Assembly: GCA_902778665.1 (NCBI GenBank)
Contig: CACYYN010000002.1
Span: forward strand, 59,111-123,110
DNA from: Oscillospiraceae bacterium
GTDB taxonomy: Bacteria > Bacillota > Clostridia > Oscillospirales > Oscillospiraceae
Length of the DNA: 64,000 nucleotides
Reading direction: 5' to 3'
Every line of letters begins with the position of its first letter. Position 1 is the first letter of the stretch. This document shows positions 1 to 64,000 of this stretch, piece after piece. The notes under the pieces are model-generated. The model had not been told where the DNA came from. It worked only from the letters and a program-made list of their open reading frames with translations, and searched no databases. Position numbers and translations under genes: made by a program.

Positions 1-1305
1 TATGCAGAAGTTCATCTGCTGCTGGAACCCGGAGAACCGGGCAGCGGTCTTACTTTTGACAGCGTTTGCAGCACTGACACACTGGACCTGAACTGGCAAA
101 GGCTGATATTCACGCATCTGGAAGAAAAGGTCCACCGGGGCGTACTGACGGGAGCCCCCATCACAGACATGAAAATAACCCTGACGGCCGGACGTGCACA
201 CCTGAAGCACACAGAGGGTGGAGACTTTCGCCAGGCCACCTATCGGGCCGTACGGCAGGGACTGATGCGTGCAAAGAGCGTGTTATTGGAACCATACTAC
301 CGCTTTCGTCTGGAGGTGCCGACCGAACAGATCGGGCGTGCGATTTCAGACATCCGACTGATGGGAGGCGAACATGAAGCCCCTGAAACCATAGACGGGA
401 AAGCAGTGCTCTGCGGGACGGCGCCGGTTGCAGCCATGGCAGAATACGGCACGGAAGTGGCAGCATACACCGGTGGGAGAGGGCGGTTTTCCTGCCGGGC
501 AGAGGGATACAGACCCTGCATGAATGCACAGGCTGTTATTGAGCAGGCAGCATATGACCCGGAAAGCGATCTGGACAACTCGCCGGACAGCATTTTCTGC
601 GCCCACGGTGCAGGCTTTGTTGTAAAATGGAATCAGGTGGAGGAATACATGCACCTCCCTGCCCTTTTCCCGTCAAAAGGCACCGAAGCGGAGGCAAAAA
701 CAGCCTCATCTGCTCCCTCCCGCTCCGGAAGCGGAAGCAGCATCTCCATCGATGAGAAGGAGCTGGAGGCGATTATGGAGAGGGAATTCGGCCCGATCCG
801 GCGAAAGCAGTATGCCTCCCCTACCGTAAACGGAAAAAACGTTCAGCAGCTGCGATGGCAGCCGAGAAAAGAAAGGCTGATTGTTGACGGATACAACCTG
901 ATATTTGCCTGGGACGAACTGAGGAAACTTGCATCGGAAAGCCTGGATTCTGCACGGGAAAAGCTGATAGACAAGATGATCAACTACAGCGGTTTCACAA
1001 ACAGGGAGACCGTGCTGGTGTTTGACGCTTACAAAGTGCCCGGAGGACAGGGCGAGAAATATGACTCGGCAAACCTGCATGTAGCCTATACACGTGAAAA
1101 TGAGAGCGCCGATCTCTATATTGAGAGGCTGGCAGATGAGATTGGAAAGAATGAAGCAGTACGCGTGGTGACTTCCGACTCGCTCATCCGGCTGACTGCT
1201 CTGCGTGCAGGCGTGCTGCGGACATCTTCGAAGGAGTTTCAGGTTGAGGTAGAGGAGACTCTGAAGGAGATGCGATCGAAGGAATTTATGGTTCGTTCGG
1301 AATGA
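1..1305 (+). CDS. TetM/EF-G-like ribosomal protection protein fused to NYN (YacP/Rae1-like) nuclease domain, 5' end missing
   Basis: The frame is open from base 1, so the N-terminal GTPase part lies outside the window; 434 residues are visible. Residues 1-220 match the C-terminal half of TetM-type proteins (starts YAEVHLLLEPGEPGSG, later LLEPYYRFRLEVP and YMHL), corresponding to EF-G domains IV-V. A Ser/Gly-rich linker (about 225-285) leads to a NYN/PIN-like domain at about 290-420 with acidic residues in VDGYNLIFAW (Asp296), VFDAYK, ESADLYIERL and VTSDS. This resembles YacP/Rae1, an endoribonuclease that acts in the ribosomal A site in Bacillus. The fusion would place a nuclease on a ribosome-binding module. 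It may be a translation-quality or ribosome-linked nuclease rather than a plain tetracycline resistance factor. A hairpin terminator follows about 160 bases downstream. Confidence 0.85.
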   Translation, partial: YAEVHLLLEPGEPGSGLTFDSVCSTDTLDLNWQRLIFTHLEEKVHRGVLTGAPITDMKITLTAGRAHLKHTEGGDFRQATYRAVRQGLMRAKSVLLEPYYRFRLEVPTEQIGRAISDIRLMGGEHEAPETIDGKAVLCGTAPVAAMAEYGTEVAAYTGGRGRFSCRAEGYRPCMNAQAVIEQAAYDPESDLDNSPDSIFCAHGAGFVVKWNQVEEYMHLPALFPSKGTEAEAKTASSAPSRSGSGSSISIDEKELEAIMEREFGPIRRKQYASPTVNGKNVQQLRWQPRKERLIVDGYNLIFAWDELRKLASESLDSAREKLIDKMINYSGFTNRETVLVFDAYKVPGGQGEKYDSANLHVAYTRENESADLYIERLADEIGKNEAVRVVTSDSLIRLTALRAGVLRTSSKEFQVEVEETLKEMRSKEFMVRSE

Positions 1306-1465
1306 GCTTGCTCGCTATCAATACAAATCATGTGCTCGGGAGACAACATTTCTCCACGATTTCAGAATTCTATCCGAGCTTCAATTGGGAAAATGATAAA
1401 CATTACCGGTTGCAAGCTCTTATTTTATTCGTTGATGAGCACTGTTGTACAAACGCTATAAAAAG
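1306..1465. other. Non-coding gap after the TetM-NYN gene
   Basis: AT-rich stretch between the stop of the TetM-NYN fusion and the terminator hairpin. The short open frames here have no Shine-Dalgarno site, no recognisable homology and run into the terminator. I see no convincing gene or RNA structure. Confidence 0.5.
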
Positions 1466-1511
1466 ACTCTCCCTTCAACGGTTTTCCGGGAAGGGAGAGT
1501 TCTTTGTATTT
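1466..1511. terminator. Bidirectional intrinsic terminator
   Basis: Perfect 10-bp stem ACTCTCCCTT / AAGGGAGAGT (1466-1475 and 1491-1500) with a T-rich tail on the plus side and an A-run (1461-1464) that serves as a U-run on the minus side. It ends both the TetM-NYN gene and the convergent mgl operon. Confidence 0.8.
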
Positions 1512-1747
1512 TACTGCTGCGGTGGTGTTGCAGTGAGAATGCCGTAAACCAGGGCTATGATAATGAGAACCGAGGTGCCGATGATCACGGCATCAATCGT
1601 CCTGAGGGAGACATTCTCCTTGATTTTATCATAGAGCCGATATCGCCTCGGCAATTTCTGTTCTCCGGGAGAAGCTTTTGTGCTCTTTTCAGCTGAAAGC
1701 TCCTTCTCTGCAAGAGCAGAAAGGGTATCTGAGTCGTTATGCATCAT
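1511..1747 (-). CDS. Small single-pass membrane protein at the end of the mgl operon
   Basis: 78 residues: a charged N-terminal half (KLPRRYRLYDKIKENVSLRT) followed by one hydrophobic helix (about 51-72, AVIIGTSVLIIIALVYGIL) and a short PPQQ tail. Its ATG overlaps the stop of the upstream permease gene (TAATG), so translation is probably coupled to mglC. I do not recognise the family. The position suggests an accessory subunit of the galactose transporter or a protein carried along in the transcript. The bidirectional terminator begins within its last bases. Confidence 0.65.
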   Translation of the reverse strand: MMHNDSDTLSALAEKELSAEKSTKASPGEQKLPRRYRLYDKIKENVSLRTIDAVIIGTSVLIIIALVYGILTATPPQQ

Positions 1748-3420
1748 TACTTCTTGACGATGTACTTACGCACGTCGATGGAAACAGCCAGAATGATAAT
1801 CAGACCACGGATAATATACTGGATATACGGGTTGACGCCGAGGAACTGAAGTGCATAAACAATTGCCTGCAGAATGACAGCGCCTATGACAACACCCTGG
1901 ATGGTACCAACGCCTCCCGAGAAGGACACACCACCCACAACAACGGCACTGATGGCATCTGTTTCATAGTTGAGGCCCGTGTTGGCGCCGACGGAAGTGA
2001 TACGGGCAGCCTCAAGGAAGGAGGCAATGCCGTAAAGGACACCTGCCATCAGGTAAACCAGCATGATGGTTTTTGCCACGTTAACACCGGAGACTGCCGC
2101 CGCCTCGGTATTGCCGCCGACAGCAAACATGTTCTTGCCCAGCTTGGTTTTATTCCAGATGACCCATACGATCGCTGCAAGGGCCAGGAAGTAGAGCACC
2201 ACCAAAGGAATGCGAATACCGCCGATGTAGATGGCACCGGCTGCCACATTCAGGAAGTTGGGGTCAAACGTGGAGAGGGCCTGAGCGGTTCCGGAGGGCT
2301 GAGACTCGATATAGAGGCAGTTGACGCCGTAGGCGATCAGCTGCGTGCCGAGAGTAACGATGAAGGCGTGGAGATTCAGCTTTGCAACGCCGAAACCGTT
2401 GATCATGCCAAAGGCAACAGCAACCGCGATAGACGCAAACAGAGGAATCAGCAATCCGAAGCTGCCGAGAGAGGAGACCATGGTGGGATACATGCGGCTG
2501 GCATAAGTGGTCGACTGCACGAGAGACGCAGTAACCGCTGCAGAGATACCGAGCACACGACCGATGGAGAGGTCAGTACCGGCAAGGACGATAAGGCCGG
2601 CGCAACCGAGAGCCAGGATACCCTTGGTGGAGGCATTCTGGAGAATGTTGAGAATGTTGTTCATGCTCAAGAAGTCAATCCGGATGATGGAAACCACAAC
2701 CAGGATCAGACCCATGATAATAAACAGCGCATAGTTGAGCAGGAAGGTGGTGACCTTTGTAACCTTCGGGTTTGCAGCTCTCGTACGGGGGCGGGGCTTG
2801 ATATCCATGGCCTGAATCAGGAAGTATGCCAGAGCCATGACAACCAGCACAACACCGATGAACTGCACCTGAACGGCATTGGTCATGTGCTTATTCTCAA
2901 GAAGCTTCGGGAGATTCTCACGATACATGGTGAGAAGCGTTTCATTGCCGGCAAGAGCTTCATACGCTGCCTCATCGGTAATGCCGAGCTCCTGCATGGC
3001 CATGTCTTTACGCATGGCGTCGCTGCGGTCACGGTCTTTAATCAGGTCGTTATAGTTTTCTTCCGTGACAGTGTCGTCCACACTCTGAGCATAGGCAAAG
3101 AAGAGATCCCGGTTCTTTGCATTTGCCTGTGCATTTTCAAAGGCAACCCGCTCATCCACAGCTTTGTCAACTGCAGCAGGATCCAGCCCAAAGTCTTTCA
3201 GGAAGCTCTTCATCTTGTCCGCGCCGACTTTGGAGACTGCCCCCAGCTCTGTGAGCTTGTCAGGGCTCTGGATAAAGGTCATGGCAGATTTCTTGTCGCT
3301 GCCCATCATGGTCACGGCATTGACATAGATATTCGTTCCAGTAACACCATAGGCCACGCAGGCAATGCCAATGAGCAGCACAGCCAGCATGATGATACTG
3401 ACAATTCTTGTTTTACGCAT
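1747..3420 (-). CDS. mglC: Galactose/methyl-galactoside-type ABC transporter permease, with a long extracytoplasmic insertion
   Basis: 557 residues, well above the roughly 340 of E. coli MglC. The C-terminal ~340 residues carry the family signature, including AGTDLSIGRVLG, VVVGGVSFSGGVGTIQG and multiple membrane helices. The N-terminus has one helix (about 7-27), then about 155 mostly polar, charged residues (about 30-185), then a second helix (about 188-205). The polar segment would lie outside the membrane if the first helix is inserted normally. The gene lies between mglA (15 bases upstream) and a coupled small membrane protein. The start is supported by GAGGTG nine bases upstream of the ATG. 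Role: forms the channel for galactose or related sugars. Confidence 0.85.
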   Translation of the reverse strand: MRKTRIVSIIMLAVLLIGIACVAYGVTGTNIYVNAVTMMGSDKKSAMTFIQSPDKLTELGAVSKVGADKMKSFLKDFGLDPAAVDKAVDERVAFENAQANAKNRDLFFAYAQSVDDTVTEENYNDLIKDRDRSDAMRKDMAMQELGITDEAAYEALAGNETLLTMYRENLPKLLENKHMTNAVQVQFIGVVLVVMALAYFLIQAMDIKPRPRTRAANPKVTKVTTFLLNYALFIIMGLILVVVSIIRIDFLSMNNILNILQNASTKGILALGCAGLIVLAGTDLSIGRVLGISAAVTASLVQSTTYASRMYPTMVSSLGSFGLLIPLFASIAVAVAFGMINGFGVAKLNLHAFIVTLGTQLIAYGVNCLYIESQPSGTAQALSTFDPNFLNVAAGAIYIGGIRIPLVVLYFLALAAIVWVIWNKTKLGKNMFAVGGNTEAAAVSGVNVAKTIMLVYLMAGVLYGIASFLEAARITSVGANTGLNYETDAISAVVVGGVSFSGGVGTIQGVVIGAVILQAIVYALQFLGVNPYIQYIIRGLIIILAVSIDVRKYIVKK

Positions 3421-3434
3421 CTTCTTTCACCTCA

Positions 3435-4973
3435 TCATACATACTTGGCCGCCAGAGCCATAATGGTTTCCTGTTCGCCGGGAATATTGCCGAAATCTTT
3501 TCCCCGTTCCACAATGCCTGCAAGCCTTCCGTTGGACATAACCAGAATTCTGTCACAGATGCCGAGAAGCTCCGGCATTTCGGAGGACACCATCATAACA
3601 CCTTTGCCCTGCTCCGCCAGATTCAGAATCAGCTGATAAATCTCGTACTTGGCACCGACGTCTATGCCTCGGGTAGGCTCATCCAGAAGAAGCACGTCCG
3701 GCTCGGTAAGAAGCCAGCGCCCGATAATAACCTTCTGCTGGTTGCCGCCGGAGAGACTCTTGATATGAGTCTTCTTAGAGGGGGTTTTGACCTTGATGGA
3801 TTCAATAACCCAGTCGGTATCCTTATCCATCTTCTTGCTGTTCAGAAGCGGCTTGCCGTAGCTGTCAACATTGGCAATGATGGAGTTGAAGAGAATGGTA
3901 TTCTCCCCGAAGATACCGGTAGCACGACGTTCCTCCGTAATGAGAGCAAAGCCGTTTTTCCGGGCCTCATCGGTTGTGACATTGCTGATGGGCTTGCCCT
4001 GCATGGTCAGCTCTCCCCCGCCGCTGGTATAGTAGCCAAAGAGAGAGTTGAGCAGCTCCGTCCGCCGGGAACCAACCAGACCGGCCACCCCCAGCACCTC
4101 ACCTTTGTGAAGCTGGAAGGTAACATCATGACAGGTCGGCTCATATCTGCCGGAGAAATTCTTCACATCCAGAAGGACCTCCCCGATTTTATTATTCTTC
4201 GGCGGGAACTGATTGGTCATTTCACGGCCAACCATCAGCCGGATAATCTCAGCCTTGGTGAGGCTTTTTGCATCACGGGTCGTGATCCACTGGCCGTCAC
4301 GCATGATGGTTACTTCATCGGAAATGGTCAGGATCTCATCCATCTTATGGCTGATATAGATGATCCCGACTCCTTCTGCCGTGAGGCGCTTCATGATGCG
4401 GAAGAGATGCTCCACTTCGTCCTCGGTAAGCGAGCTGGTAGGTTCATCCAGCACCAGAATTTTGGCGTTATAGGAAACAGCCTTTCCGATTTCCACCATC
4501 TGACGCTTGGAAACAGACAGTTCACCGATGATCTGTTTGGGATCAACGTCAATTTCCAGGCGCTCAAAAACCTCTTTGGTCTCATCGTACATCTTTTTGC
4601 TGTCAACAATCCCGAATTTATTGGTCGGGAAGCGCCCCAGCCACACATTCTCCATGACATTGCGGCGGAGAACCTGGTTGAGTTCCTGATGCACCATGGC
4701 AACCCCGTTGTCGAGAGCATCACGAGGGCTGGTGAAAGCCACCGGCTTGCCGTTCATGGTAACGGTGCCACCATCAAGGGTGTAAATGCCGAAGAGGCAT
4801 TTCATCAATGTAGATTTGCCCGCTCCGTTTTCTCCCATAAGGGCATGCACCGTGCCCGCTTTCAGCTGCAGCCTGGCATGGTCAAGCGCCTTGACGCCGG
4901 GAAACTGCTTCTCAATGTTCATCATTTCCAGCAACAGGGGCTGGCCGGCGGCATTTTCCTGTTTTTCAGGCAT
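3435..4973 (-). CDS. mglA: Galactose/methyl-galactoside ABC transporter ATP-binding protein (double ABC domain)
   Basis: About 512 residues with two tandem ABC domains, as in MglA/RbsA/XylG. The first has Walker A GENGAGKST, and the signature is LSVSKRQ, degenerate as usual. The second has a degenerate P-loop region (GLVGSRRTELL) and signature LSGGNQQK, with LLLDEPTRGIDVGAKYEIY as Walker B. I chose the ATG at 4973 with GGTGA eight bases upstream; GTG codons at 4988 and 4985 are possible but lie too close to the next purine-rich site. It energises MglC. A GC-rich hairpin separates it from mglB. Confidence 0.9.
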   Translation of the reverse strand: MPEKQENAAGQPLLLEMMNIEKQFPGVKALDHARLQLKAGTVHALMGENGAGKSTLMKCLFGIYTLDGGTVTMNGKPVAFTSPRDALDNGVAMVHQELNQVLRRNVMENVWLGRFPTNKFGIVDSKKMYDETKEVFERLEIDVDPKQIIGELSVSKRQMVEIGKAVSYNAKILVLDEPTSSLTEDEVEHLFRIMKRLTAEGVGIIYISHKMDEILTISDEVTIMRDGQWITTRDAKSLTKAEIIRLMVGREMTNQFPPKNNKIGEVLLDVKNFSGRYEPTCHDVTFQLHKGEVLGVAGLVGSRRTELLNSLFGYYTSGGGELTMQGKPISNVTTDEARKNGFALITEERRATGIFGENTILFNSIIANVDSYGKPLLNSKKMDKDTDWVIESIKVKTPSKKTHIKSLSGGNQQKVIIGRWLLTEPDVLLLDEPTRGIDVGAKYEIYQLILNLAEQGKGVMMVSSEMPELLGICDRILVMSNGRLAGIVERGKDFGNIPGEQETIMALAAKYV

Positions 4974-5028
4974 CGTCTGTATCACCACTTTCCTGCTTAT
5001 TATTCATTGGCAAAATCTTTCAAAACTA

Positions 5029-5052
5029 TTCCGGCGACCGAAGTCGCCGGAA
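5029..5052 (-). other. Intercistronic hairpin between mglB and mglA
   Basis: Perfect 10-bp stem TTCCGGCGAC / GTCGCCGGAA with a UUCG loop in the minus-strand RNA. The following sequence has only four Ts in a row, so it is more likely an RNA-processing or partial-termination site that keeps binding-protein mRNA in excess over the ATPase and permease. Confidence 0.6.
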
Positions 5053-5092
5053 CAGTCTAAGAATCTAAAATCAGCTTATGAACACAGACCGA

Positions 5093-6145
5093 TCAGTCAA
5101 CGGAATCAGCAGTGATCTTAGCATACGGAATGTAGACAGAGCAACCGTCATCATTCAGGGTGTACATGTCTTCCAGACCTTCATACCAGGTGCCGTTCTG
5201 CAGCCAGTTCATCATGAAGCGGATGTTTGCCTCGCCCATTGCGTCGCCGTCCTGTTTAACAGTAGCGGTCATACGGCCGGCTCTGATGGCTTCAATAGCA
5301 GCGTCGGTAGCATCGACACCGATAACAGTGATAGCGGGATCGCCTTCGTTGCCGGTGTTGTAGCCGGACTGGTTGAGAGCTGCGATGACGCCGATAGCCA
5401 TATCGTCATTGTTCGCGAAGACGAGCTCCAGCTCGGGGTGTGCCTGCCAGGTGGAGAGCATAGCATCGTTTGCCTTGGTGGTATCCCAGTCGGCTACGAT
5501 GATGTCAGTGACCATCTCGAGGGGAACGCCCAGCTCCTTAGCGGTCTCTTCAGAATACTGGGTACGTGCGATTGCTTCCGGGTTGTTTGCAACGCCCTTG
5601 AACTCGACAAACTGAACATTGCCGTCACCATTCAGGTCAATTGCAGCGGGATCTGCAGCCCACAGGTCAGCCAGGATTTCACCCTGCATGTCGCCTGCTT
5701 CACGGGGCAGCGTGCCGACGAAGAAGGAGCCGGAATCTTTTACGACAGAATCATAGGTCTCTTCAGAAGGCGGAATGTTGTAGAACAGGAAAGGAATGCC
5801 GGCTTCGGTGAACTTGTCAACGAGCGTCTGGCCGCCGGCGGGCTCTGCCAGGTTAATAATGACGAAATCAGGCTTCTTGCTGACTGCCTGGTCTGCCTGC
5901 TCAACCTGCTTTGCCATGTCGTCACCGGCATCCTGCATGTCGAGATTGATCTTCACGCCGAGCTCATCACCGATAATCTCTGCCCACTTCAGCATGCCCT
6001 GACGAACAGAGGAGCCATAAGTGTCATCAAACTTCCAGACAAGGACCGTGACATTGTACTCCGACTTTTCCTCTGCGAGAGCAGCAGGGCAAGCCAGAGC
6101 GACAATCATAATGAGTGCCAGTGCGAGGGTCAGGAATTTCTTCAT
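5093..6145 (-). CDS. mglB: Galactose-binding periplasmic-type protein
   Basis: 350 residues. Signal peptide MKKFLTLALALIMIVALAC followed by PAALA; the Cys could be lipidated but the preceding residues are not a canonical lipobox. The mature part is a type 1 periplasmic-binding fold with the EF-hand-like calcium loop DLNGDGNVQFVEFKG characteristic of glucose/galactose-binding proteins and the FANNDDMAIG and VIGVDATDAA motifs. The start is placed at 6145, not at an ATG 30 bases upstream, because GGAGGT lies seven bases before it. First gene of the mgl operon, with its own promoter at 6271-6299 and a roughly 120-base leader. Confidence 0.9.
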   Translation of the reverse strand: MKKFLTLALALIMIVALACPAALAEEKSEYNVTVLVWKFDDTYGSSVRQGMLKWAEIIGDELGVKINLDMQDAGDDMAKQVEQADQAVSKKPDFVIINLAEPAGGQTLVDKFTEAGIPFLFYNIPPSEETYDSVVKDSGSFFVGTLPREAGDMQGEILADLWAADPAAIDLNGDGNVQFVEFKGVANNPEAIARTQYSEETAKELGVPLEMVTDIIVADWDTTKANDAMLSTWQAHPELELVFANNDDMAIGVIAALNQSGYNTGNEGDPAITVIGVDATDAAIEAIRAGRMTATVKQDGDAMGEANIRFMMNWLQNGTWYEGLEDMYTLNDDGCSVYIPYAKITADSVD

Positions 6146-6270
6146 TTGGTTTACCTCCAAAATTATTATATTCACAGGGGAAGCCCCTGATGAATTTGAA
6201 AAAGGGGGCAGAACCGAATGCCAGGAAAGGAAACACCTCCGGCAGACGGGTAAAAATTATCCTTGTGATT

Positions 6271-6299
6271 ATTTTAATTCCTGAAGGAAAAATGGTCAA
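6271..6299 (-). promoter_or_regulatory. Promoter of the mglBAC operon
   Basis: On the minus strand TTGACC (6299-6294), 17-base spacer, TAAAAT (6276-6271). It lies between the upstream bidirectional terminator and mglB and predicts a leader of about 120 bases with no riboswitch I recognise. Confidence 0.6.
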
Positions 6300-6330
6300 G
6301 AGAAACGCGATTGTCAGATTGAACAAAAAT

Positions 6331-6378
6331 AGCCTCCTGAATTTGTACAACATGCACAAATTCAGGAGGCTTTTTTTG
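6331..6378. terminator. Strong bidirectional terminator
   Basis: Perfect 16-bp inverted repeat (6331-6346 and 6356-6371, arms begin AGCCTCCTGAATTTGT) with a 9-base loop; T7 follows on the plus strand and TATTTTTG on the minus strand. It ends the DUF975 gene and insulates the mgl promoter. Confidence 0.85.
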
Positions 6379-6486
6379 TTATTGAACGCCCCGAGAAACC
6401 CGACATGGAAAGCAGCCGATTCAACAACGAGAGTGGAAGAAACTGAGATCAGGAACGGAAATCCATGTGATGAGACCGCTGAAAAT

Positions 6487-7218
6487 TCAGAGATCTGGAT
6501 TGAATGAATAGGCGCTGTCAGACACCCTGCCGCATCGATCCTCATAGTAGAGTGCCCAGACGGTGTTGGTGTAAGGTGCCGTCCAGACAGCGGCAAAAGG
6601 AATAAACAGATCCAGAATGAGCCAGCCAATCATGGAAAGGTCCAGGCGGAAGAGCTCTGCCTTATGCCCTTTCATCATCTCTCTGCTCTCCCGCAGGCAT
6701 TGAATGACAGACTTCTCCGGATGGTCTATGAGGATATAAATGGCCATGCGGTAACGGTACCATGCGATGATGCCGGGAATAACAAGAAGCAGACTCCACA
6801 GACCGATCAGCAGACCTTCCAGCAGATTGAGCAGAATCACTTTGCCTGCAATGCCGAATCCATCCAGCAAATTGCCGTAAGAAGCATTTGTGCTGCGGAT
6901 GGTATTGAAGATGAAAATGAGAAACCCGGCAGAGACAATCATCATGACTGCCTGCAGTGCCAGATCGATCAGCGATGCCAGAGCGGATGGCTGATATCTG
7001 GAGACAAAGGAAGCAACATAGTCATAATTGCCGGAGGAATATGCTTCCATCAGCCGTTCCATGTCACGCACGGAGACGGAAGGCCCCATCAGCCTTGCAG
7101 AGAGCGTACCGATGATCATAGAGAGAAGTGAATAGATCAGCCCGACCACAATCAGGCTGGGAACCGAAGATTTACAGAGCTCCCATGCTCTGGATTTTAA
7201 AGAACTGCTGTCAATCAT
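6487..7218 (-). CDS. DUF975 family integral membrane protein
   Basis: 243 residues with about five to six hydrophobic helices and the family hallmark REMMKGHKAELFRLDLSMIGW near residue 175-197, plus PGIIAWYRYRMAIYIL. DUF975 proteins are polytopic membrane proteins of unknown function common in Clostridia. AAAGGA lies eight bases before the ATG. It follows the FtsW/RodA gene on the same strand by about 40 bases and is probably cotranscribed, ending at the 16-bp terminator. Confidence 0.8.
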   Translation of the reverse strand: MIDSSSLKSRAWELCKSSVPSLIVVGLIYSLLSMIIGTLSARLMGPSVSVRDMERLMEAYSSGNYDYVASFVSRYQPSALASLIDLALQAVMMIVSAGFLIFIFNTIRSTNASYGNLLDGFGIAGKVILLNLLEGLLIGLWSLLLVIPGIIAWYRYRMAIYILIDHPEKSVIQCLRESREMMKGHKAELFRLDLSMIGWLILDLFIPFAAVWTAPYTNTVWALYYEDRCGRVSDSAYSFNPDL

Positions 7219-7260
7219 GATTAGTCCTTTCCGGAGTTCTGCCGATGCCGACAGAAAGAA

Positions 7261-8484
7261 TCAATAGATGGAATGCTGAGGCTTCAGCTTGAACTTTACA
7301 CCGGAGACAATGCCGGCGGCGGCATACATTGTCACCATGGACGAGCCCCCGTAGCTGAAAAACGGCAACGTGATGCCGATAACGGGTGTGATGCCGATGC
7401 ACATGCCGATGTTGATGAACATCTGGGCAGCCATGGCGCCTGCAATACCCATGCAGATGAGCATATCGTAGATTCTGCCGCAGTGCAGACCGACACGGGC
7501 AATATGGATGATAATCACCACCAGCAATATGATGACCACGAGGCAGCCCAGCATGCCGAGGGTCTCACCTGTTGTGGAAAAGATAAAGTCAGTATGCTTG
7601 CCGGTGAAAACCGTTCTGGTGTGTTCAGCATCTACGCCGGTCATTCTTCCCGAAGCAAGGGTCAGCTTGCTCTGGGTCGTCTGCCAGGAGATTCCCCAAC
7701 CGTCCGGATCGATGCTGGGATCATAAGGTGAGAGAAGGCGCTTCTTCTGATAATCCTTGAGAAAATACGTCCACAGGACGGGAATCATCGCAGCCACTGC
7801 CGCTCCACCGAGAGCAAACCAGTAGAGTTTAACCCCCAGGCAGAAGAACATCACCAGGAAGACGAAGAGCAGGATGGAGGCAGAGCCCAGGTCAGATGAC
7901 ACGACGACGATCATGCCGAAAACGATGGCAAAATGCCCGGCCATCTGAGCCACCGAGAAAAGGGAGTTGATGTCCCGGTATTCCTTCAGATAAGTCATCT
8001 GCTTGGCAGAGACGATGATATAGAGAATCTTAATAACCTCAGAGGGCTGCACACCGATGCCGGCAAAGCGGATCCAGGCTTTGTTACCGGTGCCGTCATC
8101 AGCACCGAAGATAACCAGGGCAATAATCAGGCCCACGTTGATCAGGCAGAGAATACGCCATTGCTCGCCGAGAATATCCGCATCAATGACCGTCATAAGG
8201 GCAAAGGCCCCGATGCCGAGAAACATGGAGAACACCTGAACCAGCACATATTTGGTCGGATTTGAGAGGAAGACACTGCCTTCCATCGCAAAAACCGCAC
8301 GACGTACCATAAAGATACCGTAAATGGAACTGATCGTACAGATGGCGAGAAGGAAAATATCCGCCCGCTCAAAAAAAAGCCGAATATACGGCATAAACTT
8401 TTTGATAAACGCTTCCCCCTTCAGCAAAGCCTGCTCGGCTGCATGAATTGATTTACGCTGTATGATCTGCATATGAGAGATCAT
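7261..8484 (-). CDS. FtsW/RodA/SpoVE family peptidoglycan glycosyltransferase (RodA-like)
   Basis: 407 residues with about ten membrane helices. Family features: PSEVIKILYI, a large extracytoplasmic loop with SPYDPSIDPDGWGISWQTTQSKL, FIFSTTGETLG, and the C-terminal PVIGITLPFFSYGGSS. SEDS proteins polymerise lipid II with a cognate class B PBP; none is adjacent here, so the choice between RodA and FtsW/SpoVE is open. The initiation site is unsure: ATG 8484 or ATG 8472, neither with a clear Shine-Dalgarno. It is divergent from tsaE. Confidence 0.85.
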   Translation of the reverse strand: MISHMQIIQRKSIHAAEQALLKGEAFIKKFMPYIRLFFERADIFLLAICTISSIYGIFMVRRAVFAMEGSVFLSNPTKYVLVQVFSMFLGIGAFALMTVIDADILGEQWRILCLINVGLIIALVIFGADDGTGNKAWIRFAGIGVQPSEVIKILYIIVSAKQMTYLKEYRDINSLFSVAQMAGHFAIVFGMIVVVSSDLGSASILLFVFLVMFFCLGVKLYWFALGGAAVAAMIPVLWTYFLKDYQKKRLLSPYDPSIDPDGWGISWQTTQSKLTLASGRMTGVDAEHTRTVFTGKHTDFIFSTTGETLGMLGCLVVIILLVVIIIHIARVGLHCGRIYDMLICMGIAGAMAAQMFINIGMCIGITPVIGITLPFFSYGGSSMVTMYAAAGIVSGVKFKLKPQHSIY

Positions 8485-8501
8485 AGATTATATACAATGT
8501 T

Positions 8502-8510
8502 ATTTTAACA
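8502..8510 (-). promoter_or_regulatory. Possible extended -10 promoter of the FtsW/RodA gene
   Basis: TGTTAAAAT on the minus strand is an extended -10 (TG-N-TAAAAT) that would start transcription about 10 bases before ATG 8484. No good -35 is seen, and the leader would be very short. Confidence 0.35.
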
Positions 8511-8542
8511 CAAGTTTGTACTTTACGCAACGGCGTCAGGCG

Positions 8543-8551
8543 TGGTATAAT
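8543..8551 (+). promoter_or_regulatory. Extended -10 promoter of the tsaE operon
   Basis: TGGTATAAT is a consensus TATAAT with an upstream TG-N extension; the -35 region (around 8523) is weak. It sits about 50 bases before the tsaE start and is well placed to drive tsaE-tsaB and perhaps upp. Confidence 0.55.
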
Positions 8552-8601
8552 GTGAACGAAATTAAAATTTGATATGCCCTGAATGGGGCACGAGGTACAG
8601 A

Positions 8602-9012
8602 TTGACAGAATATTTCAGCAACAGTGAAAAAGAAACGGAAGAAATCGGTGCCCGATTCGCCGAAAAGCTGCCCGGAGGAAGTGTGGTAGCCATGTATGGA
8701 GATCTGGGTGCGGGCAAAACGGCTTTTGTTCGCGGCATGGCAAGGGGCATGGGACTTGACGCTCATGTTTCCAGCCCGACCTTCACCATTGTGAATGAAT
8801 ATCCCGGTGAAAGAGAACTGATTCATTTCGATATGTATCGCCTATCCTCTGCGGATGAACTGTTTGACATCGGCTGGGAAGATTACCTGAACCGGGGTGC
8901 GGTATGCGCCGTGGAGTGGAGTGAAAATGTGCGGGATGCCTTTTTCGGCGATGAGATTAACGTGACGATTGAGAAAACGGGAGATTCATCCAGGAGGATA
9001 ACCATATGCTGA
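8602..9012 (+). CDS. tsaE: tRNA t6A biosynthesis ATPase TsaE
   Basis: About 136 residues. P-loop GDLGAGKTAF, then SSPTFTIVNEY and the DMYRL motif, the standard TsaE core. TsaE works with TsaB and TsaD to make threonylcarbamoyladenosine at position 37 of ANN-decoding tRNAs. I place the start at TTG 8602, with GAGGT six bases upstream; an upstream TTG (8569) has no ribosome site and overlaps the promoter region. The 3' end overlaps tsaB by 7 bases. Confidence 0.9.
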   Translation: MTEYFSNSEKETEEIGARFAEKLPGGSVVAMYGDLGAGKTAFVRGMARGMGLDAHVSSPTFTIVNEYPGERELIHFDMYRLSSADELFDIGWEDYLNRGAVCAVEWSENVRDAFFGDEINVTIEKTGDSSRRITIC

Positions 9013-9698
9013 TTCTTGCTTTTGAGTCTTCCGCAAAGGCAGCTTCGGCTGCCCTGGTAAGGGATGGGGAGCTGATTGCCCAGTCCACCCAGTGTTCGGG
9101 TCTGACCCACAGCAGAACGCTTCTGCCCATGGCAGAGGATATGCTGAAGAACACGGATATCCGGCTTTCGGATGTGGATATGCTTGCGTGTGCCCACGGC
9201 CCTGGGTCTTTCACAGGGATCCGGATCGGGATTGCCACGGTGAAGGGCCTTGCATGGGCACTGGATAAGCCCTGTATCGGGGTCTCTACCCTGGAGGCCA
9301 TGGCCTGGAACGGGATATCTGCCGGGGGGATTATCTGTGCTGTAATGGATGCCCGGCGAAGCCAGGTATATAACGCCCTGTTTGAAATTCGGGAAGGGAT
9401 GCCTGTGAGGCTCACGGAGGATCGGGCTATCTCTCTGGAAGAGCTGAAGGGTGACGTTGAAGCGCTGAACAGTGACGTCTTCCTTGTGGGAGACGGTGCT
9501 TCCATCACATCCTCATTTTTTGAAGCGCACCATATCCCGTGGCGGGCTGCTCCATCCAATCTCGCGATGCAGAGTGCATGGGGCGTTGCAATGGCAGCCC
9601 AAGGAAAGAAAGGCGGCAGCGCAGATGATCTGCTGCCCGTTTACCTGAGGCTGTCCCAGGCAGAAAGAGAACGCCAGGAGCGTATGGCAAAAGGATAA
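9006..9698 (+). CDS. tsaB: tRNA t6A biosynthesis scaffold protein TsaB
   Basis: 230 residues of the ASKHA fold. Typical motifs: ILAFESSAKAASAAL, HSRTLLPMAEDML, GPGSFTGIRIGIATVKGLA and VMDARRSQVYNALF. TsaB binds TsaD and TsaE in the t6A complex. Its start overlaps the tsaE stop by 7 bases, with AGGAGGATAACC just before the ATG, so the two are translationally linked. No tsaD or rimI follows; upp comes next instead. Confidence 0.92.
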   Translation: MLILAFESSAKAASAALVRDGELIAQSTQCSGLTHSRTLLPMAEDMLKNTDIRLSDVDMLACAHGPGSFTGIRIGIATVKGLAWALDKPCIGVSTLEAMAWNGISAGGIICAVMDARRSQVYNALFEIREGMPVRLTEDRAISLEELKGDVEALNSDVFLVGDGASITSSFFEAHHIPWRAAPSNLAMQSAWGVAMAAQGKKGGSADDLLPVYLRLSQAERERQERMAKG

Positions 9699-9745
9699 AG
9701 CCGCTTATAACGAAAAATTTTTAATTATTATAGGAGTGTCTAACC

Positions 9746-10375
9746 ATGAGCAAAGTATTCGTATTTGACCACCCGCTGATTCAGCACAAGCTGTCCATTC
9801 TGAGAGACAAAAAAACCAGCGTCAAGGAATTCCGTGAGCTGATCTCCGAAATTGCCATGCTGATGTGCTACGAGTGCACCAGGGATCTCCCGCTGGAAGA
9901 CATTGATGTGGAAACCCCTGTAGCCATTGCCCACTGCAAGCGCATTGCAGGCAAGAAGCTGGCAATTGTGCCGATTCTCCGTGCAGGTCTCGGTCTGGTA
10001 GATGGCATGGTAAACATGATTCCCAATGTGAAGGTGGGCCATATCGGCCTTTTCCGTGATCCGGACACTCTCAAGCCGGTAAAATACTACTTCAAGATGC
10101 CCCCCGATATCACGGAGCGTGATGTGATTGTGGTTGACCCGATGCTGGCAACAGGCGGATCTGCTTCGGCTGCCATCACATTCCTGAAAGAAGCCGGTGT
10201 GTCTCACATCAAACTGATGTGCGTGATCGGTGCACCGGAGGGCGTGCAGAAGATGCAGGAAGACCATCCGGATGTTGACATCTATGTAGCTGCACTGGAC
10301 GAGAAGCTGAATGAGCACGGCTATATCGTGCCGGGTCTCGGCGATGCCGGTGACAGAATCTTCGGCACCAAATGA
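9746..10375 (+). CDS. upp: Uracil phosphoribosyltransferase
   Basis: 209 residues, the normal length. Converts uracil and PRPP to UMP (pyrimidine salvage). Motifs: [13 protein letters not shown], the PRPP-binding [12 protein letters not shown] and the C-terminal [19 protein letters not shown] lies about nine bases before the ATG. Its stop codon overlaps the next start (ATGA), so upp and the DUF1015 gene are coupled. Confidence 0.97.
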
Positions 10376-11493
10376 TTTTTAAAAGGGCTGACATTCTTCT
10401 CCCCTCCCCGGAGGTGGATCCGGAGAAGTGGAGCGTGATTGCCTGTGATCAGCACTCCGCCGAGCCGGAATACTGGGATGAACTGGACCGCTTTGTGGGC
10501 AGTGCTCCCAGCTCCCTTCGCATGATTCTTCCGGAAGCCTATCTCTCCCGGGACAATGACAGGCGTGCAGAGCACGTGCACGACGTCATGCGGGATTATC
10601 TGGCAAGCGGGGTTTTTCAGGAAATACCCGAGAGCTACGTCTATGTGGAGAGAACGCTCTCTTCCGGTGTCTGCCGTCGCGGGCTGGTAGGCATGGTGGA
10701 TCTCGATGCGTATGACTACAGCAGAGACTCTTCTTCCCCGATCCGTGCCACAGAGGGAACCGTGGAAGAACGCCTGCCGGCACGCATACGGATTCGAAAA
10801 GGCGCTGCTCTTGAGATGCCGCATATCATGATTTTCATCCACGATCCGGAAAACCGTGTATTCGGCAGCATTGAACCCGGCAGGCTGCTCTATGACTTTG
10901 AATTGAACTGCGGAGGCGGTCATCTCGTCGGGCATCAGGTCACCGGGAAAGCAGCTGACAAAGTGGATGCTGCTTTTGCATGCCTTGCTGATGAGGCGGC
11001 AGAAAAGTATGCCGGAATGGCACCTGCTGTAATGGCTATCGGTGACGGGAACCACAGCCTGGCTACTGCCAAAAAATGCGGAGATAAGTATGCTCTGGCG
11101 GAGATTGTGAATATCTGCGACGACTCCATTGAATTTGAGCCGATTCACAGGGTCCTCTTCGGAACCGATCCGTCGGAATTTGAGAAGAAATTCGGGTCTC
11201 GAATTGCAAAGATTCCGCCGGCGGATAACTACGCCGCTCTCATTGCTGAGACCGATCGTTTCTGCAGCGAATATCTGAAGAAGCACGGCGGAAGTGTAGA
11301 CTATATCCACAATGACGACGCTGCCATTGCCATGGGAAGCCGTAAAGGCTGTGCGGCAATTCTTCTGCCGGCGCTGAACAAAGAGCAGCTGTTTGACAGC
11401 ATTGTGAAAAACGGGCCCTTCCCGAAGAAGAGCTTCTCAATCGGATGTTCGGCAGATAAGCGATATTATATGGAATGCAGAAAGCTCGGCTGA
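10372..11493 (+). CDS. DUF1015 family protein
   Basis: 373 residues. Recognised by the N-terminal [20 protein letters not shown]-type start, the conserved [17 protein letters not shown] segment and IADPIHR-like [13 protein letters not shown]1015 proteins are cytosolic and of unknown biochemical function, often annotated as HTH-containing although I see no clear HTH. The start overlaps upp by four bases. The stop codon lies in the loop of its own intrinsic terminator. Confidence 0.8.
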
Positions 11494-11512
11494 TGCCGAG
11501 CTTTCTTTTTTA
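11479..11512 (+). terminator. Intrinsic terminator overlapping the DUF1015 stop codon
   Basis: 12-bp stem AGAAAGCTCGGC / GCCGAGCTTTCT with a TGAT loop that contains the stop codon, followed by TTTTTTA. It ends the tsaE-upp-DUF1015 transcript. Confidence 0.85.
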
Positions 11513-11548
11513 TGTTGTTCTTCGCACCGGGTGCTCTGAGCCCCGGCT

Positions 11549-13510
11549 TTAAGATTTGATCGTTGCGAGATAGGAGACGACGGCGTCCTGCACACGCTGG
11601 GCTGCCTCGCCGGAGTTGCCGTTGCCGGCAAAATAGTCTGCCGCATTCTCCAGCACAAGATTGTAGATCAGGTCATTTTCCGCATTCGGTGCGGCATGTG
11701 AGAGAATCAGCCGAACCAGTTCAGCCTGTTCTCCCGCCATGGCAAGGGCATTTTCAAAAGCATTCTGATTGCTGGGGAACGGCCAGGAGCTGTTCTGTGC
11801 GGAAGAGAGAATACCGCTGCGGATAAACTGCCAGGCTGCATCCTTGTCTGCACAGTCAGAGCCCATTGCAAAGCCCTTGCGGAGATTCAGCACATTGCCC
11901 GGGCCTTCGATCACCGGCAGGCCAATGATAACAGGATCGGTGAAGGCGGCAGTCGCTTTTGAGGCATCTTCGGCGGAATAAAGCGCTGTACGCTGCAGCA
12001 GCTGAACTTTCTTCTGGATGAGCTCAGCGTCGTTGGTATCTCTGGGTTCCGCCGGAAGCCGTTTGGCAAATTCCAGAATTCTGGCAAACTCAGCAGTATT
12101 GAACGTACATGTCAGATTATTCCAGTCTACAAAGCGGTTGAGATTCATCCCCAGAACTTCATAGAGGATGCTGCTGCGGGTATCTGCAGCACCGAAAGCA
12201 TACATGCCCTCACCCATGGTGGAGACAATGTTGTTATACTGCTGGAAGGTCCAACCTTCCATTCCGTCAAGGAGACGGGCAGGGCCGACAACCGTTGCCA
12301 GGCTGAAGCCCTCAGCGGTTCCGTAAAGCTTTCCGTTAAACTGCAGGGCAGAGAGCACCTGAGGCACCAGGCTGTTCAGGTTCAGTTCGCCGTCATTCTC
12401 CAGGTAGGGCGTGAGATCCTCCAGCATACCGGAGGCCGCAAGTGCCTCATAGGGCATGGAAGTAAGATCAATCAGATCAGGCATCTTTCCACTCTGCTGA
12501 GCAAGCTGTCTGATCTCGGCCACCGGGTTGGCGCCATCGGCAACAGAGATGGTTTTCAGGGTAATATGGGCCGTCTCACTGCTGCGATTGAAGGCAACCA
12601 CAGCATCCTGCAGCGTATCTACCGGATTGGCGGAAACCATCACAAGTTCCGTCTTATTCTGCGCTGTCCCCTCCTGTGCTGTCACCGTGACAAGGCTGGT
12701 CTCATACCCGGACTGCGCATCGCTCCAGGAGTTAACCAGGCAGCGGAAGGATTTGCCGTCTTCCGTCACAATATTGGAAACACGGGAACCGCTTACATCG
12801 GCATCCAGCCAGTTGAAAATCAGCTCTTCGGTTTTTTCAGCCATCTTATAGCCGAAAAGGCTGTCACCGGTGGAATAATAGAAGCTGTAATCCCCTGCCC
12901 CGTCTGCAAAGCAGAGTGCGGAAGAGCTTAGGTCAATCGTTTCCTCCACGGCATCCGATGCGGCATTGAATATGGACAGCTTCTGGGCGTTTTCAACCCA
13001 GGAGACGGCGGCAATCCTGCCGTCGCTGAGGCGGAGAAGATTTGTGACATAACCGCTGACAGAAACATTGCCCACCTGTGTTCCGTCCTCCGAAACGGAA
13101 AGGTCATTGCCGTTGGCATCCGTTATACGGGTGCTCTCCCGGAAGGAAGTGCCGTCATATTCTCCGGAAAGGATCATACCGCTGCCGAGCGGCGTATAAG
13201 CCGATGTATAATGCGTCTCAAGAACCGGTTCAGGTGTGGGCTCCGGAGTAGGTTCCGGAGTCGGCTCCGGGGTGGGCTCCGATGTCTGGACAGGTGCAGG
13301 CTCAGCAGGCACTTCGGCAGAGATACTCTCCTGTGCGCCGCCGGACATAGCAGGTCTCAAAACACCGAACCAGACAGCTGCAAGAACAATTGCAGCTGCA
13401 ACAATAAGGAAAAGCAGCACAGCAATCACTCTGCCGGATTTTTTCCTCCTGGGTGCAGGAGCCCGGCTGCCGGAATTGCGTGTGCGGCCCGATGAATTTT
13501 CCTGTTTCAT
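11549..13510 (-). CDS. Membrane-anchored extracellular protein with C-terminal solute-binding (SBP family 1-like) domain
   Basis: 653 residues: basic cytoplasmic tail (1-28), one TM helix (about 29-51), an acidic Pro/Glu/Thr spacer with four to five TPEP repeats (about 78-95), then about 200 residues with WD/propeller-like strands (LLRLSDGRIAAVSWVENAQKL), and from about 300 a sequence resembling ABC solute-binding proteins (ELVMVSANPVDTLQDAVVAFNR, MPDLIDL, GFAMGSDCADKDAAWQFIR). No permease or ATPase is adjacent, so an orphan sensor or capture role is more likely than transport. AAAGGAGG precedes the ATG. It has a promoter at 13548-13576. Confidence 0.65.
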   Translation of the reverse strand: MKQENSSGRTRNSGSRAPAPRRKKSGRVIAVLLFLIVAAAIVLAAVWFGVLRPAMSGGAQESISAEVPAEPAPVQTSEPTPEPTPEPTPEPTPEPVLETHYTSAYTPLGSGMILSGEYDGTSFRESTRITDANGNDLSVSEDGTQVGNVSVSGYVTNLLRLSDGRIAAVSWVENAQKLSIFNAASDAVEETIDLSSSALCFADGAGDYSFYYSTGDSLFGYKMAEKTEELIFNWLDADVSGSRVSNIVTEDGKSFRCLVNSWSDAQSGYETSLVTVTAQEGTAQNKTELVMVSANPVDTLQDAVVAFNRSSETAHITLKTISVADGANPVAEIRQLAQQSGKMPDLIDLTSMPYEALAASGMLEDLTPYLENDGELNLNSLVPQVLSALQFNGKLYGTAEGFSLATVVGPARLLDGMEGWTFQQYNNIVSTMGEGMYAFGAADTRSSILYEVLGMNLNRFVDWNNLTCTFNTAEFARILEFAKRLPAEPRDTNDAELIQKKVQLLQRTALYSAEDASKATAAFTDPVIIGLPVIEGPGNVLNLRKGFAMGSDCADKDAAWQFIRSGILSSAQNSSWPFPSNQNAFENALAMAGEQAELVRLILSHAAPNAENDLIYNLVLENAADYFAGNGNSGEAAQRVQDAVVSYLATIKS

Positions 13511-13547
13511 AACGATCCTCCTTTGAGGTTACTTCAGATTCAGGAAC

Positions 13548-13576
13548 ATCATACACCTTTTGTTTCTATTTTGCAA
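13548..13576 (-). promoter_or_regulatory. Promoter of the anchored solute-binding-like gene
   Basis: Minus strand TTGCAA (13576-13571), 17-base spacer, TATGAT (13553-13548), 38 bases before the start codon. Confidence 0.55.
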
Positions 13577-13625
13577 TAATTAGATTTTAAAAAGACATTT
13601 TTGTTCTCCTTTTCCAGAAATAATG

Positions 13626-13654
13626 TTGAATTCTTCTCTGCTTTGGAATACAAT
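13626..13654 (+). promoter_or_regulatory. Promoter of the threonine ammonia-lyase gene
   Basis: TTGAAT (13626-13631), 17-base spacer, TACAAT (13649-13654). It predicts a leader of about 40 bases with no room for a T-box or attenuator. Confidence 0.55.
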
Positions 13655-13699
13655 ATCCATATTCGGAAAACAGACTAAAAGCAGAAAGGAAAATGCCTT

Positions 13700-14905
13700 A
13701 TGGTCGATATCAGCATCAGTGAAATATGGAGAGCAAAGAAACGGCTCTCCCCTGTTCTGCACCACACGGAGCTTGACCCCTCATCCACATTCTCGGGGAT
13801 GACCGGAGGAGAGATCTACCTGAAATGTGAAAACCGCCAGAAAACCGGCTCTTTTAAAATCAGGGGGGCAAGCAACAAAATTGCCTGTATGATGGAGCGG
13901 GGAGAATCTGCTCCGGTGGTAGCCTCCAGTGCGGGAAACCATGCACAGGGGGTGGCTTATGCTGCCCACAGATTCGGTCTGCCGGCAACGATTGTGATGC
14001 CGAAAGCAGCCCCGATCGTCAAAGTGCAGGCAACAGAGGGGTATGGTGCAAAGGTCGTGCTGGCAGGTGACTGCTATGATGATGCCTATGCCGAGGCATG
14101 CAGGATCTGCCAGGAGGAGGGAGCAGTTTTTCTCCATCCTTACAACGATTTAGAGGTAATAGCCGGGCAAGGCACCCTTGGCCTTGAAATTCTGGAGGAT
14201 CTGCCGGACACAGACATCATTGTTGTGCCTGCAGGCGGAGGCGGCCTTCTGGCAGGCGTGGCGGCAGCAGTCAAGCTGGTAAACCCGGCGGTAAAAGTAT
14301 ACGGTGTTCAGGCAAAGGGAGCGGATGCGATTGCCAGAAGCTATGCAGCGGGCAAACTTGTGTCCACAGAATCCGCCTCTACAATTGCAGACGGAATCGC
14401 CGTCAAGTCACCGGGAGATCTCACCGTACCGCTGATTCAGAAATATGCGGATGATGTGGTGACCGTTTCCGACACAGAGATTGCAGATGCCATTCTTCAG
14501 CTGATGGAGCGCTGCAAGCAGATTGTGGAGCCGGCAGGTGCAGCGTCGGCGGCAGCAGTCATCAGCGGAAAACTGGATGTAGCGGGAAAAAAGGTTGTCT
14601 GTCTGCTCTCGGGCGGAAACATTGACGTCAGCTTTATACAGAACATCATTGAGCAGGGCCTGTTCGCCAGACACAGAAGAATGAAGTTTTCCGTAACTCT
14701 CCTGGACAGACCCGGAAGCCTGGTAAAAATGCTGAGCATCATTGCAGAAGCCGGTGCAAACATCCTGGCCGTTGAACACGACCGGCTCAAAACGGACATC
14801 ACACCCAACCAGACCACCGTTCACATCGTGTGTGAAGTGGGAGGCAAAGCCCACGGTGAAGCACTCACTGCAACCCTGCAGAAACATGGCTACACCGTTG
14901 AATAA
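13700..14905 (+). CDS. ilvA: Threonine ammonia-lyase (dehydratase) with C-terminal ACT domain
   Basis: 401 residues, the length of the shorter TdcB/IlvA type. Converts threonine to 2-oxobutyrate and ammonia using PLP. Lys53 in QKTGSFKIRGA is the Schiff-base lysine; SSAGNHAQGVAYAA and the glycine loop VPAGGGGLLAG bind PLP phosphate. Residues about 330-401 form one ACT domain (FSVTLLDRPGSLVKML). AAGGA lies about 11 bases before the ATG. Could serve catabolism (tdcB-like) or isoleucine synthesis; no ilv genes are nearby to decide. Confidence 0.9.
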   Translation: MVDISISEIWRAKKRLSPVLHHTELDPSSTFSGMTGGEIYLKCENRQKTGSFKIRGASNKIACMMERGESAPVVASSAGNHAQGVAYAAHRFGLPATIVMPKAAPIVKVQATEGYGAKVVLAGDCYDDAYAEACRICQEEGAVFLHPYNDLEVIAGQGTLGLEILEDLPDTDIIVVPAGGGGLLAGVAAAVKLVNPAVKVYGVQAKGADAIARSYAAGKLVSTESASTIADGIAVKSPGDLTVPLIQKYADDVVTVSDTEIADAILQLMERCKQIVEPAGAASAAAVISGKLDVAGKKVVCLLSGGNIDVSFIQNIIEQGLFARHRRMKFSVTLLDRPGSLVKMLSIIAEAGANILAVEHDRLKTDITPNQTTVHIVCEVGGKAHGEALTATLQKHGYTVE

Positions 14906-15060
14906 TTCAGTAAACCAAATTCAGTTTACTGTATTATGTGATTAATATTATGTAGACTTATTTCAGTAGTTTATATTATCAATATTATCTTATGGTGATA
15001 ATATTAAGTTTACAGTATTTTGTTTATCGTTTTATGTATACCATTTTATTCGTTAAATAT
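14906..15060. other. AT-rich gap with a weak hairpin after ilvA
   Basis: The sequence just after the ilvA stop contains CAGTAAAC and GTTTACTG as an 8-bp stem followed by TATTATG, a weak terminator candidate. The rest is very AT-rich with several TTATATTAT-type near-palindromes and no open frame with a ribosome site. Confidence 0.4.
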
Positions 15061-15098
15061 GATGGAAACCAGAGCAGCAGCTCTGGTTTTCATCTTTT
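15061..15098. terminator. Terminator between ilvA and glnA (bidirectional)
   Basis: 14-bp stem (15061-15074 with 15081-15094, one G-T wobble; arms GATGGAAACCAGAG / CTCTGGTTTTCATC), loop CAGCAG, then TTTTATTT on the plus side and ATATTTAA on the minus side, immediately after the glnA stop. Confidence 0.7.
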
Positions 15099-17193
15099 AT
15101 TTGACACTGAAAAGGATATCACCGTATACGGGGAATGGCCAGTATTCCCTTTCCGTAAGGCGTTCCAGCTTGTCGCATACCCGGCGAAGCTCCTCCATAT
15201 CCCGGAAAATAACATCACGATAATATCTGGCGCTTTCGTAGGAGCCCTCAATCTGTTTTGCTCCCTTGATGGCCTGTCCCAGGGCTCCGGTCTTCTTCAT
15301 GGCAGAGGCGAGGAGCGTGCTGATCTGGGCAGAGAGTGCAATCTCATAACTGCAGTCTATCCCCGGAACGAGGGTACGTTTTTCATTGGCACCGCGTGCC
15401 AGCTCCCCGGAGAACCTGCTCACGGCAGGCAGAATTTCACGCCGGGCCATATTGAGCATGGTGAGGGCTTCCACCGTCATGAGCTTGGTATAGGTGCTGA
15501 GTGTGATTTCATACCGGGCACGAAGTTCGGTTTCTGTGTATACTTTATGGGCGGTAAAGAGCCTGATGTTTTTCTCTGCGATATATGCCGGGGCACAGTC
15601 GGGCAGAGATTTCAGATTCATCAGCCCTCGGTCGGCAGCTTCTTTTTCCCAGGCAGGGCCGTAATTGTTACCGTTAAAGATGATGCGCTTATGCTTTGTG
15701 ATGACGCTTTTCAGCAGGTCATGCAGGTCTTTTTCAAAGCTGGAGGACTGCTCCAGAATATCCGCATACTGCCGGAGCGACTCGGCAACTGCCGTGTTCA
15801 GCACCACATTCGGCCCGGAGATGGACTGCATGGAGCCCGGCATGCGGAACTCGAACTTGTTGCCGGTAAATGCCATGGGAGAGGTGCGGTTGCGGTCAGT
15901 AGAGTCCTTCGGGAATTTGGGAAGCACATGTACGCCGACCTTAAACTCCTCATGATTCGTCCCGCCGTAGGATTCATCATGCTCGATGGCGGAGAGAATG
16001 CTCTCCAGTTCCCCACCGATGAACATGGAGAGGATGGCCGGCGGAGCCTCATCCGCTCCGCAGGTGCGGCAGTCATTAGACTCGGAGGAAACGGACAGAC
16101 GCAGAATATCCTGATAGTCATCCACAGCCTGAATGACAGCGCACAGCAGAAGAAGAAAACGGGCATTCTCAGAGGGCGTATCACCGGGCTCCAGCAGGTT
16201 TTCCCCTTCGTCAGTGGAGATGGACCAGTTGTTGTGCTTGCCGCTGCCATTCACCCCTTCAAAGGGTTTTTCGTGCAGCAGGCAGACCATATCATACTTC
16301 CGGGCAACCTTCTGCATGATCTCCATGGTGAGCTGATTATTATCTGCCGCAATATTGGCCGTGGTGAAAACACATGCCAGCTCATGCTGTCCCGGGGCTG
16401 CTTCGTTATGCTCTGTCTTTGCCATGATGCCCAGCTTCCAGAGCTCTTCATCCAGCTCCTTCATAAAGGCTGCAACCCTGGGCTTGATGGTGCCGAAGTA
16501 ATGGTCTGAAAGCTCCTGACCCTTTGGCGGAAGTGCGCCGAAAAGGGTTCGCCCGGTATAAATCAGGTCCTTGCGGCGATCATAGACACTCCTGTCAATG
16601 AGAAAGTACTCCTGCTCGGCTCCCACCGTGGTGCGGATTGCTTTTGCCGTGTTGTTGCCGAAAAGCCGGATAATACGAAGCCCCTGCCGGTTGATTGCTT
16701 CCATGGAACGGAGCAAAGGCGTTTTCATATCAAGCGCTTCACCGCCGTAGGAACAGAAAGCGGTGGGGATGCAGAGCACATTATCTTTCAGAAATGCAAA
16801 GGAGGTGGGATCCCATGCGGTATAGCCTCTGGCCTCAAAGGTCGCCCGCAATCCGCCCGAGGGGAAGCTGGAGGCATCCGGCTCTCCCTGGATCAGCTCC
16901 CGCCCGGAAAAATCCATAATAACCGTTCCGCTGCGGGTGGGTGAAATAAAGCTGTCGTGCTTTTCCGCCGTTATGCCCGTCATAGGCTGGAACCAGTGGG
17001 TAAAATGGGTAGCGCCCTTTTCAATCGCCCATTCCTTCATGGCGTTGGCAATCACATCAGCTGCTTCCGGGCTCAGGCGTTTTCCCTCGTTTCTTGCCCG
17101 AAGGACCTGGTTGAACACTTCCTCCGGCAAACGCTGCTGCATAACCGTATCGTTAAACACATGTATTCCGAACAAATCCGTTATGGTGCTCAT
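15097..17193 (-). CDS. glnN: Glutamine synthetase type III
   Basis: About 698 residues, the GSIII length (type I is about 450). Ligates glutamate and ammonia with ATP. Typical GSIII sequence: THWFQPMTGITAEKHDSF, GGLRATFEARGYTAWDPTS, VGAEQEYFLID, HNEAAPGQHELA, and GSGKHNNWSIST. The start is set at ATG 17193; ATGAGGAGA 15 bases upstream is better read as the ribosome site for this ATG than as an earlier start. It stands alone behind a good promoter (17224-17252), so expression probably follows nitrogen status, but no known GlnR-type site is seen. Confidence 0.93.
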   Translation of the reverse strand: MSTITDLFGIHVFNDTVMQQRLPEEVFNQVLRARNEGKRLSPEAADVIANAMKEWAIEKGATHFTHWFQPMTGITAEKHDSFISPTRSGTVIMDFSGRELIQGEPDASSFPSGGLRATFEARGYTAWDPTSFAFLKDNVLCIPTAFCSYGGEALDMKTPLLRSMEAINRQGLRIIRLFGNNTAKAIRTTVGAEQEYFLIDRSVYDRRKDLIYTGRTLFGALPPKGQELSDHYFGTIKPRVAAFMKELDEELWKLGIMAKTEHNEAAPGQHELACVFTTANIAADNNQLTMEIMQKVARKYDMVCLLHEKPFEGVNGSGKHNNWSISTDEGENLLEPGDTPSENARFLLLLCAVIQAVDDYQDILRLSVSSESNDCRTCGADEAPPAILSMFIGGELESILSAIEHDESYGGTNHEEFKVGVHVLPKFPKDSTDRNRTSPMAFTGNKFEFRMPGSMQSISGPNVVLNTAVAESLRQYADILEQSSSFEKDLHDLLKSVITKHKRIIFNGNNYGPAWEKEAADRGLMNLKSLPDCAPAYIAEKNIRLFTAHKVYTETELRARYEITLSTYTKLMTVEALTMLNMARREILPAVSRFSGELARGANEKRTLVPGIDCSYEIALSAQISTLLASAMKKTGALGQAIKGAKQIEGSYESARYYRDVIFRDMEELRRVCDKLERLTEREYWPFPVYGDILFSVK

Positions 17194-17223
17194 TGCGTTT
17201 CTCCTCATCCAAGAGTTGGTGCT

Positions 17224-17252
17224 ATTTTATGCGCCGTACAGGTATTTGTCAA
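17224..17252 (-). promoter_or_regulatory. glnN promoter with a motif shared at 57.4 kb
   Basis: Minus strand TTGACA (17252-17247), 17-base spacer, TAAAAT (17229-17224). The spacer and -10 read ACCTGTACGGCGCATAAAAT, which recurs with one change near 57410-57429. Confidence 0.65.
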
Positions 17253-17298
17253 GAAAATACACTTCTGATTCAAACATTTGTCTTCTCTAGTCTTTTTC

Positions 17299-17327
17299 TT
17301 GTGCTTACGAAAGATTTATGGTAGTAT
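17299..17327 (+). promoter_or_regulatory. Promoter of the two-TM hypothetical gene
   Basis: TTGTGC (17299-17304), 17-base spacer, TAGTAT (17322-17327) with an upstream TGG extension. Confidence 0.5.
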
Positions 17328-17367
17328 ACGAAGAATCGGGCACTATACATAACGGAGAGGACAGTAA

Positions 17368-18195
17368 ATGGCACCATTTATAATATTGACAGGCATCGGA
17401 ATCCTGATGATTATCGCCTATCTCATTGTGGACGGGATGAAACAGAAAGGAAGAAAACCGGAAGAATGGAAGGACGAGGCTGAAATCAGGAGTATACGAC
17501 GGCATCGTCCGACAGCAAAAAACAACAAAACACAGCCAGCCGATGACACGTCACTCAGCCGGAAAAAAGGCGAAACAGAGTGGTATGACACCTGGATTGA
17601 AACACAGCTGGCTGAAAAGAATAATGCCAACCCGATTCTGACGACTGAGCCGGTTATTCCGATAAAGCAGGAGACTGCAGCAGAGCAGTCTCCGAAAGAA
17701 GACGGGAAGGCTGACGCACCGGATGAAGAGCCGAAGGAGGTCTACCAGGGCAGGCATGCCGCAGTTCATATCGAAGAAGCGGCGCCACCTCCGGAGTCTC
17801 ACATAGAGCCCGTTCCTGCTGCAGAGCCTGCCGCTGATTTTCAGAAAAAAAGCGAAAGCAGCGCCGCTATACTGGAAAAGGCTGAAAATAGTACAGTTAT
17901 TACGAAAAAAGCTGAAGAAGTCACACCTGAGCAGAAAAAATCTGAATCAGCCGGCCCTGCCCCTCTGCCTTTCTCGGCCGATCATGCTACCCTCGCACCA
18001 TTCTCCGTACAGCCGCAGGTAATATTGAATCCGGCTGAGAATGACACCACTGATCTGGAAAGCATTACCTGGAGAGAGCCTGAACCTCAGCAGAGCGGAA
18101 TCACCACCGTGTTCATATGGGTATGCGGGCTGGCAATCGGCGTGAGCATGCTGCTGACCGGATGGGCGGCGATAATGCAGTTTTTCCGCTCATAA
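17368..18195 (+). CDS. Hypothetical bitopic membrane protein with a long charged Pro/Glu/Lys linker
   Basis: 275 residues with one TM helix at each end (about 4-22 and 248-270) and a low-complexity middle rich in Lys, Glu, Ala and Pro (for example KKSESSAAILEKAENSTVIT and PPPESHIEPVPAAEP). The middle is probably disordered and, given the basic flank after helix 1, cytoplasmic. I recognise no domain. GGAGAGG lies about 10 bases upstream of the ATG. It is the only gene between its promoter and the degV promoter. Confidence 0.65.
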   Translation: MAPFIILTGIGILMIIAYLIVDGMKQKGRKPEEWKDEAEIRSIRRHRPTAKNNKTQPADDTSLSRKKGETEWYDTWIETQLAEKNNANPILTTEPVIPIKQETAAEQSPKEDGKADAPDEEPKEVYQGRHAAVHIEEAAPPPESHIEPVPAAEPAADFQKKSESSAAILEKAENSTVITKKAEEVTPEQKKSESAGPAPLPFSADHATLAPFSVQPQVILNPAENDTTDLESITWREPEPQQSGITTVFIWVCGLAIGVSMLLTGWAAIMQFFRS

Positions 18196-18283
18196 TGCGG
18201 GATTTCCGGGCACTCTACGAATTGTAGAGAGGGTAATAAGAGTAACTCCACGGGGTGTAGAGCACTCTGTAGAGGAAAAGAGA

Positions 18284-18323
18284 GCAGCAATAGCTTTGCT
18301 GCAACAAGCGAATATGGTAAAAT
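18284..18323 (+). promoter_or_regulatory. degV promoter overlapped by a palindrome
   Basis: TTGCTG (18296-18301), 16-base spacer, TAAAAT (18318-18323) with a TGG extension. The -35 is overlapped by the interrupted palindrome GCAGCAA-TAGCT-TTGCTGC (18284-18302), a candidate operator. Confidence 0.5.
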
Positions 18324-18325
18324 AA

Positions 18326-18362
18326 GCTCATAACAGGCAAGGAGGTACCTTCTGTTATGAGC
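18326..18362 (+). repeat. Inverted repeat enclosing the degV ribosome binding site and start codon
   Basis: Perfect 11-bp arms GCTCATAACAG (18326-18336) and CTGTTATGAGC (18352-18362). The AAGGAGG Shine-Dalgarno lies in the 15-base loop and the ATG start in the 3' arm. It could be an RNA hairpin controlling initiation, or a DNA operator just downstream of the -10, since the predicted transcript start (about 18330) falls inside the left arm. Confidence 0.65.
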
Positions 18363-19343
18363 TTTGTTGTGATAACAGACACATCATCCAATCTGCCCAC
18401 TTCTGTCATTCGGAAGTACGGAATTGAAGAAATATCGTTCCCCTATTATACGGAGGGGAAAACCTGCTACTGCACCGACACGGATACCTTTGACAGCGAG
18501 GCATTTTACGCAGCCATCGCAAAAGGCGCAACGGTGACAACCTCGCAGATTACACCGCAGCGCTACATTGCGTTTTATGAGCCTTTTCTGAAAGAGGGAA
18601 AGGACATTCTGTTTGTTGCAATGTCATCCGGGATATCCGGATCATGCAACTCGGCAAAAATCGGCGCACAGGAGATTCTGGAGTTCTATCCGGAGAGACG
18701 GATTGAGGTGGTGGACACCATAGGAGCCTCTCTCGGTGAGGGGTTGCTGGCAGTTCAGGCAGCTGAACTCCGAGATCAGGGCATGGCACTGCAGGAAGCG
18801 GCGGATCTGCTGCGAAAAAGGGCAAAAAGCCTTTTCAATGTGTTTACGGTTGACAACCTGATGTTCCTGAAACGGGGCGGAAGACTATCAAACCTGTCGG
18901 CGGTGATCGGAACGGTGCTGAACATCAAGCCCATCCTGAAAGGAAACGAAGAGGGCAAAATAGTGGCTTTTGCCAAGGTACGCGGAAGAAAGCAGTCGAT
19001 CCGGACACTGGCACAGCTTTATGAAAAAAACGTTGTGGATCCGGAAAAGCAGATCGTAGGAATTGCCCAGGCCGCATGCCGGGAGGATGCAGAGGCACTC
19101 GCTGCAATGCTGTGGGAGACGAGACCACCCAAGGAGATTTTGATTGTTGATTATGAACCGGTGACTGGATCGCATGTGGGGCCGGGCGCGCTGGCACTGT
19201 TTTTCGGCAGCACGGAGGACATCCGCTCCTACAGCGGCGAGAGCCTGACTGAACTGATGAAGCAGAAGGTGACGCAGGTGGGCAGGCAGGCGGTTGCCAA
19301 GGCGGGAGAAACAATCCAGAAAATCCGCGAAAAAGAAGAATAA
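18357..19343 (+). CDS. DegV family fatty-acid-binding protein (FakB-like)
   Basis: 328 residues rather than the usual 280-290, with a longer C-terminal tail. DegV motifs: VVITDTSSNLPTSV, TTSQITPQRY, FVAMSSGISGSCNSA, DTIGASLGEGLLA, FLKRGGRLSNLSAVIGTVLNIKPIL. FakB proteins present fatty acids to the kinase FakA for phosphorylation; no fakA is present here. The start ATG lies within an inverted repeat that also holds the ribosome site in its loop. A bidirectional terminator separates it from malQ. Confidence 0.88.
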   Translation: MSFVVITDTSSNLPTSVIRKYGIEEISFPYYTEGKTCYCTDTDTFDSEAFYAAIAKGATVTTSQITPQRYIAFYEPFLKEGKDILFVAMSSGISGSCNSAKIGAQEILEFYPERRIEVVDTIGASLGEGLLAVQAAELRDQGMALQEAADLLRKRAKSLFNVFTVDNLMFLKRGGRLSNLSAVIGTVLNIKPILKGNEEGKIVAFAKVRGRKQSIRTLAQLYEKNVVDPEKQIVGIAQAACREDAEALAAMLWETRPPKEILIVDYEPVTGSHVGPGALALFFGSTEDIRSYSGESLTELMKQKVTQVGRQAVAKAGETIQKIREKEE

Positions 19344-19357
19344 TAGGTTGAAGCGTA

Positions 19358-19393
19358 AAAACTCACCCGGAGAGAAATCTCAGGGTGAGTTTT
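19358..19393. terminator. Bidirectional terminator between degV and malQ
   Basis: 11-bp stem AAAACTCACCC / GGGTGAGTTTT (19358-19368 and 19383-19393) between two convergent genes; T-runs occur at both ends. Confidence 0.75.
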
Positions 19394-19404
19394 GTTATGA
19401 CCTT

Positions 19405-20883
19405 TTACCGATTATAGCGCTTTGTGATTTCGGCAAGCTTACGGGCAAGAGCGGCATTTGTCGCATTTGGGAGCATGCGCCAGCGCCAGTTGCCCATTGG
19501 AATGCCTGGGATATTCATACGGCAGCTGCCGGGAAGCTCCAGCACATCCTGCATCTGCACAACGAAGAGATTGGACGGAGAAGCCATACCCGTACGGATC
19601 ATGCCCCAGCACCAGCCCTCATCAGGCGTGATGTTGGCATACTTCCGGGCAAAATTCAGGTCCTTGCGGCTTGTGGAATCCACCCAGCCCATAACGGTTT
19701 CATTGTCGTGCGTGCCGATATACATGCTGGTGTTGAATGCACAGCAGTGCGGGAGATACTCGGAATCACCGTGGGAGTCGAAGGCAAACTGCAGCACCTT
19801 CATGCCGGGCAGACCGGAATCATCCAGAAGCTTTTTCACCTCAGGCGTGGTGTAGCCCAGATCTTCGGCAATAAAGGTGATGTTATGAAACCAGCTTGTC
19901 AGCACCCCTACGAGATCCATACCCGGGCCTTTGCGCCAGACGCCGTTTCTCGCCGTTTCATCCCCTGCCGGAACTGCCCAGTAGCTTTCAAAACCGCGGA
20001 AATGATCGATGCGGATGACATCATAGAGGCGGGAGACGCCTTCGATCCGGCGGATCCACCAGCCGAAGCCGTCGGCCTTCATGCGGTCATAATCATAGAG
20101 CGGATTGCCCCAGAGCTGGCCGTCATCGTTAAAGGCATCCGGCGGGCAGCCGGAAACCTCTTTCGGCCGCCTGTCTTCATCCAACTGGAAGAACTGCGGC
20201 TCTGCCCAGATGTCGGCAGAGTCCATGGCGACATAGATTGGCACATCGCCGATAAAGCCTATTCCTTTCCCTTCGGCATAGGTGCGCAGTGCCTCCCACT
20301 GGCGGAAGAAAAGGAACTGGGTAAAGATCCAGAAGCCGATATCCTCCTGCAGTTCCTGTGTGTAGGCCGCAACTGCCTCAGGCTTTCTCAGGCGGATGTC
20401 GTCATCCGGCCAATTCTGCCAGCTGACCATGCCGAACTTCGCTTTGACACTCATGAAGAGGGCATAGTTTTCCAGCCAGGAGGCATTTTCGGCGCGGAAT
20501 GCCGCAATTTCATCGGCGTAACGGTCTCTGCCGTTGGAATAAGCCTTCCGCAGCACCTGATAACGGTTCCTGTAGATGGCACCGTAATCCACCTTTTCAG
20601 GGTCAGAGCCCCAATCGATGCCGGTCACGTCCTTTTTGCGGAGGAGACCGTCAGCGATGAGCATATCCAGATCGATATAATAAGGGTTACCTGCGAAGGT
20701 AGAGGGTGAGGCATACGGGCTGTCACCGTAGCTGGTAGGGCCCAGCGGCAGAAGCTGCCAGTATTTCTGTCCGGACGCCTTCAGAAAGTCAACAAACTTG
20801 TAGGCTGCCTTTCCCATGGTCCCGATCCCATAGGGAGATGGAAGAGATGACATCGGCATCAGGATGCCGGAAGAACGAATCAT
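19405..20883 (-). CDS. malQ: 4-alpha-glucanotransferase (amylomaltase, GH77)
   Basis: 492 residues, normal for GH77. Disproportionates malto-oligosaccharides. Motifs: GILMPMSSLPSPYGIGT, YWQLLPLGPTSYGDSPYAS, the catalytic region VIRIDHFRGFESYWAVP (nucleophile Asp), FIAEDLGY (acid/base Glu) and IGTHDNET. It is the fourth gene of the malEFG-malQ operon, 25 bases after malG, so the imported sugar is probably a maltodextrin. Confidence 0.95.
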   Translation of the reverse strand: MIRSSGILMPMSSLPSPYGIGTMGKAAYKFVDFLKASGQKYWQLLPLGPTSYGDSPYASPSTFAGNPYYIDLDMLIADGLLRKKDVTGIDWGSDPEKVDYGAIYRNRYQVLRKAYSNGRDRYADEIAAFRAENASWLENYALFMSVKAKFGMVSWQNWPDDDIRLRKPEAVAAYTQELQEDIGFWIFTQFLFFRQWEALRTYAEGKGIGFIGDVPIYVAMDSADIWAEPQFFQLDEDRRPKEVSGCPPDAFNDDGQLWGNPLYDYDRMKADGFGWWIRRIEGVSRLYDVIRIDHFRGFESYWAVPAGDETARNGVWRKGPGMDLVGVLTSWFHNITFIAEDLGYTTPEVKKLLDDSGLPGMKVLQFAFDSHGDSEYLPHCCAFNTSMYIGTHDNETVMGWVDSTSRKDLNFARKYANITPDEGWCWGMIRTGMASPSNLFVVQMQDVLELPGSCRMNIPGIPMGNWRWRMLPNATNAALARKLAEITKRYNR

Positions 20884-20908
20884 TTTGCAATCACGACCTT
20901 TGCGATTT

Positions 20909-21769
20909 TTAACCCTTTACCGCACCGGCAGCCACACCCTTGATGATGTGCTTCTGGCAGGCAAGGTAGAAGATGATAACTGGAATGATGCTCAGAAGGA
21001 TCAGCGCCATGGTAGCGCCCAGATCCACCGTGCCGTAGGAGCCCTTCAGATACTGGATATGAATGGGGATGGTGCGGTATTTGTTGATATCCAGCACAAG
21101 GTAAGGCAGGAGATAGTCATTCCAGACCCACATGATTTCCAGAATGCCGACGGAGATCATGGTGGGTTTGAGCATGGGGAACACAACGAGGAAGTAGGTG
21201 CGCAGAGGGCCGCAGCCGTCAATGGAGGCAGCCTCTTCGATCTCGAGAGGGATGGACTTGACAAAGCCCACAAACATGAAGATGGCGAGGCCGGCACCAA
21301 ACCCGAGATAGACAATGGGGATGGTCCATGGGGTGTTGAGCTGGAGACGGTCAGCCGTCTTGGAGAGGGTGAACATAACCATCTGGAAAGGAACCACCAT
21401 GGAGAAAACACAGAGGTAATAGATCGCCTTGCAGACGATGGAGTTGACACGGGCGATATACCACGCGGCCATGGACGTGAAGAGAAGGATGAGCCCGGTG
21501 GAGAGAATGGTGATAGCGGCGCTGTAGACAACGCTCTTCCAGAAGGGGTAGTTACCGAAGGTCATGCCCTTGATGAAGTTCTGGAAGCCGGCCCACATCT
21601 CCCCTTTCGGGAGGGCGAAGGTATCGGTTTTGACGTATGTGTTGACTTTGAAGGAATTGAGCACCACGGTGAGGACCGGGAGCACGTAGATCACGCAGAT
21701 GATGCCGAGCACGATGGAGAGAATGGTCTTGTTGCGCTGCTCAGCACTTAATGACTGACCTTTATTCAT
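20909..21769 (-). CDS. malG: Carbohydrate ABC transporter permease (MalG family)
   Basis: 286 residues with six membrane helices and the EAA loop EIEEAASIDGCGPLRTYFLVVFPMLKP. Its ATG overlaps the malF stop (TAATG), so translation is coupled. Forms the channel with MalF; linked malQ suggests maltodextrin as substrate, although the family also takes many other oligosaccharides. Confidence 0.88.
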   Translation of the reverse strand: MNKGQSLSAEQRNKTILSIVLGIICVIYVLPVLTVVLNSFKVNTYVKTDTFALPKGEMWAGFQNFIKGMTFGNYPFWKSVVYSAAITILSTGLILLFTSMAAWYIARVNSIVCKAIYYLCVFSMVVPFQMVMFTLSKTADRLQLNTPWTIPIVYLGFGAGLAIFMFVGFVKSIPLEIEEAASIDGCGPLRTYFLVVFPMLKPTMISVGILEIMWVWNDYLLPYLVLDINKYRTIPIHIQYLKGSYGTVDLGATMALILLSIIPVIIFYLACQKHIIKGVAAGAVKG

Positions 21770-22656
21770 TACTGCTGCACCTCCCTCTTGCGTGTATAGG
21801 CGAGCTGGGCAAGGCCGAGACCCGCCACCAGGATGAAGAACAGAACCGCCTTCGCCTGCGCAACACCCTGAGAGGCAGAGTTGGAGCCGTAGAAGGTGTT
21901 GTAGATATTCAGGGCGAGCATCTCGGTGGTCTTGACGGTTGTGCCGCCCGGCTGAATGATAAAGGGCTGGCCGGCGGTAAGGGCGAGGTTCTGGTCAAAG
22001 AGCTTGAAGCCGTTGGTCAGGCTCAGGAAGGTGCAGATGGTGATGGAGGGCATCACGTTGGGGATGGTGACCTTGAAGAGCGTCTGCCACTTGGTTGCGC
22101 CGTCGATCTTGGCGGCTTCCAGCATATCCTCAGGCACGGCCTGCAGGCCGGCGATGTAGATAATCATCATATACCCGATCTGCTGCCAGCACATCAGGAT
22201 AATCAGACCCCAGAAGCCGTATTTGGTTTCCAGGAGAATGGACGTGCCGTAACGGGAAAGAATACCGTCAAAAATCATGGACCAGATATAGCCCAGGACG
22301 ATGCCGCCGATCAGATTCGGCATGAAGAACACGGTGCGGTAGAGGTTGCTGCCCTTGATGCCCTGGGTGAGAGCATAGGCTGCGGCAAAGCCGAGAACAT
22401 TGATGAAGATCAGGCTGGTTATGGCAAAGAGGGCCGTATACCAGAATGCATGCAGGAACGTAGGATCGGAAAAAGCCTTTGCATAGTTTTCAAATCCGAC
22501 CCAGGTGGTTCTGGAGATCAGCTTGAACTTGCAGAAGGACAGATAAATGCCCTGGAAGAAGGGCCAGACAAAACCGATAGCAAACGCCGCAACCACAGGA
22601 CCCAGAAAGAGCCAGAACCAGCGGCGGATCGGGTTTTTAAAAATACCTTTTTTCAA
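21769..22656 (-). CDS. malF: Carbohydrate ABC transporter permease (MalF family)
   Basis: 295 residues, six helices, EAA loop PEDMLEAAKIDGATKWQTLFKVTIPNV. The start appears to be TTG (22656) with GGGAG nine bases upstream; no ATG is close. Partner of the next gene, malG, with a one-base overlap. No ATPase gene is in the operon, so a shared MsmK-like ATPase elsewhere is needed. Confidence 0.88.
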   Translation of the reverse strand: MKKGIFKNPIRRWFWLFLGPVVAAFAIGFVWPFFQGIYLSFCKFKLISRTTWVGFENYAKAFSDPTFLHAFWYTALFAITSLIFINVLGFAAAYALTQGIKGSNLYRTVFFMPNLIGGIVLGYIWSMIFDGILSRYGTSILLETKYGFWGLIILMCWQQIGYMMIIYIAGLQAVPEDMLEAAKIDGATKWQTLFKVTIPNVMPSITICTFLSLTNGFKLFDQNLALTAGQPFIIQPGGTTVKTTEMLALNIYNTFYGSNSASQGVAQAKAVLFFILVAGLGLAQLAYTRKREVQQ

Positions 22657-22716
22657 TGGATCATCTCCCTTGCTGATTCAGAAGTACAGAATAATCAGAG
22701 TTTTTGGTAAAGAAAA

Positions 22717-22743
22717 CGGGGCGAGCGAATGTCGCCCGCCCCG
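22717..22743 (-). other. GC-rich hairpin between malE and malF
   Basis: Stem GGGCGA / TCGCCC (22719-22724 and 22732-22737) with GC-rich flanks; the minus-strand RNA continues GTTTTCTTT. Probably a partial terminator or 3' stabilising hairpin that favours malE mRNA. Confidence 0.5.
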
Positions 22744-22777
22744 CATCATCAGGTATGATTAAAGAGATGAAAGGGAA

Positions 22778-24052
22778 TCAGCCGTTTGCAGCTGCATACT
22801 GAGTTGCCCAGCCGTCAACAAAGGCGGTCTTTACGAGCTCCCAGTTGGCATCGCTCTGATCAGCATTGTACTGGTTAAGAGCGGAGACGAGGCCTGCACG
22901 GTACTCATCCACGTTGGGCTGATAGTTGGTTGCCCAATCCATCACGTAGCAGCCTGCTGCAGTGTACTCTTCAGCATTTTTGAGGAAGCCGTTGGCGGAA
23001 GCAGGAGCAGATTTGTAAGGCAGAACACCAAGCTGCTCAACCATCAGAGCTGATGCTTCAGGATCGGAAACGAGCCATACCATAAAGTCCATGGTCGCAG
23101 CCTTATCGGCATCGGAAACGGTGTCGTTGATTGCCCAGCAGTTTTCAGTGCCGCAGTTGAGGCCAGCCATCTCTTCGCCTTCAACACCGCAGTAGTACGG
23201 GATCATCACAGCGTTGGGAACGTCAGCGGAAACTGCTGCATACTCCCAGGAGCCGTTCACAAAGAAGGCTGCCTTGCCGGTTTTGAACTCGTTCTCGGCA
23301 TCGTGGCCGCCGGTTGCGAGATCGGTAGGAGCGGTGAGGCTGTTGTTGATGCAGAGGTCATAGAGGTTTTTGAAGTTGCCCATGAACTCGCCGGTGATGG
23401 TTGCCGGGCACTCGGTCCAGACGGCACCTGCTGCACGCTCTTCATAGACATACTCGAGGTTGGCCATGTGGCCGGTGAAACGCCAGGAAGAAGAACCATC
23501 CATATCAGAGGAGGAGAATGCATCGAAGCCGAGCTCAGCTGCACGTGCGTGGATGTCTTCGGCAACAGCCTTCAGGCCCTCGAAGTTCTTGATCTCATCC
23601 ATGCTGTGGCCGGCCTTCTCGATCAGGTCGGGGTTGACAATGATGCCGTAGCACTCATAGCAGTAGCCGATGGAAACAAGGCGTCCGTCCTCATCATAGA
23701 GGTTGTAAGCGTCGGTGGTGAGCTCATTAGCAATGGGGGTGTCGGTCAGGTCCATTGCGAACTCGCCCCACTCCTTCACGCCGGCCTGGTTGCCGATGAT
23801 GAAGAGGGTCGGTGCAGAGGACTTGTCCATCTCAGAGGTGAGAGTCTGAGAATAGGTGCCGGAAGCTGCTGTGACAACCTTTACTTCCACACCGGTCTTC
23901 TCGGTGTACATCTTGGCGAGCTGCTGAGCGGTTTCATCCAGTTCGGGCTTGAAGTTAAGCCAGTAGACGGAACCGTCTTTTGCCAGTGCAGACGGGCATG
24001 CCAGAGCAAAGATCATGACAAGCGCGAGAGCAAGTGTGAGGATCTTTTTCAT
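22778..24052 (-). CDS. Extracellular sugar-binding protein of the MalE/family 1 type
   Basis: 424 residues. Signal peptide MKKILTLALALVMIFALAC followed by PSALA, almost the same as that of MglB in this window. Mature part has the family 1 layout (TAQQLAKMYTEKTGVEVKVVT, GSWEYAA, MDFMVWLVSDPEASALMVEQLGVLPY). Delivers sugar to MalFG. AAGGAG precedes the ATG. Regulated by tandem LacI-type operators about 110-130 bases upstream. Exact sugar unproven; malQ in the operon favours maltodextrins. Confidence 0.85.
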   Translation of the reverse strand: MKKILTLALALVMIFALACPSALAKDGSVYWLNFKPELDETAQQLAKMYTEKTGVEVKVVTAASGTYSQTLTSEMDKSSAPTLFIIGNQAGVKEWGEFAMDLTDTPIANELTTDAYNLYDEDGRLVSIGYCYECYGIIVNPDLIEKAGHSMDEIKNFEGLKAVAEDIHARAAELGFDAFSSSDMDGSSSWRFTGHMANLEYVYEERAAGAVWTECPATITGEFMGNFKNLYDLCINNSLTAPTDLATGGHDAENEFKTGKAAFFVNGSWEYAAVSADVPNAVMIPYYCGVEGEEMAGLNCGTENCWAINDTVSDADKAATMDFMVWLVSDPEASALMVEQLGVLPYKSAPASANGFLKNAEEYTAAGCYVMDWATNYQPNVDEYRAGLVSALNQYNADQSDANWELVKTAFVDGWATQYAAANG

Positions 24053-24122
24053 TTTCTTTTTCTCCTTATTTTAATATTTTATTATCCCTGTCGGGATGGT
24101 ATTTTAACATGCCGGAGGCATG

Positions 24123-24151
24123 ATAAAACCGAAGAAACAAGATTCTGTGAA
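24123..24151 (-). promoter_or_regulatory. Candidate promoter of the malEFGQ operon
   Basis: Minus strand TTCACA (24151-24146), 17-base spacer, TTTTAT (24128-24123). An alternative extended -10, TGTTAAAAT, lies at 24101-24109. The palindrome CATGCC-GGA-GGCATG (24108-24122) lies between the two. Confidence 0.45.
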
Positions 24152-24161
24152 AATCATTCCC

Positions 24162-24185
24162 GGAAACGTTACCGGAAACGTTTCC
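24162..24185. promoter_or_regulatory. Two adjoining LacI-family operators
   Basis: GGAAACGTTACC (24162-24173) directly followed by GGAAACGTTTCC (24174-24185). The second is a perfect 12-bp palindrome with the central CG pair typical of LacI/MalR/CcpA operators; the first differs at one position. They sit just upstream of the candidate -35 of malE and next to the lacI gene. Confidence 0.75.
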
Positions 24186-24233
24186 ATCCCTACTAAGCTT
24201 GATTTTAAGGTCTTTTTCCGAAAAAGTCAACAA

Positions 24234-24267
24234 GAAAGCAACGAAGAAATAAAACTTCGTTGCTTTC
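24234..24267 (-). terminator. Terminator-like hairpin after the lacI gene
   Basis: Perfect 13-bp stem GAAAGCAACGAAG / CTTCGTTGCTTTC with an 8-base loop. The downstream minus-strand sequence TTGTTGACTTTTTC is a modest U-rich tail. It separates pfkB-lacI from malE. Confidence 0.6.
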
Positions 24268-24306
24268 AACAAATTTTGCATTCATTTTTTGTGCAACCTG
24301 CACAAT

Positions 24307-25323
24307 TCACGAGAGGATATTTTTCACCGATGCGCCTGCCCGCAGGGTTGCCACGGGGCGAATATGTTCGGTTACGGAACCGTCCTGCATCATGGAAAGG
24401 AGAATACGGACACTCTCCAGGCCGATCTCCTCACAGGGCTGCACCATGGTGGTAAGTGTCGGCGTGACATACCTGGAAAGGTCCAGGCCGTCAATGGCAA
24501 TGACGGAGCAGTCGTCCGGCACGGAAAGGCCGGAATCGTTCAGGGCCTTGATGGCAGCTATTGCCATCATGTCAGACTCGACAAAGGCCGCGGTAAAGCT
24601 GCAGGGCCTTGAAAGCAGCTCCTTCATGCCGGTGTAACCGTCTTCCATTTCAAAGCCGCCTGTCTGCACGACGAGATTTTCATCATAGGCAATGCTGTGT
24701 TCCCGCAGAGCAGCTTTATACCCGCCGAATCGGAGTTCACTGATGGAATGATCTTCACAGTCATCAAAAAAAGCGGCAATACGTTTATGGCCGGCGTTGA
24801 TCAGCGTGTTGACCGCCTGGCGTGCCGTCTCAAAGTCATCAATGGAGACAGAAGAAAAGTCTGTCTCCCGGAGTGATCCGAAAGAGTTGGTATAGGAGCA
24901 GCATACATAGGGCACACCGATCAATGACATCTCGCCTGGGGTGTAGTTGAATCTTCCTCCGAGGAACAATAATCCCCTCAGCTTCTTCTCCCGCTCCAGA
25001 ATCGCACCGGCTTTTACTTCGTCTTCCCCGGCATCCAGAAAACGAAGGACCATGTCATAACCGCATCGGTCAATCTCGGCGGAGATGGTTTTGATCATGG
25101 CTGAAAAGAATAGGTTTCCCGTTCCCCGCACCACAACCCCAATGGCATCGGACCGGCTTTTCACCAAGTCGCGGGCTGAGTTATTGGGGATATAGCCCTT
25201 CGCCTCCACTGCAGCTAGCACACGCTGACGGACATCCTCACTGACATCCGGCCTATTGTTGAGCACGCGGGAAACCGTGCTGATGCCAACGCCGCATTCT
25301 CTGGCAATATCTTTTATGGTCAT
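24307..25323 (-). CDS. LacI family transcriptional regulator
   Basis: 338 residues. N-terminal HTH TIKDIARECGVGISTVSRVLNNRPDVSED with hinge helix around 50-60, then a periplasmic-binding-type effector domain (IGVVVRGTGNLFFS, VIAIDGLDLSRYVTPTLTTM). Six bases after pfkB, so cotranscribed. The tandem 12-bp operators in front of malE, 120 bases away, are its likely targets; the effector is probably a sugar linked to the mal operon or to the kinase. Confidence 0.9.
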   Translation of the reverse strand: MTIKDIARECGVGISTVSRVLNNRPDVSEDVRQRVLAAVEAKGYIPNNSARDLVKSRSDAIGVVVRGTGNLFFSAMIKTISAEIDRCGYDMVLRFLDAGEDEVKAGAILEREKKLRGLLFLGGRFNYTPGEMSLIGVPYVCCSYTNSFGSLRETDFSSVSIDDFETARQAVNTLINAGHKRIAAFFDDCEDHSISELRFGGYKAALREHSIAYDENLVVQTGGFEMEDGYTGMKELLSRPCSFTAAFVESDMMAIAAIKALNDSGLSVPDDCSVIAIDGLDLSRYVTPTLTTMVQPCEEIGLESVRILLSMMQDGSVTEHIRPVATLRAGASVKNILS

Positions 25324-25329
25324 GGCAGA

Positions 25330-26307
25330 TCACTTCACCAGATCTTCCGAGCCGTAGAAATGAGGCTCGGGTTCGCGGTGTGAAACGTGAAGGCCCAGTT
25401 CCTCTGGCTGGAAGCGCGGACAGACATTTTCGGACACCGTGATGACAGACGCTGCAAGGCGCGTTCCGATTTCAACGGCACCGGTAAGATCCTTTCCGTA
25501 GGTCAACCCTGCTGCAACCCCGGCGCAGAAGGCATCGCCGGCCCCGGTGGTATCCTTAACCTTGACACGGCCTGCAGGGCATATTCCTTTTCTGCCGTCT
25601 CGATCGGCATAGACCGAGCCACGACTGCCGAGGGTGACAACCATAGACGGGATTTTGGCACTGACAACACGATCAGAGAGCACGTCACAGAGTTCCTCGG
25701 GCGACATTTCGGAATAATCATCCACAAAGAGAATGCCAGCTTCCTGCAGATTGCAGACAAAGCAGTCAATCTGCTGCAAAAAATCGCGGCGCTCGGCGGC
25801 AATGGTCATATTGGCAACCACCGCATAAACCCGCCTGTCATACTTCTCGGCATAGCGGAGGACCCGCTTGACAACTTCCTTGTCCAGATCGATTTCGAGA
25901 ACGATGCTGTCGCAGTCACGGAATATCTCGTCACCCTTCTCGTCAAGCAGCTCCGACATCGGATCCATCACAGGGCGCTTGGAGATTGAGCCGACCACAT
26001 CTCCCGTCTCATCAAAGACAGCCAACCACATACCCATACCATCCGGAGCGGCAACAATATAATTTGTGTTGACTTTGTGGTTATGAAGCTTCTTGACGAC
26101 CTCTTCCCCCTGGGCAGTGGTGTCCACCATGCTAACATAAGTGGGGCGAAGCTCCATATTCGCAATGTCTTCTGCGACATTCCGCCCGACGCCGCCGTGG
26201 ACAAACTCTACCTCGCCGGCGTTTCTCCCCGCAGGAATATATTTGTTATAGGGGAAGCCCTTGATATCCACAAACGTGGTCCCAACGATTACAATTCCGT
26301 TTTTCAT
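25330..26307 (-). CDS. PfkB family carbohydrate kinase
   Basis: About 325 residues of the ribokinase fold. Signatures: GGVGRNVAEDIANM near the N-terminus and the C-terminal catalytic KVKDTTGAGDAFCAGVAAG with the base Asp. Phosphorylates a sugar or nucleoside; the substrate cannot be read from sequence (ribokinase-, fructokinase- or pseudouridine-kinase-like). The ATG at 26307 is preceded by GGAGGGATC; a TTG one codon upstream is also possible. Precedes lacI and follows ygjP by 16 bases. Confidence 0.85.
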   Translation of the reverse strand: MKNGIVIVGTTFVDIKGFPYNKYIPAGRNAGEVEFVHGGVGRNVAEDIANMELRPTYVSMVDTTAQGEEVVKKLHNHKVNTNYIVAAPDGMGMWLAVFDETGDVVGSISKRPVMDPMSELLDEKGDEIFRDCDSIVLEIDLDKEVVKRVLRYAEKYDRRVYAVVANMTIAAERRDFLQQIDCFVCNLQEAGILFVDDYSEMSPEELCDVLSDRVVSAKIPSMVVTLGSRGSVYADRDGRKGICPAGRVKVKDTTGAGDAFCAGVAAGLTYGKDLTGAVEIGTRLAASVITVSENVCPRFQPEELGLHVSHREPEPHFYGSEDLVK

Positions 26308-26323
26308 CAATATGATCCCTCCA

Positions 26324-26902
26324 TCAGGTCATAATACCTTCATACTTACGGATTTCGTCTCTTCTGGCATGCCAGTCAGGCAGAACAGACGCCACACACT
26401 GATAGAACCGTGCAGAGTGATTCGGAACCAGAAAGTGGCAGAATTCATGCACCACCACATACTCCACACATCGCTCCGGAACATAGGCAAGCCTTGTGTT
26501 AAAAGTCAGCAGTTTTTTTGACGGTGTGCAGCTTCCCCATCGGGATTTCATTCTGCGATAGCGGATTTCAGGCATACTTCCTCCGCATGCTGATGCGAAA
26601 TAGGGATAAAACCGCCTCAATGCTCCGGAAACTGCCAGCTCACAGGCCCTGCCCTCTTTTGAGCGGGAGAGTTCGGTAATAGACGCTGCATTTTTTCGAA
26701 GTTCTGCCGCCCTGTCAAGCGAACGGAGAATCATATCTGCATTGGCGGTGAAGACAGCTTCAATACTCTTCATGGAATGTCTGCGGTTTGCTGACACATG
26801 AATGGTGCCGTCCGGCCGGATTCTGAGATTAATATGCTTGACACTCTTATATTCCAGCTCGTAGGGCAGCTCTCTGCCGCCTAAAAGGACTATTTTTTGC
26901 AT
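26324..26902 (-). CDS. YgjP-like metallopeptidase domain protein (DUF45)
   Basis: 192 residues. Contains RRMKSRWGSCTPSKKLLTFN followed by VEYVVVHEFCHFLVPNHSARFYQ, the HExxH zinc motif and downstream His of the YgjP/DUF45 family, usually annotated as M48-like or SprT-like peptidases. Start set at ATG 26902 (GGAG six bases upstream); the longer frame reads back through the ireB terminator. Soluble; substrate unknown. Confidence 0.85.
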   Translation of the reverse strand: MQKIVLLGGRELPYELEYKSVKHINLRIRPDGTIHVSANRRHSMKSIEAVFTANADMILRSLDRAAELRKNAASITELSRSKEGRACELAVSGALRRFYPYFASACGGSMPEIRYRRMKSRWGSCTPSKKLLTFNTRLAYVPERCVEYVVVHEFCHFLVPNHSARFYQCVASVLPDWHARRDEIRKYEGIMT

Positions 26903-26917
26903 GGTTACTCCGTGATG

Positions 26918-26950
26918 AAAAAAGCACCCCGGCTTACATGGTAGCCGGGG
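26918..26950 (-). terminator. Intrinsic terminator of ireB
   Basis: 8-bp GC stem CCCCGGCT / AGCCGGGG (26927-26934 and 26943-26950) followed on the minus strand by TGCTTTTTTC. Confidence 0.8.
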
Positions 26951-26957
26951 CAGATTC

Positions 26958-27200
26958 TTACTTGTCAAGATAGGTTTTGAGCATCTCCTGAAGGAGCTCA
27001 TCTCTGTCTATACGGCAGATCAGCTGACGGGCATTGTTATAATTGGTAATGTACGTCGGATCTTCAGAGAGAATGTAGCCGACCAGCTGATTGATCGGGT
27101 TATAACCTTTCACCACAAGTGAGCTGTACACCGATGTGAGGATTTCTTTCATTTCGTCCTTCGCATCCAGTGTAGCGAATTTTCTGGTGGCGTCTTCCAT
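26958..27200 (-). CDS. ireB: IreB family regulatory phosphoprotein (UPF0297)
   Basis: About 80 residues. LTSVYSSLVVKGYNPINQLVGYILSEDPTYI is diagnostic for IreB, a small substrate of the PASTA Ser/Thr kinase IreK that restrains cephalosporin tolerance in Enterococcus. Thr residues near the N-terminus (ATRKFATL) correspond to the phosphorylated region. I take the ATG at 27200 (MEDATRKF); the longer frame starts at a poor site. In many Clostridia it lies beside alaS and ruvX; here it follows pheT. Confidence 0.88.
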   Translation of the reverse strand: MEDATRKFATLDAKDEMKEILTSVYSSLVVKGYNPINQLVGYILSEDPTYITNYNNARQLICRIDRDELLQEMLKTYLDK

Positions 27201-27290
27201 CTGTTTATCATCTCCTGTCGTTTTTTCGATTGGATTATACATATAGTATACACAATATTTCGACAGTAGTAAAGAGTTATTTTTCTTCGC

Positions 27291-29675
27291 TCAGCGCATT
27301 ACGGCATTGTAGCTTGCCTTCAGTGCGGAGAGAGCAGACTTCACAGTGGAGTCGGCATCGACGTCGGTCATAGTGCGGTCATCGGCCCGCATCGTCAGAG
27401 AGAATGCGACTGACTTCAAGCCGTCAGCAATGTGGTGGCCGGTATAGACATCAAACACGCTGCAGCCCTTCAGGAAGGAGCCGCCGTTTTTCATGATGCA
27501 GGAGACAAGATCCCCAACCGGAATATCTTTGGAACAGACAACCGCTATATCACGGCTGACCGTGGGGAATTTCGGCAGAGGCCTGTAGACCGGAAGCTCC
27601 CTGCGGTTGGCAAAGAGCACATCAAAGCTCAGCTCGGCACAATAAAGCTCCGTGTCCACACCGTAGTTGGAAGCAACCATCGGGTGAATCTGGCCGAACA
27701 CACCGACACATTCATCGCCCACATAAACCCTTGCACAGCGGCCGGGATGATAGGATGGATTCTCCTGCTCGGCTGCGAAGCGCATTTCCTTCCCGGTGAT
27801 GAGGGAAACGGCAGTCTCCACGATGCCCTTGAGCTTGAAGAAGTCCATATCCGGGCCGAACATGCCGATGGAGACAATTTTCGGCTCATCGGCAAGGCCG
27901 TCGTCACGCTTGAGATAAATCTTGCCGATCTCGTATAGGAAGGCTGCTTTGTTGCGGAAGTTGTAGTTGCGGGTCAAAATCTCCAGCATGGAGGGCAGAA
28001 CCGTGGTGCGCATGATGGAAGTGTCCTCCCCCAGGGGGTTCAGGATCTTCAGGCTGTCGCGCAGCGGAGAGTCAGCCGGCATACGGATTTTGTCATAATA
28101 GGAGGGGCTTATGAAGGAATAGGTGATAATCTCATCCAGGCCCAGGCTGCGCAGCACTTCCCCGATGCGCCGCTCACACTGCTGCATGGGCGTGAACCCG
28201 CCGCAGGTACTGATGGCTCCCGTAAACTTCGTCGGGATTTCATTGTAGCCGTAGAAGCGGGCAACTTCCTCTGCAATATCGGAATAGTGCTCCACATCGC
28301 CGCGCCAGGACGGAACATGAATCAGATCCCCGTCAAAGGTGAATCCGAGGTCGGTGAGAATCTTCTTCATGGTGGAGGCATCGATCTCCGTGCCCAGAAG
28401 CGCATTGATCTTATCGGGCTCGAGAAGGACGGTGGTCTCCTTGATCGGATTCGGCACAACATCAATGACACCGGGCACCACTTCGCCGGCGCCCAGCAGC
28501 TCAATCAGCTCACAGGCGCGCTCCACGGCCTTCAGGGTGTTCTGGGCATCCAGACCCTTTTCAAAGCGGGAGGAGGCATCCGTGCGCATGCCGAGCGCCG
28601 TAGCCGTGCGGCGAACAGAAGGGCCGTTGAAGCAGGCGCTTTCAAAGAGGACCATAGCAGTGTCTCCGACGATTTCGGAGTTTTCGCCGCCCATAACGCC
28701 GGCAACGGCAACAGGCTTTTCGGTGTCGCAGATGCAGAGCATATCGGTGGTGAGGTTCCGTTCGGTCCCGTCCAGCGTGCGGATGAATTCGCCCTCTCTG
28801 GCGCGGCGGACATGAATCTCACCGTCACCGACGCAGGCGAAGTCAAAAGCGTGCATCGGCTGGCCGTATTCCATCATGACATAGTTTGTTATGTCAACTA
28901 TATTATTAATCGGTCTCATGCCCGCGTTGCGGATCCGCTCCTTCATCCATTCAGGCGAGGGGGCGATCTTCACGTTTTTCACCATGCGGGCCGTGTAGCG
29001 CGGGCACAGGTCGGCATCCTCAATGATGATTTTCGCCGTATCTGCAATATTGCCCTCGGCCTTTGCCTCGACGACGGGCTCGTGCAGCTTCAGCTCTTTG
29101 CCGAAGGTGACGGCCGCTTCTCTCGCAAGGCCGATCATGCACAGGCAGTCAGGTCGGTTCGGGGTGATTTCGAAATCGACCACATGGTCATCCAGCCCCA
29201 TCTTCACGGCCATGTCATCACCGGGCTTGTAGTCGCCCTGAAGAATCAGAATGCCGTTTTCAATGGCATAGGGGAAGTCATGCTGGGTGGCGCCGAGCTC
29301 CTTGAAGGAGCAGAGCATACCGTCAGACTCCACGCCGCGAAGGGGTTTCGCCTTGATTTCTATTCCGCCGGGCAGAAGAGAGCCGTCGAGCGCGGTGGGA
29401 ACAAGATCTCCCTGACGGACATTCTGGGCGCCGGTGCAGATCTGAACCGTACGATCGCCGATATCCACCTGACAGACCCACATATGGTCGGAATCGGGGT
29501 GACGTTCGATGGAGACAACCCTGCCGACCTTCACATTCTTCATGGTCAGGCTGAGGTCATCCGTTGATTCCACCTTCGAGCCGGAAACAGACATGGCCTC
29601 GGCGAAGGCGCGGTCTCCCACTTCGCTGATCGGCAGATCCACAAACTCATTGAGCCATTTTCTGGAACATTTCAT
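27291..29675 (-). CDS. pheT: Phenylalanyl-tRNA synthetase beta subunit
   Basis: 794 residues, full length. N-terminal MKCSRKWLNEFVDLPIS, the EMAP/OB-like tRNA-binding domain (about 45-155, SIERHPDSDHMWVCQVDIG), B3/B4 editing domain (INNIVDITNYVMMEYGQPMHAFD), B5 and the C-terminal anticodon-binding ferredoxin-like domain. Forms an alpha2-beta2 enzyme with PheS, encoded 18 bases upstream. No T-box is seen before the pair. Confidence 0.97.
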   Translation of the reverse strand: MKCSRKWLNEFVDLPISEVGDRAFAEAMSVSGSKVESTDDLSLTMKNVKVGRVVSIERHPDSDHMWVCQVDIGDRTVQICTGAQNVRQGDLVPTALDGSLLPGGIEIKAKPLRGVESDGMLCSFKELGATQHDFPYAIENGILILQGDYKPGDDMAVKMGLDDHVVDFEITPNRPDCLCMIGLAREAAVTFGKELKLHEPVVEAKAEGNIADTAKIIIEDADLCPRYTARMVKNVKIAPSPEWMKERIRNAGMRPINNIVDITNYVMMEYGQPMHAFDFACVGDGEIHVRRAREGEFIRTLDGTERNLTTDMLCICDTEKPVAVAGVMGGENSEIVGDTAMVLFESACFNGPSVRRTATALGMRTDASSRFEKGLDAQNTLKAVERACELIELLGAGEVVPGVIDVVPNPIKETTVLLEPDKINALLGTEIDASTMKKILTDLGFTFDGDLIHVPSWRGDVEHYSDIAEEVARFYGYNEIPTKFTGAISTCGGFTPMQQCERRIGEVLRSLGLDEIITYSFISPSYYDKIRMPADSPLRDSLKILNPLGEDTSIMRTTVLPSMLEILTRNYNFRNKAAFLYEIGKIYLKRDDGLADEPKIVSIGMFGPDMDFFKLKGIVETAVSLITGKEMRFAAEQENPSYHPGRCARVYVGDECVGVFGQIHPMVASNYGVDTELYCAELSFDVLFANRRELPVYRPLPKFPTVSRDIAVVCSKDIPVGDLVSCIMKNGGSFLKGCSVFDVYTGHHIADGLKSVAFSLTMRADDRTMTDVDADSTVKSALSALKASYNAVMR

Positions 29676-29693
29676 ATCTCTACTCTCCCCTTC

Positions 29694-30725
29694 TCAGAAC
29701 TGTTCAAGGAAGCGCTCGTCATTTTCGAAAATGAGGCGCAGGTCCGAAATTTTGTACTCACCCATGGCAAGGCGTTCAAGACCCATGCCGAAAGCCCAGC
29801 CGGAGTATACATCCGGGTCAATGCCGCAGCCGGCAAGGACTTTCGGATGCACCATGCCACAACCAAGCACCTCAATCCAGCCTTCGCCCTTGCAGGTGGG
29901 GCAGCCTTTTCCGCCGCATTTATGGCAACGGATGTCCAGTTCGGCACTGGGCTCGGTGAAGGGGAAGTGATGGGGACGGAAGCGGGTGACGGTGCCTTCC
30001 CCGTAGATCTTTTCCACAACCAGATTCAGGGTAGCCTTCAGATCCGCCATAGTCACGCCCTTGTCAATGACCATGCCTTCAATCTGATGGAACATGGGCG
30101 AATGGGTGGCGTCCACTTCGTCTTTCCGGTAGACACGGCCGGGAGCGATCATGCGGATGGGCAGGCTTTTGGTCTCCATGGCATGAACCTGCATCGGAGA
30201 GGTCTGGGTACGGAGGAGGATTTTGCTGTCTTCGGTGAAATAGAAGGTATCGGTCCACTCACGGGAGGGATGGGAGTCTTCTATGTTCAGCTTGGTGAAG
30301 TTATAGTCAGCAAGCTCCACTTCGTTCCCGTCCAGAATTTCAAATCCCATACCGATGAAGATATCTTTGATCTGATCGAGGACATTATACATGGGGTGCT
30401 TGTGGCCGAGGCGGGTGTCGGTGGCGGGAAGCGTCACATCCACTGCCTCTGCACGAAGCTTATTCTCCATCAGCGCTGCTGCAAGCACTTCGCGACGCGC
30501 ATCAATTGCTTTTTCGATATCTTCCCGAAGCTTGTTTGCAAACTGCCCCATCACAGGGCGTTCCTCTGCGGAAAGCCGGCCCATCTGCCGCAAAATTCCG
30601 GTCAGTTCTCCCTTTTTGCCCAGGTATTTCACCCGCAGGGCCTCGAGAGAATCCACATCCTCACTCTCAAGAATTGCCCGGATGGAAGCTTCTCTGAGCT
30701 TCTCCATCATTTCTTTCATGCCCAT
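29694..30725 (-). CDS. pheS: Phenylalanyl-tRNA synthetase alpha subunit
   Basis: 343 residues with N-terminal coiled coil (YLGKKGELTGILRQMG) and the class II catalytic core: HPMYNVLDQIKDIF, motif 2 VYRKDEVDATHSPMFHQIEGMVID, and motif 3 GMGLERLAM. Contains an extra CHKCGGKGCPTCKGEGWIEV segment found in the zinc-knuckle-like variant of some Firmicutes. AAGGAG precedes the start by 10 bases. It follows alr by only 44 bases, without a visible terminator. Confidence 0.96.
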   Translation of the reverse strand: MGMKEMMEKLREASIRAILESEDVDSLEALRVKYLGKKGELTGILRQMGRLSAEERPVMGQFANKLREDIEKAIDARREVLAAALMENKLRAEAVDVTLPATDTRLGHKHPMYNVLDQIKDIFIGMGFEILDGNEVELADYNFTKLNIEDSHPSREWTDTFYFTEDSKILLRTQTSPMQVHAMETKSLPIRMIAPGRVYRKDEVDATHSPMFHQIEGMVIDKGVTMADLKATLNLVVEKIYGEGTVTRFRPHHFPFTEPSAELDIRCHKCGGKGCPTCKGEGWIEVLGCGMVHPKVLAGCGIDPDVYSGWAFGMGLERLAMGEYKISDLRLIFENDERFLEQF

Positions 30726-30769
30726 AACTTCTTACTCCTTACTGTTTTCAGTCTGATCAATCGAACTTG

Positions 30770-31897
30770 CTATTTATAAACTCTGGGAACACGTTTTGTA
30801 ACACTGCACAGCAGCTCATAGGGGATAGTGCCTGCAGCTTCAGCGAGGGCATTGATGTCGGCATGTTCGCCGAACAGCTCCACCTCTGTGCCGACCTCAA
30901 CCTCATAGAGATCCGTCAGGTCCGCCATGCACATATCCATGCAGATCGTACCCACCTGCGGGATTTTACCCCAGGGGGTGTAGAACGAGCACTTGCAGGA
31001 CGCAGCTCTGGGAAGCCCGTCGGCATAGCCAACGGCAAGCACACCAATTCTCGTTCTGCGTGTGGTCTGAAATCTTCTCCCATAGCTGATGGAAGTGCCG
31101 GCCTCATAGTGTTTGATGGTGCTTACCGTCGTCACAAGGCGCATACAGGGCTTCAGGCCAAGGCGACCTGTGGTATCACCGTAACCGTAGAGCAGATATC
31201 CGGGGCGGACCATGTCCAGCGCCATCTCCGGATAATTCACCACAGCGCCGCTGTTGGCACAATGGCGGATGGGGATCCGGATCCCGTATTTGGTCTGCAG
31301 TTCCTCCGTCACATGCATGAAGAGGGCAAACTGCTTTTCGGTATATGCCCGGTTCTCTTCACCGGGCTCATCAGAAACGGCAAAATGCGTATAGATTCCT
31401 TCCGTGTGCAAACCGGGCAACCGGCAGGAACGGGCGATATGATCCACGCCCTCCTCCGAAAGGCTTCCGTCGCAAAGGAAGCCGAGACGCGACATGCCGG
31501 TATCCACCTTGATATGGATGTTGAGCTCTTTGCCGAGCGCGACAGCCGCAGCGGAATACTCCTCCGCCTTGGCAAGGCAGGTAACCGTCTGCGTAATGTC
31601 ATGCTCGATCAGACTGCCGGTATACTGCCAGGGTGTATGCCCGAGAATCAGAATTGGCATGGTAATACCGCCGGCACGCAGCTCCAGTGCCTCATCCAGA
31701 CAGGAAACCGCCAGATAATCGGCACCGCAATCCTGCAGAAGCATGGCAACCCGGAGGGCACCGTGGCCGTAGGCATCCGCCTTTACAACGCCAAGAAAGC
31801 GGCATCCGGTTGGAATGTCGCTTCTGATGGCTTCATAGTTATGTCTGATATTCGCCAGGCTGATTTCGGCCCAGGTTCTCTTCTGAAGATCATCCAT
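30770..31897 (-). CDS. alr: Alanine racemase
   Basis: 375 residues from the preferred ATG. Makes D-alanine for peptidoglycan. PLP lysine Lys39 in VVKADAYGHGA, catalytic Tyr in TSISYGRRF, and the family core RTWAEISLANIRHNY. The open frame extends 12 codons further to a TTG abutting the NlpC/P60 stop; no ribosome site supports either strongly, but the ATG places RTWAEI at the usual distance. Sits among cell-wall genes (PBP1A, NlpC/P60). Confidence 0.93.
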   Translation of the reverse strand: MDDLQKRTWAEISLANIRHNYEAIRSDIPTGCRFLGVVKADAYGHGALRVAMLLQDCGADYLAVSCLDEALELRAGGITMPILILGHTPWQYTGSLIEHDITQTVTCLAKAEEYSAAAVALGKELNIHIKVDTGMSRLGFLCDGSLSEEGVDHIARSCRLPGLHTEGIYTHFAVSDEPGEENRAYTEKQFALFMHVTEELQTKYGIRIPIRHCANSGAVVNYPEMALDMVRPGYLLYGYGDTTGRLGLKPCMRLVTTVSTIKHYEAGTSISYGRRFQTTRRTRIGVLAVGYADGLPRAASCKCSFYTPWGKIPQVGTICMDMCMADLTDLYEVEVGTEVELFGEHADINALAEAAGTIPYELLCSVTKRVPRVYK

Positions 31898-31933
31898 TTT
31901 CCGTGTATCTGCGTTTCCTTTTTTTGAGATCAA

Positions 31934-33049
31934 TTAATTGATAATCCGGCGTGCTTCGAAATACCGGTAGGCATAACTGTCAAGGTCGGTAATCACAACC
32001 CCGGTGGCCGAATTTGCCGCATGGATAAACTTGCCGTTCCCGATGTAAATGCCAGAATGGCCGATATAGGCGCCGTAGGTGTAAAAGCAGAGAATATCCC
32101 CCATGCGGAGATCAGACGCGTCGACATGCAGGCCGTTCTGCGCCTGCGCAGAGGCAACGCGGTTCAAATCATACTCAAACGCACTGTAGACATACCAGAC
32201 GAACCCGCTGCAATCAAAGCCGGTGGAAGGATCCTTCCCTGCCCATGCATAGGGATAACCCACATAGCGGCAGGCAAAACTCACCACATCCATCCCCGTG
32301 GCAGGGCCTGTCAAAGACATCTCACCTGTAGGGGATTCGGTGCTTCCCGATGCGCCGGGGAGAATCATGGACTGAGTGCTCTCAACCGGTGTGGGTGCAG
32401 GCGTTGCCAGCGGATAGGCGCTTTCGTGCGGCATAGGCACTGGGGTAGGGAGCGGTTCGGGTGTCGGCATGGGGATAACGGTCGGTTTCGGTGTCGGGAT
32501 TGGCGTCCTTACGGGAGCAGGCGTCGACACGGGCGTTTGCGTCGGGACAGGCGTAACAACCGGAGACGGTGTTGCCGTGGGAGCATGCGGATAGCTATAC
32601 TCCGGTGCCAAGGTTGAAGCAGGAGAAGGCACCGGATACTGTGTCACAGCCGGAGAAGGCGAAGGCATCGGGGTTGAAGCTGGTGCAGTTGCTGTAGGTG
32701 GCGTTTGATCCGGCAGGAACACATCCGCCGCGCCTGTTTGCGGAGCCGCAGCTGACTGACCGGCTGCGTCCAGATACAGATCAGGCCCCACAATGCTGAG
32801 ATAGGAAGCAGACATATAGCCCGTTCCTCCCGGATAACGGACATAAAACCACGTGCTGTCCGTCTTGTCCAGGATCTCTACAACCGTCCCTTTTTTCAGG
32901 GTATCCGTCACCCTGTAGCCCATCCCCGGGCCGGACCGCACATTGACGCCCCTCCCGGTAACTGTGGCCGTTTCAGCCCAAGCGCTGCCAGATAACAGTG
33001 CAAACAGCATAGCGGCAGCAAGGACAAAACCGATCATGCGGGTACGCAT
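31934..33049 (-). CDS. Secreted SH3b - NlpC/P60 peptidoglycan endopeptidase
   Basis: 371 residues. Signal peptide (1-25, cleavage near SAWA-ET), bacterial SH3 domain (about 26-88, GVNVRSGPGMGYRVTDTL), a Pro/Thr/Ser-rich linker of about 150 residues (PTPKPTVIPMPTPEPLP), and an NlpC/P60 catalytic domain (about 250-371) with Cys in FDCSGFVW, His in GHSGIYIG and His in KFIHAA. Hydrolyses peptide stems, likely gamma-D-Glu-diamino acid bonds. In a cell-wall operon with PBP1A and alr. Confidence 0.9.
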   Translation of the reverse strand: MRTRMIGFVLAAAMLFALLSGSAWAETATVTGRGVNVRSGPGMGYRVTDTLKKGTVVEILDKTDSTWFYVRYPGGTGYMSASYLSIVGPDLYLDAAGQSAAAPQTGAADVFLPDQTPPTATAPASTPMPSPSPAVTQYPVPSPASTLAPEYSYPHAPTATPSPVVTPVPTQTPVSTPAPVRTPIPTPKPTVIPMPTPEPLPTPVPMPHESAYPLATPAPTPVESTQSMILPGASGSTESPTGEMSLTGPATGMDVVSFACRYVGYPYAWAGKDPSTGFDCSGFVWYVYSAFEYDLNRVASAQAQNGLHVDASDLRMGDILCFYTYGAYIGHSGIYIGNGKFIHAANSATGVVITDLDSYAYRYFEARRIIN

Positions 33050-33063
33050 GGTGAAAAACCTCT

Positions 33064-33342
33064 TCAGCCTTGGGCGAGGGCACGCTCCAGCCAGACAGCC
33101 GCAACATCAATTGCCGAGTAGAGGCTGGCCTTTTCGCTTTTCTTGACAACTCTATCCCGGGATTTAATGGAAGGATCTGTCAGCTGAAGCTGCAGGGATA
33201 CTTTCGTCGCCACGTCAAGATCCTTGACTTTCTTCGACTCCAGCACCTGCATCATGACAATATACTTGTCGGCAAAGCTGCCGTAATAAATCATATTGTC
33301 TTTTCTCAAAAGGGGGTGCCCTTTATATTCCAGTCTTGCCAT
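33064..33342 (-). CDS. Conserved hypothetical protein, 92 residues
   Basis: Starts MARLEYKGHPLLRKDNMIYYG with CGGAGG nine bases upstream. Mixed alpha/beta composition, no signal peptide or TM segment; KVSLQLQLTDP and SLYSAIDVAAVWLERAL near the end. I do not recognise a named family. Tightly placed between PBP1A (56 bases) and the NlpC/P60 gene (14 bases), so it belongs to the wall operon and may assist it. Confidence 0.7.
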   Translation of the reverse strand: MARLEYKGHPLLRKDNMIYYGSFADKYIVMMQVLESKKVKDLDVATKVSLQLQLTDPSIKSRDRVVKKSEKASLYSAIDVAAVWLERALAQG

Positions 33343-33398
33343 GATAAAACCTCCGTTGGTTATGATTTCTTTGTTCGCATTCTTCGGTTGCACAGCGG

Positions 33399-35651
33399 CT
33401 ATCCGAAAATCACAATATTATTCCCGCCCGGGGCAAATCCGCCGGGGAAGCTGCCGTTATCGGTGAAAAAACCTCCGCCCGTGCTCTGGGTATCCGGTGC
33501 AACATAGATCTCCGGCTGATAATCTCCCGTGATAAACATGCCGGGGAACTGGGCACTGCCGGGATTGGTGAACACAGAGTTCATGTTCGGATTCGTGGGT
33601 GACGCGAGATCGGCATCCGTGATGCCGAAAACACCGGTATTGGGCCCCAGATACGGATAGGGGAAGGAGCGGTAAGAAAGCCCTTCATGGATGGGGCGCA
33701 TAACCGCCTTCCAGAGCCGTGCGGCCGGGTTGCCGCTGATATTGATACGGGCAGGGGTATCAAACCCGGTCCAGACGGCGGCCACGTAATAGGGCGTGCA
33801 GCCGACGAACCAGCGGTCTTTATACTCACCGGATGTACCCGTTTTGCCTGCCACCGGCATGCTGCCGAGATTTGCCTCTGTGCCGGTGCCGTTTTCCACG
33901 GCGTTTTCCAGCATATAGGTCATGACATGGGCGGTATTGGCGGAAAACGCCTGCACGGTATTGGCAGGATTATCCAGCACGATATTGCCCTGCTTATCCG
34001 TCACACGGGAGTAAGTTCTGCTATAGGTGAACACACCGTCATTGACGAAAGAGCAGTAGGCAGCTGCCATTTCCCTGACCGTAATGCCGTTTGTCAGCTG
34101 GCCGAGGGCCATGGGAGCATAGGAACAGTCATCCGGGACAAGACTCGTCACGCCCAGTTTCTGGATCAGATAATTGTAACAGGTTTCCGGCGTCAGCTTG
34201 TCCACAATCTGAGCCGCGACGGTATTGAGGGAGTATTGCAGAGCCTCAAAAATCGTCATCAGGCCGTAGTTTTCACCGCCGTCATTCTGGGGGAACCAGG
34301 ATGTGCCGCTCAATGTGATATACGACTCGTCTCTCACCCAGGTATTCGGCGTGATATAGCCAAGCTCAGTGGCAGGGCCGTAGGATGCAATGGGCTTAAA
34401 GGCAGAGCCTGGGGACCGCTTCGTGCCGGTGGCACGGTTGAGGGGGAAGTTCTGCTTTTTCTCCCCTACCCCGCCGGAGAGAGCGACAATTCTGCCGTCA
34501 TAGGGATCCATCACCACGATGCTGCTTTGCAGCTGCTGGGTGCCGGCGGCCTGAGGAATAGCATTGAGATCCTCATAGATATTATCCACAGCCGCCTGAA
34601 TATCCGGATCCAGGCAGCAGTAGATCTGGTATCCACCGTTAAAAACAAGTGTTCTCGCGGCTGACTGACTGATGCCTCTCCGCTTTGCCAGATCATCGAT
34701 CACATCCTGGATCACAACCTCTTCATAATAGGTGTAGATCTGCTGGACATAGTCCTCCTCAGGCGTTCTGGCGAAATAAAGCGGTTCGGCACATGCCTGC
34801 TTAAACTCGGCATAGGTGATATAGCCCTGGTTATACATCTCCCGGAGGATCGTCTCCTGCCGATTTTTGTTGTTTTCCTCGCTGTAGAAGGGATCATAGT
34901 ATGTAGGCAGGTTTGTGATGCCCGCAATGGCAGCGCACTCTGCCAGGCTCAGTTCGGAAACATCTTTTCCGAAATACTTCTTTGCGGCAGTCTGCACCCC
35001 CCAGCAACCTTCTCCGAAATAGGCCACGTTGAGGTACCACTCCATAATCTCCTGTTTATCATAGCGCTTTTCCAGTTCCAGCGCGCCGAAAATCTCCTTC
35101 AGTTTTCGTTGGACAGTCACCTCGTCATTGCCGGTGACATTTTTCAACACCTGCTGGGTAATGGTTGACCCGCCGTAGGTTTTGCGCATAGTAAAGAACA
35201 TATCGATGAGAGCGCCGGAGGTTCTGTACCAGTCTACACCCTTGTGATCATAGAAGCGTTTGTCTTCAATGGCGACGACAGCCTGCTCCATGTATTTGGG
35301 GATCTGCTCATATTCCACCCAGTCACGGTTTTCTTTACCCATCAGCGTGACCAGTTCCTTATACTCACCGGAACCGTCATCATACCAGATGGTGCTTGAT
35401 TGGTTAATACGGTAGTCGCTAAGAGAGACATCCAGCTCGGAAACAAGGCAGTTTTTGACATAGTAGGCAAAGATGCAGGCAAAAAGCATCCCGGCCAGGA
35501 GGAGAACAATGACCGCAGACCCGAATATTTTCAGGACAAAACGCACCACCGAGGCAACGCCTTCCATCACGGTGTCAATTGCTTTGTAGGTAAAATAGCC
35601 CATCCCGTGCGATGCAGGGCGCTTGTTTTCTGCCTGCTGCTGATCTGCCAT
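33399..35651 (-). CDS. Class A penicillin-binding protein (bifunctional transglycosylase/transpeptidase)
   Basis: 750 residues. Cytoplasmic N-terminus, TM helix about 43-66, GT51 domain (EDKRFYDHKGVDWYR with catalytic Glu, GGSTITQQVLKN, EIMEWYLNVAYFGEG) and a transpeptidase domain with Ser416-x-x-Lys (SPGSAFKP), SLNT, and KTGTSGEYKD. Polymerises and crosslinks peptidoglycan. The C-terminal tail is Gly/Pro/Asn-rich. First gene of the operon PBP-hypothetical-NlpC/P60-alr(-pheST); extended -10 at 35687-35695. Confidence 0.95.
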   Translation of the reverse strand: MADQQQAENKRPASHGMGYFTYKAIDTVMEGVASVVRFVLKIFGSAVIVLLLAGMLFACIFAYYVKNCLVSELDVSLSDYRINQSSTIWYDDGSGEYKELVTLMGKENRDWVEYEQIPKYMEQAVVAIEDKRFYDHKGVDWYRTSGALIDMFFTMRKTYGGSTITQQVLKNVTGNDEVTVQRKLKEIFGALELEKRYDKQEIMEWYLNVAYFGEGCWGVQTAAKKYFGKDVSELSLAECAAIAGITNLPTYYDPFYSEENNKNRQETILREMYNQGYITYAEFKQACAEPLYFARTPEEDYVQQIYTYYEEVVIQDVIDDLAKRRGISQSAARTLVFNGGYQIYCCLDPDIQAAVDNIYEDLNAIPQAAGTQQLQSSIVVMDPYDGRIVALSGGVGEKKQNFPLNRATGTKRSPGSAFKPIASYGPATELGYITPNTWVRDESYITLSGTSWFPQNDGGENYGLMTIFEALQYSLNTVAAQIVDKLTPETCYNYLIQKLGVTSLVPDDCSYAPMALGQLTNGITVREMAAAYCSFVNDGVFTYSRTYSRVTDKQGNIVLDNPANTVQAFSANTAHVMTYMLENAVENGTGTEANLGSMPVAGKTGTSGEYKDRWFVGCTPYYVAAVWTGFDTPARINISGNPAARLWKAVMRPIHEGLSYRSFPYPYLGPNTGVFGITDADLASPTNPNMNSVFTNPGSAQFPGMFITGDYQPEIYVAPDTQSTGGGFFTDNGSFPGGFAPGGNNIVIFG

Positions 35652-35686
35652 CCGATATCCTCTCCTTTCCGGAATATTGAGTTCAT

Positions 35687-35695
35687 ATTATATCA
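35687..35695 (-). promoter_or_regulatory. Extended -10 promoter of the PBP1A operon
   Basis: TGATATAAT on the minus strand, about 35 bases before the start codon. A TTGACA lies too close (8 bases) to act as its -35. Confidence 0.45.
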
Positions 35696-35752
35696 TAGGT
35701 TGTCAAGATACGATAGTACTATAAATATATAAATTTTGTAAACGTTCCGTTA

Positions 35753-35781
35753 TTGATTTCTGCAGAAATATGCTGTATTAT
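35753..35781 (+). promoter_or_regulatory. Promoter of the DUF1292 gene and probably of the 6S RNA transcript
   Basis: TTGATT (35753-35758), 17-base spacer, TATTAT (35776-35781), ending 34 bases before the GTG start. Confidence 0.6.
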
Positions 35782-35815
35782 AGGTCCATCAAGAAATGGA
35801 AATGAGGATTAAAGC

Positions 35816-36118
35816 GTGAGCGATTATAACAATGACGGCGATCTTGTAACCATCGTTGATGACGACGGGCAGGAATTTGAGCTGGAGTACATTGACGAAA
35901 TTGATTACAACGGCAGCACTTTTGTTGCATTTCTCCCTGCAAACATGGATGAAAACGACCCGGATTACGGCCTGATTATTCTGCGCAGCGTTCCGGATGA
36001 AAACGGCGAGGAGCTGTTTGAATCCATCGACGATGAAGCCGAACTGGACGACGTATACAACAAATTTATGGTTCTCCTTTTCGATGACGAAGAAGAGGAA
36101 GAGGAGAGCAAGCAGTAA
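35816..36118 (+). CDS. DUF1292 (YrzB-like) small acidic protein
   Basis: 100 residues, very acidic, with the core TIVDDDGQEFELEYIDEIDYNGSTFVAFLP typical of DUF1292 and an Asp/Glu tail. GTG start with GAGG eight bases before it. Function unknown; conserved in Firmicutes near ireB/ruvX, and a 6S-like RNA follows it here with no promoter that I can see between them. Confidence 0.85.
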   Translation: MSDYNNDGDLVTIVDDDGQEFELEYIDEIDYNGSTFVAFLPANMDENDPDYGLIILRSVPDENGEELFESIDDEAELDDVYNKFMVLLFDDEEEEEESKQ

Positions 36119-36121
36119 TTC

Positions 36122-36316
36122 AGCCTGCTGCGGCTGTGTTTGCCGTTCGCGGCATTACAGCCCGTTAAACCCACATCTCTTATAAGGGATGCCGATTTGA
36201 GCCTGCGGATTGCAGGCCTCCCGGCTTTTGCTGGAAGAAGGAAGCGTGAAACAGGACTTAGGCGACCCACCTGCTACTTTTGTGCAGGTTATAATTGGGC
36301 TGGCACGGCACAGTGG
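36122..36316 (+). ncRNA. ssrS: Probable 6S RNA
   Basis: About 195 bases with the 6S architecture. A long-range closing stem pairs CTGTG...CCGT (about 36135-36147) with ACGG-CACAG (about 36305-36313), and AGCCC with GGGCT inside it, leaving a large central bubble. Internal hairpins include GCCG-TTCG-CGGC, CCTGC-GGATT-GCAGG and CCTGC...GCAGG, and the 3' side reads GACTTAGGCGACCCACCTGC, then GCAGGTTATA, recalling E. coli 6S. An 11-bp GC terminator follows at once. The 5' end is approximate. 6S RNA binds housekeeping RNA polymerase. Identification is from pattern memory, not a covariance search. Confidence 0.65.
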
Positions 36317-36317
36317 G

Positions 36318-36349
36318 ATCCCCCGGGAGCAATCCCGGGGGATTTTTTT
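36318..36349 (+). terminator. Strong intrinsic terminator of the 6S-like RNA
   Basis: Perfect 11-bp stem ATCCCCCGGGA / TCCCGGGGGAT (36318-36328 and 36333-36343), GCAA loop and a T7 tail. Confidence 0.9.
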
Positions 36350-36375
36350 GGAAGGGCCAAGACAGAGCTTTTCTG

Positions 36376-36984
36376 TCAGAGCTTTCTCAGTTTTTCATTC
36401 AGCTTTCTGTAAATTCTCTGCACAAACCAGGGTTCCGATGAAGCGGAAAGTGCCTCATCCAGGCCAAACCAGGCAATGCCTTTATTTTCGTCCTCACATA
36501 CGGTAAGCGGCTCTTCCTCATCTGCTTCCAGCAGATAGGTGACATTCATGTGCAGATGGCTGGGCACATAGCTGCCGTGTTTTTCATGCCCGTCAACCGT
36601 AAGGATTTCCAGAGAAAAGATGTCTTTCGAGACAGGTGTCACATTTCTGACGCCTGTCTCTTCCGTTACCTCGCGAAGAGCAACGGCAAGAAGGTCTTCT
36701 TCTCCGTCGGCATGCCCGCCTGTCCAGGACCAGGAATCATATATTCTGTGATAAACCATCAGGACCTTTGTCCTGTCACGATTCACCACCCAGGCGGAAG
36801 CCGTCATATGCGCGATTATATTATCCCTTGTAAAAGCGTTCTCATTTGCAGCAAGAAAGGCAAGAATACCTTTTTTGTCTGCTTCCTCCTGCTCATTTTC
36901 GGGGCGGAAGGCTCGTATCGCTTCTGTCAGTTCCGCACGATTCCCTGCGGAATTCCCGCTCTCACCCGATGGAACGCGCAGCAT
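36376..36984 (-). CDS. NUDIX hydrolase
   Basis: 202 residues. Exact Nudix box GHADGEEDLLAVALREVTEETGV (G-x5-E-x7-RE-x-x-EE-x-G) around residues 95-118. Hydrolyses a nucleoside diphosphate-X compound; substrate unknown. ATG 36984 overlaps the metK stop (TAATG), so it is coupled to metK and falls under the SAM-I riboswitch. Upstream in-frame codons lie inside metK and are not used. Confidence 0.85.
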   Translation of the reverse strand: MLRVPSGESGNSAGNRAELTEAIRAFRPENEQEEADKKGILAFLAANENAFTRDNIIAHMTASAWVVNRDRTKVLMVYHRIYDSWSWTGGHADGEEDLLAVALREVTEETGVRNVTPVSKDIFSLEILTVDGHEKHGSYVPSHLHMNVTYLLEADEEEPLTVCEDENKGIAWFGLDEALSASSEPWFVQRIYRKLNEKLRKL

Positions 36985-38168
36985 TATTCCTCCACTGCTT
37001 TCCAGAGAAGATCCACACGGTCGGTCGCCTCCCACCTGACGCCCAGATCTTCCCTGCCCACGTGGCCGTAGGCCGCCAGCCGGCGATAGATCGGTTTGCG
37101 GAGATCAAGGTCGCGAATGATAGCGGAAGGACGGAGATCAAAGACCTTTTCCACCGCAGCACTGAGCCGGTCATCGCCGACTTTTCCGGTACCGAAAGTC
37201 TCAACAAGGACGGAAACAGGTTTCGCAACGCCGATGGCATAGGCAAGCTGAACCTGGCATCGGTCGGCAAGCCCGGCAGCAACCACGTTTTTAGCAACAT
37301 AGCGGGCAGCATAGGCAGCACTTCTGTCCACCTTTGTGGGATCCTTGCCGGAGAAGGCTCCGCCCCCGTGAGGTGCGCTGCCGCCGTAGGTATCCACAAT
37401 AATTTTTCTGCCCGTCAGGCCGGAATCTCCCTGCGGTCCGCCGATCACGAAACGTCCGGTCGGGTTGACATAATACTTCGTGTTCTCATCCAGAAGCTCC
37501 TCCGGGATCACATGGTGAACCACGAGACGGATCAGATCCTTCCGCAGTGTCTCCATATCCACTTCAGGAGAATGCTGAGAGGAGATCACCACCGTATCTA
37601 CACGCACAGGGCGCCGATTCTCATCATACTCCACCGTAACCTGAGTCTTTCCATCCGGGCGCAGATAGTCAACAATATTGGCCTTTCGAATTTCCGTCAG
37701 GCGCATCGCCAGCTTGTGGGCCAGAGAGATCGGCAGAGGCATCAGCTCAGGGGTCTCATTGCAGGCATAGCCGAACATCATGCCCTGATCGCCAGCCCCG
37801 TTCTGCAGCTCTGTGTCGTCACCGGTTTTGTTTTCCAGCGCCTTATCCACACCCATAGCAATATCGGCTGACTGCTCATCAAGATTGACAATCACGCCAC
37901 AGGTCTCGCAGTCAAAGCCGTATTTCGCACGGTCATAACCGATGTCCCGGATCACGTCTCGGGCGATACCGGCAATATCCACGTAGGTCTGTGTGGAGAT
38001 TTCACCCATGATATGGACAAGGCCGGTGGACACTGTTGTTTCACAGGCAACGCGTCCTTCTGGGTCCTTCTCCAGAATAGCATCCAGAACAGCGTCCGAG
38101 ATCTGGTCGCAGATCTTATCGGGATGTCCTTCCGTCACTGATTCTGATGTAAAGAGATAATGTGCCAT
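36984..38168 (-). CDS. metK: S-adenosylmethionine synthetase
   Basis: 394 residues. Makes SAM from methionine and ATP. Motifs: [31 protein letters not shown] (family signature GAGDQGxxxGYA) and [17 protein letters not shown]. Start at ATG 38168 with AGGAGG seven bases upstream. A SAM-I riboswitch and terminator occupy the leader, giving feedback by SAM. Cotranscribed with the NUDIX gene. Confidence 0.97.
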
Positions 38169-38188
38169 AATCAATCCTCCTGAATATC

Positions 38189-38332
38189 AAAAATCCCCCG
38201 CCGGATTTCAGGCGGGGGTCATAAAAGCAAGTAGCTGCCGCCTCATCTTTCGTCACCGCCGGATTTAGCACCATGTCTTACGACTGGTTGCTGTGAGATC
38301 TACGGGCCGGTCCCTCCCTCACTCTTGATAAG
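38189..38332 (-). promoter_or_regulatory. SAM-I (S-box) riboswitch with terminator
   Basis: Minus-strand aptamer 38332-38242: P1 CTTATC / GATGAG, then AAGAGTGAGGGAGGGACCGGCCC, CAGCAACC and GGTGCTAAATCC in S-box order. The expression platform is an 8-bp terminator CCCCCGCC / GGCGGGGG (38218-38195) followed by ATTTTTG. SAM binding should stop transcription before metK. Confidence 0.95.
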
Positions 38333-38352
38333 GTGTTTAATTGTCGGGGTGT

Positions 38353-38380
38353 ATTATATCAGAATAACTGCAGTTGTCAA
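38353..38380 (-). promoter_or_regulatory. metK promoter
   Basis: Minus strand TTGACA (38380-38375), 16-base spacer, TATAAT (38358-38353): both boxes are consensus. Confidence 0.8.
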
Positions 38381-38407
38381 CCGTTTTCGTTCAAGAATGA
38401 TCAAAAA

Positions 38408-39322
38408 TCAGAAAAACACAACCAGCAATACGGGAAGTGTAATCATGGAGAGTGCTGTTGTTAACATAATCCCTTCCGATGTATACTGCGGATCGTAGCC
38501 GCATTGCATGGAAACGGGCGTGCAAAGCGTAGCTGCAGGGCAGGCAGCTATTACCACCGTGCAGAGGAGAACCACCTGATTGCTGACAAACAGCCGGAAG
38601 AGGAAATACACCGCAACAGGCATCACAATCAGCCGGATCAGACTGAGCAGGTAAAGCTTTTTATTGCAGAAGGCATCTTTCAGGCTGACTGAGCCCAGCG
38701 TTGCGCCGATAACCAGCATGGAAACCGGAACCGTCCCTCCGGACACAGTGGAAAACAGCTCCGTTACAACTCTCGGAAGGCGGATGTTGAACACAAAGAT
38801 CAGCAGGGAAATCACAGCGGCAACCAGCGGAGCCGTCAGCATGTCCTTCCACCGCACGCCCTTTTCACCATGACCTTTTTTCAGCAGCCAGATCCCGTAC
38901 GTATACAAGATCACATTAAACGGGATACAGGAAAGCCCCAGATAGAACACGGCCTCACTCCCGCACAGCACCTGCACAACCGGGATCCCCACAAACAAGG
39001 TGTTTACCGTAGCAAGGAGAAGCACAGTCTGCGGTGCGGTCTCCTTTGCGTCAAAACGGGCAACAAGCGTAGCACAGGCATAGAGCAGGACAAAGAGAAG
39101 AACAAAAACAAAAAAAGCAAACCACAGCTCTTTCGGGGGCAGATCCGGCCTTGCACCTGTTACCGAGCTGAAAATAGATGCTGTGAGAAAAACATTCACC
39201 AGCAGCCAGCTGGCCGATCTGGCAAACTCTCTCCCCAAATAGTATTTGCGTGCCGCCCAGTAACCGAGAATCAGCAGCACCATGAAGATTATCATTTTAA
39301 TCAAAAGACCGGAAAAATCCAT
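38408..39322 (-). CDS. AEC (auxin efflux carrier) family transporter
   Basis: 304 residues, about ten hydrophobic helices, with NTLFVGIPVVQVLCG and AACPAATLCTPVSMQCGYDPQYTSEGIMLTTALSMITLP, both typical of PF03547. Secondary transporters of organic acids or amino acids; substrate not inferable. ATG 39322 has GGGAGAGG nine bases upstream. Divergent from the GH3-like gene and separated from metK by the metK promoter. Confidence 0.85.
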   Translation of the reverse strand: MDFSGLLIKMIIFMVLLILGYWAARKYYLGREFARSASWLLVNVFLTASIFSSVTGARPDLPPKELWFAFFVFVLLFVLLYACATLVARFDAKETAPQTVLLLATVNTLFVGIPVVQVLCGSEAVFYLGLSCIPFNVILYTYGIWLLKKGHGEKGVRWKDMLTAPLVAAVISLLIFVFNIRLPRVVTELFSTVSGGTVPVSMLVIGATLGSVSLKDAFCNKKLYLLSLIRLIVMPVAVYFLFRLFVSNQVVLLCTVVIAACPAATLCTPVSMQCGYDPQYTSEGIMLTTALSMITLPVLLVVFF

Positions 39323-39529
39323 CAATACCTCTCCCGCTTTCCGAAAGGATTCTGCCTTATGAAGACAGATTTTTGTTATTCTACTATCTCCCTGTCAAAA
39401 ACGCAAGCAATTCCGCTTGTCCACAGAAAATTTTATGATGTACAAGCTGTTTAAAATAGTGTAAAATAGAGATAACAACATGATGACGGGAATCATTTAC
39501 TCACCGCTTAACATAGAAAGGATCTTCCA

Positions 39530-42352
39530 ATGGACGAGAAAAAAACTGATGAAAGCTCCGTAACACAGGAAGCTTTGCTCCCATCCGGAAGCACTCCCGC
39601 TCCGAAACAGAACAAACCGGATCGGGCAACGGTAAAAGCCTATCGGAAACAGGGAAAAGAAGAAGGAGCTCAATATTTAAAGGAAAAAAAGGCATGCAAT
39701 GACGCATCCGAAATGAGAGCGTTTCGCAAAAAATGGAAGCTTCGCAAAAAAGAACTGAAGGCGAGCCTCCGCACCATGGAACCTGCAGAGCAGAAGGCTC
39801 AGAAGAAAGGGATGAAAGCCTTTCGCAGACGGATCCACCGCTCTCGCCGGATCCGCAACAGCATCATAGCCCTTGCTCTGATCGCCTGCCTGGTCTTTTT
39901 CGGCTGGCCTGTGGGGCAGATGCACTGGCGGGTCGGCAGAAGCATCCGCTACACAAACAGCGGATCTGATGTGGACATTGCACGCGTCTCCGCTTACACC
40001 GTATCGGAAGAGATCTGTGATGAGGGGTTCGTTTTGCTGAAGAACGAGAACAACCTGCTCCCTCTTGCCGAGAAGAAGCTCAACATTTTCGGTGACGACG
40101 CCTACAGGCTCTTTACCGGCTCCGGCGGAAACCGTGCCGCCTCCAACGAGGCTGTTTCTCTCACGGATGCACTGGCAGATCATGACATTCTGTATAACCG
40201 GGATCTGGATCGCTCCTATCAGAAGGTTTTCTCGGATGAATCCACCCTGCCCGAAAAAATCAGGCAGAAGGCAACTGCTCTTTTCTCCCCTTCAAAAAAT
40301 GACTGGCACATGCCGGAGGAATCTGTCATGAAAAAAGCGCAGGATTATTCCTCTCAGGCACTGCTTGTGCTCTCTTCTCTCCCGAAAGAAGGGGAAAAAG
40401 CCTCCCTCTCCGGCTATCATCCGATGGAGGAGGGCACCGTCCGGAAACAGGTGATCGACGCTGTCTGCAGTAATTTTGATCATGTTATTCTGGTGGTCAG
40501 CTCCGGCAGCGCAATAGAGCTTGGTTTCATTTCCGAATATGACAGCATTGAAGCCGTGATCTGGATCGGTTCCCCGGGTCCGAAGGGATATCATGAACTT
40601 GCGAAGATTCTCACCGGTGAGGTCAACCCTTCCGGCCGAAGTGCGGACACCTGGCCGGTTTCACTGGAAGCAAGCCCCTCCTATTCCGCCTCTGCCCTCA
40701 GCTATTATGCCAACATGAGCGGACAGTATTCCCTTTCCTTCAGCGAGGGCATCTATGTGGGTTACCGTTACTTTGAAACCCGCTTCGGACAGGACGAACA
40801 GGCTTACGCGGAAAATGTGGTCTTCCCCTTCGGTCACGGCCTGTCCTACACCGAGTTTTCACACGAGATCACATCCTTCAACGAGGAAGACAGCGTCATC
40901 ACCGCAGAAGTCACCGTACGTAATACCGGCGATGCAGCCGGAAAAGATGTGATACAGCTCTATTTCTCCGCACCCTACGATCCGGAAAAGAAGACGGAAA
41001 AATCTGCTATTGAGCTTGCTGCTTTCACCAAAACCCATGTCTTGGAGCCCGGTGAAGAGACGTCAGTATCCCTCACCATACCCGTGCGGGATCTGGCATC
41101 TTGGTCGGAAGAAAACGGCTGCTATCTGCTGGAAGCCGGTGATTATCGGTTTGCCATCGGAGCAGACGTCCACGATGCACTGCTCTCCGAAGCTTTCGAG
41201 ACCTATTCCGTCGAAGAGGACATTCTCTACAGGACGTACGAGCAAACCGGCAGCGAACTGAAGCATCTCTTCGCATCCGCCTGCGGGGACGCCGAGCTCC
41301 TCTCCCGTGCGCAATGGGAAGAAGAAGCAATCAACAGCGGAGAAAGGCTGGTAGCATCGGACGAGCTGAAGCAGGCAAAGAAAGATGCAGACCTCCCGAA
41401 CACGTATGTTACACGCGGTGCTTCAGAGCCGCCCTATGAAAAGGAAAGCAGTGTTTCTCTCTCCGATCTGAAGGGTCTCCCCTATGACGATGAAAAGTGG
41501 GATGCCTTCCTGGATGCCTTTAAGCCGGCAGAGCTGATCCGCCTAGCAGCAAACGGCGCCTATCATATCGAAGCTATCAGCCGTCTGGGAATTCCCGGCA
41601 CGCAGATTCTCGGAGAAGCCGACGGAATCAGGCCCCTCAGGCGGACACTCAGCACTGTGTCTTATCCGGCTGAGGCATTGATCGGCACCACCTGGAACAC
41701 GGACCTCGCCGCAAAATACGGTGAGACCATTGCAGCAGAGGCTTCCGCCTACGGCATCAACGGACTGTATCTGCCCTCCGCAGCAATTCGCCGCTCCCCT
41801 GTCAGCAGCCCGAACGGAGAGCTTTTCTCGGAAGATCCCCTGCTCACCGGTAAAATGGCAGCCTCCGTCGCTGAAGCTGTAGGAAAGAAAGACATCCTTG
41901 CTTTCGTGGAGAGCCTGCCCTTCAGCGAGGCGGAAGGCGGCTTCGGAAAGAATGTGTTCACCTGGATTGATGAGCAGACCCTTCGGCAGATCTACCTGCG
42001 TCCATTTGAAATTGCCCTGCGTGAGGGCAAACCATCCGGTATTACTGCCTCCTCTGCCAACCTCGGAGTTGAATGGTGCGGCAGTTCTGAAGCTCTGTTG
42101 AAGGACCTGATACGGGAAGAATGGGGTTATGAAGGCATCGTTTCAACGGGGCTCATGAATGCAGCCCGGATGAATCCGACGCAGGCTCTTACCAGCGGTG
42201 CCAACCTGCTGATGGATCCCGGATTCTGCTCCTCTGAAAAGATTCTGAAGCATGCCTACGCCAAGGATCCCGTAAGCACTGCATGGGCGCTTCGCGAATG
42301 CGCCCACCGCATCTGCTACACCATCGTCAACGACACGAATCTCTGCAAATAA
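39530..42352 (+). CDS. Membrane-anchored, circularly permuted GH3-like protein with no catalytic Asp
   Basis: 940 residues. Basic, Lys/Arg-rich cytoplasmic tail (1-108), TM helix (111-128), then GH3 domains in swapped order: the alpha/beta sandwich first (about 165-440, ending FPFGHGLSYTEF), a fibronectin III-like domain (about 445-545), and the TIM-barrel part last (about 660-930). The C-N order occurs in some clostridial beta-glucosidases. In the barrel, ADGIRPLRR and LPSAAIRRSP survive, but the SDW nucleophile position reads VSTGLM (Thr873) and the Lys-His pair of the KHF motif is missing. It is probably not a hydrolase; perhaps a sugar-binding receptor or scaffold. Terminates in repeat copy 1. 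Confidence 0.8.
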   Translation: MDEKKTDESSVTQEALLPSGSTPAPKQNKPDRATVKAYRKQGKEEGAQYLKEKKACNDASEMRAFRKKWKLRKKELKASLRTMEPAEQKAQKKGMKAFRRRIHRSRRIRNSIIALALIACLVFFGWPVGQMHWRVGRSIRYTNSGSDVDIARVSAYTVSEEICDEGFVLLKNENNLLPLAEKKLNIFGDDAYRLFTGSGGNRAASNEAVSLTDALADHDILYNRDLDRSYQKVFSDESTLPEKIRQKATALFSPSKNDWHMPEESVMKKAQDYSSQALLVLSSLPKEGEKASLSGYHPMEEGTVRKQVIDAVCSNFDHVILVVSSGSAIELGFISEYDSIEAVIWIGSPGPKGYHELAKILTGEVNPSGRSADTWPVSLEASPSYSASALSYYANMSGQYSLSFSEGIYVGYRYFETRFGQDEQAYAENVVFPFGHGLSYTEFSHEITSFNEEDSVITAEVTVRNTGDAAGKDVIQLYFSAPYDPEKKTEKSAIELAAFTKTHVLEPGEETSVSLTIPVRDLASWSEENGCYLLEAGDYRFAIGADVHDALLSEAFETYSVEEDILYRTYEQTGSELKHLFASACGDAELLSRAQWEEEAINSGERLVASDELKQAKKDADLPNTYVTRGASEPPYEKESSVSLSDLKGLPYDDEKWDAFLDAFKPAELIRLAANGAYHIEAISRLGIPGTQILGEADGIRPLRRTLSTVSYPAEALIGTTWNTDLAAKYGETIAAEASAYGINGLYLPSAAIRRSPVSSPNGELFSEDPLLTGKMAASVAEAVGKKDILAFVESLPFSEAEGGFGKNVFTWIDEQTLRQIYLRPFEIALREGKPSGITASSANLGVEWCGSSEALLKDLIREEWGYEGIVSTGLMNAARMNPTQALTSGANLLMDPGFCSSEKILKHAYAKDPVSTAWALRECAHRICYTIVNDTNLCK

Positions 42353-42368
42353 TTTTTCCAATTTCTTA

Positions 42369-42442
42369 AGCAGGACAAAAGGACAAAACTCTGTGCTTTT
42401 ACCGTACATAGAGTTTTGTCCTTTTTGTCACGCTGTCCTGCT
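42369..42442 (+). repeat. Terminator-like palindromic repeat, copy 1
   Basis: 74-base imperfect palindrome. The inner stem pairs GGACAAAACTC with GAGTTTTGTCC, followed by TTTTTGT; the outer arms are AGCAGGAC and GTCCTGCT. The right arm (34 bases from 42411) is identical to that of the copy at 45258-45341. It should terminate the GH3-like transcript. Confidence 0.75.
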
Positions 42443-42474
42443 GTAAAACTCTGCAATCAAAAATCAGAATTCGC

Positions 42475-42490
42475 CTATGACAAAATGACA
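42475..42490. repeat. 16-base direct repeat, copy 1
   Basis: CTATGACAAAATGACA, repeated exactly at 45186-45201 where it spans the end of the CPBP gene. The pair brackets the HAD-TetR-CPBP segment inside the larger terminator repeats. Confidence 0.6.
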
Positions 42491-42499
42491 ATCAGTGAA

Positions 42500-42531
42500 A
42501 AAACGATCCCGGTTCGAACCGGGATCGTTTT
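42500..42531. terminator. Perfect 32-base palindrome, terminator of the HAD gene
   Basis: Arms AAAACGATCCCGGT and its complement around a TTCGAA centre; the minus-strand RNA ends in a T-run. It resembles a tRNA T-arm only in the GGTTCGAACC core. Confidence 0.75.
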
Positions 42532-42556
42532 CCTTTTATGCTCTCTTTGATTCTGT

Positions 42557-43735
42557 TTACGCGGCCTTGTCGTACACCGGCGTCTCCGTTTCCGCTGCAG
42601 CGGTCCAGGTCCGCCCGTGATACTGCTCCTCTGCCTTGGTGATGCCAGCAGCATAGATCTGCGCGAAATCGTTCTTCATTGAGATCGGGATATAGCCCTT
42701 CTCCGCGTATTCCGCCGACTTGGTCTCCCAATCCTGTTTGCCCCACTCCCGGACGTTATCATCGGCCACAACCATATAGGCCTCGGCACGATAGGGGTTA
42801 CGGCTGTCGATGGTGTAGTTCATCATGCTCGTGTCGCTGCCGCTGTTGCCGAAAGCCAGCACGGGACGCTGACCGATCTCCCGCTCGACATATATGGATT
42901 TGTTGGCGTTGAGGTTTTTCTGGATAAATCCGCCGGTCAGGATCAGCTCGTCGCCGTTTTCATACTTGAAATTCATGTTGGACGCTTCGGTCTCGTGGCC
43001 GGGCTGTTTGACTTCAAAATCCGTTCCAATCACGTGGTTCGGTGTGACGTAATCCCGGATGGGCGAGTTCGCCACAATCGCACGCGTCGTCGTGCGCTCG
43101 GTACCGCTGATGACATAGATCGTAAAGCCGTTGTCATACAGATACTTCACGACCTCCGCCATCGGAAGATAGAAGTTGTCGATATAGCGCATGTTGTTGA
43201 AGCTCTCGGTCTTTTTCTGCCCGAACTCAACCGCGTACTGATAGAACTCCTCCATCGTCATTCCCGCGTAGGCTTTGGCGAAGTTGCGCGCCAGCGTCTC
43301 GTCGGCGAGATAGCCCGGCTTGATCGACGCAGCGACCTCCTTGAGCTCGTCCGAAACGCGCTCCGGATGGTCGACAAGGCAGTATTCGATGAACATCATC
43401 GTATCGTAATACGTGTAATAGGTCTCGCAGGTCAGCGTCCCGTCCATATCGAACACGGCGATGCGATCCTTCACGGGGATATAGTCCGCTCCATTCTCCT
43501 CGGTGACGGCCTCGACGAAGGCGACAAGACTGTCTCTCGCCGCGGAATCTGCCGACCAGGACGTCAGCTCCGGCTCGGTGCCGGATGATAGCTCCGTCTC
43601 AGCGCCGGCAGGCTGATCCACTGCACCGCTGTTTTTCGGCGCCAGGACGGGTATGCATAAGATGGCAAGTGCGAGACACAGGATCATCAAAATGATCGTC
43701 GCCGTGCGCCATCCGTTTACCTGTTTCGTTTCCAT
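42557..43735 (-). CDS. Membrane-anchored extracytoplasmic HAD-family phosphatase
   Basis: 392 residues. N-terminal TM/signal anchor (about 11-32), acidic linker, then a HAD domain with motif I FDMDGT (Asp96, Asp98), motif II VISGTERTT and motif IV FGNSGSDTSM. Looks like a phosphoserine-phosphatase-type HAD with a large cap (ETYYTYYDTMMFIEYCL). Outside the membrane it would dephosphorylate small phosphomonoesters. AAGGGAG precedes the ATG. Codon use looks richer in CG dinucleotides than the neighbours, and the gene lies inside the repeat-bracketed segment, hinting at transfer. Confidence 0.75.
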   Translation of the reverse strand: METKQVNGWRTATIILMILCLALAILCIPVLAPKNSGAVDQPAGAETELSSGTEPELTSWSADSAARDSLVAFVEAVTEENGADYIPVKDRIAVFDMDGTLTCETYYTYYDTMMFIEYCLVDHPERVSDELKEVAASIKPGYLADETLARNFAKAYAGMTMEEFYQYAVEFGQKKTESFNNMRYIDNFYLPMAEVVKYLYDNGFTIYVISGTERTTTRAIVANSPIRDYVTPNHVIGTDFEVKQPGHETEASNMNFKYENGDELILTGGFIQKNLNANKSIYVEREIGQRPVLAFGNSGSDTSMMNYTIDSRNPYRAEAYMVVADDNVREWGKQDWETKSAEYAEKGYIPISMKNDFAQIYAAGITKAEEQYHGRTWTAAAETETPVYDKAA

Positions 43736-43846
43736 GTGTTATTTCTCCCTTTACCTGCGTTTTATGAGATCGGTCAAATGCTCGATGCCGTTTCATTATA
43801 CTGCAGATACGAAAAACAAGCAAGCCGGAAGCGCATGAAAAACCTC

Positions 43847-43887
43847 TTGACAAAAACCTACCCTATAAATATAATAACACATGTTAT
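43847..43887 (+). promoter_or_regulatory. Consensus promoter with overlapping operator for tetR-CPBP
   Basis: TTGACA (43847-43852), 17-base spacer, TATAAT (43870-43875), both perfect. The palindrome ATAACA-CA-TGTTAT (43874-43887) begins at the end of the -10 and covers the start of transcription, well placed for autorepression by the TetR protein. Confidence 0.75.
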
Positions 43888-43907
43888 AGTATTGTGAGGT
43901 GACTGCC

Positions 43908-44450
43908 TTGCCGAAGAAGCCGACCACAACAAAAGAGGCCATCATAGAAGGTGCATTTCGTCTGGTGCGGGAGCAGGGATATGAGGTCTTGTCCGTGAGA
44001 AACCTTGCTGCCTTTCTGGGGTGCTCCACACAGCCTATCATGTATCAGTTTCCCGACACGAATACGCTGAAAGACCTGACCTATCAGAAGGCAGATGCAT
44101 TCCACAGTGCCTATATTCTGGAGGGTAATGACCTTCTGGAGATAGGGCTTCGATATATCCGCTTTGCGAAAGAAGAACCCCACCTGTTCCAGTTTCTTTT
44201 TCAGTCCGGTCGCTTTTCCGGGCTCAGCCTGGAGGATCTGATCCGGGCACCGGAAGCTGCCGATATCTTATCTGCAGTAAGCGAGGAGGAAAACCTGACA
44301 CGGGAAGAATCGGTCTCGTTTTTTGAACCGCTCGTAGCCCTTGTTCATGGCTATGCAAGCTTAATCGCAAACAATGCGATGGAATACGATCCTGACGCAA
44401 TTCAAAAAGCATTAATCGCTGTTGCGGAGGGATTAGAGAGGAAGAAATGA
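43908..44450 (+). CDS. TetR/AcrR family transcriptional regulator
   Basis: 180 residues. N-terminal HTH: KEAIIEGAFRLVREQGYEVLSVRNLAAFLGCSTQPIMYQFPDTNTL. The rest is the helical ligand domain. I prefer TTG 43908 (MPKKPTTT) with GAGGTGA seven bases upstream over GTG 43899, which overlaps that site. Its stop overlaps the CPBP start (ATGA), so the pair is one operon under an exceptionally strong promoter that probably needs repression. Confidence 0.85.
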   Translation: MPKKPTTTKEAIIEGAFRLVREQGYEVLSVRNLAAFLGCSTQPIMYQFPDTNTLKDLTYQKADAFHSAYILEGNDLLEIGLRYIRFAKEEPHLFQFLFQSGRFSGLSLEDLIRAPEAADILSAVSEEENLTREESVSFFEPLVALVHGYASLIANNAMEYDPDAIQKALIAVAEGLERKK

Positions 44451-45199
44451 TCATGACTAAGATTTACAGGAAAAATGAGCTGACGTTCGCGATTCTCTGG
44501 ATCGTCGCTTACGTCGTTCTGAGCAGTCTGGCGGATCAGCTTTCAGAGAGCATCGGAGTTGTGAAATCCGTTACAGCTGTGCTTCACATCGGTTTGTCTC
44601 TGACTCTGTTCATCTGGATCCGGAAAAACGATCTATGCGAAAAATACGGCTTCTGCAGCTCCGGGATCCCGGCAAAACGGTTTCTGTATTACCTGCCGTT
44701 GGTCATTATCGCTTCAGCGTCACTGTGGGGCGGTGTCGGCCTGAGATACTGCCTTGCAGGAACCGTCTGTTATGTGATCAGCATGTGCTGTGTCGGTTTT
44801 CTGGAAGAGGTCATCTTCCGGGGTCTGTTGTTCCGTGCAATGGAGAAGGACAGCCTGAGAACAGCAATACTTGTATCCTCCCTGACCTTCGGTCTCGGTC
44901 ATATCGTGAATCTGTTCAACGGAAGCGGACGCGATTTCGCATCGTCCGTCATCCAGATCATTTTCGCTGTATTGGTCGGTCTTGTGCTTGTATTGATTTT
45001 TCACCGCGGCGGCTCATTGATTCCGTGCATTGTGTTTCACTCGGTCAACAACGCACTCGGTGCGTTTGAGGTTGAAGGAACAATGGATCCGAAAGAAAAC
45101 ATGTTAATCAATATTCTGCTCATCATCGTGGTCCTCGGCGGATATGCACTCTACCTTGTTTTCGGAATGAAAAAGACAGATCCGTCTATGACAAAATGA
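44447..45199 (+). CDS. CPBP (CAAX/ABI) family intramembrane glutamic metalloprotease
   Basis: 250 residues, about seven to eight helices. Motif 1 EEVIFRG (Glu120, Glu121, Arg125), motif 2 FGLGHIVN (His152), and motif 3 FHSVNN (His198, Asn201), the full CPBP active site. In bacteria such proteins often act in bacteriocin self-immunity or processing; no bacteriocin gene is visible. Coupled by ATGA to the TetR gene. Confidence 0.85.
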   Translation: MIMTKIYRKNELTFAILWIVAYVVLSSLADQLSESIGVVKSVTAVLHIGLSLTLFIWIRKNDLCEKYGFCSSGIPAKRFLYYLPLVIIASASLWGGVGLRYCLAGTVCYVISMCCVGFLEEVIFRGLLFRAMEKDSLRTAILVSSLTFGLGHIVNLFNGSGRDFASSVIQIIFAVLVGLVLVLIFHRGGSLIPCIVFHSVNNALGAFEVEGTMDPKENMLINILLIIVVLGGYALYLVFGMKKTDPSMTK

Positions 45200-45201
45200 C
45201 A
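45186..45201. repeat. 16-base direct repeat, copy 2
   Basis: CTATGACAAAATGACA spans the last codons and stop of the CPBP gene; the exact second copy lies at 42475-42490. Confidence 0.6.
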
Positions 45202-45257
45202 TTATTTCAGTTCACGGGCAAATAAACAAGCACATAGAAGATTTCGTCTGCTTCTCG

Positions 45258-45341
45258 GCAGGACAAAAGGACAAAAAGGACAAAACTCCGTACCTTCTTT
45301 TCGTACATTGAGTTTTGTCCTTTTTGTCACGCTGTCCTGCT
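45258..45341. repeat. Terminator-like palindromic repeat, copy 2
   Basis: 84 bases, like copy 1 but with an extra GGACAAAA unit in the left arm. Ends the CPBP transcript on the plus strand; on the minus strand its GTTTTGTCCTTTTTGTCC also makes a terminator for the convergent hypothetical gene. Confidence 0.75.
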
Positions 45342-45349
45342 GTTGAGGG

Positions 45350-46132
45350 CTATCCGTTATATCCCATGGAGGTGTCTTCAAAATCTTTTTTCTTGATGTT
45401 CCGCATTTCCGGCAGGCCGGAGGTCAGCACAATCTGCTCCGGCTGGGAGGCATAGAACACATAGGTGCTCGGCAGTTTACGGAAGTGGGAGTTTTCACCG
45501 AAATAAGTAAACTCATCCACCCACTCGCCGCCGGTTACGCATCGGAACTCATAAGTGCCCGTGGGGACGGGCATTATGCAGCTGTCCCCTGCCCTGACGT
45601 AGAAAATCAGCACAAGGAGGCCGTGCCTGTCCACCATGCGAAAGCAGATATCCGAGCGGCTTCCATTTTCAATCCGGAGCGTGCCCTGCTCGTTGCCGTA
45701 TCTCCGATAGAAGACCGTGCCAGTTTCCGGGTTTCCGTTCTGCCGCTCCACGGTTACAATTTCAACCGGAGGCGGAGTAATGGTCGGCCGGGGCGTTCCG
45801 GGAGTTTCTTCTGCAGGGGCAGGCACATTCTGTACGCCGTGATAAAGGGCCGCTCCGCATGCCGCCGCCACAAGGACGATCAGAAATGAGGTCCCGCTGA
45901 CCGGCCATTTCACCAGAGAGAGCAGGCCGGCAAACAGGGTAAGGAAGACAATTGCGGCGATACCGCAGAGGAGTATTGCGGCCATGTGCGTCGATTCGGT
46001 AGGACTGCCGGCTGCAATCATCCTCTCGAAAAAGCGAATACCCGGCCCGGCTGCAGCAGCGAGCGCCCCAGCCAGGAGAAGAAACACAATCCGGTTTCTT
46101 TTTCGCTTTTTTGTTTTTTCATTCTCGTCCAT
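45350..46132 (-). CDS. Hypothetical membrane protein with C-terminal beta-rich domain
   Basis: 260 residues: Lys/Arg-rich N-terminus, three TM helices (about 15-33, 49-71, 76-95), a Pro/Thr linker, and about 130 residues of likely extracytoplasmic beta structure (TVFYRRYGNEQGTLRIENG, VRAGDSCIMPVPTGTYEFRC). The end resembles domains that display peptide-like loops on membranes, but I cannot name a family. The ATG is preceded by a promoter so close (-10 at 46144-46139) that the mRNA is predicted to be leaderless. The longer upstream frame passes through a terminator and is rejected. Confidence 0.6.
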   Translation of the reverse strand: MDENEKTKKRKRNRIVFLLLAGALAAAAGPGIRFFERMIAAGSPTESTHMAAILLCGIAAIVFLTLFAGLLSLVKWPVSGTSFLIVLVAAACGAALYHGVQNVPAPAEETPGTPRPTITPPPVEIVTVERQNGNPETGTVFYRRYGNEQGTLRIENGSRSDICFRMVDRHGLLVLIFYVRAGDSCIMPVPTGTYEFRCVTGGEWVDEFTYFGENSHFRKLPSTYVFYASQPEQIVLTSGLPEMRNIKKKDFEDTSMGYNG

Positions 46133-46138
46133 AGGCAG

Positions 46139-46167
46139 ATCATACCATAAAACAGCCTGTACGGCAA
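46139..46167 (-). promoter_or_regulatory. Promoter giving a predicted leaderless mRNA
   Basis: Minus strand TTGCCG (46167-46162), 17-base spacer, TATGAT (46144-46139) with TGG extension. Standard spacing puts +1 at 46132, the A of the start codon. Confidence 0.5.
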
Positions 46168-46191
46168 ACAATTCTTTCTGAAACGGAAAAA

Positions 46192-46216
46192 GCTGCCCGG
46201 AGGGCAGCCTTTTCTT
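46192..46216 (-). terminator. Terminator of the metNI-aminotransferase operon
   Basis: Stem GCTGCCC / GGGCAGC (46192-46198 and 46202-46208), loop of three, minus-strand tail TTTTTCC. Confidence 0.8.
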
Positions 46217-46229
46217 TTCAGGATAGTTT

Positions 46230-47417
46230 TTATGACATGGAGGCAATGACTTCGCTGAGGATCCTGATGCCCTTCTCCATGGTCTCATTGGTGCTGTTGG
46301 AGAAGTTCAGCCTCATGCTGCGCACACCGCGTTCCTTCTCAAAGAACGGGTCACCGGCGCAGACGGCCACACCTTTTTTAATAGCTTCATACTGCACATC
46401 GACAGCCTTAACTCCCTCCGGGAGCGTCACCCAGATAAACATTCCGCCCTCTGGCCTGGTAAAGGTGGTTCCGGCCGGGAAGTATTTATCCATGCAGGCC
46501 ATCATGAACTCTGCCTTTTCTTTGTAGATTTCAACGCATTTCTCCACATGCTCGTCCAGATCGTTATCCTGCAGATACTGCTCCAGAACCATCTGGCAGA
46601 AGATGTTGGTATGCAGGTCCATAGTGGATTTATAGGCAAGAAGCTTTTCCAGAATATCCTTCTGCTTGCAGGCAATCCAGCCGATTCGCATACCCGGCGA
46701 CACGATTTTGGAGAAGGTGCCGAGCTCACAGCACTGCTCGCCCAACAGATAAGCAAAGCTCTTTCCTGCTTTGCCGGCATAACGGAGCTCCCCGTAGGGG
46801 TTATCCTCCAGGACCATACAGTTGCTCTGCTTCAGAATCTCTGCAGCTTTTTCTCTGGTGGCATCACTGTAGGTCAGGCCGGTGGGATTCTGGAAATTCG
46901 GAATCACATAGATGAACTGGGGCTTGTGGTTTTTCAGGGTTTCTGCAAGCTGGTCGCAGTCAATCCCCTCCGGCGTAAGGCCGATGGGAAGCACCACCGG
47001 ATCATAAAGGTGAAAGCTCTGAAGAGCCGCGAGATAGCTGGGGTCTTCCACCATGATTTCATCGCCTGGATCCAGCATGACGGAGGCAAACATATCCAGT
47101 GCCTGCTGGGAACCGTTGGTAATGATGATCTCACTGGGGTCAAAATCAATATTCTGCTTCTCCTTGTAGCGTTTGCTGATGTACTGGCGAAGAGGGAGAT
47201 AGCCCTGTGCGGAGTTATACTGCAGGGCACGCACACCGTTCTGCTCCAGGACCTTGCGGGTAGCCGCCTCCATCTCCTCAATGGGGAAGGACGCGGGGTT
47301 CGGAAGTCCGCCTGCGAAGGAGATAATGCTGGGATCTGCCGCCGCCTTCAGAATATCGGCGAGAAAATCTGCCTGAAAGTCAGGCTTCTGCATTCGCTGA
47401 GAGATTTTAACCTTCAT
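46230..47417 (-). CDS. PLP-dependent class I/II aminotransferase
   Basis: 395 residues of the 2-aminoadipate/aromatic (LysN/ARO8-like) group: IISFAGGLPNPASFPIEEM, LQYNSAQGYLPLR, ITNGSQQALDM, VIPNFQNPTGLT, and PLP lysine in GTFSKIVSPGMRIGWI. Linked 28 bases after metI in an operon of methionine-type transport genes, so it may transaminate imported methionine, its keto-acid or another amino acid. GAGGAG precedes the ATG. Substrate assignment is inference. Confidence 0.88.
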   Translation of the reverse strand: MKVKISQRMQKPDFQADFLADILKAAADPSIISFAGGLPNPASFPIEEMEAATRKVLEQNGVRALQYNSAQGYLPLRQYISKRYKEKQNIDFDPSEIIITNGSQQALDMFASVMLDPGDEIMVEDPSYLAALQSFHLYDPVVLPIGLTPEGIDCDQLAETLKNHKPQFIYVIPNFQNPTGLTYSDATREKAAEILKQSNCMVLEDNPYGELRYAGKAGKSFAYLLGEQCCELGTFSKIVSPGMRIGWIACKQKDILEKLLAYKSTMDLHTNIFCQMVLEQYLQDNDLDEHVEKCVEIYKEKAEFMMACMDKYFPAGTTFTRPEGGMFIWVTLPEGVKAVDVQYEAIKKGVAVCAGDPFFEKERGVRSMRLNFSNSTNETMEKGIRILSEVIASMS

Positions 47418-47445
47418 AGTTTTTCTCCTCTTTTATAGTATGTGA

Positions 47446-48129
47446 TTACTGCCTGATTCGTTTATCTGTACGGTGAACGATTGCCGAGCCTACGGCCTGA
47501 ATGATCTGAACAATGATAACAAGCAGGAGCACACACACCCAAGTAACATCGGGTTTGCTGCGCTGATGCCCATAAACAATTGCAATCTGGCCCAGTCCCG
47601 TGCCGCCGATGGTTGCTGCCATGGCTGAATAACCAAGGATTGTCACCATGGAGATAATCCCCCCGGTAATAAGGGACGGTTTTGCCTCCGGGATCAGAAC
47701 TTTTGTCACAATCTGGAAGTTGCTGCATCCGATGGCCTGGGCAGCCTCGATCACGCCGCTGTTAATCTCCTGCAGGGAGCTCTCTACCAGTCTCGCGATA
47801 TACGGTGTGGCAGCAATGACCAGCATGACAATCATGGCGTTATTCCCGAGAGAGGAGCCCACAACAAACTTGGCAACCGGGAGCATGGAAACCATCAGGA
47901 CGATAAAAGGGATCGACCGGAAAAAGTTCACCACGAGCCCTAGGATCCTGTTCAGCCAGGAAACCGGATGAAGACCGTCTCTCCCGGTCACATTCAGGAT
48001 AACACCGAGAGGCAGCCCAAGAACATAGGAAATCACCGTTGAAATGACCGTCATATAGATGGTCTCCCAGATTCCCTTCTGAATCAGCCCCGCATTCCAG
48101 AGCTTCATGAAAATGTCAGAGAAGTGCAT
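47446..48129 (-). CDS. metI: Methionine ABC transporter permease
   Basis: 227 residues, five helices, EAA motif INSGVIEAAQAIGCSNFQIVTKVLIPEAKPSL, and ATIGGTGLGQIAIVYGHQR near the end, typical of MetI. ATG 48129 lies five bases after the metN stop, with GGAGG inside the metN end. No binding protein gene is in this cluster, so it probably relies on one of the MetQ proteins encoded 2-7 kb away. Confidence 0.9.
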   Translation of the reverse strand: MHFSDIFMKLWNAGLIQKGIWETIYMTVISTVISYVLGLPLGVILNVTGRDGLHPVSWLNRILGLVVNFFRSIPFIVLMVSMLPVAKFVVGSSLGNNAMIVMLVIAATPYIARLVESSLQEINSGVIEAAQAIGCSNFQIVTKVLIPEAKPSLITGGIISMVTILGYSAMAATIGGTGLGQIAIVYGHQRSKPDVTWVCVLLLVIIVQIIQAVGSAIVHRTDKRIRQ

Positions 48130-48134
48130 ATGTT

Positions 48135-49124
48135 TTACTCCACCTCCGAAAAAGAGATCCCGCTGTTTTTCAGCCATGCTACGATTTTGTCAGCCTGATG
48201 AACATCCGTCGGAAGTTCAATAATCGTATAGCCGTAGATAACGCCGTCCAGTTCTTTGGTATTCGCCATCAGAATACTCACCGGTGCCTGACATGCGAGC
48301 ACCATTTCCGCTATATGCGGGCCGCATGTGGTCTGGCCATCAAAGCTGAGCCGCAGGCGCTTTCCTCCCTGCGTTTCCAGAACGGTTCTCTCCCGTGGGA
48401 AAATCAGGTTGCGGGCGATCTCAGAGCGAGGATTTGTAAAGACGTCGCTGACCTTCCCTTCCTCAGCAATATGACTGCGGTCAATCACTGCCACTCTGTC
48501 GCAGATATGGTCAACAACCTTCATTTCATGTGTAATAACCACAATCGTGACGCCGAGTTCCTCGTTGATTTTCCGCAGAAGGTCGAGGATAGCACGCGTG
48601 GTATTCGGATCAAGCGCAGAAGTTGCCTCATCACACAGGATGTACTTGGGATTTGTTGCAAGAGCCCTTGCGATTGCAACACGCTGCTTCTGTCCGCCGG
48701 ACAGTTGTGAGGGATAGGAGTTTTCCCTGTCACTCAGCCCCACCAGATCTAAAAGCTCACGTGCCCGTTTTTTTGCATCCTGCTTTCTGACGCCGGCGAT
48801 TTCCAGCGGGAAGCAGACGTTTCTCAGCACGGTTCTCTGCTCCAGCAGGTTAAACCCCTGGAAGATCATCCCGATGGATTGCCTGAGTTTCAGCAGTTCA
48901 CTGCGGCTGAGAGCGGTCAGACTTTTTCCATCAACCAGCACTTCTCCGGAAGTCGGTACCTCCAGAAGGTTGATACACCGGACAAGTGTGCTCTTCCCTG
49001 CTCCTGACAGCCCGATAATGCCGAATATCTCTCCGTCATGAATCGTCAGATTAATATCGTCTAAGGCGACAATTTCCTGGTCTGCTGTGCGGTAGGTTTT
49101 GCCAAGATGTTTTAATTCAATCAT
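48135..49124 (-). CDS. metN: Methionine ABC transporter ATP-binding protein
   Basis: 329 residues. Walker A GLSGAGKST, signature LSGGQKQRVAIARAL, Walker B ILCDEATSALDP, H-loop VITHE, and a C-terminal NIL domain (about 260-329) that binds methionine and inhibits transport when the cell is replete. Promoter at 49173-49200. No riboswitch or leader peptide is seen upstream, in contrast with the second cluster. Confidence 0.93.
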   Translation of the reverse strand: MIELKHLGKTYRTADQEIVALDDINLTIHDGEIFGIIGLSGAGKSTLVRCINLLEVPTSGEVLVDGKSLTALSRSELLKLRQSIGMIFQGFNLLEQRTVLRNVCFPLEIAGVRKQDAKKRARELLDLVGLSDRENSYPSQLSGGQKQRVAIARALATNPKYILCDEATSALDPNTTRAILDLLRKINEELGVTIVVITHEMKVVDHICDRVAVIDRSHIAEEGKVSDVFTNPRSEIARNLIFPRERTVLETQGGKRLRLSFDGQTTCGPHIAEMVLACQAPVSILMANTKELDGVIYGYTIIELPTDVHQADKIVAWLKNSGISFSEVE

Positions 49125-49172
49125 ACTTCTGTTCTGTCTCCGGATTCTGTAATAAAAAAATGAAATGATATC

Positions 49173-49200
49173 AATATACTCTGATTCGAGCGTTTGTCAA
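49173..49200 (-). promoter_or_regulatory. Promoter of the first metN-metI operon
   Basis: Minus strand TTGACA (49200-49195), 16-base spacer, TATATT (49178-49173). Confidence 0.6.
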
Positions 49201-49296
49201 TAAGCAATCTTTTTCACAATTCACCGAAATTTCATTCATCCTGTTCTGTCGGCTTTGTTAAAAACTACAAATCTGTTCTGCCTGTCAGTTTATCAT

Positions 49297-49325
49297 TTTC
49301 AACAGGAGAAACTCTATAGTATAAT
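49297..49325 (+). promoter_or_regulatory. Promoter of the racemase-like gene
   Basis: Consensus -10 TATAAT (49320-49325); a poor -35 TTTCAA (49297-49302) at 17 bases. Confidence 0.45.
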
Positions 49326-49367
49326 GCAATCTAATACCAATCTTAAACTTGGGAGGCGTAGCAGAAT

Positions 49368-50042
49368 ATGAAAATTGCAGTGATCGCGGGCACTCCGGTC
49401 GACACGCAGATGGGAATAGACTATCTTCATCAGAGAGATGCAGGGCTCGAAACAGTCTTTCTTCCATGTGCATCAGACCCCAGAGCATGCCATTTATTTC
49501 AGGTGAAAAGCCACGAAGAGAAAACAGCAACTATGCGTGAACTTTACCGTTCGGCAATCGATATGGGAATCCGATATTTTTTTGTTTATTGCAATTCTCT
49601 TTCTTCGGCTGTTGATTTTGACACACTTTCAGAGAGTCTGGGTGTAAAAACGGTCACACCCATGAGAGCATACGAAAAACTGGCATTGGATTACAATATA
49701 CTGGGCTTATTGGCAGCAAACAATCAGTCAACCAAAGGCATTGAAGACAGATTCACTGCCGTCAATCCTTCCGGGTATGTTATCGGGATCGGCAATCTCA
49801 GGCTGACAGAGGCCGTGGAACGAATGATTCCGCCGGCAGAAATCGTCAGAAACTTCAGACTGCGTTCTGCATGCGATTTCTTTGAGGCCAGCGGATGTGA
49901 AGCGGTCGTCCTCGCCTGTACGCACTTCCCTTATTTTAAAGAAGAACTCTCTCAATTTACCGGACTGCCTATTCTGGACCCTGCCGATATCATGTTTGAA
50001 GAATTGCTTGCCAACATCAACCAAACGTCATGTAACCTGTAA
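49368..50042 (+). CDS. Aspartate/glutamate racemase superfamily protein
   Basis: 224 residues. The two catalytic cysteines of the family are present: Cys75 in YCNSLSS and Cys184 in VLACTHFPYF, each in the usual Cys-Asn-Ser/Thr and Cys-Thr-His context. The family includes Asp, Glu and hydantoin racemases and maleate isomerases. It lies between two methionine-transport clusters, so it may interconvert an imported amino acid, but the substrate is unknown. GGGAGG lies 11 bases upstream. Confidence 0.8.
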   Translation: MKIAVIAGTPVDTQMGIDYLHQRDAGLETVFLPCASDPRACHLFQVKSHEEKTATMRELYRSAIDMGIRYFFVYCNSLSSAVDFDTLSESLGVKTVTPMRAYEKLALDYNILGLLAANNQSTKGIEDRFTAVNPSGYVIGIGNLRLTEAVERMIPPAEIVRNFRLRSACDFFEASGCEAVVLACTHFPYFKEELSQFTGLPILDPADIMFEELLANINQTSCNL

Positions 50043-50057
50043 ACTTGAATACGTATG

Positions 50058-50099
50058 ATGGAGAGGGGTGGGACATTCGTCCCCCCTCTCCTCATTTTT
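50058..50099 (+). terminator. Terminator of the racemase-like gene
   Basis: Long GC stem GAGAGGG...GGGAC / GTCCC-CCCTCTC around an ATTC loop (50061-50090), followed by CTCATTTTTG. Confidence 0.8.
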
Positions 50100-50122
50100 G
50101 CCGGTATTGTGTACCCGGAGTA

Positions 50123-50935
50123 TTACTTTACTGCGACGATTCCCGCACCGGTCTGTTCATTGAAGGCATCTACTGCACCATCCTGCAGTGCAGCAACAAG
50201 TGCCAGAATTGCGGGATTTTCTTCATTGCCTTCCTTCACGGCAACAATGTTGCCATAGGTCTGTGCTGCATCACCGGATGCATCTTCAATAGCCAGTGCA
50301 TCGTCGATCTGCAGTCCGCCACCCAGAGCATAGTTGTAGTTGATGGCTGCGATGGTTCCCTTGTTGCTGTTTTTCAGCTGGGCCGGGATGGTCTCGGCGT
50401 TGACTGCGCTGATCTTATAACCGCCGTCATCTACAATGTCAAGAACCGTGATTCCGTTATCCACGCTGGCATCCTCAGGAAGAGTGATCAGGCCTTCCTG
50501 CTGGAGCAGGAGCAGGGCGCGCGTCCCGTTAGAGTCATCACCCGGGATAATAATTGTGGCCCCCTCGGGGAGATCGGAGAGAGATTCAATGCCGTTGGCA
50601 TAAATGCCCATGGGTTCATAGTGGATCTTACCGACACTGACAAGGTGTGTCCCGTTGGATTCGTTAAAGCTGTTCAGATACGGCGTGTGCTGGAAATAGT
50701 TTGCATCCAGATCGCCATCTTCAAGCGCAGTGTTCGGCAGGATATAATCATCATAAATCACGATCTGAAGATCGTAGCCCTCTTCCGCGAGACGATCCTT
50801 GACGAGCTCAAGAATCTCACCGTGAGGAGTGGAGCTTGCACCGACGACAATTGGTGTCAGGTCATCAGCAATTGCGAATGAGGCAAGGCCGAATACGAGG
50901 ATAACTGAGAGCAGAAGTACGAGTGTCTTTTTCAT
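50123..50935 (-). CDS. metQ: MetQ/NlpA family methionine-binding protein (canonical domain order)
   Basis: 270 residues. Signal peptide MKKTLVLLLSVILVFGLASF without a lipobox cysteine. Mature order is the normal one: VVGASSTPHGEIL...NYFQHTPYLNSF...VGKIHYEPMGIY...IIIPGDDSNGTRALLLLQ...AINYNYALGGGL. Binds methionine or a related amino acid. Last gene of the second cluster, after the M20 gene; two hairpins (50978-51002 and 51007-51025) lie in front of it. It serves as the internal reference that shows the other MetQ is permuted. Confidence 0.92.
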   Translation of the reverse strand: MKKTLVLLLSVILVFGLASFAIADDLTPIVVGASSTPHGEILELVKDRLAEEGYDLQIVIYDDYILPNTALEDGDLDANYFQHTPYLNSFNESNGTHLVSVGKIHYEPMGIYANGIESLSDLPEGATIIIPGDDSNGTRALLLLQQEGLITLPEDASVDNGITVLDIVDDGGYKISAVNAETIPAQLKNSNKGTIAAINYNYALGGGLQIDDALAIEDASGDAAQTYGNIVAVKEGNEENPAILALVAALQDGAVDAFNEQTGAGIVAVK

Positions 50936-50977
50936 TTTGTTTTTCCTCCAATTATTTTTTAGGTGCTTTTATCTGTC

Positions 50978-51025
50978 CGATGGACTTTTTTCAAGTCCAT
51001 CGCCTGAATTATCCGGTGGATAATT
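50978..51025 (-). other. Two hairpins between the M20 gene and metQ
   Basis: Stem of 10 bp CGATGGACTT / AAGTCCATCG (50978-50987, 50993-51002) and an 8-bp palindrome AATTATCC-GGT-GGATAATT (51007-51025). Neither is followed by a T-run on the minus strand, so mRNA processing or stability is more likely than termination. Confidence 0.5.
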
Positions 51026-51054
51026 ACAAGCAAATATAAAACTGTCGGCTGATA

Positions 51055-52248
51055 TCAGCCCTGCTGTGCCTGCACAGCCTGTCTGTGCTCCGTTTTAATC
51101 TGTGCAAGCAGCTCCGGTTTCTCAAGGAGCTCAAGCGCTGTGAGGGCGAGTGCCTTCGCACCCAGTGCAATGGACTGAAGCCCCCTCTCGGAGCAGGCCG
51201 CTTCCCGCTTTTCAATGCTGTGGCCGGCTACGGGGACATCGCTGATGGCTATCATCGGCTGGATCACAGGGATCACCTGAGAGACATTGCCCACATCCGA
51301 TGAGCCGAGCGGCTGATGGCTGTCATTGACGGTTTCCCCAAGGGATTCAATACACTGCTGATAGACAGCGTCGAAGGATGGCGTCGGGACAATATTGTCC
51401 ACGAGATTTCGCTGGGTCGGTTCCAGAAGACCGGTGCATCCTGTCTGAAGTGCCGCTCCCTCCACAACACGCTCCAGCTTATGGTAGACATCCATCATGC
51501 GTTTTTTGGTAGCAGCGCGGACATAGAATTTCGCCTCCGTGTAGTCCGGAATAATATTGGGGGCATCCCCGCCCTTTGTGATAATCCCGTGGATTTTCAC
51601 ATCTCCCGGCAGTTGCTGCCGCATCAGCCCGATTGCGTTGAACACCAGAATCATGGCATCCAGTGCATTGATCCCGTCCTGCGGAGCGGAAGAAGCATGG
51701 GAGGCTTTCCCTTTAAATTCTATCCGAATCGGGGCGCAGGCGATTTCTTCATGTGTCAGTTCGTGATGATCGGAACCCGGATGTACACACAGTGCAGCAT
51801 CTACGTCCTGAAAGAAGCCTTCCCGAACGAAGCTGCCCTTTGCGCTTCCGTTTTCTCCGCCCTCTTCACCGGGCGTGCCGTAGACACGCACTTCACCGCC
51901 GACTTCATCCATTACCTGCTTTAATGCAGAGCCGGCGAGGGCTGAAGTTGCCCCGAAGAGGTTGTGCCCGCAGGCATGGCCGATTCCGTTCAGCGCATCA
52001 TACTCTGCCAGAAAGCAGAGCACCGGGCCCGGCCGGGAAGAGGCATACGTGGCGGTAAAGCCTGTCCTGTGCCCGGCCACGTCCACTTTTACATCAAACC
52101 CCTCCTTTTCAAGCTGCTCGGAAAGGGTTTTGCAGGCAAAAAACTCATAGTTGCTGACTTCCGGCCTGGCATGGATGTCCAGGGCTATCTGACGGTAGAT
52201 CGGATATTGCCGATCCACGTACTCCAGAATTAACTCTCGCTTCGACAT
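51055..52248 (-). CDS. M20 family metallopeptidase/amidohydrolase
   Basis: 397 residues. Zinc motifs: LAEYDALNGIGHACGHNLFG and TPGEEGGENGSAKG; SHASSAPQDGINALDAMI begins the dimerisation domain. Resembles AbgB/N-acyl-amino acid hydrolases. ATG 52248 has GGGAG seven bases upstream. Lies between metI and metQ, so it likely deacylates an imported N-acyl amino acid (for example N-acyl-methionine) or splits a dipeptide. Similar pairings of transporter and M20 enzyme occur for N-acetyl-Cys derivatives in Bacillus. Confidence 0.85.
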   Translation of the reverse strand: MSKRELILEYVDRQYPIYRQIALDIHARPEVSNYEFFACKTLSEQLEKEGFDVKVDVAGHRTGFTATYASSRPGPVLCFLAEYDALNGIGHACGHNLFGATSALAGSALKQVMDEVGGEVRVYGTPGEEGGENGSAKGSFVREGFFQDVDAALCVHPGSDHHELTHEEIACAPIRIEFKGKASHASSAPQDGINALDAMILVFNAIGLMRQQLPGDVKIHGIITKGGDAPNIIPDYTEAKFYVRAATKKRMMDVYHKLERVVEGAALQTGCTGLLEPTQRNLVDNIVPTPSFDAVYQQCIESLGETVNDSHQPLGSSDVGNVSQVIPVIQPMIAISDVPVAGHSIEKREAACSERGLQSIALGAKALALTALELLEKPELLAQIKTEHRQAVQAQQG

Positions 52249-52289
52249 GATCATCTCCCGGTAAAACTAGTGCAGACACAACTCTGCTG

Positions 52290-53024
52290 TCAATCGGCAG
52301 AGTTGGGGACATTGTTCTCCCCTCTGCGAATCTGGAACAGACTGCGGTTTGTAGTTCTCTTGGCGAGCATATTGCCCAGTGACTGCAGAACAAACGTAAC
52401 CGCAAGAAGCACAATCACACAGACGTTTACAATATCACTGTGGTTCTGATTCTGTCCGTAATTGATGGCAAAAGAACCGATCCCGCCTGCGCCGACCGCT
52501 CCGGCCATTGTTGTCAGGCCGATGAGACTGATCGCCGTGACCGTTGTCACACGGATCAGGTCAGGCAGTGCCTCGTGGAGATAGACCCGGAAGATCAGGC
52601 CGAAGGTTCCGCTGCCCATGCTGCGGGCTGCTTCGATTTTCCCCTCCTCCACGCCGGACAGAGCGACCTCCACCTGCCTGGTATAAAAAGGCACCGTACC
52701 GAAAACAAGAGGCAGAATTGCACCCTTAACGTTGATGGCCGTGCCCACCACCGCTCTGGTAAGCGGGATAAGAAAAATCAGCAGGATGATAAACGGAATG
52801 GACCGAAACACGTTGATGACCAGATTCGTAATCTGATATACGAAAATGTTCTGGCGGATACCGCCTTTTTTGGTGATCACCAGAATGACGCCGAAAAACA
52901 GCCCGATCGCGAAGGCGATCAGTCCGGCCTTCCAGAACATCTGGAAGGTGGCGCTGCAGGCAGCAAAGAATTTCGTTCGATACGTATACAAATAAGGAGC
53001 AACAGCCTTAATCCACTCTTCCAT
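52290..53024 (-). CDS. metI: Methionine ABC transporter permease, second copy
   Basis: 244 residues, five helices. EAA motif GVEEGKIEAARSMGSGTFGLIFRVYLHEALPDLI and AGAVGAGGIGSFAINYG. The start overlaps the metN stop by 17 bases, with GGAGG inside metN. Only moderately similar to the other MetI in this window, so the clusters are not a recent duplication. Confidence 0.9.
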   Translation of the reverse strand: MEEWIKAVAPYLYTYRTKFFAACSATFQMFWKAGLIAFAIGLFFGVILVITKKGGIRQNIFVYQITNLVINVFRSIPFIILLIFLIPLTRAVVGTAINVKGAILPLVFGTVPFYTRQVEVALSGVEEGKIEAARSMGSGTFGLIFRVYLHEALPDLIRVTTVTAISLIGLTTMAGAVGAGGIGSFAINYGQNQNHSDIVNVCVIVLLAVTFVLQSLGNMLAKRTTNRSLFQIRRGENNVPNSAD

Positions 53025-54087
53025 CCTTCAGCACCTCCGTTCTTACATGATTTTCTTCCAGAAAGCGGATGCCCGCTTCAATGCTCTTTGCATCGCCGCT
53101 GAGAATACCGATGGTTCCGCCCAGCGGATTGCCGTGCAGATATTCCACATTGGCTAGGATGATGTTCAGGTTCACCCCGTAGCGTTGTGCCATTGTGGTG
53201 AGGATATGCTCACCCACACAGTCTTTCTGGAAGATCAGTTTTGCCAGGATCTCCCCCTTCTTCACCTGCGTCAGGGAGGAGTTCTCCGCAATCAGCTTAT
53301 CAATCTTGCCGAGAGGCGAGGATGATGCGATGAATTTGCGGGTGATGGGTGCCTGCGGATCGGAAAAAATGTCGTAAACCGTTCCCTCTTCCACAATTTT
53401 GCCGCCTTCCATCACTGCCATGCGGTCGGCGATGGTTTTAATTACCGCCATCTCATGCGTAATAATCACGATGGTGATGCCAAGTTTTCGGTTCAGATCC
53501 CGCAGCAGGTTGAGAATAGACTCTGTGGCATCAGGGTCCAGTGCGGAGGTTGCCTCATCCGAAAGAAGAATCTTCGGGTTCGCCGCCAGGGCTCGTGCAA
53601 TCGCTACACGCTGCTTCTGCCCGCCGGAGAGCTGTGAGGGAAAGACATCTACCTTCTCCCTGAGGTCCACCAGATCCAAAAGCTCCAGCACCCGGCGGCG
53701 GATCTCCTCACGGGAGCGACCCGTATATTTGAGCGGATAGGCAATGTTGTCAAACACAGTGGAGCGCTCCAGAAGATTGAAGTGTTGGAAAATCATCCCG
53801 ATTCCGCGGCGCATCTGGTTCTGCTGACGAGCGGTCATCTTCTTCCCCTGATAGTATACCTCTCCACCGCGGGCTTCTATCCCTTCATATTCACCGATGG
53901 TGATCGTGCCCTCGTCGGGGATTTCCAGAAGGTTCAGGCAGCGTACCAGAGAGCTTTTCCCCGCCCCCGAATATCCTGCAATGCCGTAAACGGTACCGTC
54001 TTCGATGGAAAAGGAAACGCCGTCCAGGGCGGTAACGTCTCCGCTTTTCAGGTGGAATGTTTTTCTGAGATTTTTAACTTCAATCAT
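53008..54087 (-). CDS. metN: Methionine ABC transporter ATP-binding protein, second copy
   Basis: 359 residues. Walker A GYSGAGKSS (Ser in place of Thr), signature LSGGQKQRVAIARAL, Walker B ILLSDEATSALDP and H-loop, with a C-terminal NIL domain (about 285-359). About 20 residues of insertion (EYEGIEARGGEVYYQGKKMT) in the N-half. ATG 54087 is chosen from CGGAG eight bases upstream. A long hairpin separates it from the permuted metQ. Confidence 0.92.
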   Translation of the reverse strand: MIEVKNLRKTFHLKSGDVTALDGVSFSIEDGTVYGIAGYSGAGKSSLVRCLNLLEIPDEGTITIGEYEGIEARGGEVYYQGKKMTARQQNQMRRGIGMIFQHFNLLERSTVFDNIAYPLKYTGRSREEIRRRVLELLDLVDLREKVDVFPSQLSGGQKQRVAIARALAANPKILLSDEATSALDPDATESILNLLRDLNRKLGITIVIITHEMAVIKTIADRMAVMEGGKIVEEGTVYDIFSDPQAPITRKFIASSSPLGKIDKLIAENSSLTQVKKGEILAKLIFQKDCVGEHILTTMAQRYGVNLNIILANVEYLHGNPLGGTIGILSGDAKSIEAGIRFLEENHVRTEVLKDGRVD

Positions 54088-54128
54088 GTGGGACTCCGGA
54101 ATATACCTTTTTGATTTGATAGGGTGAA

Positions 54129-54169
54129 GCGGCAGAACGGTCTGAATTGGGTTCAGAACCGGCTGCCGC
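54129..54169 (-). other. Long intercistronic hairpin between permuted metQ and metN
   Basis: Outer 7-bp stem GCGGCAG / CTGCCGC with an inner CGGTCTGAA / TTCAGAACCG helix. The minus-strand tail is T-poor, so it may stabilise the metQ mRNA or cause partial termination. Confidence 0.6.
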
Positions 54170-54181
54170 TGTTTGAAAGAA

Positions 54182-55087
54182 TTATGCGACCTTGCCGGCG
54201 GCTTCCTTGAGTGCATCCAGAGAATCAAACTTCTCGGAATAAAGTGTCAGAGGAGCGATAAGGGTATCGCCGATAGCTACGAGGTCATAGCCGTTGGCAG
54301 TCGCGTCATTATTCAGATATGCCTTGTGCTGGAAGGCGTTGAGGTCAATCTCGCCGGAATTGAGAGCTTCGTTGGGAAGGTTGTAGGCATCAAACTCAAC
54401 GAGTTCAATGTAGATGCCGGCATTCTCGTCATCAAGGACCTTCTGCACGGCCTGCCACTGCTCGTTGCTGGCTCCGCACACGCCAACCTTCACAATCTGC
54501 TTGCCTTCTTTGGGAGATTCATAAGTGATGATGTCAAAAGCTTCCTCTTCAGTCAGGGTGATATTCTCATCATAATCAAATGCAGGAATCTGTGCTTCCT
54601 TTCTGATAACAATCAGAAACTCTGCAACAAGCTGTGTCTGATAAGCTTCAACAATCTTCTTGTATACTTCATTGTTTTCTTCTCCGGCACGGGCAGCTAT
54701 CACGTTGATATAGGGGTTGTCACTGCCTTCGCTCTGCTTCTCGCTGATAAGGCCCTGGGAAGGAACGAGACCGTAAGGTACGGAATAGGTGCTGTTGATG
54801 GCCGATGCGGCAAAATCACCAAGCGTAGCAGGGAGCGTGTTTGCCTGGACAGGTACAATTTCAATGTCATAGATATTGCCGGTGATATCCGCAATCTCCG
54901 GGGTATAGCCTGCTGCAGGGTCTACCGTAATCAGGCCGGCAGTCTCCAGAAGTTTGATGCCGCGGGAAAGGTTGGTTCCGTCATCCGGAATACCGATCTG
55001 AAGGGTCTCTGCAAATGCGGAGCCTGCGAGGGAAAGAACGAGGACTGCAGCGAGGACAAGTGCAAAAATCTTATTGGACTTTTTCAT
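54182..55087 (-). CDS. Circularly permuted MetQ/NlpA-type substrate-binding protein
   Basis: 301 residues. Signal peptide 1-26 (no lipobox Cys). Residues 27-170 match the C-terminal half of MetQ (IGIPDDGTNLSRGIKLLETA, SAINSTYSVPYG, NVIAARAGEENNEVYKKIVE, IPAF). A 27-residue acidic linker (171-197) joins residues 198-301, which match the N-terminal half (VKVGVCGASNEQWQAV, LPNEALNSGEIDLNAFQHKAYLNN-type) and end SLDALKEAAGKVA, exactly where canonical MetQ runs into its IIIP strand. All segments are present once, in swapped order. First gene of the operon, start set by AAGGAG ten bases before ATG 55087. Confidence 0.88.
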   Translation of the reverse strand: MKKSNKIFALVLAAVLVLSLAGSAFAETLQIGIPDDGTNLSRGIKLLETAGLITVDPAAGYTPEIADITGNIYDIEIVPVQANTLPATLGDFAASAINSTYSVPYGLVPSQGLISEKQSEGSDNPYINVIAARAGEENNEVYKKIVEAYQTQLVAEFLIVIRKEAQIPAFDYDENITLTEEEAFDIITYESPKEGKQIVKVGVCGASNEQWQAVQKVLDDENAGIYIELVEFDAYNLPNEALNSGEIDLNAFQHKAYLNNDATANGYDLVAIGDTLIAPLTLYSEKFDSLDALKEAAGKVA

Positions 55088-55167
55088 GATATTTTTCTCC
55101 TTCATCATCATTTTAAATATGTTTTCAGAAAAAAGATTTCAATGTTTTCTGTCCGGAAGCTGTCTCC

Positions 55168-55263
55168 GGGTCACCTTGTCTGCGAACATCGCAAGCCCGG
55201 CATTCGGTCTGTCACCCGGCTGATATGAAAGTGCGTTTTCTTTCTAATGATCGTTTTTTCCAT
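55168..55263 (-). CDS. Possible 31-codon ORF in the met leader
   Basis: Begins MEKTIIRKKTHFHISR just after the attenuator, with AAAAGGAG about nine bases upstream and a TGA stop at 55168. Composition is unremarkable (two Met). It could be a translated leader element or chance; no homology is recognised. Confidence 0.25.
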
Positions 55264-55282
55264 TCTCTCAGAACTCCTTTTC

Positions 55283-55321
55283 CAAAAAATAAAACCGGGA
55301 TGCCTGCTCTGGCTTCCCGGT
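55283..55321 (-). terminator. Attenuator terminator in the metQ leader
   Basis: Minus-strand stem ACCGGGA / TCCCGGT (55321-55315 with 55300-55294), inner GCC / GGC, followed by TTTATTTTTT. It lies 27 bases after the leader peptide stop and 195 bases before the permuted metQ. Confidence 0.85.
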
Positions 55322-55348
55322 CTGGAATTCTGAAAGAATCAAACTGGA

Positions 55349-55450
55349 TTAGTAAGCTGACAGGCAGGTATGAAGGGCGCGGCACATCATGCACATGTAC
55401 ATCCACATGCGCATTGCAAACATCATCATGGTGCTGCGTCTGCTTGCCAT
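55349..55450 (-). CDS. Methionine-rich leader peptide (attenuation)
   Basis: 33 codons, 10 of them Met, with the run MMMFAMRMWMYMCMM (9 Met in 15). AAGGAG lies 10 bases before the ATG. Transcribed from a TTGACA/TATACT promoter 40-70 bases upstream and followed by a terminator, then the methionine-type transporter operon. A ribosome stalled on the Met codons would leave 55366-55360 free to pair with 55307-55301, which contain part of the terminator stem, and so favour readthrough. This is the classic anatomy of translation-dependent attenuation, with Met as the sensed amino acid. The family is not known to me. Confidence 0.8.
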   Translation of the reverse strand: MASRRSTMMMFAMRMWMYMCMMCRALHTCLSAY

Positions 55451-55489
55451 ATCCTGCGAACTCCTTATCCGATTGATTTAGTGATTTAA

Positions 55490-55518
55490 AGTATAGACTC
55501 ACGATCGCCGTTTGTCAA
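55490..55518 (-). promoter_or_regulatory. Promoter of the met leader and metQ-metN-metI operon
   Basis: Minus strand TTGACA (55518-55513), 17-base spacer, TATACT (55495-55490). Transcription should start near 55483, giving a leader of about 395 bases before the permuted metQ. Confidence 0.8.
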
Positions 55519-55656
55519 TTCTGAAAAATTCACAAACCAGACGGGCCAAATTTTTTAATATCCGTCAAAACTGCACAGTATTTTCGGCTTTCTATTCCCT
55601 GTCGTCCATGTTTCGAGAAAGAGGTTTATGAGATGTCGCCGGTTCCTGCAGTCGGG

Positions 55657-56556
55657 TTATACCGGGTTCATGTGAATCATAACATGCTTGATTTCAGGGA
55701 ATTGTTCCTCCAACGCATCATGGATTCTTTCAGCTGTGCTATGGGCCTCTTCCAAAGTAAGAGAACCATCCATGCTGATCTCCAGATCCACATAAACCTT
55801 TCGACCAAATTCCCTCGTTCGGAGCAGATCAATCCGCTTTACCTCTTCGCAGGAACTCACACAGTTGCGGATTCTTTCCTCCATCTCGTCACTGCTCCGG
55901 TGATCAATCAACTTCTCCATCGCCTCACGGAAGATGTCATAAGCAGATTTCAGAATAAATGCACAGATAACAAGGCCGGCAGCAGCATCCATACTCCGGA
56001 TGCCCATTCTCGCTCCGGCAATACCCGCCAGAGAACCGATGGAAGAAAGAGAGTCGGAACGATGATGCAACGCTTCTGCCTGCAGCACCTCTGAGTTGAG
56101 GGCCTTGGCACGCCTCAACGTCATCCAGTACATGCTCTCCTTGACCAGGATAGACACGATTGCCGCTGCAAGAGCAATTCCTCCCGGGACAGGCGCATCC
56201 CGGTAGCTTCCGGAAACCAGTGTTTCCACGGAAGAAGAACCCATGGCAAGCCCGGCCACCAGAAGAATCACCGCCAGAAGGATGGATGCAATGCTCTCCA
56301 AGCGCTCATGACCGTAAGGGTGATCCCGGTCTTCCTTTTTTTCAGAAATCCGGACACCGATGACCACAATGATCCCGCCGGCTATATCGGACGCAGAGTG
56401 CAGAGCATCGCTGATCATTGCTCTGGAGTGGCCGACAATACCCGCAACCAGTTTAAAGCCAGCCAACAACAGATTGCCTGCTATGCCGATCCCGGAAACC
56501 TTCTCCACGGAAGACTGATAGCTTCTGTCCTCCGGTCTTTTTGTGATACAGGACAT
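55657..56556 (-). CDS. Cation diffusion facilitator (CDF) family transporter
   Basis: 299 residues, six helices, metal-site residues in ISDALHSASD and LHHRSDSLSS, and a C-terminal cytoplasmic domain ending VMIHMNPV. Exports divalent metals such as Zn, Mn or Fe by proton antiport; metal not assignable. GAGGAGG precedes the ATG. Upstream, 33 bases away, is the CmpB-like gene on the same strand. Confidence 0.9.
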   Translation of the reverse strand: MSCITKRPEDRSYQSSVEKVSGIGIAGNLLLAGFKLVAGIVGHSRAMISDALHSASDIAGGIIVVIGVRISEKKEDRDHPYGHERLESIASILLAVILLVAGLAMGSSSVETLVSGSYRDAPVPGGIALAAAIVSILVKESMYWMTLRRAKALNSEVLQAEALHHRSDSLSSIGSLAGIAGARMGIRSMDAAAGLVICAFILKSAYDIFREAMEKLIDHRSSDEMEERIRNCVSSCEEVKRIDLLRTREFGRKVYVDLEISMDGSLTLEEAHSTAERIHDALEEQFPEIKHVMIHMNPV

Positions 56557-56588
56557 GGCGTAATCGCCTCCTCTATATTATAAAAGCG

Positions 56589-57317
56589 TTATCTTTTGGG
56601 GATTCTTGCCTCTACCTGCTTTTTCAGCTCTGCCAGGAGCCCTTCATCACCCCAGGCCTGTGTGAAGAAGTTCAGCTTTTTCTGCTCCTTCTCCAGCCTT
56701 GCCATAACAAGAGCCTTCAGTTCTTCATACTTAACAATAATCTTATTGTCATCACCGAATTTCTTGATAGTAATGGCGTCTTTCACAGAAGAAACCATAT
56801 CGATGATAAAAACACCAAAGAACAACCCGATGAAGAATGAAAATGCCAGATTATTGGACAACCAGATCAGTGCGTCAATAATATGAGGATGTATCAGCAG
56901 ATAATACACAGCACCGAGCAAAGCCCAGATCAGAGAGAAGAGCGGACAGATCAGCCCCATAACATTCCCCCATCGGTCGGAGTAATCCCAAAGGCGGATA
57001 TTGAGCACCTTCAGCAGGAAAAGGCCGCCGACAAACTCGATCAACGTCATAGTGACTGCCATCGAGGCAAAGAGGATCAGTTCGTTGGTCAACGTCGCCT
57101 CCACGATGCCTCGTGTTTCCATGTATGCGATGAGAAACAGCACTGTAAGGCCCACCCCGTAAATCGGCAGATAAGGTCCTTTACAGAACCCCGGATTGAT
57201 AAAATGCTTCGCCCGCGGACCGGAATGACTGATCAGATTACGGAAGAGGAATTCCAGCACCCAGCCGAGCATGGCGCCAACAAAAAACAGAAAGGCTATA
57301 ACAAGAAGAATATTCAT
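56589..57317 (-). CDS. Putative ABC-transporter-type membrane protein (CmpB/DUF1113 family)
   Basis: 242 residues, about six helices. Hallmarks: GWVLEFLFRN near the N-terminus, NPGFCKGPYLPIYGVG and LWDYSDRWGNVMGLICPLFSLIWALLG, typical of PF06541. C-terminal cytoplasmic helix rich in Lys/Glu. Function unknown; the ABC permease label is only a family name. ATG 57317 has GGGAGA eight bases upstream. Confidence 0.75.
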   Translation of the reverse strand: MNILLVIAFLFFVGAMLGWVLEFLFRNLISHSGPRAKHFINPGFCKGPYLPIYGVGLTVLFLIAYMETRGIVEATLTNELILFASMAVTMTLIEFVGGLFLLKVLNIRLWDYSDRWGNVMGLICPLFSLIWALLGAVYYLLIHPHIIDALIWLSNNLAFSFFIGLFFGVFIIDMVSSVKDAITIKKFGDDNKIIVKYEELKALVMARLEKEQKKLNFFTQAWGDEGLLAELKKQVEARIPKR

Positions 57318-57445
57318 GGATCTCTCCCAGAGGTTAGATTTTCCTGAAGCTGTATTATACTCCAAAGCAATTGAATTTGCTATAGGCATTTTATGCTAGA
57401 CGAGTCATCATTTTATGCGCTGTACAGGTGATCAAGCGTAAGAAG

Positions 57446-57484
57446 AGCCATGCCGTAACGGGAACTGATTCATACGGCATGGCT
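57446..57484 (-). terminator. Probable terminator after the CobW GTPase
   Basis: Perfect 12-bp stem AGCCATGCCGTA / TACGGCATGGCT; the minus-strand tail CTTCTTACG is weak in T. Confidence 0.5.
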
Positions 57485-57494
57485 GAAAAATGTT

Positions 57495-58451
57495 TCAGAG
57501 GATTCTGTGCTCCGGCGGTTTACCCGTCATCAGAATGCTGATTTTTTCTTCGTTGAGTCTGCTTCCAATCACAATGATCGCTGCGTGCCCCTGCGGCACT
57601 GGATCGATCCGTGTCTCCTTGACTGTCGCGTTCACCTGATACCAGCTTTCTTCTGTTTGGAAAAAACCCTTCACACGGTTGATATGACCATACTCCGTGT
57701 TCTCAAATAACTGTGCGATTTTTTCCTCCAGCTGCTGCCGGGTCAGATGGGGATTCAGAAAAGAAAGGGACTGAAAATCCGGTTTTCTGCCTGCGATGGT
57801 CTTGACGTAGTCTGCCATCCGATAACCGCAGTGCGTCAGTTTTTCATAGTCAGCTTCCGTCAGATGATCCCAGTTTTCAGCCAGAATCCGCTTCTCCGGA
57901 GTATCCGTGCAATGAATTGCCTTTGCCGCTCGCTTCAGATGTTCCACCGTTCTCTCCAGCTCTGCTGAAGACGCCAGCTGAACCCGGCTGAGCAGAATGC
58001 AGCCGGCGCTGGCAGCCTGCGAAGCAAGAAAGAAATCCGCGTCCTCGCTCGTCTCATCCTCCAGCTTGGCATCCACGACAGCTATAACACTGCCCGGCTC
58101 ATACCATCTGTCCAGCGGAGAATCCTGCAGGGTATCAAAAAACTCATCCACATCAAAAACCCCCGAGGGCTCGATGATCACACGGTCATACCCGCTCATG
58201 CCCATTGATATAAGTTTAGTCCGGAAGCGACGGCGGTGGCAATCCGCATCACAGGCTCCTGCCAGGGTTTCCAGTTCGCACCGGTCTCCCCGCAGCTCCT
58301 GCAGGAGAGGCAGATCAACATTCACTGCGCCGTGGTCATAGACCAGAATTCCGATTTTCAGTCCCTTACCGATCAGGTATCTGGCATAGTGCAGGAGAAA
58401 TGTTGTTTTCCCCGCTCCCAGAAATCCTGTTATCAGGTCTACTTTAATCAT
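57495..58451 (-). CDS. CobW/COG0523 (G3E) family GTPase
   Basis: 318 residues. Walker A GFLGAGKTT at the N-terminus, Walker B IIEPSGVFD, and ETLAGACDADCHRRRF where family members carry a CxCC metal motif; here the cysteines read CELETLAGACDADC, so the motif is altered. C-terminal CobW_C-like part RVKGFFQTEESWYQVN. Metal or cofactor chaperone. ATG 58451 is the conserved position, but GTG 58481 overlaps the RHH gene stop (TAGTG) and would couple the two. Confidence 0.85.
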   Translation of the reverse strand: MIKVDLITGFLGAGKTTFLLHYARYLIGKGLKIGILVYDHGAVNVDLPLLQELRGDRCELETLAGACDADCHRRRFRTKLISMGMSGYDRVIIEPSGVFDVDEFFDTLQDSPLDRWYEPGSVIAVVDAKLEDETSEDADFFLASQAASAGCILLSRVQLASSAELERTVEHLKRAAKAIHCTDTPEKRILAENWDHLTEADYEKLTHCGYRMADYVKTIAGRKPDFQSLSFLNPHLTRQQLEEKIAQLFENTEYGHINRVKGFFQTEESWYQVNATVKETRIDPVPQGHAAIIVIGSRLNEEKISILMTGKPPEHRIL

Positions 58452-58480
58452 TATGGTAATTACCTGTTCATGATCCGGCA

Positions 58481-58681
58481 CTACTGAATGTCAAGCTCAA
58501 TCGGCTCATCCAACGTTTCGGATACATACTTTCCGTTTTTCTTGCGCTGACGGACACACTCCGTCAGCAGATACTCGATCTGCCCGTTTACTGAGCGAAA
58601 GTCATCTTCGGCCCAGGCTGCAATTGCCTGATAGAGTTTGGCGGAGAGCCGTAGAGGAATCTGCTTTTTCTCTTCAGCCAT
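58481..58681 (-). CDS. Small Arc-like ribbon-helix-helix protein
   Basis: 66 residues: [39 protein letters not shown] fits the Arc/MetJ ribbon-helix-helix (strand, helix, [10 protein letters not shown] helix). Starts three bases after the SPFH stop and overlaps the next gene. Such genes often accompany SPFH proteins. A perfect inverted repeat at the operon promoter is a candidate binding site, suggesting autoregulation. Confidence 0.75.
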
Positions 58682-58684
58682 AGA

Positions 58685-59707
58685 TCAGTACAGGCTTCCG
58701 GAGTTAACAATTGGCTGTGCGTCCTTGTTTCCGCAGAGCACCACAAGCAGGTTGGAAACCATGGCCGCCTTCCGCTCCTCATCAAGCTCCACAATATTGT
58801 TTTCATTCAACTTCTCAAGGGCCATCTCTACCATACCTACTGCTCCGTCCACAATCATCTTCCGGGCGTCAATAATTGCCGAAGCCTGCTGCCGCTGCAG
58901 CATGACAGCCGCGATCTCCGGCGCATAGGCCAGATAGGTGATCCTCGCCTCAATAATCTCGATTCCGGCTTCTGATACCTTTGCCTGAATCTCATCGCGA
59001 ATACGGCTTGCCACCAGCTCGCTGGAGCCGCGAAGGCTGCCGTCATCTTCCCTGCCGTCTCCTGTTGTGTCAACACCCGGTGCTACATCGTAAGGGTAAA
59101 TCCGAACTATGTTTCGAACTGCACTGTCACACTGCAGGGAGAGATACTCTTTGTAATTGTCCACATTAAAAACTGCTTTTGCCGTATCTGTGACACGCCA
59201 GATCACAGCAATGCCGATCTCGATCGGGTTACCGAGGCAGTCATTGATCTTCTGGCGGCTGTTGGAAAGGGTCATCGCCTTGAGGGAAATCTTCTTGCTG
59301 GCTATTTCAATGGAACCCTGTTCGACACTCTTCGTAAGTGCAGCGCTGAGTAATGCACTGCCACGTCCTCCGTCAACGTCACCACTCTGACTGAGCTTCG
59401 TCTTCGCAGCGGGATTAACCGCCGTGCAGAAAGGATTTACAAAGTAGAAGCCTTCTTCCTTCAGCGTACCGACGTACTTGCCGAACAGCGTCAGCACCAG
59501 TGCCTCGTTGGGTTTCAGGATCTTCAGCCCGAGAAGCGGAATCCATCCGAGAACAAGCCACAGAATAGTAATTACCAGAACAGGAACTCCGAAACGCATG
59601 CTGCTGATATTGATCACGAGCAAAATGAATGCAACAACATAGAGCACAATCGTCCCGAGAAGAACTGCCATGCCATTTTTATTGCCGTTTAGAACTTTTT
59701 CTTTCAT
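58685..59707 (-). CDS. SPFH/band 7 domain membrane protein
   Basis: 340 residues. Two adjacent helices (about 14-34 and 40-61), then ILKPNEALVLTLFGKYVGTLKEEGFYFVNPF, the start of the SPFH domain, and a C-terminal coiled region (EIAAVMLQRQQASAIIDARKMIVDGAVGMVE). Forms membrane microdomain oligomers. First gene of an operon with the RHH protein and CobW GTPase. GAGGAAGG precedes the ATG. Confidence 0.88.
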   Translation of the reverse strand: MKEKVLNGNKNGMAVLLGTIVLYVVAFILLVINISSMRFGVPVLVITILWLVLGWIPLLGLKILKPNEALVLTLFGKYVGTLKEEGFYFVNPFCTAVNPAAKTKLSQSGDVDGGRGSALLSAALTKSVEQGSIEIASKKISLKAMTLSNSRQKINDCLGNPIEIGIAVIWRVTDTAKAVFNVDNYKEYLSLQCDSAVRNIVRIYPYDVAPGVDTTGDGREDDGSLRGSSELVASRIRDEIQAKVSEAGIEIIEARITYLAYAPEIAAVMLQRQQASAIIDARKMIVDGAVGMVEMALEKLNENNIVELDEERKAAMVSNLLVVLCGNKDAQPIVNSGSLY

Positions 59708-59728
59708 GTTCTTATACCTTCCTCAATT

Positions 59729-59767
59729 TGATATCTTTATGATATCACCAAAATATCGTTTTGTCAA
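59729..59767 (-). promoter_or_regulatory. Promoter and operator of the SPFH-RHH-GTPase operon
   Basis: Minus strand TTGACA (59767-59762), 17-base spacer, TATCAT (59744-59739). A perfect inverted repeat TGATATC-N5-GATATCA (59729-59747) covers the -10 and start of transcription. Confidence 0.7.
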
Positions 59768-59777
59768 TAGCTTTCCT

Positions 59778-59808
59778 AAAAAATGGAAGCGATTATTCCT
59801 TATCGCTT
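59778..59808 (-). terminator. Terminator of the gamma-glutamyltransferase gene
   Basis: 7-bp stem AAGCGAT / ATCGCTT (59787-59793 and 59802-59808) followed on the minus strand by CCATTTTTT. Confidence 0.65.
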
Positions 59809-59862
59809 TCATTTTCTGTTCTGATCAATTCGCGCTGTTTTTCACCAACCCCGGCTGGTCTG

Positions 59863-61500
59863 TCAGAAGCAGGCTATGTTGCTGTCGGTACGGGATTCCG
59901 TCCCTCCGATGAGGACACCCGTGGGCAGGCGCATAATCATCTGACCGCGACCGAAAGAGGATGTATCCAGATCCATACGGATGTCATGGCCACGCCTGGA
60001 AAGAGCACGGGCGAGATTACTGTCAAACCGGGTTTCTACGGTAACACTTCCGTCACGCATCCACTGCCAGCGTGGTGCATCCAGTGCCTGCTGCGGATCC
60101 ATATGAAAGTCGATGACGTTCATCACCACCTGCACATGGCCCTGGGGTTGCATGTATCCGCCCATAACCCCAAAGGGACCGACCGGAACATTTCCCTTCA
60201 TCAGGAATCCTGGAATGATCGTATGGTAGCTCCGCTTACCGGGCTGCAGGCAGTTCGCTGCAGATGGATCGAGAGAGAAATCAGCCCCACGGTTCTGCAT
60301 CGCAATGCCAGTACCGTCGATGACGATTCCGGAGCCGAACCCCATGTAGTTGGACTGGATATAGGAAACCATATTCCCCTCTCCGTCGGCACAGCAGAGA
60401 TAAACAGTACCGCTTTTCGGGGGGAGGACTTTGGAATAGATCCGGGCTTTGTCCCCGATCTCCTTTGCCCGCTGTGCACCGTATGCCGGATCCAGAAAGG
60501 CATGATAGTCGAAAGACATATGGGCAGGGTCTGTGACGGTTCGAAAGGCATCCGCAAATGCCATTTTGACAGCTTCCAGCTGGCGATGGAAGGTCAAAGC
60601 AGAGTCCCGCTCCGGAAAGTCAAACTCCTTCAGGATATTCAACGCCATAAGCGCCACAATTCCCTGCCCGTTGGGCGGGATCTCACACACATCGTAACCC
60701 CGATAGGAGACATGTATGGGTTCCACCCACTGCGCCTGAAAAGCCGAGAGGTCCTCATATCTCAGATAACCCCCGAAACGTCTGCTCTGTTCATCCATTC
60801 TGCGGGCAAGATCACCGGAATAAAATGCCTCAGCACCCGTTTCCCCTATCGCCCGAAGAGATGCCGCATGATCCGGAAGAGTGACCATTTCCCCCGGCAG
60901 AGGGGCACGGTTTTCACGTGCAAAGGTTTTGAACCACGGTGCAAATTCCGGTCCTTTGAGTGCTTCGATATAGCGTTCAAAGCTGAGTTGCCATATTCGG
61001 GACAGATTCGGTGCACAAGGATATCCGTTTTCCGCATAGGAGACGGCCGGTGCAAGATCTTCCGATAAGGAAAGACGACCGAACCGACGGTTCAATTCCG
61101 CCCATGCTTTCGGTGCTCCCGGTACTGTGACAGGTGCCCATCCGTGTGTTGGCATGTGGTTGCGCTCAGCACCGTAATCCCGCTTCACGCTATCGATATA
61201 GGCAAGCATCGGAGCAGGGCCGCTGGCGTTGAGTCCGAAAAGCTTCTGATCCTTTTCAGACCAGACCAGTGCAAATGCATCAGACCCCAAGCCGTTGGCT
61301 GTGGGCTCCGTCACGGTCAGTGCAGAAGCAGCTGCGACGGCGGCATCAACTGCATTGCCTCCTCTTCGCATCACTTCAAGCCCGGCAGCCGATGCCTGCG
61401 GGCTGGAACAGTTGACCATACCGCCCCGTGCGTAAACAGGGAAGCGTTGAGACGAATATTCCTGCGCTAAAGGATCAAAAGACGGTATAATTGCATTCAT
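59863..61500 (-). CDS. ggt: Gamma-glutamyltransferase family protein (cytosolic, YwrD-like)
   Basis: 545 residues, no signal peptide. GGT features: GGNAVDAAVAAASALTVTEP, GLGSDAFALV, the autoproteolytic nucleophile Thr365 in KSGTVYLCCAD, and GVMGGYMQPQGHVQV. The nucleophile region reads GTVY rather than TTH. Transfers or hydrolyses gamma-glutamyl groups, or acts on related substrates such as acyl-amino acids. Follows the beta-helix gene by 63 bases. Confidence 0.85.
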   Translation of the reverse strand: MNAIIPSFDPLAQEYSSQRFPVYARGGMVNCSSPQASAAGLEVMRRGGNAVDAAVAAASALTVTEPTANGLGSDAFALVWSEKDQKLFGLNASGPAPMLAYIDSVKRDYGAERNHMPTHGWAPVTVPGAPKAWAELNRRFGRLSLSEDLAPAVSYAENGYPCAPNLSRIWQLSFERYIEALKGPEFAPWFKTFARENRAPLPGEMVTLPDHAASLRAIGETGAEAFYSGDLARRMDEQSRRFGGYLRYEDLSAFQAQWVEPIHVSYRGYDVCEIPPNGQGIVALMALNILKEFDFPERDSALTFHRQLEAVKMAFADAFRTVTDPAHMSFDYHAFLDPAYGAQRAKEIGDKARIYSKVLPPKSGTVYLCCADGEGNMVSYIQSNYMGFGSGIVIDGTGIAMQNRGADFSLDPSAANCLQPGKRSYHTIIPGFLMKGNVPVGPFGVMGGYMQPQGHVQVVMNVIDFHMDPQQALDAPRWQWMRDGSVTVETRFDSNLARALSRRGHDIRMDLDTSSFGRGQMIMRLPTGVLIGGTESRTDSNIACF

Positions 61501-61563
61501 ATCTCAATAACCTTTCTCTTTAGATGCAGCTCAGACAATAATCTGTTCTATGTCCACATTCAT

Positions 61564-62394
61564 TCACCATACGGTCACTTCATCCTGCGGCTCTGCAAAG
61601 GGTCCCGGCAGAGTGTTGAGAGACCGATGCGATCCGAAATAATCCCGATCGAAGACGATGTCGGACCCGTCGGGGTTTTCAATAATCCAGCCCTTGGACC
61701 AGTGGGGGCCGATCATACCGTCCTGATAGGCAGCGGGAGGTGCCCAGGTGGTCGCAGCTTTGTTGACGTTAAATCCGCTCACCGTAATATAGCCGATTCC
61801 CTCTTTCTCCGGCATAAAGCAGTTGCGCCGGACAAGGATCTCCACCTTTTCGTTGTTTGGATCCTTCCCTCTGAAATTGGCATAGAAAACAGTCTCTCCG
61901 TCTTTCTGCTCACTATACCATTTATAGGAAGAGGCCTCACTGTCCCAGGCATAGGGATCAGGTTCACCCTGCAGGCATTCCTCCAGAGTAACAGTCTCAT
62001 ACATCATGCTGTCATTCAGGAATACAGCCCCGGTATGACGTACGGTTGGCGCAAAATACCAGTCACCGCAGACCATGGTGGTATAGGGATTATATGCCCC
62101 GAATATGCTGTTGCAGACAGCAGCTCTCCAGACGTGCCCTCCATAATGCGTCCATCCGGTGAGAATCTCCGCACCTGTGATAACTGCTCCGAGAGGCTCT
62201 GCAGAACGGTAAACAATCCGATTCCCTTCTGTGCCGGCGTGGACCGGATTGACGGCTTCCCGATAGATCCCGGGAGCAACAAGAACCTCGTCCCCAGGAA
62301 GGGCGATTTTCGCAGCATCATTGATGTGGCGGAACGGTCTCTGTTCAGATCCGTCCCCGTCCCGAAATGCGTTGATATTGACGTAATAGCGCAT
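61564..62394 (-). pseudogene. Right-handed beta-helix protein with internal deletion
   Basis: 276 residues, against roughly 600 in the relatives I recall. Residues 1-about 237 are a normal N-terminal part (YYVNINAFRDGDGSEQRPF, PGDEVLVAPGIYREAV, ATTWAPPAAYQDGMIGPHW-type, KGWIIEN). The sequence then jumps to PDGSDIVFDRDYFGSHRSL and PGPFAEP, which is the usual C-terminal tail of these proteins. The beta-helix coils between are missing in frame. It has AAAGGA before the ATG, so a short protein could still be made. Related proteins are annotated as polysaccharide-lyase-like. Confidence 0.6.
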
Positions 62395-62425
62395 AAATGG
62401 ATTCCTTTCTTATGATTCGATCATC

Positions 62426-62457
62426 AAAAAACTACCTGCGGGAACAGGTAGTTTTTT
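62426..62457. terminator. Bidirectional terminator of the hydrogenase operon
   Basis: 13-bp stem AAAAAACTACCTG / CAGGTAGTTTTTT with a six-base loop, just after the ferredoxin gene on the minus strand. Confidence 0.85.
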
Positions 62458-62472
62458 GTGCTTTATAGGGGT

Positions 62473-63192
62473 TTACATAATGATTGCATCCTTCGGGCAG
62501 GCAGCCTGACAGGTGCCGCAGCCGACACAGTCATCCTCATTGAGAACCCAGGTCTTGGCCTTGCGGTCAACCACAATAGCCTCCTGCGGGCATTTCTTTG
62601 CACAGAGCGTGCAGTAGATGCACTTGGAGGGGTCGTTGACGGGCTTGCCGTCATCCCGAGGCTGAACGGGAGCCGGAGCTTCGGCAGGCTTCTCTTCTGC
62701 AGCCTTCGGTGCTTCGGCGGAGGTGACCGTTTTAGCAGCAGTTGCAGCAGCGGGAGCTGTCTCAGCAGGTTTTGAAGCTGCAGGTGCGGCAGGCTTCACA
62801 GCAGCCGGCTTCGGTGCAGGCTTTTTCTTTTCTTTGAAGTGCGTACCCGTTACAATGAGATCATCTTCCTTTGTGGCGATCATATGATAGTCCGTCGTAA
62901 GGGTGATGGCATGATCATTGCAGAAATCGGCACAGGTGTTGCAGAAGGTGCAGGAACCCAGATCAAACCGGAGTGTAATATTCTCTCCGCCCTCAACAGG
63001 GGTTCTGGTAAGGGTAATCGCCTTGCCGGCACAGACGCGGACACACATACCGCAGCCGATGCACTTGTTGGGATCGTAGGCGATTCTGCCACGATAGTTG
63101 GGGGCAGCTTCACTGGGCACGAAAGGATACATGTCGCAGCTGGGTTTGCTGAAAAGCTGGGAGATTGCCTTTTTTACAAACGGAAAATCCAT
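62473..63192 (-). CDS. Polyferredoxin-type 4x[4Fe-4S] subunit of an Ech-like complex
   Basis: 239 residues. Two N-terminal clusters (CIGCGMCVRVC and CTFCNTCADFC, about 43-95), an 85-residue Ala/Pro/Lys linker, and two C-terminal clusters (CIYCTLCAKKC and CVGCGTCQAAC, about 190-235). EchF/NuoI-like first half joined to a second ferredoxin. Carries electrons between ferredoxin and the hydrogenase small subunit, encoded three bases upstream. Confidence 0.85.
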   Translation of the reverse strand: MDFPFVKKAISQLFSKPSCDMYPFVPSEAAPNYRGRIAYDPNKCIGCGMCVRVCAGKAITLTRTPVEGGENITLRFDLGSCTFCNTCADFCNDHAITLTTDYHMIATKEDDLIVTGTHFKEKKKPAPKPAAVKPAAPAASKPAETAPAAATAAKTVTSAEAPKAAEEKPAEAPAPVQPRDDGKPVNDPSKCIYCTLCAKKCPQEAIVVDRKAKTWVLNEDDCVGCGTCQAACPKDAIIM

Positions 63193-63195
63193 ACC

Positions 63196-63771
63196 TTACT
63201 TCTCCCCTTTCTCTTCCTTCTTTTCCTCTGCTGCAGCCTCTGTGGGTGCATAGGGATTGGGAAGGGTTGCTTCCATGTTTCCGGTCTTCTTTTTCTCAGC
63301 GAGAATCTGCGTAGCAAGAAGGAGCCCGTCCATAATGGCCTGGGGTTTCGGTGTGCATCCGGCGATATCCACGTCAACATGGACATATTTGCTCAGCGGG
63401 CCGCATACGGAGTAACTGTCACGGAAGACATTACCGCTCTGCGGGCAGGACCCGCAGGTGACGATGCATCTGGGCTCCGGGATCTGTTCGAGTGTACGAA
63501 GCACACGGGGAAGGCTCTGCTTGGTAACCGGGCCCGAAACCACTGCGATATCCGCATGGCGGGGGCTGCCTACCAGTTTAAATCCGACACGTTCCGCATC
63601 ATAGCGGGGCGTAAGAACCGACACGATCTCGATATCGCAGCCGTTGCAGGAGCCTGCATTGATATGGAACAGCCAGGGAGATTTACCTGTGCTTTCTATA
63701 ATGGTTTTCTTAAACATATGGAACAGCCAGGGAGATTTACCTGTGCTTTCTATAATGGTTTTCTTAAACAT
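63196..63771 (-). CDS. echC: Ech-type [NiFe]-hydrogenase small subunit (NuoB-like) with duplicated N-terminus
   Basis: 191 residues. Cluster ligands in NAGSCNGCDIE, TCGSCPQSGNVF and IAGCTPKPQAI, the EchC/NuoB pattern. The first 18 residues (MFKKTIIESTGKSPWLFH) are repeated exactly, from a perfect 54-base tandem duplication. GGAGGAG lies before the outer ATG (63771); the inner ATG (63717) has none, so the duplicated residues are probably translated. Operon partner of EchB-like and ferredoxin subunits. A Lys/Glu tail ends the protein. Confidence 0.88.
   Translation of the reverse strand: MFKKTIIESTGKSPWLFHMFKKTIIESTGKSPWLFHINAGSCNGCDIEIVSVLTPRYDAERVGFKLVGSPRHADIAVVSGPVTKQSLPRVLRTLEQIPEPRCIVTCGSCPQSGNVFRDSYSVCGPLSKYVHVDVDIAGCTPKPQAIMDGLLLATQILAEKKKTGNMEATLPNPYAPTEAAAEEKKEEKGEK
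63664..63771 (-). repeat. Perfect 54-base tandem duplication at the start of echC
   Basis: 63664-63717 and 63718-63771 are identical base for base. The unit is a multiple of three, so the frame is kept and each copy begins with ATG. Confidence 0.95.
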
Positions 63772-63783
63772 GTCCGCTCCTCC

Positions 63784-64000
63784 TTACAGCCCGTACCATG
63801 CCAGAACCAGGCTGATTGCAGCAAGGCCCGACACGACCGTCCAATAGTATTTGAAAAGCTGCTCAATCTTGAGCCTTGCGGTGGAAGCATCCATCAGTGC
63901 GACAACACAGATGGTGATCACCACACAGAAGAAGAAATTGATAAGACCGTCGACAAGAATCACGCCCGTGCCGAGTCCGCCAAGGAAAAGTGCCACGAAC
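63784..64000 (-). CDS. echB: Ech/NuoH-like membrane subunit, C-terminal fragment
   Basis: Open to the window edge; 71 residues visible including FVALFLGG and two helices (about LINFFFCVVITICVVALM and YYWTVVSGLAAISLVLAWYG) with TARLKIEQ between them, matching the end of NuoH/HyfC/EchB proteins. Forms the membrane arm that couples hydrogenase electron flow to ion pumping. Twelve bases separate it from echC. Confidence 0.7.
   Translation of the reverse strand, partial: FVALFLGGLGTGVILVDGLINFFFCVVITICVVALMDASTARLKIEQLFKYYWTVVSGLAAISLVLAWYGL

Follow-up and report, generated by a model that had tools for sequence, protein, structure and literature searches.

The locus examined herein raises the question of whether a methionine transporter operon can be controlled by a ribosome that stalls on the Met codons of a short ORF in front of it. 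The described transcription attenuators of methionine genes in Firmicutes are S-box and T-box RNAs, and a leader peptide that reads Met codons would seem a poor sensor, because the same starvation should lower initiator tRNA. A first-pass annotation of the window (the whole stretch of DNA that was analysed, 64,000 nucleotides) had proposed a Met leader-peptide attenuator upstream of metQNI. On the minus strand, the locus runs from a promoter through an SD, the leader ORF, a hairpin with its U-run and a second small ORF into metQ, metN, metI, an amidohydrolase gene and a second metQ, and the region before the first metQ contains the following features.

55490..55518 (-), sigma-70-type promoter, TTGACA-17-TATACT, 11/12 consensus matches
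55453..55466 (-), leader ribosome site, with the SD AAGGAG at 55466-55461
55349..55450 (-), Met leader ORF of 33 codons, which reads MASRRSTMMMFAMRMWMYMCMMCRALHTCLSAY
55385..55429 (-), putative control codons 8-22 with 9 Met, read from the sequence and kept in relatives
55354..55366 (-), segment 2 (ORF end), predicted to pair with the terminator arm and loop or with the ribosome site
55301..55315 (-), segment 3 (terminator inner arm and loop), the putative antiterminator partner from duplex prediction, covariation and segment swaps
55284..55322 (-), intrinsic terminator, hairpin 55322-55293 followed by a U-run
55171..55263 (-), second small ORF with an SD, between the terminator and metQ

Reading 55450-55349 on the minus strand returned the ORF that had been described, with 10 Met codons, 9 of these within the 15 codons 8-22, and the coordinates given for it held on re-examination of the sequence. 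Among the 2404 stop-to-stop segments of the window, the leader ORF alone exceeded 6 Met in 18 codons, and no segment of this kind occurred in 30 dinucleotide-shuffled windows (1.92 Mb), so that the Met density is not a product of chance. A plasmid search returned no match to the leader. The promoter claimed before the ORF is present, but shuffles of the 651-base region give 1.3 such sites on average; the ribosome site was likewise found where expected. Folding confirmed a terminator shortly after the leader stop, with a hairpin of -19.3 kcal/mol that starts 26 nt past the stop codon. This hairpin has an internal mismatch, and a simple terminator scanner, which reported zero sites at the leader region, missed it.

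The genes behind the leader had been read as a methionine-type transporter operon, and profile searches bore this out, with metQ-, metN- and metI-like genes identified by best hits and the NlpA family and the NIL domain over cut-off.

54182..55087 (-), metQ-like NlpA substrate-binding lipoprotein, apparently circularly permuted; MetQ best NCBIfam hit, below cut-off, and PF03180 over cut-off
53008..54090 (-), metN-like ATPase with a NIL domain; NIL over cut-off, MetN best hit, below NCBIfam cut-off
52290..53024 (-), metI-like permease; MetI best hit, below NCBIfam cut-off
51055..52254 (-), amidohydrolase; TIGR01891 over cut-off
50123..50935 (-), second metQ-like lipoprotein, usual domain order; NCBIfam and NlpA family matches
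48135..49124 (-), second metN-like gene
47446..48177 (-), likely permease gene after the second metN

The first MetQ of the operon looks circularly permuted by its profile matches: its residues 30-170 align to positions 99-236, in the C-terminal part of the NlpA family, and its residues 195-297 to positions 29-131, in the N-terminal part of the MetQ profile. The MetQ behind one related leader, L125, shows a similar shift (residues 34-171 on 129-268). At the place of the second small ORF, L151, L171 and L172 have a small ORF as well, with a common stretch like GRAKDRM or SRAKDRM, and none was seen in L110 or L160. Upstream of the second metN-like gene of the window no ORF segment with at least 4 Met in 18 codons was found, and this gene and the likely permease gene had no Rfam match over cut-off. 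The metA family (PF04204) was matched in 92 of 120 genomes of the family; no match was found in the window's own genome (G000, 84% complete) or in two further members of the genus (G100 and G112). Methionine auxotrophy is possible in these three, and import may therefore be important to them.

Relatives of the leader were collected by several searches. A DNA search of 60 relatives yielded nine further loci with 9 or 10 Met in 15 residues, and a 20-base pattern from the peptide core matched in 30 of 102 genomes of the genus; among its matches L037 and L053 were not leaders, and by genome the match in G111 and one of three in G075 were not. A profile of 24 peptides matched in 64 of the 102 genomes, in 62 of which a Met-rich ORF lay at the match (G111 was without one and G003 was left out). 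The remaining 38 genomes had no profile match, which counts against the attenuator, and many of these MAGs are incomplete. Across 400 genomes of the family the profile matched in 16, spread over 10 of 106 genera, with no Met-rich ORF at the match in G288. A stricter pattern run on a collection of 84,980 species returned 29 stretches, which were labelled Oscillospiraceae, Ruminococcaceae, Clostridiales, Clostridia or Eubacteriales, and one Candidatus Limivicinus. Among 394 genomes of the order, the profile matched in the window's own genome alone, and leaders outside the family were found solely by reading upstream of metN.

Leaders were extracted from L090-L172, that is, from the profile, pattern or DNA-pattern matches. 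L134, L163, L164 and L165 had no Met-rich ORF, L169 (6 Met) was dropped, and removal of duplicates on 100 bases left 75 distinct Met-rich leaders in the window's genus and family. Their start codons were assigned automatically; L105, L106, L138 and L162 look N-terminally cut and L166 too long. In the 24 profile peptides the invariant columns are six Met besides the start, one Cys and one Ala, some of which the searches favoured.

Conservation of a Met-rich short ORF before metQ had been named as a check on the proposal, and loss of the Met run or of the terminator in relatives as one outcome that would refute it. Both are kept in 75/75 leaders. A terminator-like hairpin lies 13-43 nt past the stop codon in every one of them, and all 75 have a hairpin of -14 kcal/mol or lower, compared with 3 of 225 shuffles. 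The leader is followed by metN in 63 cases, by metQ in 10 and by metA in one; in the last case the next gene is unreadable (the contig of L104 ends before it). Nine next genes were left unclassed by the script, of which L132 (metA) and L125 (metQ) were checked by profile and seven by eye (L126, L128, L129 and L160 as metQ; L157, L167 and L168 as metN). Because the leaders were picked by their Met run, and not by the terminator or the next gene, these two are independent tests.

The leader before metA (NF047918 over cut-off) is one place under two names, L132 and L250, and it links these leaders to methionine as such, beyond a transporter whose name rests on homology. Apart from the known L250, a further 78 stretches upstream of metA in the family were scanned, and one of them had a leader (L245, in a second genus); 29 of the 78 came from 30 loci whose start had been located, and the other 49 were fetched stretches, of which some are short. 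A scan upstream of metN at 29 loci of the order gave L255 and L264, in two other families. The peptides of L245, L250, L255 and L264 are unlike those of the main family and Met-rich, and each of these leaders has an SD and a terminator 12-31 nt past its stop codon. T-boxes were found at 2 of 20 metN loci of the order; control of metN therefore changes hands.

Antitermination had been attributed to pairing of 55366-55360 with 55307-55301. The pairing exists in the window (7 pairs, one G-U, with a longer duplex that adds 55357-55354 with 55315-55312) and it covaries in relatives, but in the window alone it is no better than in shuffles (p 0.31). In the same shuffle test, run on 45 non-redundant leaders of the 75, 11 reached p <=0.05, and since the tests of single sequences are mostly not significant, no argument can be drawn from single sequences.

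Covariation was examined in alignment A2, which holds 34 of 47 leaders, 13 divergent ones having been left out. The terminator is paired in 93.5% of cells, with a covariation of 0.458 vs 0.193 after shuffling. When all column pairs were scanned, unguided, for covarying 5-pair helices, the top score (up to 2.86) fell to the terminator and the next (2.22) to pairing of the ORF end with the terminator loop and inner arm; a helix between the Met codons near GATGG and the final codons of the ORF was third (1.00), ahead of a next, chance-like entry at 0.92. Covariation of the terminator-loop bases with the ORF end has no evident cause other than such pairing. Over its 11 pairs, the putative antiterminator is 75.9% paired (85-87% in the two outer helices and 63.5% in the inner one), and its covariation of 0.383 compares with 0.254 for shuffled alignments and at most 0.183 for slid copies. 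Pairs changed on both sides numbered 6 vs 6.3 shuffled, and neither these nor further pair types were above shuffling. The helix of Met codons with the ORF end is 76.8% paired, with a covariation of 0.297 vs 0.208 shuffled and at most 0.176 slid; its pairs changed on both sides were not above shuffling. As its scan score barely tops the chance-like entry, this helix rests on the covariation count and on the segment swap described below. RNAalifold also drew a hairpin inside the Met run, at A2 columns 74-97 of the 34 aligned leaders.

An alignment-independent segment-swap test compared the pairing energy of each leader's own segments with that of segments exchanged among 42 leaders (the 45 minus L105, L162 and L166, a set also used for the ribosome-site and folding tests) over 20000 permutations. 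Three combinations were stronger within leaders, each with 0/20000 permutations reaching the observed value: segment 2 with the terminator (-11.9 own vs -9.4 cross), the ribosome site with segment 2 (-11.4 vs -8.6), and the Met codons with the last codons (-11.1 vs -8.5). Unrelated combinations (Met codons with segment 2, ribosome site with terminator, ribosome site with Met codons) gave no signal, and overlapping ones gave a partial signal (ribosome site with last codons 9/20000; last codons with terminator 814/20000). Of the control segments in the ribosome-site test, that at -39 to -18 had no signal and that at +3 to +24 had 141/5000, while the segment at +24 to +45, with 0/5000, corresponds to the Met-codon pairing.

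Two further partners of the ORF end come out of these comparisons and were absent from the first-pass account: the ribosome site and, for many relatives, the Met codons. Unexpectedly, the SD of the leader can, by predicted pairing, be closed by the end of its own ORF. In the window this duplex would join the ORF end to 55463-55459 and 55457-55453 at -12.4 kcal/mol (GAGUU-C-GCAGG with CCUGU-C-AGCUU), using much the same bases as the antiterminator. The Met-codon helix, a putative protector pairing, is weak in the window (-4.9) and supported in relatives.

Folding of alternative structures, another of the checks proposed at the outset, was done for each state of the ribosome. With a ribosome placed on the Met run, the antiterminator formed in 34 of 42 leaders; the 8 without it count against the attenuator. 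With no ribosome, and with the polymerase before the end of the 3' arm, the ribosome-site pairing formed in 35/42 and the antiterminator in 18/42. The window in this state showed the ribosome-site pairing together with part of the antiterminator, which again counts against the attenuator. The complete leader formed the terminator in 42/42, as did the leader with a ribosome at the stop codon, where the upstream RNA is masked by construction. The state-by-state folds suggest that a leader stalled on Met would be on, and that one finished or not started would be off.

The comparison shows a conserved ORF with a Met run, a terminator, a covarying antiterminator, two alternative pairings and a fitting gene context, and the reading as a Met leader-peptide attenuator gains support from the 75 leaders and from the methionine genes that follow wherever the next gene can be read. 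Very probably, then, this is a ribosome-mediated transcription attenuator with methionine control codons that senses charged tRNA-Met. From its parts we infer translation of the leader, stalling, Met-dependent readthrough and an order of events. When Met-tRNA is sufficient, the ribosome would pass the Met codons and reach the stop codon, where it would make segment 2 unavailable to the terminator, and RNA polymerase would halt at the hairpin. A shortage of charged elongator tRNA-Met would stall the ribosome in the Met run and leave segment 2 free to pair with the inner arm and loop of the terminator, so that transcription would enter metQNI. In an untranslated leader, segment 2 may pair with the leader's own ribosome site, giving termination by default, toward which pairing of the last codons with the Met codons would also work in many relatives. 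An off state without translation may matter for methionine in particular, as starvation would also lower initiator tRNA; the same shortage should slow initiation on the leader and work against induction, a point that counts against the attenuator.

Proteobacterial amino acid leader-peptide attenuators are those of trp, his, leu, phe and thr. They have, as here, a short ORF rich in codons for the regulated amino acid, a terminator after it and an antiterminator exclusive with that terminator, and their protector pairing has a putative counterpart in the Met-codon helix; here, in contrast, the control codons would be those of methionine and the ORF end can also pair with the leader's ribosome site. 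In the E. coli trp leader the ribosome site is reportedly masked by downstream RNA as well. Leu/BCAA leader peptides in S. aureus and Listeria are said to use the same ribosome-mediated attenuation in Firmicutes, for other amino acids and genes. His leader peptides before hisS/hisZ in Firmicutes (PMC2965389) follow the same ribosome-mediated attenuation in the same phylum, with a different amino acid and different genes. In an Actinobacteria survey, Cys leader peptides were described, which also concern a sulfur amino acid but precede cysteine genes, and no conserved RNA element was reported there before methionine operons (PMC1262725).

At the locus, a short ORF that has a ribosome site and is rich in codons for one amino acid is followed by an intrinsic terminator and then by the first gene of an operon that concerns the same amino acid; metA stands behind such leaders in two genera. 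An antiterminator exclusive with the terminator emerges from comparison of the relatives and is not significant in the window alone. On these features the Met leader would be classed as a leader-peptide attenuator. No earlier description of a Met leader peptide was found in a library of open-access papers, and because the search was limited to such papers, the earlier suggestion that it is undescribed, and with it the novelty of methionine sensing of this kind, is provisional. The conservation and covariation of the Met leader indicate that stalling on Met codons is probably used after all. The leader provides an annotation rule for small ORFs of the family, gives separate support to the view that metQNI is specific for Met, and raises the question of how a leader is initiated during Met shortage.

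The reading that fares best beside this one, which we regard as tentative, is a leader for both sulfur amino acids, in which ribosomes would stall at Met and at interspersed Cys codons and shortage of either would induce the transporter. The Met runs of 43 leaders contain 367 Met in 602 residues, and 75 of the other 235 are Cys, all TGC, vs 1.2% Cys in the downstream proteins. Cys also makes up 6 of 16 non-Met run residues in L245, L255 and L264, which were found apart from the profile. However, NGC accounts for 131 of the 176 C-ending non-Met run codons, and the Cys codons could reflect selection for GCATG at the RNA level; the hairpin predicted within the Met run uses GCATG bases, with few double changes, and the last Cys is replaced by Arg in several relatives. 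A broader and equally tentative reading would join these points: the leader would sense Met and Cys by stalling, the ribosome-site lock would answer methionine's initiation problem (failed initiation would leave the SD closed and termination as the default), and the system, arisen more than once in the order, would replace S-box/T-box control of metNIQ, and in places of metA, in one family. If so, only stalling in elongation would open the operon.

It is improbable that the leader is an arrest peptide, whose nascent chain, inside the ribosome tunnel, would itself sense a ligand such as Met or SAM in place of stalling at codons. Within the family the residues that follow the Met run (RAQK or the like) show partial conservation, but the R, Q and K positions vary, part of the peptide tail overlies segment 2, whose bases pair elsewhere, and leaders of other genera and families keep the Met density and not the peptide sequence. 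Very improbable is a small protein that binds a metal such as copper and whose terminator ends its own transcript. Its richness in Met and Cys would suit this role, as would the cation efflux gene upstream of the leader at 55657-56556, but a gene of Met transport or synthesis comes next in 74/75 leaders, and a plain gene would have no need for an ORF end that pairs both with the terminator and with the ribosome site of that ORF.

S-box (SAM-I) and T-box RNAs attenuate transcription of Firmicute methionine genes, as the Met leader would, but do so without requiring a leader ORF, and covariance models detected neither at the leader. The one S-box (RF00162) match of the genome is that which had been placed elsewhere in the window, before metK, and T-box (RF00230) matches number four in the genome (two over cut-off), none of them in the window.

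38240..38334 (-), S-box (SAM riboswitch), covariance-model match; the ORF after it is presumably MetK

Control of the operon by an S-box, T-box or other described riboswitch, with the leader ORF incidental, is extremely improbable: such elements occur elsewhere in this genome and at the two metN loci of the order noted above, but at the leader no Rfam family was over cut-off and the three weak matches (E 1.4-3) were far below it. A 6S RNA match over cut-off lies at 36125-36323 (+).
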